Assembly (NCBI GenBank): GCA_027314845.1
Contig: DAHVAA010000047.1
Coordinates: 1-9,367, forward strand
Direction of reading: 5' to 3'
DNA length: 9,367 nt
Source of the DNA: Thermoplasmata archaeon
GTDB taxonomy: Archaea > Thermoplasmatota > Thermoplasmata > UBA184
The notes below the pieces were generated by a model that did no database searches, was not told the DNA's origin, and saw only the letters and a program-made list of their open reading frames with translations. The translations under genes were made by a program, and so were the position numbers. Shown in pieces: positions 1 through 9,367 of this stretch; positions within the stretch are counted from its first letter, which is position 1, and every line of letters begins with the position of its first letter.

Positions 1-97
1 CGACGCTCTTTCCGGGGTCGACCGCTCAGACCACGCTCGATCGGTACCGGCCGGGCCCCGCGGCCGCGGTCGGGGGAAGCTAGCGCCGCTCGGAACG

Positions 98-106
98 CCC
101 AAATAG
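98..106 (+). promoter_or_regulatory. Candidate TATA box of the tRNA-Arg gene
   Basis: The short AT-rich patch CCCAAATAG stands out in very GC-rich DNA. Its centre lies about 28 nt before the first base of the tRNA, which is the usual distance from an archaeal TATA box to a transcription start at or next to a tRNA 5' end. No convincing purine-rich BRE precedes it. The role is inferred from position and composition only. Confidence 0.4.
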
Positions 107-130
107 GCCGGTCCCGTGCGCCCGTCCGTC

Positions 131-231
131 GGGCTTGTGGGGTAGTCTGGACTATCCTGTTGGCCTTCGAAGCCAACGACCTGGGTTCGAATTCGCCGGC
201 GATCGCCGCGACGGAACTCCCAGCAAGCCCG
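131..231 (+). tRNA. tRNA-Arg (anticodon TCG) with an intron in the T-loop
   Basis: A full cloverleaf can be drawn. The acceptor stem GGGCTTG (131-137) pairs perfectly with CAAGCCC (224-230), with discriminator G231. The D-arm spans 140-158, with the G10-U25 pair typical of archaea. The anticodon stem TTGGC/GCCAA (160-164/172-176) closes the loop CTTCGAA, giving anticodon TCG (reads CGA, arginine). The variable loop is CGAC (177-180). The T-stem CTGGG (181-185) pairs with CCCAG (219-223). The T-loop starts TTCGAA (186-191), but the 3' half of the T-arm appears only after 26 extra bases, read here as an intron. The spliced RNA would be 75 nt with a normal 7-nt T-loop TTCGAAT. No CCA is encoded. 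Introns of this kind are archaeal and are removed by the bulge-helix-bulge endonuclease. Confidence 0.88.
192..217 (+). other. Non-canonical tRNA intron at position 59/60
   Basis: These 26 bases separate T-loop nucleotides 59 and 60. The junction can equally be placed one base later (193-218), because a T stands at both sites; the mature RNA is the same. A 4-bp helix TTCG (192-195) with CGGA (212-215), flanked by 3-nt unpaired GAA (189-191) and ACT (216-218), resembles a bulge-helix-bulge element. It is a relaxed form: the 5' cut would fall after the third rather than the second bulge base, and the outer helix is not directly adjacent. The middle holds the perfect palindrome CGGCGATCGCCG (197-208). 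The existence of the insert is well supported; the exact cut sites are inferred. Confidence 0.75.
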
Positions 232-237
232 TCCCCG

Positions 238-251
238 CGGCCCCGGGGCCG
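238..251 (+). repeat. 14-nt GC palindrome just downstream of the tRNA
   Basis: CGGCCCCGGGGCCG is a perfect palindrome starting 7 nt after the tRNA discriminator base. It could form a short stem at the tRNA 3' trailer. Archaeal termination relies mainly on T-tracts, and none follows, so a terminator role is doubtful. Chance palindromes are common at this base composition. Confidence 0.3.
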
Positions 252-280
252 GCTCCGGTATCGGGGAGCACCGCTCCGGG

Positions 281-295
281 GGGAAAGCTAAGTAC
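281..295 (+). promoter_or_regulatory. Candidate BRE/TATA promoter of the hyf-like operon
   Basis: GGGAAAGCTAAGTAC combines a purine-rich BRE-like part (GGGAAAG) with an AT-richer TATA-like part (CTAAGTA). This resembles the archaeal pattern of a GAAA-type BRE followed by a TTAAGTA/TTTAAG-type box. It is the most AT-rich patch between the tRNA and hyfC. Transcription would start near 315-325 and give a leader of roughly 75-85 nt before the GTG at 400. A related string (GGGGGAAGCTAGC, 72-84) lies upstream of the tRNA but lacks the AT-rich half. Confidence 0.45.
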
Positions 296-296
296 T

Positions 297-330
297 CGGA
301 CGCGTCCCTCGAGTTCGGCGGAGGCGTCCG
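297..330 (+). other. Possible leader hairpin upstream of hyfC
   Basis: CGGACG (297-302) can pair with CGTCCG (325-330). After a bulge, CCTC (307-310) can pair with GAGG (321-324), leaving a 10-nt loop. The structure starts just after the candidate promoter, so it would lie at or near the 5' end of the operon transcript. No known riboswitch is recognised and GC-rich DNA makes such pairings easily, so this is only a weak structural note. Confidence 0.2.
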
Positions 331-399
331 CCCGCCGGATCCCCGGCGAACCGCCGCTGCGGCCAATGACGCCTGCTCCCGAAGGTCGGAGTAGGCACC

Positions 400-1356
400 G
401 TGGACGCAACCGAGCAAGTCGTCAATCTGATGCAGGCAGCGACCGTGCTGCTGCTCTCGCCGCTCCTCGCGGGGGTCCTGGCCCGCTTCAAGGCCTGGAC
501 GGAGTCCCGACAGGGTCCGTCGATCTTCCAGCCCTACTTCGACCTACGCAAGTACCTCCGTAAGGAGACGCTTCTGCCCGACGGCGCCTCGCGCGTCTTC
601 GTCCTGGTCCCGTACGTCTCCTTCGGGACGTACCTCGTGATCTCGGTCGTCGTGCCGATCATCACGCCGTATCCCATCCCGTTCGCCTCGACCGTCGACT
701 TCCTCGGGGGCGGGCTCCTCTTCGGGCTCGCGGGTACCTTGGCACTGCTCGCGGCGCTCGACTCGGGCAGCAACTACGCCGCCCTCGGCGCAAGCCGCAC
801 AGCCACGTTCGCCGCCTTCGCCGAGCCGACGCTGATCATCGTGTTCTTCGCCGTGGCCGTGATTACTGGAACGAACAACCCGTACGTCACGAACCACCTC
901 CTCGCCTCCTCCGCGTCCGCGTACCTGTCGCCGACCCACCTCTTGGTGACCGGCGCGTTCTTCCTCCTGCTCCTCGCCGAGACGGGCAAGCTGCCGGTCG
1001 AGAGCGCCGGTCTCATGGAGTTCGGGATGCTCGAAGAGGGACGCTCCTTCGAGCACTCCGGCCGCCTGCTCGGCCTCCTGCGCTGGAACGGCTGGATGAA
1101 GCAGTTCCTGCTGTACTCGGTCTTCCTCAACGTCTTCGCCGTGCCGTGGGGGATGATCGCGGCACCGACCGTCTTCGGTGCGGCGGAGAACGTCGGGCTC
1201 CTCCTCGCGAAACTGCTGCTCCTCGCCGGGGGGCTCGCCTTGCTCGAGGCGACGATCGCGAAGGTCCGGCTGTTCAAGATCCGGGATTTCCTCACGCTCT
1301 CCTTCTCGCTCGCGATCCTCTCGGTCTTCGCGTTCGCGGTCCTGGGGGTGGCGTAG
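400..1356 (+). CDS. hyfC: HyfC/EchB/NuoH-like membrane anchor subunit
   Basis: A 318-residue integral membrane protein of the NuoH/HycD/HyfC family, which joins the peripheral and membrane arms of group 4 hydrogenase-type complexes. The family signature loops are visible: RQGPSIFQPYFDLRKYLRKE (about residues 37-56), GASRTATFAAFAEP (130-143), and ETGKLPVESAG followed by LEEGRSFEHSG (194-221), which carry the conserved acidic residues of the loops facing the peripheral arm. About eight hydrophobic segments are seen and the length is normal for the family. The start is GTG at 400, with GGAG (388-391) eight bases upstream. It is the first gene of the operon and its stop directly abuts the next start. 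HyfC is preferred over true NuoH because of the company of hyfE, hyfF and hyfB. Family assignment is firm; substrate is not. Confidence 0.93.
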   Translation: MDATEQVVNLMQAATVLLLSPLLAGVLARFKAWTESRQGPSIFQPYFDLRKYLRKETLLPDGASRVFVLVPYVSFGTYLVISVVVPIITPYPIPFASTVDFLGGGLLFGLAGTLALLAALDSGSNYAALGASRTATFAAFAEPTLIIVFFAVAVITGTNNPYVTNHLLASSASAYLSPTHLLVTGAFFLLLLAETGKLPVESAGLMEFGMLEEGRSFEHSGRLLGLLRWNGWMKQFLLYSVFLNVFAVPWGMIAAPTVFGAAENVGLLLAKLLLLAGGLALLEATIAKVRLFKIRDFLTLSFSLAILSVFAFAVLGVA

Positions 1357-2004
1357 GTGCCGGTCACCTCCGAGGTCTCGGCGCTCGTGGGCGTCGGGAT
1401 CCTCCTCACCGCGCTCTACCTCCAGTCGGAGTCGTTCGTCGCGCCGCTGATCCGGGGCATCGCGATCCAGTCCCTGCTCCTCGCGGTGCTCCTCGGCTGG
1501 CTTGCCTGGACCGACGCAAGCCCCGACCTCGCGATCCTCGCCGCCCTCACCATCGCGATCCGGGCGCTGTTCATCCCGGCGTTCCTGCGACGGCAGATCC
1601 GTGCGTTCCGCTGGCGGTTGCGCGAGGTCCACGCGGCGCACCGGGTGACCGGCCACGCGCTCGCCGCGGTCGCGCTCGCGATCATCGCCTGGTTTGTCTT
1701 CCAGGAGACCCTCGCCCCGGTCTTTCCCGAGAAGGGTGCCGCGCTGCCGTTCGTTCTCCTGGTCCAGGGCCTCCTGATGCTCGCCACCCGGACGAACACG
1801 CTCGTCCAGGTGATCGGCTACCTCGAGGAGGAGAACGCAATCGTCTACGCCGGCGTGCTCTTCGCCAGCACCTTCCCGCTGTTTGTCGAGACCGTCGTCT
1901 TCCTCGACGTCCTCGGGGTCGTGCTCGTCGGGGTCATCCTGTCGATCCAGCGAGATGTCACGGGCGTGCCGGAGGCCGCGGGCCTCGAGGAGCTTTCGGG
2001 ATGA
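1357..2004 (+). CDS. hyfE: HyfE-like membrane subunit (NuoK-related)
   Basis: A 215-residue hydrophobic protein, close to the usual HyfE length of about 216. Its C-terminal half resembles NuoK: the segment QVIGYLEEENAIVYAG (about residues 149-164) has the NuoK-type GYL...EN motif with membrane-embedded glutamates, followed by a helix with FVETVVFLD (about 175-183). The N-terminal half adds helices and a basic loop rich in Arg (about 70-90, FLRRQIRAFRWRLRE). In the family this subunit contributes part of the proton path between the anchor and the antiporter-like subunits. The GTG start immediately follows the hyfC stop (no gap), with GGGGTG (1345-1350) as a plausible ribosome binding site. Its stop overlaps the hyfF start as ATGA. 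Confidence 0.9.
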   Translation: MPVTSEVSALVGVGILLTALYLQSESFVAPLIRGIAIQSLLLAVLLGWLAWTDASPDLAILAALTIAIRALFIPAFLRRQIRAFRWRLREVHAAHRVTGHALAAVALAIIAWFVFQETLAPVFPEKGAALPFVLLVQGLLMLATRTNTLVQVIGYLEEENAIVYAGVLFASTFPLFVETVVFLDVLGVVLVGVILSIQRDVTGVPEAAGLEELSG

Positions 2005-3440
2005 CCGCCTTCCCCGCGTCGTCGTTCTGGGTATTCCTCGTTCTCGCCGCCCCGGCGTCCGCGTCGGTCCTGTCGCTCGTTCCCCACGCGGCGGCGAGCC
2101 GTTGGGCGGCGCGCACCGGTGCGCTCCTCGCCCTCCTCGCGGCCGCGGCCCTGCTCGTCTCCTCGACCGCGGGCCGCTGGGGTCCGTACCTCGGCGTCGA
2201 CGCGCTCAGCGAGGTGTTCCTTCTGATGGTCGCGAGCATCTACGCGACCAGCGTCTGGTACTCGGACGGGTATCTCGCGGCCGTCCACCGTCCGTTCCTG
2301 ACCCCCCAGGTCTACTACGCGCTGCTCGGCGCGTTCGCCTTCGCGATGCTTGCGACGCTTGTCGTCACCGACCTCGGGCTGATGTGGATCGGGATCGAGG
2401 CGACGACGGTTGCGAGCGCGCTCCTGGTTGTCCTGGAGCGGCGGCCCACGAGCGTGGAGGCGGCGTGGCGGTACACCCTGATCGCGTCCGCGGGGCTCAC
2501 GGTTGCGCTGTTCGCGCTCCTCCTGATCTACGCGTCGACCGGCTCTCTCGACGCATTCCGCCTCGCCGCGTCGCCGCCCCCTGTGACCCGCACCCTCCTC
2601 ATGGCGGTCGCGCTCGCGCTCGTCGGGTACGGTACTAAGGTCGGGCTTTTCCCGATGCATACCTGGCTGCCCGACGCCCACTCGGAGGCCCCCTCGCCCG
2701 TCTCGGCGATGTTCTCGGGGGTCCTGTTGCCGACCGCCCTCTACGCGTTCCTGCGCGTCTACGCGCTCGTGCCCCGGCCGGTGCCCCCGTCGATCGAGGC
2801 GCTGCTGCTCGCCTTCGGGCTCCTGACGGCGGTCCTCGGCGCGTTCCTCCTCCAGCGCCAGCGGTCGTTCAAGCGGATGTTCGCCTACTCGAGCATGGAG
2901 GTGATGGGGCTCGCGCTCGTCGGGGTCGGGATCGGCGGGATTGCCCTCTACGGGGCTCTCCTGCTCCTGTTCGCGCACGCGTTCGCAAAGTCGTCGGCGT
3001 TCTACTGCGCGGGCAACGTGCTCCGCGCTGACGGCACGACCCACATCGACGACATCCGGGACCTCCGGCACCGGCTCCCCCGCACCGCCGGGGCATGGGT
3101 CCTCGCCTCCAGCGCCGTGACGGGGGCACCCCCGTTCGGAACGTTCGTGGGCGAGCTCCTGATTGTCGCCGGGGCGATCACGGCAGGCCTCACCCCGGTC
3201 GCGCTCGTCGTCATCCTTGCGATCCTGGTCGCGTTCCTCGGCGTGAACTCCCAGGTCGGCCGCATGGTCTTTGGGGCGCCGTCCGGCCTCCGCCCAGCAA
3301 CGCCGTCCGGGCCGGACCGGGGCGCGGGCATCGCCTGGCTGAACGTCGGTGTCGCCCTCGTGCTCGGAGTGGTGGCGATCCCCTACCTTGGGCCGGCGCT
3401 GCGCTCCGCGGCAGCCCTCCTCGGGGGCAGCGCTCCATGA
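2001..3440 (+). CDS. hyfF: HyfF-like antiporter-type membrane subunit
   Basis: A 479-residue subunit of the NuoL/M/N and Mrp antiporter family, expected to move protons or sodium ions. Key elements are in place: glutamate 133 in MWIGIEATT (TM5), lysine 213 in GYGTKVGLFPMHTWLPDAHS with histidine 220 (TM7 and following loop), lysine 291 in SFKRMFAYSSMEVMG, and the TM8-type pair H326/K330 in LFAHAFAKSSAFYCAG. The ATG at 2001 overlaps the hyfE stop by 4 nt and has GAGGAG (1987-1992) eight bases upstream, which fixes the start. An in-frame open region continues further upstream but lies inside hyfC/hyfE and is not coding. The position after hyfE and the HTWLPDAHSEAPSP motif favour HyfF over HyfD, although 479 residues would also suit a HyfD-type protein. 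Confidence 0.9.
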   Translation: MTAFPASSFWVFLVLAAPASASVLSLVPHAAASRWAARTGALLALLAAAALLVSSTAGRWGPYLGVDALSEVFLLMVASIYATSVWYSDGYLAAVHRPFLTPQVYYALLGAFAFAMLATLVVTDLGLMWIGIEATTVASALLVVLERRPTSVEAAWRYTLIASAGLTVALFALLLIYASTGSLDAFRLAASPPPVTRTLLMAVALALVGYGTKVGLFPMHTWLPDAHSEAPSPVSAMFSGVLLPTALYAFLRVYALVPRPVPPSIEALLLAFGLLTAVLGAFLLQRQRSFKRMFAYSSMEVMGLALVGVGIGGIALYGALLLLFAHAFAKSSAFYCAGNVLRADGTTHIDDIRDLRHRLPRTAGAWVLASSAVTGAPPFGTFVGELLIVAGAITAGLTPVALVVILAILVAFLGVNSQVGRMVFGAPSGLRPATPSGPDRGAGIAWLNVGVALVLGVVAIPYLGPALRSAAALLGGSAP

Positions 3441-4762
3441 CGTCCCGACCCTGGAGCGAGTCCCTGCGGGGACCCGCCGGCGCGCTCGGCACGGAGCACG
3501 CCCCGGCCTACCTCCCGATCGACCGCGCGTTCGCTCTGGTCAACGACTACGGGACCGGTCATGCGCTCCTCTGGAGGGGTCCCGCGCCCGCGGAGGCGAA
3601 CGAAGTCGCTACCCTCTGGCGACGCGCGGCCGAGGCTCCGCGGCCGCACCGCGTCGCGCCAGAGGAAGTGGTCGAGGGGTACGGGGTCTTCACGTTCCCG
3701 TACGGACCGATTTCGATGGGGGTCCCTGAGAGCGGACGGTTCGACGTCCGGACCTACGGGGAGCGGATTCTCACCCTCGGACCGGTGGCGGGGTTCAAGT
3801 CGCGTCGGATCCTGGGCGCCCTTCCGGGGCTTACGCCGGAGGACGCCCTCCTGCGCGTGGAGCGGCTCGCCGGTAACTTCTCGGCCGCCCACGCGGCGGC
3901 GTTCCTCGCGGCGGTCGAGAGTGCCGCCGCGATCGAGGTCGCCCGCACCGAGCTGTGGACCCGCGCGCTCGCTCAGGAGCTCGAGCGGATTTACAACCAC
4001 CTCCACCAGATCGCCCGCGTCGCGGAGGCGGCCAGCCAGAACGTTGGCCTGGCCCAAACCCATGCGCTCGCCGAGGAGATGCTCCGCATCGAAGGGAGGA
4101 CCTTCGGGCATCGATGGCTGTTCGGCGCCCTCGCTCCGGGAGCTCCGACCCGCCGTCTCGATCCGGAAGGGAGGAGATGGCTTGGGCGCGCCCTCCGGGA
4201 GCTCTCGGGCCGGTTCGAGGTGCTCCTCGAGTTGTTCCTCGGGTCCCGCACGTTCGTCGACCGTCTCCAGACGACCGGCGTCGTCTCCCGCGAGCGGGCG
4301 GTGCGATGGGGGGCGGTCGGGCCGGTCCTGAGAGCCACCGGCGTGGCCTGGGACGACCGGCTGCGCGCCCCATCGGTCCCATACACCGACCTCTTCCTCG
4401 AGCTTCCGCGTGAGGATGGGGGTGACGCCCTCGCCCGGATCCTGGTGCGCGCGCACGAGGTCCGCTCGAGCGCGCTCCTTTTGGAACAGCTCCTCGACCG
4501 CTGGCCCGGCGACGCGATGGCCCGGGAGGCGCCCGCGCCTCCGGTCGGCCCGGGCCGGGGCCTCGGTCGGGTCGAAAGCCCGAGCGGGGACCTCGTGTAC
4601 GAGGTTCGGCTCACGAACGGGCGTATCGCGAGCGTCGGGATGCGCTCGGCGAGCCACGCGAACTGGCCGGTCTTCGCCGAGAGCCTGCGCCACGCGATGT
4701 TCACGGACTTCCACTTCGCCTGGGAGAGCTTCGGGCTCGTCTTTGCGGAGACCGACGCCTGA
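3437..4762 (+). CDS. hyfG: HyfG-like large subunit lacking all [NiFe] ligands (Ehr-like, non-hydrogenase)
   Basis: A 441-residue protein of the group 4 hydrogenase large subunit / NuoD family. Recognisable are GPISMGVPESGRF (about 90-102), ERLAGNFSAAHAAAF (142-156), ELERIYNHLHQIA (181-193), and EEMLRIEGRTFGHRWLFG (213-230). Real hydrogenases have RxCGxC at the second site; here it is R143-L-A-G-N-F148, with only the following His152 kept. The C-terminal DPCxxC is replaced by FTDFHFAWESFGL (422-434). There is no cysteine anywhere, so a [NiFe] centre cannot be bound. The usual GPxH becomes GPIS (S93) and GYxHRG becomes GFKSRR (119-124). The NuoC-like N-terminal domain of HycE/HyfG (about 570 residues in E. 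coli HycE) is mostly missing. ATG overlaps the hyfF stop by 4 nt. Conserved cores such as YNHLH suggest a functional protein, not decay. The acceptor is unknown. Confidence 0.88.
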   Translation: MTSRPWSESLRGPAGALGTEHAPAYLPIDRAFALVNDYGTGHALLWRGPAPAEANEVATLWRRAAEAPRPHRVAPEEVVEGYGVFTFPYGPISMGVPESGRFDVRTYGERILTLGPVAGFKSRRILGALPGLTPEDALLRVERLAGNFSAAHAAAFLAAVESAAAIEVARTELWTRALAQELERIYNHLHQIARVAEAASQNVGLAQTHALAEEMLRIEGRTFGHRWLFGALAPGAPTRRLDPEGRRWLGRALRELSGRFEVLLELFLGSRTFVDRLQTTGVVSRERAVRWGAVGPVLRATGVAWDDRLRAPSVPYTDLFLELPREDGGDALARILVRAHEVRSSALLLEQLLDRWPGDAMAREAPAPPVGPGRGLGRVESPSGDLVYEVRLTNGRIASVGMRSASHANWPVFAESLRHAMFTDFHFAWESFGLVFAETDA

Positions 4763-4769
4763 GGAGGAG
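4761..4769 (+). promoter_or_regulatory. Strong Shine-Dalgarno site deciding the hyfHI start
   Basis: GAGGAGGAG begins inside the hyfG stop codon and ends three bases before the GTG at 4773; its first GGAGG-type register gives 5-7 nt spacing. It supports GTG 4773 as the start of the fused HyfH-HyfI protein, although the frame is open much further upstream inside hyfG. Confidence 0.7.
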
Positions 4770-4772
4770 CGA

Positions 4773-5531
4773 GTGTCGAGCTGGGTGGGGCAGGCGATCC
4801 GACGTGGCCGGCTCACGACCCGGTACCCGGCGGAGCCGGCGACCGAGCTTGAGCTGCCGATGCTCGCCCGGGCGCCCCGACCCCCGGCCGTCGTGCCGGA
4901 TCGGCTCGGGGCGATCGCCGCGTGCCCCGTCGCGGCGCTCTCGGCGGCCGGTGGGAGTGGGATCCGCGCGGACGATGGGCGCTGCATCCGGTGCGCCCGG
5001 TGCGCGGCGCACGGGTTCGACTTCAGCGGTTCGGCCGAGTGCTCCCGGCCGGACCGTGCCGGCCTCCTCGTCCCCCCGGTGCCGAGCGGACCGGGCGCTC
5101 GGGCGGTCCCGCTCCGTCAGCTCGGACGCTCGGTTCACGTCTTCCTGGTCGATGCTGGGAGCTGCAACGCGTGCAATCACGAGGTGCTCGCGCTCACGAA
5201 CCCGTACTACGACGCCCAGCGCCTCGGCATCTTCTTCACGAACTCCCCACGCCACGCCGACGTGCTCCTCGTGGTCGGGGTCCCGACAGCCGAGATGACC
5301 GAGCCGGTGCGGCGGGCGTTCGAGGCGCTCCCCTCACCGAAAGCGGTCGTCGCGGTCGGGGTCTGCCCGATCGGCGGGGGGGTCTTCCAAAGCACCCCGG
5401 GGCTCGCGGGCTCGCTCGAGGAGCTCGTGCCGGTCGACGCGTTCGTGCCGGGGTGTCCTCCCGCGCCGGTGAGCGTGCTCGACGCGATCCTCGGGCTCCT
5501 GGGTCGGTCCCGGGCCCGGACGGAGGGGTGA
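4773..5531 (+). CDS. hyfI: HyfH-HyfI fusion: one-cluster ferredoxin domain plus NuoB-like small subunit
   Basis: A 252-residue electron-transfer subunit in two parts. Residues 1-95 match the HyfH/HycF start (RGRLTTRYPAEP, 11-22) followed by a reduced ferredoxin: C51 in ACPVAA, then CIRCARC (C71, C74, C77) and a further C90. One CP cysteine plus one CxxCxxC is the ligand set of a single [4Fe-4S] cluster; the other half of the usual two-cluster fold is missing. Residues 115-245 are the small subunit: GSCNACNHE (C131, C134), GVCPIGGG (C198) and PGCPP (C228) give all four ligands of the proximal cluster. In the family this cluster passes electrons to the large subunit. The GTG start follows a strong ribosome binding site 10 nt after hyfG. 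hyfH and hyfI are normally separate genes, so this is a fusion. Confidence 0.9.
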   Translation: MSSWVGQAIRRGRLTTRYPAEPATELELPMLARAPRPPAVVPDRLGAIAACPVAALSAAGGSGIRADDGRCIRCARCAAHGFDFSGSAECSRPDRAGLLVPPVPSGPGARAVPLRQLGRSVHVFLVDAGSCNACNHEVLALTNPYYDAQRLGIFFTNSPRHADVLLVVGVPTAEMTEPVRRAFEALPSPKAVVAVGVCPIGGGVFQSTPGLAGSLEELVPVDAFVPGCPPAPVSVLDAILGLLGRSRARTEG

Positions 5532-5537
5532 ACCGCC

Positions 5538-7544
5538 GTGGATCTCGCGGGAGTTCTCCTCACGGTCGCCATTGCCAGCTTCTTCGCCGGCGCACCGCTC
5601 TCCCTCATCCGCCGCGACCTCGGCTACCTCACGACGTTCGGGGCCGCGCTCCTCTTCGGGGCGGTCGCGGTCGATGCCCTGCTCTTCGGACCGGTCCGAG
5701 GAGCCGCGTGGGGCGGCCCGCTCGGCGACGTGGAGACGCTCTCGCTGGATGCGCTCTCCGCGTTCTTCGCGCTCGCGACGTCGGTCGTCTGGGCCGCGAC
5801 ATCCGTCTACTCCGTGTGGTACGACGACCGCCCTTCGCCGGTCCTCGCCGTCACCTACGCGCTCACGCTCGGAGCGATCGCGCTCCTCGTCACCGCGTCG
5901 AGCGAGGTGTTGTTCCTGATCGGCTGGGAGACGATGACGCTCGCCTCCTACGGGATGATCCTCGAGGCCCGGGGCCGGACCGACCGGGTCTACTCGGCGG
6001 CGTTCGTCTTCCTCGCGTTCGGAGAGGCGAGCACGTTGCTCGTCCTTCTCGCCTTCGCGGGCCTCTTCGTCGGCACGGGCTCGCTGGCGTTCGGTCCGAC
6101 GCTCTCGGGAACCGTCCTTCCTTCGCTCGTCTTCGTCGCGGGTCTCCTCGGCTTCGGACTCAAGATGGGAACCGCGCCGTTCCACATGAGCGAGTGGCTG
6201 CCGATCGCGCACTCCTCCGCCCCCTCGAACGCCTCCGCGGTCCTCAGCTCGACGCTGACGCTCGCCGGCGCGTACGGCCTGTTCCGGCTCGTGAGCCTCC
6301 TGCCGGGCCCTCCGGACTGGTGGGGGGCACTGACGCTCGCGATCGGTGCGATCTCGGTCCTCCTCGGGGCGCTCTTTGCCGCCGTCAGCGAGCACTCGAA
6401 GGGCCTGCCGGCCTACAGCACCATCGAGAACAACGGACTGATCCTGGTCGCGCTCGGGGTCAGCCTGCTGGCCGGGGCGAACCATCTCACGCTCCTCGCA
6501 GTCTTCGCGCTCTTCGCGGCGTTCTACCAGGCGCTCGCGCACGCGCTGGCGAAGACCGTCCTCTTCCTCAGCGCGGGGTACGTCGAGCACCTGACCCGCA
6601 CCTTCGACCTCTCGTCGGTCGAGGGCCGGGCGACGGGTCCCGACCGGGCTGCGCTCGTCGGGACGCTGGCTGCGTCGCTGAGCCTCGCCGCCGGCCCTCC
6701 CCTCGCGGGCTTCGTCAGTGAATGGATGGTCCTCGAGGCGCTCTTCCAGTCGTACCGCTTCGGCGAGACTTGGGCGCAGTTCGTCGGGCTGCTCACGGGG
6801 GCCGCGGTCGCCCTCGGCGCCGGCCTCATCACGGTCGCGATGGTCAAGTTCGTCGGGTTTGCCTACCTGTGGAAGCCCCGCGGCGCCCGGGCGCCGTCGG
6901 AACGCGGGAGTCTCGGGCCGGTGGTGGGCGCCGTCGCGTTCGCCGTTCTCACGGTCGGCATCACGGCCCCGTGGATTCTCGTCCTCCTCGCCCCTTCGGT
7001 CTCCGTGGTCATGGGCTCGTCGGTCGCCGCCCCCATCGGTGGTCTCCTCTCCGTCCCGAACGGCTGGTCGATACTTTCGGGGGCGCCGTTCGGGATCCTC
7101 TCGCCCCCGATGGTGCCGATCGCGATCGCGGCGGGAGTGCTGGTCGCGGTCGGCTACGACCGTCTCGGTCGGCACCGGGCGGTCCGGCGAGTGCCGGTCT
7201 GGATGGCGGGGAGCGCCCCGGCCCGGGAAGGGGAAACGTACACCTCGTTCGGCTACTCGACCGGGATCCGCCTCATGATGAGTTCCGCGCTCCGGACCCG
7301 CGAGGTCCGGGCGAACGCCGGAGCCGTCACCACCGTTGGCCTCGAGGCGGTGGAGCCGTACAGTGTAGAGCTCGAGGTCTTCGACGTGTTCAAGTTGTTC
7401 TACGACGGGTTGCTGGTCGTTGGCGAGGGGGTGAGCCGCGTCCTCAAGGAGCGCGTGATGCCGGGGCAGCTTGGCCGGTACCTCGCGTACGTGCTGGTGG
7501 CAGTCCTCGTGGTCGTCGTGTACATCGCGTCGGTCTCGACCTGA
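5538..7544 (+). CDS. hyfB: HyfB-like antiporter-type membrane subunit
   Basis: A 668-residue protein of the NuoL/Mrp antiporter family, close to E. coli HyfB (672). Ion-path residues are present: glutamate 131 in LIGWETMTLASYG, lysine 209 in GFGLKMGTAPFH with H216, then EWLPIAHSSAPSNASAVLS, lysine 288 in EHSKGLPAYSTIENNG, and H335/K339 in QALAHALAKTVLF. AYSTIENNG and the C-terminal hydrophilic stretch GETYTSFGYSTGIRLMMSS (about 564-582) are HyfB-like. A final hydrophobic helix (about 648-665) ends the protein. The GTG start lies 6 nt after the hyfHI stop, with GGAGG at 5522-5526. hyfB usually stands first in hyf operons; here it is last. It should supply a second ion channel next to HyfF. Confidence 0.92.
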   Translation: MDLAGVLLTVAIASFFAGAPLSLIRRDLGYLTTFGAALLFGAVAVDALLFGPVRGAAWGGPLGDVETLSLDALSAFFALATSVVWAATSVYSVWYDDRPSPVLAVTYALTLGAIALLVTASSEVLFLIGWETMTLASYGMILEARGRTDRVYSAAFVFLAFGEASTLLVLLAFAGLFVGTGSLAFGPTLSGTVLPSLVFVAGLLGFGLKMGTAPFHMSEWLPIAHSSAPSNASAVLSSTLTLAGAYGLFRLVSLLPGPPDWWGALTLAIGAISVLLGALFAAVSEHSKGLPAYSTIENNGLILVALGVSLLAGANHLTLLAVFALFAAFYQALAHALAKTVLFLSAGYVEHLTRTFDLSSVEGRATGPDRAALVGTLAASLSLAAGPPLAGFVSEWMVLEALFQSYRFGETWAQFVGLLTGAAVALGAGLITVAMVKFVGFAYLWKPRGARAPSERGSLGPVVGAVAFAVLTVGITAPWILVLLAPSVSVVMGSSVAAPIGGLLSVPNGWSILSGAPFGILSPPMVPIAIAAGVLVAVGYDRLGRHRAVRRVPVWMAGSAPAREGETYTSFGYSTGIRLMMSSALRTREVRANAGAVTTVGLEAVEPYSVELEVFDVFKLFYDGLLVVGEGVSRVLKERVMPGQLGRYLAYVLVAVLVVVVYIASVST

Positions 7545-7551
7545 GACCGAC
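7529..7551 (+). terminator. Inverted repeat spanning the hyfB stop codon
   Basis: GTCGGTCTC (7529-7537) and GAGACCGAC (7543-7551) form a perfect 9-bp stem with the 5-nt loop GACCT, and the TGA stop of hyfB is partly inside it. It could protect or end the operon transcript. No T-tract follows, so intrinsic termination in the archaeal sense is not shown. The stem is clear; its function is inferred. Confidence 0.4.
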
Positions 7552-7564
7552 GGCGATCGCCGTC
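7549..7564 (+). repeat. 16-nt perfect palindrome after hyfB
   Basis: GACGGCGATCGCCGTC is a perfect palindrome. Its first three bases are also the end of the preceding stem, so the two structures compete at that edge. The inner 12 bases CGGCGATCGCCG are identical to the palindrome in the tRNA intron (197-208). It may be an mRNA-end structure or a protein binding site; nothing in the sequence decides. Confidence 0.45.
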
Positions 7565-8374
7565 ATCGGTCCGGGCCCGAACGCTTCCGCGACCCGACGC
7601 CCGGCGAGCTGCCGCCCCGATCGAGTGCCACCGGCAAAAGGAGCGCCGCGGACCGGGCGTCAAGGGGGCCGACTCCGAGAACTCGGGCGGAGCGCTGTGG
7701 AACGCCCGAGGGCGCCGACCAGGGTCGAGCTCACCAATCTCGTGACTCCGGGCCGGCCGTGACACCGGCCGGACGCTCGCCCGACCCTGTCTCGCCCTAC
7801 GGTGCGGCCGATCCGGCTCGATTCGGCCACGTCGAGCAGGGGGATCCGACACTGCCGACCCGGACCGCGAGGACGGCGAAGACGACCGTCGGGGTGAGGA
7901 GAAAGGGCAGGTCGACCGGGACGATCCGGAGGCAGCATCCGGGCTCGAGGCCTGCCCGGAGGAAGTGATCGGAGAGGGGGCCGACCGGAGGCGACCCTCC
8001 TGTGAAGACGAGGCTGGAGCGCCGGCACGCTCCGATCGGCCAAGCGGTTGCGACGGCAAGGGGCGTTCGGTCACGGCCGTCGTCGTGTAGCCCACGGGCC
8101 TACTGCGGTGGCGGTCGGCGCGCCGACCCGCCGCGCTCTCGAGCAGAACGGGACGGCGCGCTCGGCGAAGATCGCGTCCCCCCGATCGCCTCGATGACGA
8201 GGGAGGAGGCCCGAGGTCGAGCGCCAAGGATAATGGCAGGGTCGGAAAGAGCATCTCTCGTCGCTCCGGTCGGTAGGGAGGCGGATGATCAGGATCGCTC
8301 GGACCTTCCTGGGCACCGGCTCCCGGCCCGCGGAGGTGGAGGAATCTCCGGCGCGAACGGGGAGGCCTTCCCCC
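7565..8374. other. About 800 bases without a convincing gene
   Basis: This stretch between the two convergent operons has open frames on both strands, but all give Arg/Pro/Ser-rich translations with no recognisable domain, as expected for GC-rich DNA with few stop codons. No tRNA, rRNA, CRISPR or insertion sequence was seen. The most gene-like item is a start-less open frame on the minus strand (7797-8099, 100 codons), with a hydrophobic stretch VDLPFLLTPTVVFAVLAVRV and mostly G/C-ending codons; it could be the remnant of a small membrane protein. A second weak candidate is an ATG at 8254 on the minus strand with a hydrophobic beginning (MLFPTLPLSLALDL) and GGAG upstream, but it soon turns low-complexity. 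Confidence 0.5.
8354..8374 (-). terminator. Possible hairpin after the universal stress protein gene
   Basis: Directly after the TAA stop, the minus strand reads GGGGGAAGGCCTCCCCG, in which GGGGA and TCCCC can form a 5-bp stem around AGGCC. No T-tract follows. It is placed where a transcript end is expected for the minus-strand operon, but the stem is short and support is weak. Confidence 0.2.
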
Positions 8375-8857
8375 TTACGGCACGACTGTCACCGGGACGG
8401 TCGAGCCGACCACGACCCGGCCCGAGACCGAGCCGAGGAGCAGCCGCTCGGCACGGCCCAGACCCCGGGTGCCCACGAAGATCGCCGTCGCGCCAACCTC
8501 CTGGGCGACCCGGAGGAGAACCTCGGCGGCCGGTCCTTCCCGGCTCAGTGCCTCCGCCTTGATCCCTTGCGCACCGGCCTCGGCGGCGAGCCGCTCCAGC
8601 GTGTGGGCGACCGCGCGGGCCGGGGAGCTCGCCTCCTCTTCCGTCAGGGGTTCAGCCAGCCGACGGTCCCGCTCGGGGGCGTGGACGAGCCAGACCCGCG
8701 AACGATGCTCCCGGGCCATTTCGAGCGCGAGCCGTGCCGCGCGCATCGAGGCCGGGGAGGCGTCGAACCCGACCACGACCCGCTCGAGGGCCGCCCGCGG
8801 AGGGCCCAACGGCTCGGCGGGAGCCCGTAGCGCCAAAGCATCGCCCGGGGTGCTCAC
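8375..8857 (-). CDS. Universal stress protein (UspA family)
   Basis: A 160-residue single-domain Usp protein, likely cytoplasmic. The first strand and helix VVVGFDASPASMRAARLALEMA (about 27-48) is typical of the family. The C-terminal nucleotide-binding signature G-x2-G-x9-G-S is intact: G129-T-R-G132, then G142-S143 in GTRGLGRAERLLLGSVSGRV, which suggests an ATP-binding member. About 20 extra residues precede the domain. The GTG start at 8857 has GGAG about six bases upstream and overlaps the stop of the preceding gene as GTGA, indicating translational coupling. Its length and order of elements are normal. The stress or partner it serves cannot be told; it points towards the hyf-like operon, so the two are convergent and not co-transcribed. 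Confidence 0.92.
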   Translation of the reverse strand: MSTPGDALALRAPAEPLGPPRAALERVVVGFDASPASMRAARLALEMAREHRSRVWLVHAPERDRRLAEPLTEEEASSPARAVAHTLERLAAEAGAQGIKAEALSREGPAAEVLLRVAQEVGATAIFVGTRGLGRAERLLLGSVSGRVVVGSTVPVTVVP

Positions 8858-9318
8858 GGCGCGCTCCTTCCGTGGGGCAGGTACCGTTCGGCGGCACGGT
8901 CGGCGTCAGGGTCCGGAGGAAGATCGGGCCCCTCCTCCGTCCCAGAACGGGTCCGCACCATCGACTCGAGCGCCTTGACCCGGCGGGTCAGCGCCTGATT
9001 CTCCCGGAAGTACCCGGCGGCCTCGAAGTGGACCCGCGCCCGGTCGCTCGCGCAGGCGCTCAGGGCCCGGGCGAGCTCGGCGACCCGCTGCCGGGGCTCC
9101 GTGGCCGGAGGCCCCCGGCGGGGTGGGCCGGGCGGCGGGACTAGCGGGAGCACGGAATGGAGCCAGGCCTCGAACCCCCTCCAGCCGACCTCGTCGAGGT
9201 CGATCCAGGGACGCAGGAGCTTGGCGATCGACCGGGGGAATCCCGGGGCCTCTTCGGCGCGGGGCCCGGTCGGTCCTCGTTCCTCCCTCCGATCCTCGCC
9301 TTCCAACCCCCGGGACAT
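8854..9318 (-). CDS. Unrecognised 154-residue hydrophilic protein
   Basis: No family is recognised. The start is well supported: ATG at 9316-9318 with GGAGG five bases upstream. The protein has a charged, probably disordered N-terminus (1-27), a Trp-rich amphipathic segment RPWIDLDEVGWRGFEAWLHS (36-55), a proline-rich linker (58-73), and a helical part with coiled-coil-like spacing (about 76-122, ending RENQALTRRVKALESMV). An acidic, proline-rich tail follows. It has no signal peptide or membrane helix and a single cysteine (C89), so metal binding is unlikely. The stop overlaps the universal stress protein start by 4 nt, so the two are co-translated. The layout would suit a scaffold or partner protein that oligomerises through the helix; that is inference. 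G/C-ending codons and the ribosome binding site argue for a real gene. Confidence 0.75.
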   Translation of the reverse strand: MSRGLEGEDRREERGPTGPRAEEAPGFPRSIAKLLRPWIDLDEVGWRGFEAWLHSVLPLVPPPGPPRRGPPATEPRQRVAELARALSACASDRARVHFEAAGYFRENQALTRRVKALESMVRTRSGTEEGPDLPPDPDADRAAERYLPHGRSAP

Positions 9319-9323
9319 CGGTT

Positions 9324-9328
9324 CCTCC
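9324..9328 (-). promoter_or_regulatory. Ribosome binding site of the 154-residue protein gene
   Basis: On the minus strand GGAGG stands five bases before the ATG. It decides the start of an otherwise unrecognised gene. No clear TATA-like sequence is visible in the remaining 39 bases to the window end, so the promoter probably lies outside. Confidence 0.65.
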
Positions 9329-9367
9329 CAGGGGTCATTGGCAGCGCGTGCGGTTCCCGTACCGGTA

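Follow-up and report, generated by a model that had tools for sequence, protein, structure and literature searches.

The locus described here raises the question of what a membrane complex built like a hydrogenase does when its large subunit carries none of the cysteines that hold the [NiFe] site. The window, by which we mean the whole analysed stretch of 9367 bases from a Thermoplasmata archaeon, holds a tight six-gene operon (400-7544) encoding NuoH/HyfC-, HyfE- and HyfF-like subunits, a large subunit, a small subunit and a HyfB-like subunit. The core of the energy-converting hydrogenase-related (Ehr) complexes, consisting of NuoH-, NuoB-, NuoD- and antiporter-like subunits, is found entirely within this one operon. 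We propose, with a probability of about 60%, that the products of the six genes make up a whole Ehr complex, which is bound to the membrane, is related to formate hydrogenlyase and complex I, lacks H2 chemistry and works as a redox-driven ion pump. The sequence shows Cys for two [4Fe-4S] clusters, a proton path of the hydrogenase type and, for pumping, two antiporter-like subunits, all of them conserved. The first-pass annotation had already pointed to Ehr, and this identification is supported by the replacement of metal ligands and canopy residues across the family, by the clade in which the protein falls and by the lack of HypD and HypF matches in the nearest genome.

The large subunit is encoded by a single open frame at 3437-4762 (forward strand) of 441 residues, with a Pfam match to Complex1_49kDa. 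It is HycE/HyfG/NuoD-like, keeps a NuoC-like N-terminal domain and has HycE as its nearest solved fold in the structure comparison. Coordinates, frame, start and stop had been assigned correctly in the first pass, and the protein is indeed free of Cys (0 in 441 residues). Third-position GC of the gene is 0.87, compared with 0.91-0.93 in the four membrane-subunit genes. The RxCGxC motif of HycE aligns with R143-L-A-G-N-F148, both in the alignment with HycE and HyfG and in the loci retrieved with Pyrococcus MbhL, which is where it had been placed before. The C-terminal DPCxxC had been placed at FTDFHFAWESFGL, which lies some nine residues away when D424 is read as the Asp of the motif; in the HycE/HyfG alignment the true columns are G433-L434-V435-F436-A437-E438, and the four ligand columns are therefore A145, F148, V435 and E438. 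We reject FTDFHFAWESFGL because three comparisons rule it out, namely the HycE/HyfG alignment, the 40 loci of the MbhL query (Cys in all four ligand columns in 32, NuoD-like in 7 and partial in 1) and the structural match to HycE, in which the aligned range ends at residue 441 of the model and 537 of HycE.

The lack of ligand Cys is a property of the whole family. Our protein search gave 275 relatives, and the best 120 of these were aligned with the window protein, itself present twice (P0001, P0002), to give 121 rows; a wider search contributed the best 120 of 5199 matches, and both searches scored about 8000 candidates sharing most words. Eleven of the best 120 of 275 carry an organism name, which in every case is Thermoplasmata archaeon. 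None of the 121 rows has Cys at position 145, 148, 435 or 438. Total Cys per protein ranges from none (10 rows) to four, with those of the remaining rows found mainly at columns 281 and 301, so the complete absence of Cys from the window protein is incidental and the family trait is the absence of Cys at the ligand columns. Column 438 is acidic throughout (Glu in 111, Asp in 10), as in nine NuoD-like rows. Among named genome contigs we located 45 loci; Thermoplasmata archaeon MAGs contributed 38 of them and Nitrososphaerales/Nitrososphaeraceae MAGs five, and the remaining two bear the titles archaeon and bacterium. The nearest genome, G001 (2.3 Mb, 92% complete), holds the same stretch, and in its family of 61 genomes only 19 carry the large subunit at E 1e-60 or better. 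A long frame upstream of the stretch in G001, read by eye, resembles the DNA polymerase II large subunit, which suggests that the operon has a chromosomal place.

For the pocket, the FHL structure offers a residue-level reference; its available passages (PMC9474812) give Arg478/Asp529 as the canopy pair, Asp192/Glu193 as loop acids at the site of the proton-donating His of complex I, and His284, Glu437 and Arg395 as the proton path. In the window protein the canopy Arg corresponds to S383 (Ser in 112 rows, Gly in 9) and the canopy Asp to G433 (121/121). Asp192 of HycE corresponds to P97 (Pro in 115 rows, Ala in 6), where all nine NuoD-like rows have His, and the Tyr beside the ligand motif of NuoD corresponds to G146 (121/121). 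This Tyr and the NuoD His, the second of GPxHPxTH, serve the quinone site of complex I. The loop Glu is kept as E98 (Glu in 117 rows, Asp in 4), and so is the proton path, as H188 (121/121), E341 (121/121) and R299 (120/121). The NuoD-like rows retain the canopy (Asp in 9/9, Arg or Lys in 8/9), whereas the window family has lost both residues. As judged from the alignments, neither the metal ligands nor the canopy pair remain, but the loop Glu and the proton path do, and this supports the view that the complex would be unable to bind a [NiFe] centre through the known ligand set.

The small subunit (4773-5531, forward strand) is a fusion of half a ferredoxin with a HycG/NuoB domain. In the half-ferredoxin, C51, C71, C74 and C77 (C71xxC74xxC77) are expected to hold one [4Fe-4S] cluster, and C131, C134, C198 and C228 of the HycG/NuoB domain are expected to hold the proximal one. 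All eight Cys are invariant in the 41 small subunits aligned, which are the window and those 40 of the 45 loci with coverage above 70%. From its start, and onward from the TTxYP motif, the N-terminal part can be aligned with HycF, HyfH and NuoI, and compared with these three proteins the first CxxCxxC and the last CP are missing; the fold comparison spans mainly residues 104-250, and the assignment of this half rests on sequence alignment. By comparison with NuoI, we take the missing Cys to be those of cluster N6a and the retained ones those of N6b. The first-pass statement that the rest of the operon is intact is correct only in part, since just half of the ferredoxin remains, as a fusion with the small subunit. 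The tandem Cys of the NuoB cluster N2 are likewise not present in the small subunit, which has CNAC. Complex I differs from the window complex in these tandem Cys, in the quinone-site His and Tyr, in the canopy Asp and in an NADH module, which the operon lacks, and we rejected a complex I-like function on the missing quinone-site residues and tandem Cys.

The membrane subunits, all encoded on the forward strand, keep the residues of a pump. The HyfC/HycD/NuoH-like subunit (400-1356) retains E142, E194 and E201 in 33/33 rows and E218 in 31/33; the HyfF-like antiporter subunit (2001-3440) retains E133, K213, K291, K330 and E385 in 36/36; and the HyfB-like antiporter subunit (5538-7544) retains E131, K209, K288, H335, K339 and E395 in 31/31. 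Overall, almost every one of the 31-36 rows per subunit conserves these residues, which are Lys, Glu and His in the antiporter-like subunits and acids in the NuoH-like one; their roles are assumed by analogy with complex I and from the FHL structure paper. NCBIfam matches of both antiporter-like subunits fall below the cut-off, and the HyfE-like membrane subunit (1357-2004) matches PRK11492 below the curated cut-off and has no Pfam match. A universal stress protein gene (8375-8857, reverse strand) lies convergent to the operon. It is the commonest neighbour, being linked in 22 of the 26 loci in which the HyfB end is complete and followed by 1500 bases or more, in Thermoplasmata and Nitrososphaerales alike, and is usually convergent and a few dozen bases from the operon. 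In L071 it lies on the same strand as the operon, and in L033 and L037 one gene intervenes, by Pfam an MFS transporter in L033. The Pfam search covered ten of the recurring neighbour families, all of them present in three or more loci and F16 not among them, and gave the universal stress protein, two MutS-type, ABC transporter, NUDIX, MFS, YaaH-type and dynamin-type families; two had no Pfam match. No RNA family of Rfam matched at gathering scores, and our literature search found no paper that pairs hydrogenase-related complexes with a universal stress protein.

The full conservation of the antiporter-like subunits and the stress-protein gene adjoining the operon in 22/26 loci would also be consistent with a complex that runs in reverse, making reduced ferredoxin at the expense of the PMF, or that has no net redox reaction and serves as an Mrp-like antiporter or pH device, to which a stress-protein gene could fit. 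We consider this possible but unlikely. The sequence would fit either direction of flow, and the invariance of the eight Fe-S Cys in 41/41 small subunits indicates that the electron wire is under selection, which speaks against such a reading.

A function like that of Pyrococcus MBS, in which the proximal cluster itself would reduce polysulfide or another sulfane sulfur compound, is improbable. According to the passages available on MBS (PMC7684303), this is likewise a group 4 complex with a ligand-poor large subunit, with ferredoxin as its donor; it differs in a three-Cys proximal cluster, the motif of which has three residues fewer than that of MBH, in the two of four large-subunit Cys that it keeps and in Mrp-type membrane subunits. 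The window small subunit, in contrast, aligns with MbhJ without a gap and has four proximal-cluster Cys in hydrogenase spacing (CNAC), and no ligand Cys occurs in its family (0/121 rows). We rejected an MBS-like function on these two points.

Under the preferred reading of an Ehr complex that pumps ions, a low-potential one-electron donor would dock on the half-ferredoxin domain, and electrons would pass through the N6b-type cluster and then the proximal one, reaching a substrate at the former [NiFe] position. Protonation via E98 may then be coupled by the NuoH-like E-channel to translocation of H+ or perhaps Na+. Reduced ferredoxin from 2-oxoacid oxidoreductases has about an even chance of being the donor. 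PF01855, the 2-oxoacid:ferredoxin oxidoreductase family, occurs in 10/10 carrier genomes examined (each 90-97% complete, a subset of the 19 carriers at E 1e-60), and these enzymes are too common to discriminate between donors. For the acceptor, a membrane quinone bound by residues unlike those of complex I may be suggested, with the odds somewhat against it. The lost canopy and quinone-site His and Tyr (P97, G146) speak against an ordinary quinone site. Complex I-type genes occur in G001 as well (NuoD by Pfam, its neighbours read by eye), which would make a further ferredoxin:quinone pump redundant in part, and only 19 of the 61 family genomes carry the Ehr. Ferredoxin and quinone are the most economical guesses, and the lost residues argue for a pocket chemistry of its own.

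Formate dehydrogenase as the electron donor is highly improbable, although such an FDH-Ehr has been proposed, in the passages available, for Cyanobacteria-sibling lineages (PMC6349859) and G001 encodes a molybdopterin-domain protein, read as formate dehydrogenase-like, on another contig. PF00384, the family of molybdopterin oxidoreductases, occurs in only 4 of the same 10 carriers, and the window's annotated genes include no formate dehydrogenase and no FdhF/HycB formate module. For this lineage, the survey of genomes argues against a general partnership with formate dehydrogenase. E. coli FHL and Hyf have in common with the window complex the fold, the NuoC-like N-terminal domain, the membrane subunits and the proton path residues; they differ in that the window complex lacks the Cys ligands, the canopy pair and HycB/FdhF in its operon, and has HycF halved and fused to HycG. 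An FHL-like function was rejected on the missing FdhF/HycB and on the molybdenum enzyme being present in 4/10 carriers.

Exceedingly improbable is a real hydrogenase with unusual ligands. No row of the 121 has any ligand Cys, and the canopy Arg and Asp are replaced, despite HycE being the closest solved fold. Four Cys do occur in some Ehr-related proteins, in P0241 and in the EhrL on record, in the part of the report available, for Desulfotomaculum ruminis (PMC3569383), and one ligand-column Cys is retained in five ligand-poor relatives outside the window family (P0189, P0195, P0225, L016, L019). A search covering HypC, HypD and HypF found HypC and no match to HypD or HypF in G001; across the 61 genomes of its family, HypD occurs in two and the HypF motif in three, one of them marginal. 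The Cys-bearing large subunit that G001 does encode is of a different, group 3b-like type, comes with a small subunit of its own and was rejected as a servant of the Ehr complex. A decaying gene or a sequencing error, for which one could cite only a decayed-looking transporter gene nearby, is negligible as an explanation, because no row of 121 has a ligand Cys and the motifs are conserved in all of them, more than 100 columns are invariant or nearly so (25 rows), and the second assembly, G001, differs at 47 positions without a gap over 9367 bases, three of them in the large-subunit gene (H42R and M421V in the protein). Hence the first-pass view of adaptation rather than decay is upheld, and neither of the findings that it had named as able to overturn it applies: the second assembly agrees gap-free, and the Cys-bearing subunit of G001 is group 3b-like.

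The tree that the first-pass annotation had called for was built from the 73 rows that remained of 92 aligned ones after removal of 18 near-copies and of L109, a partial row. It excluded the four ligand columns and contained no named bacterial Ehr reference such as that of Geobacter. It places the protein in a clade without the full ligand set, outside the hydrogenases and beside Hyc/Hyf. Forty rows with an incomplete ligand set (37 have no ligand Cys and three have one, these being three of the five single-Cys relatives) fall on one side of a branch with support 67/92; with P0241 added, the support is 100/100 in the careful tree. In the rooted quick tree, the next group is E. coli HycE/HyfG with two phylum relatives. 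The simplest history is that the site was lost once, after the lineage had separated from Hyc/Hyf-type hydrogenases; this is favoured but not proven, because P0241, with its four Cys, falls among the ligand-poor rows in the quick tree, whereas the careful tree puts it just beyond them.

By their ligand columns, the class and phylum relatives form two sets, subgroup B with Ser435 and Gly438, and subgroup A, to which the window belongs. The ferredoxin part is fused to the small subunit in both; it has one CxxCxxC in 13/13 subgroup A loci and two in 8/8 of subgroup B, so the loss of one cluster is seen in 13/13 versus 0/8. This count covers the 21 of the 22 loci L011-L032 that hold both genes, L032, which shows one CxxCxxC, being outside the alignment. 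The canopy Arg is present in 19/20 subgroup B large subunits and in 0/16 of those subgroup A proteins that belong to neither the window set nor the Nitrososphaerales set (L031 has Gln). As a tentative possibility, with the odds against it, we suggest that subgroup A (Thermoplasmata and Nitrososphaerales, with Thermococcus and Aciduliprofundum by the large subunit alone) represents a second step away from hydrogenases, in which, after the [NiFe] ligands, one ferredoxin cluster and both canopy residues were lost and the proton wire and pump were kept, the substrate being neither H+, sulfane sulfur nor a complex I-style quinone.

Ehr complexes are attributed to Coppi 2005 and Marreiros 2013 in the papers that cite them, and the window complex resembles them, as described there, in its group 4/complex I-like operon and in a large subunit without [NiFe] ligands. 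Set against Ehr as those papers describe it, the subgroup of the window has in addition lost the canopy pair (Arg and Asp) and one of the ferredoxin clusters. The available parts of further reports describe six syntenic Ehr genes in Sulfobacillus (PMC4378227) and the same condition in Margulisbacteria and Cyanobacteria-sibling lineages (PMC6349859), CPR (PMC7304191), ammonia-oxidising archaea (PMC10432482) and Nitrospira (PMC10284858). Putative group 4 hydrogenases without both Ni-binding motifs were also reported in 2013 from acid-mine-drainage Thermoplasmatales, related archaea of other lineages than the window's, with the comment 'possibly indicating some other function' (Yelton, PMC3750248). 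In these passages the function of Ehr is called unknown or hypothetical, and we found no demonstrated function in the literature. Since the same condition has been reported in several lineages, the window complex is a member of the known Ehr kind, which, going by the passages available, is widespread and already described, and which is given here a sharper anatomical description.

The finding bears on how such genomes are read. Among the matches listed, relatives carry the label 'Ni,Fe-hydrogenase III large subunit' and, in one case, 'formate hydrogenlyase subunit 5', confirming the earlier warning about misleading annotation, and H2 metabolism could be invented in Thermoplasmata reconstructions because automatic labels say hydrogenase or formate hydrogenlyase. 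The residue-by-residue comparison turns the question of Ehr function into specific tests. What it describes is a pocket without the chemistry of a hydrogenase or of complex I, and yet with proton delivery and pumping retained; if our suggestion for subgroup A is true, this subgroup would represent a further terminal chemistry within the complex I superfamily.

In the genome nearest to the window (G001), by-eye reading of locus L085 (C6:98000-116000) placed a group 3b-like [NiFe] hydrogenase operon at about 4363-10161 of that locus, with both RICGIC and DPCISC present in the large subunit; the DPCISC motif was confirmed in five loci. On the same by-eye reading, a HycI-like protease domain continues the L085 large subunit in the same frame. 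Across the family of this genome, a manual count gave 33 of 61 genomes with an N-terminal PF00374 match as strong as that of L085, and HypC was present in 31. Despite these numbers, HypD occurred in only 2 of the 61 genomes and the HypF motif in 3, in a survey of Hyp maturation genes that covered HypC, HypD and the HypF motif.

An Ehr-like large subunit of 533 aa from the wider search (P0241) retains all four ligand cysteines and falls either at the base of the ligand-poor clade or within it. We consider this protein a candidate intermediate between hydrogenases and Ehr.

Upstream of the Ehr operon, the window carries a tRNA-Arg gene (anticodon tcg; 131-207). Between the operon and the universal stress protein gene, transporter-like pieces lie in two frames of the minus strand (7545-8374) and resemble a gene that is an open frame at the equivalent position in loci L033 and L037, assigned to the MFS by Pfam in L033; the top match to this transporter is 47% over 72 residues. 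This interval is probably a decayed neighbour gene next to an Ehr operon that is itself not decayed. On the far side, a 154-aa minus-strand frame (8854-9318) overlaps the stress-protein gene, differs from its G001 counterpart by 9 amino-acid changes and belongs to a similarity cluster of 16 sources, including the window; a Pfam search with this frame gave no match.

The linkage of the operon to the universal stress protein gene (8375-8857 in the window; also loci L067, L068, L071 and L072) is common to Thermoplasmata and Nitrososphaerales loci, which suggests that the two have been moved together by transfer or are functionally tied.
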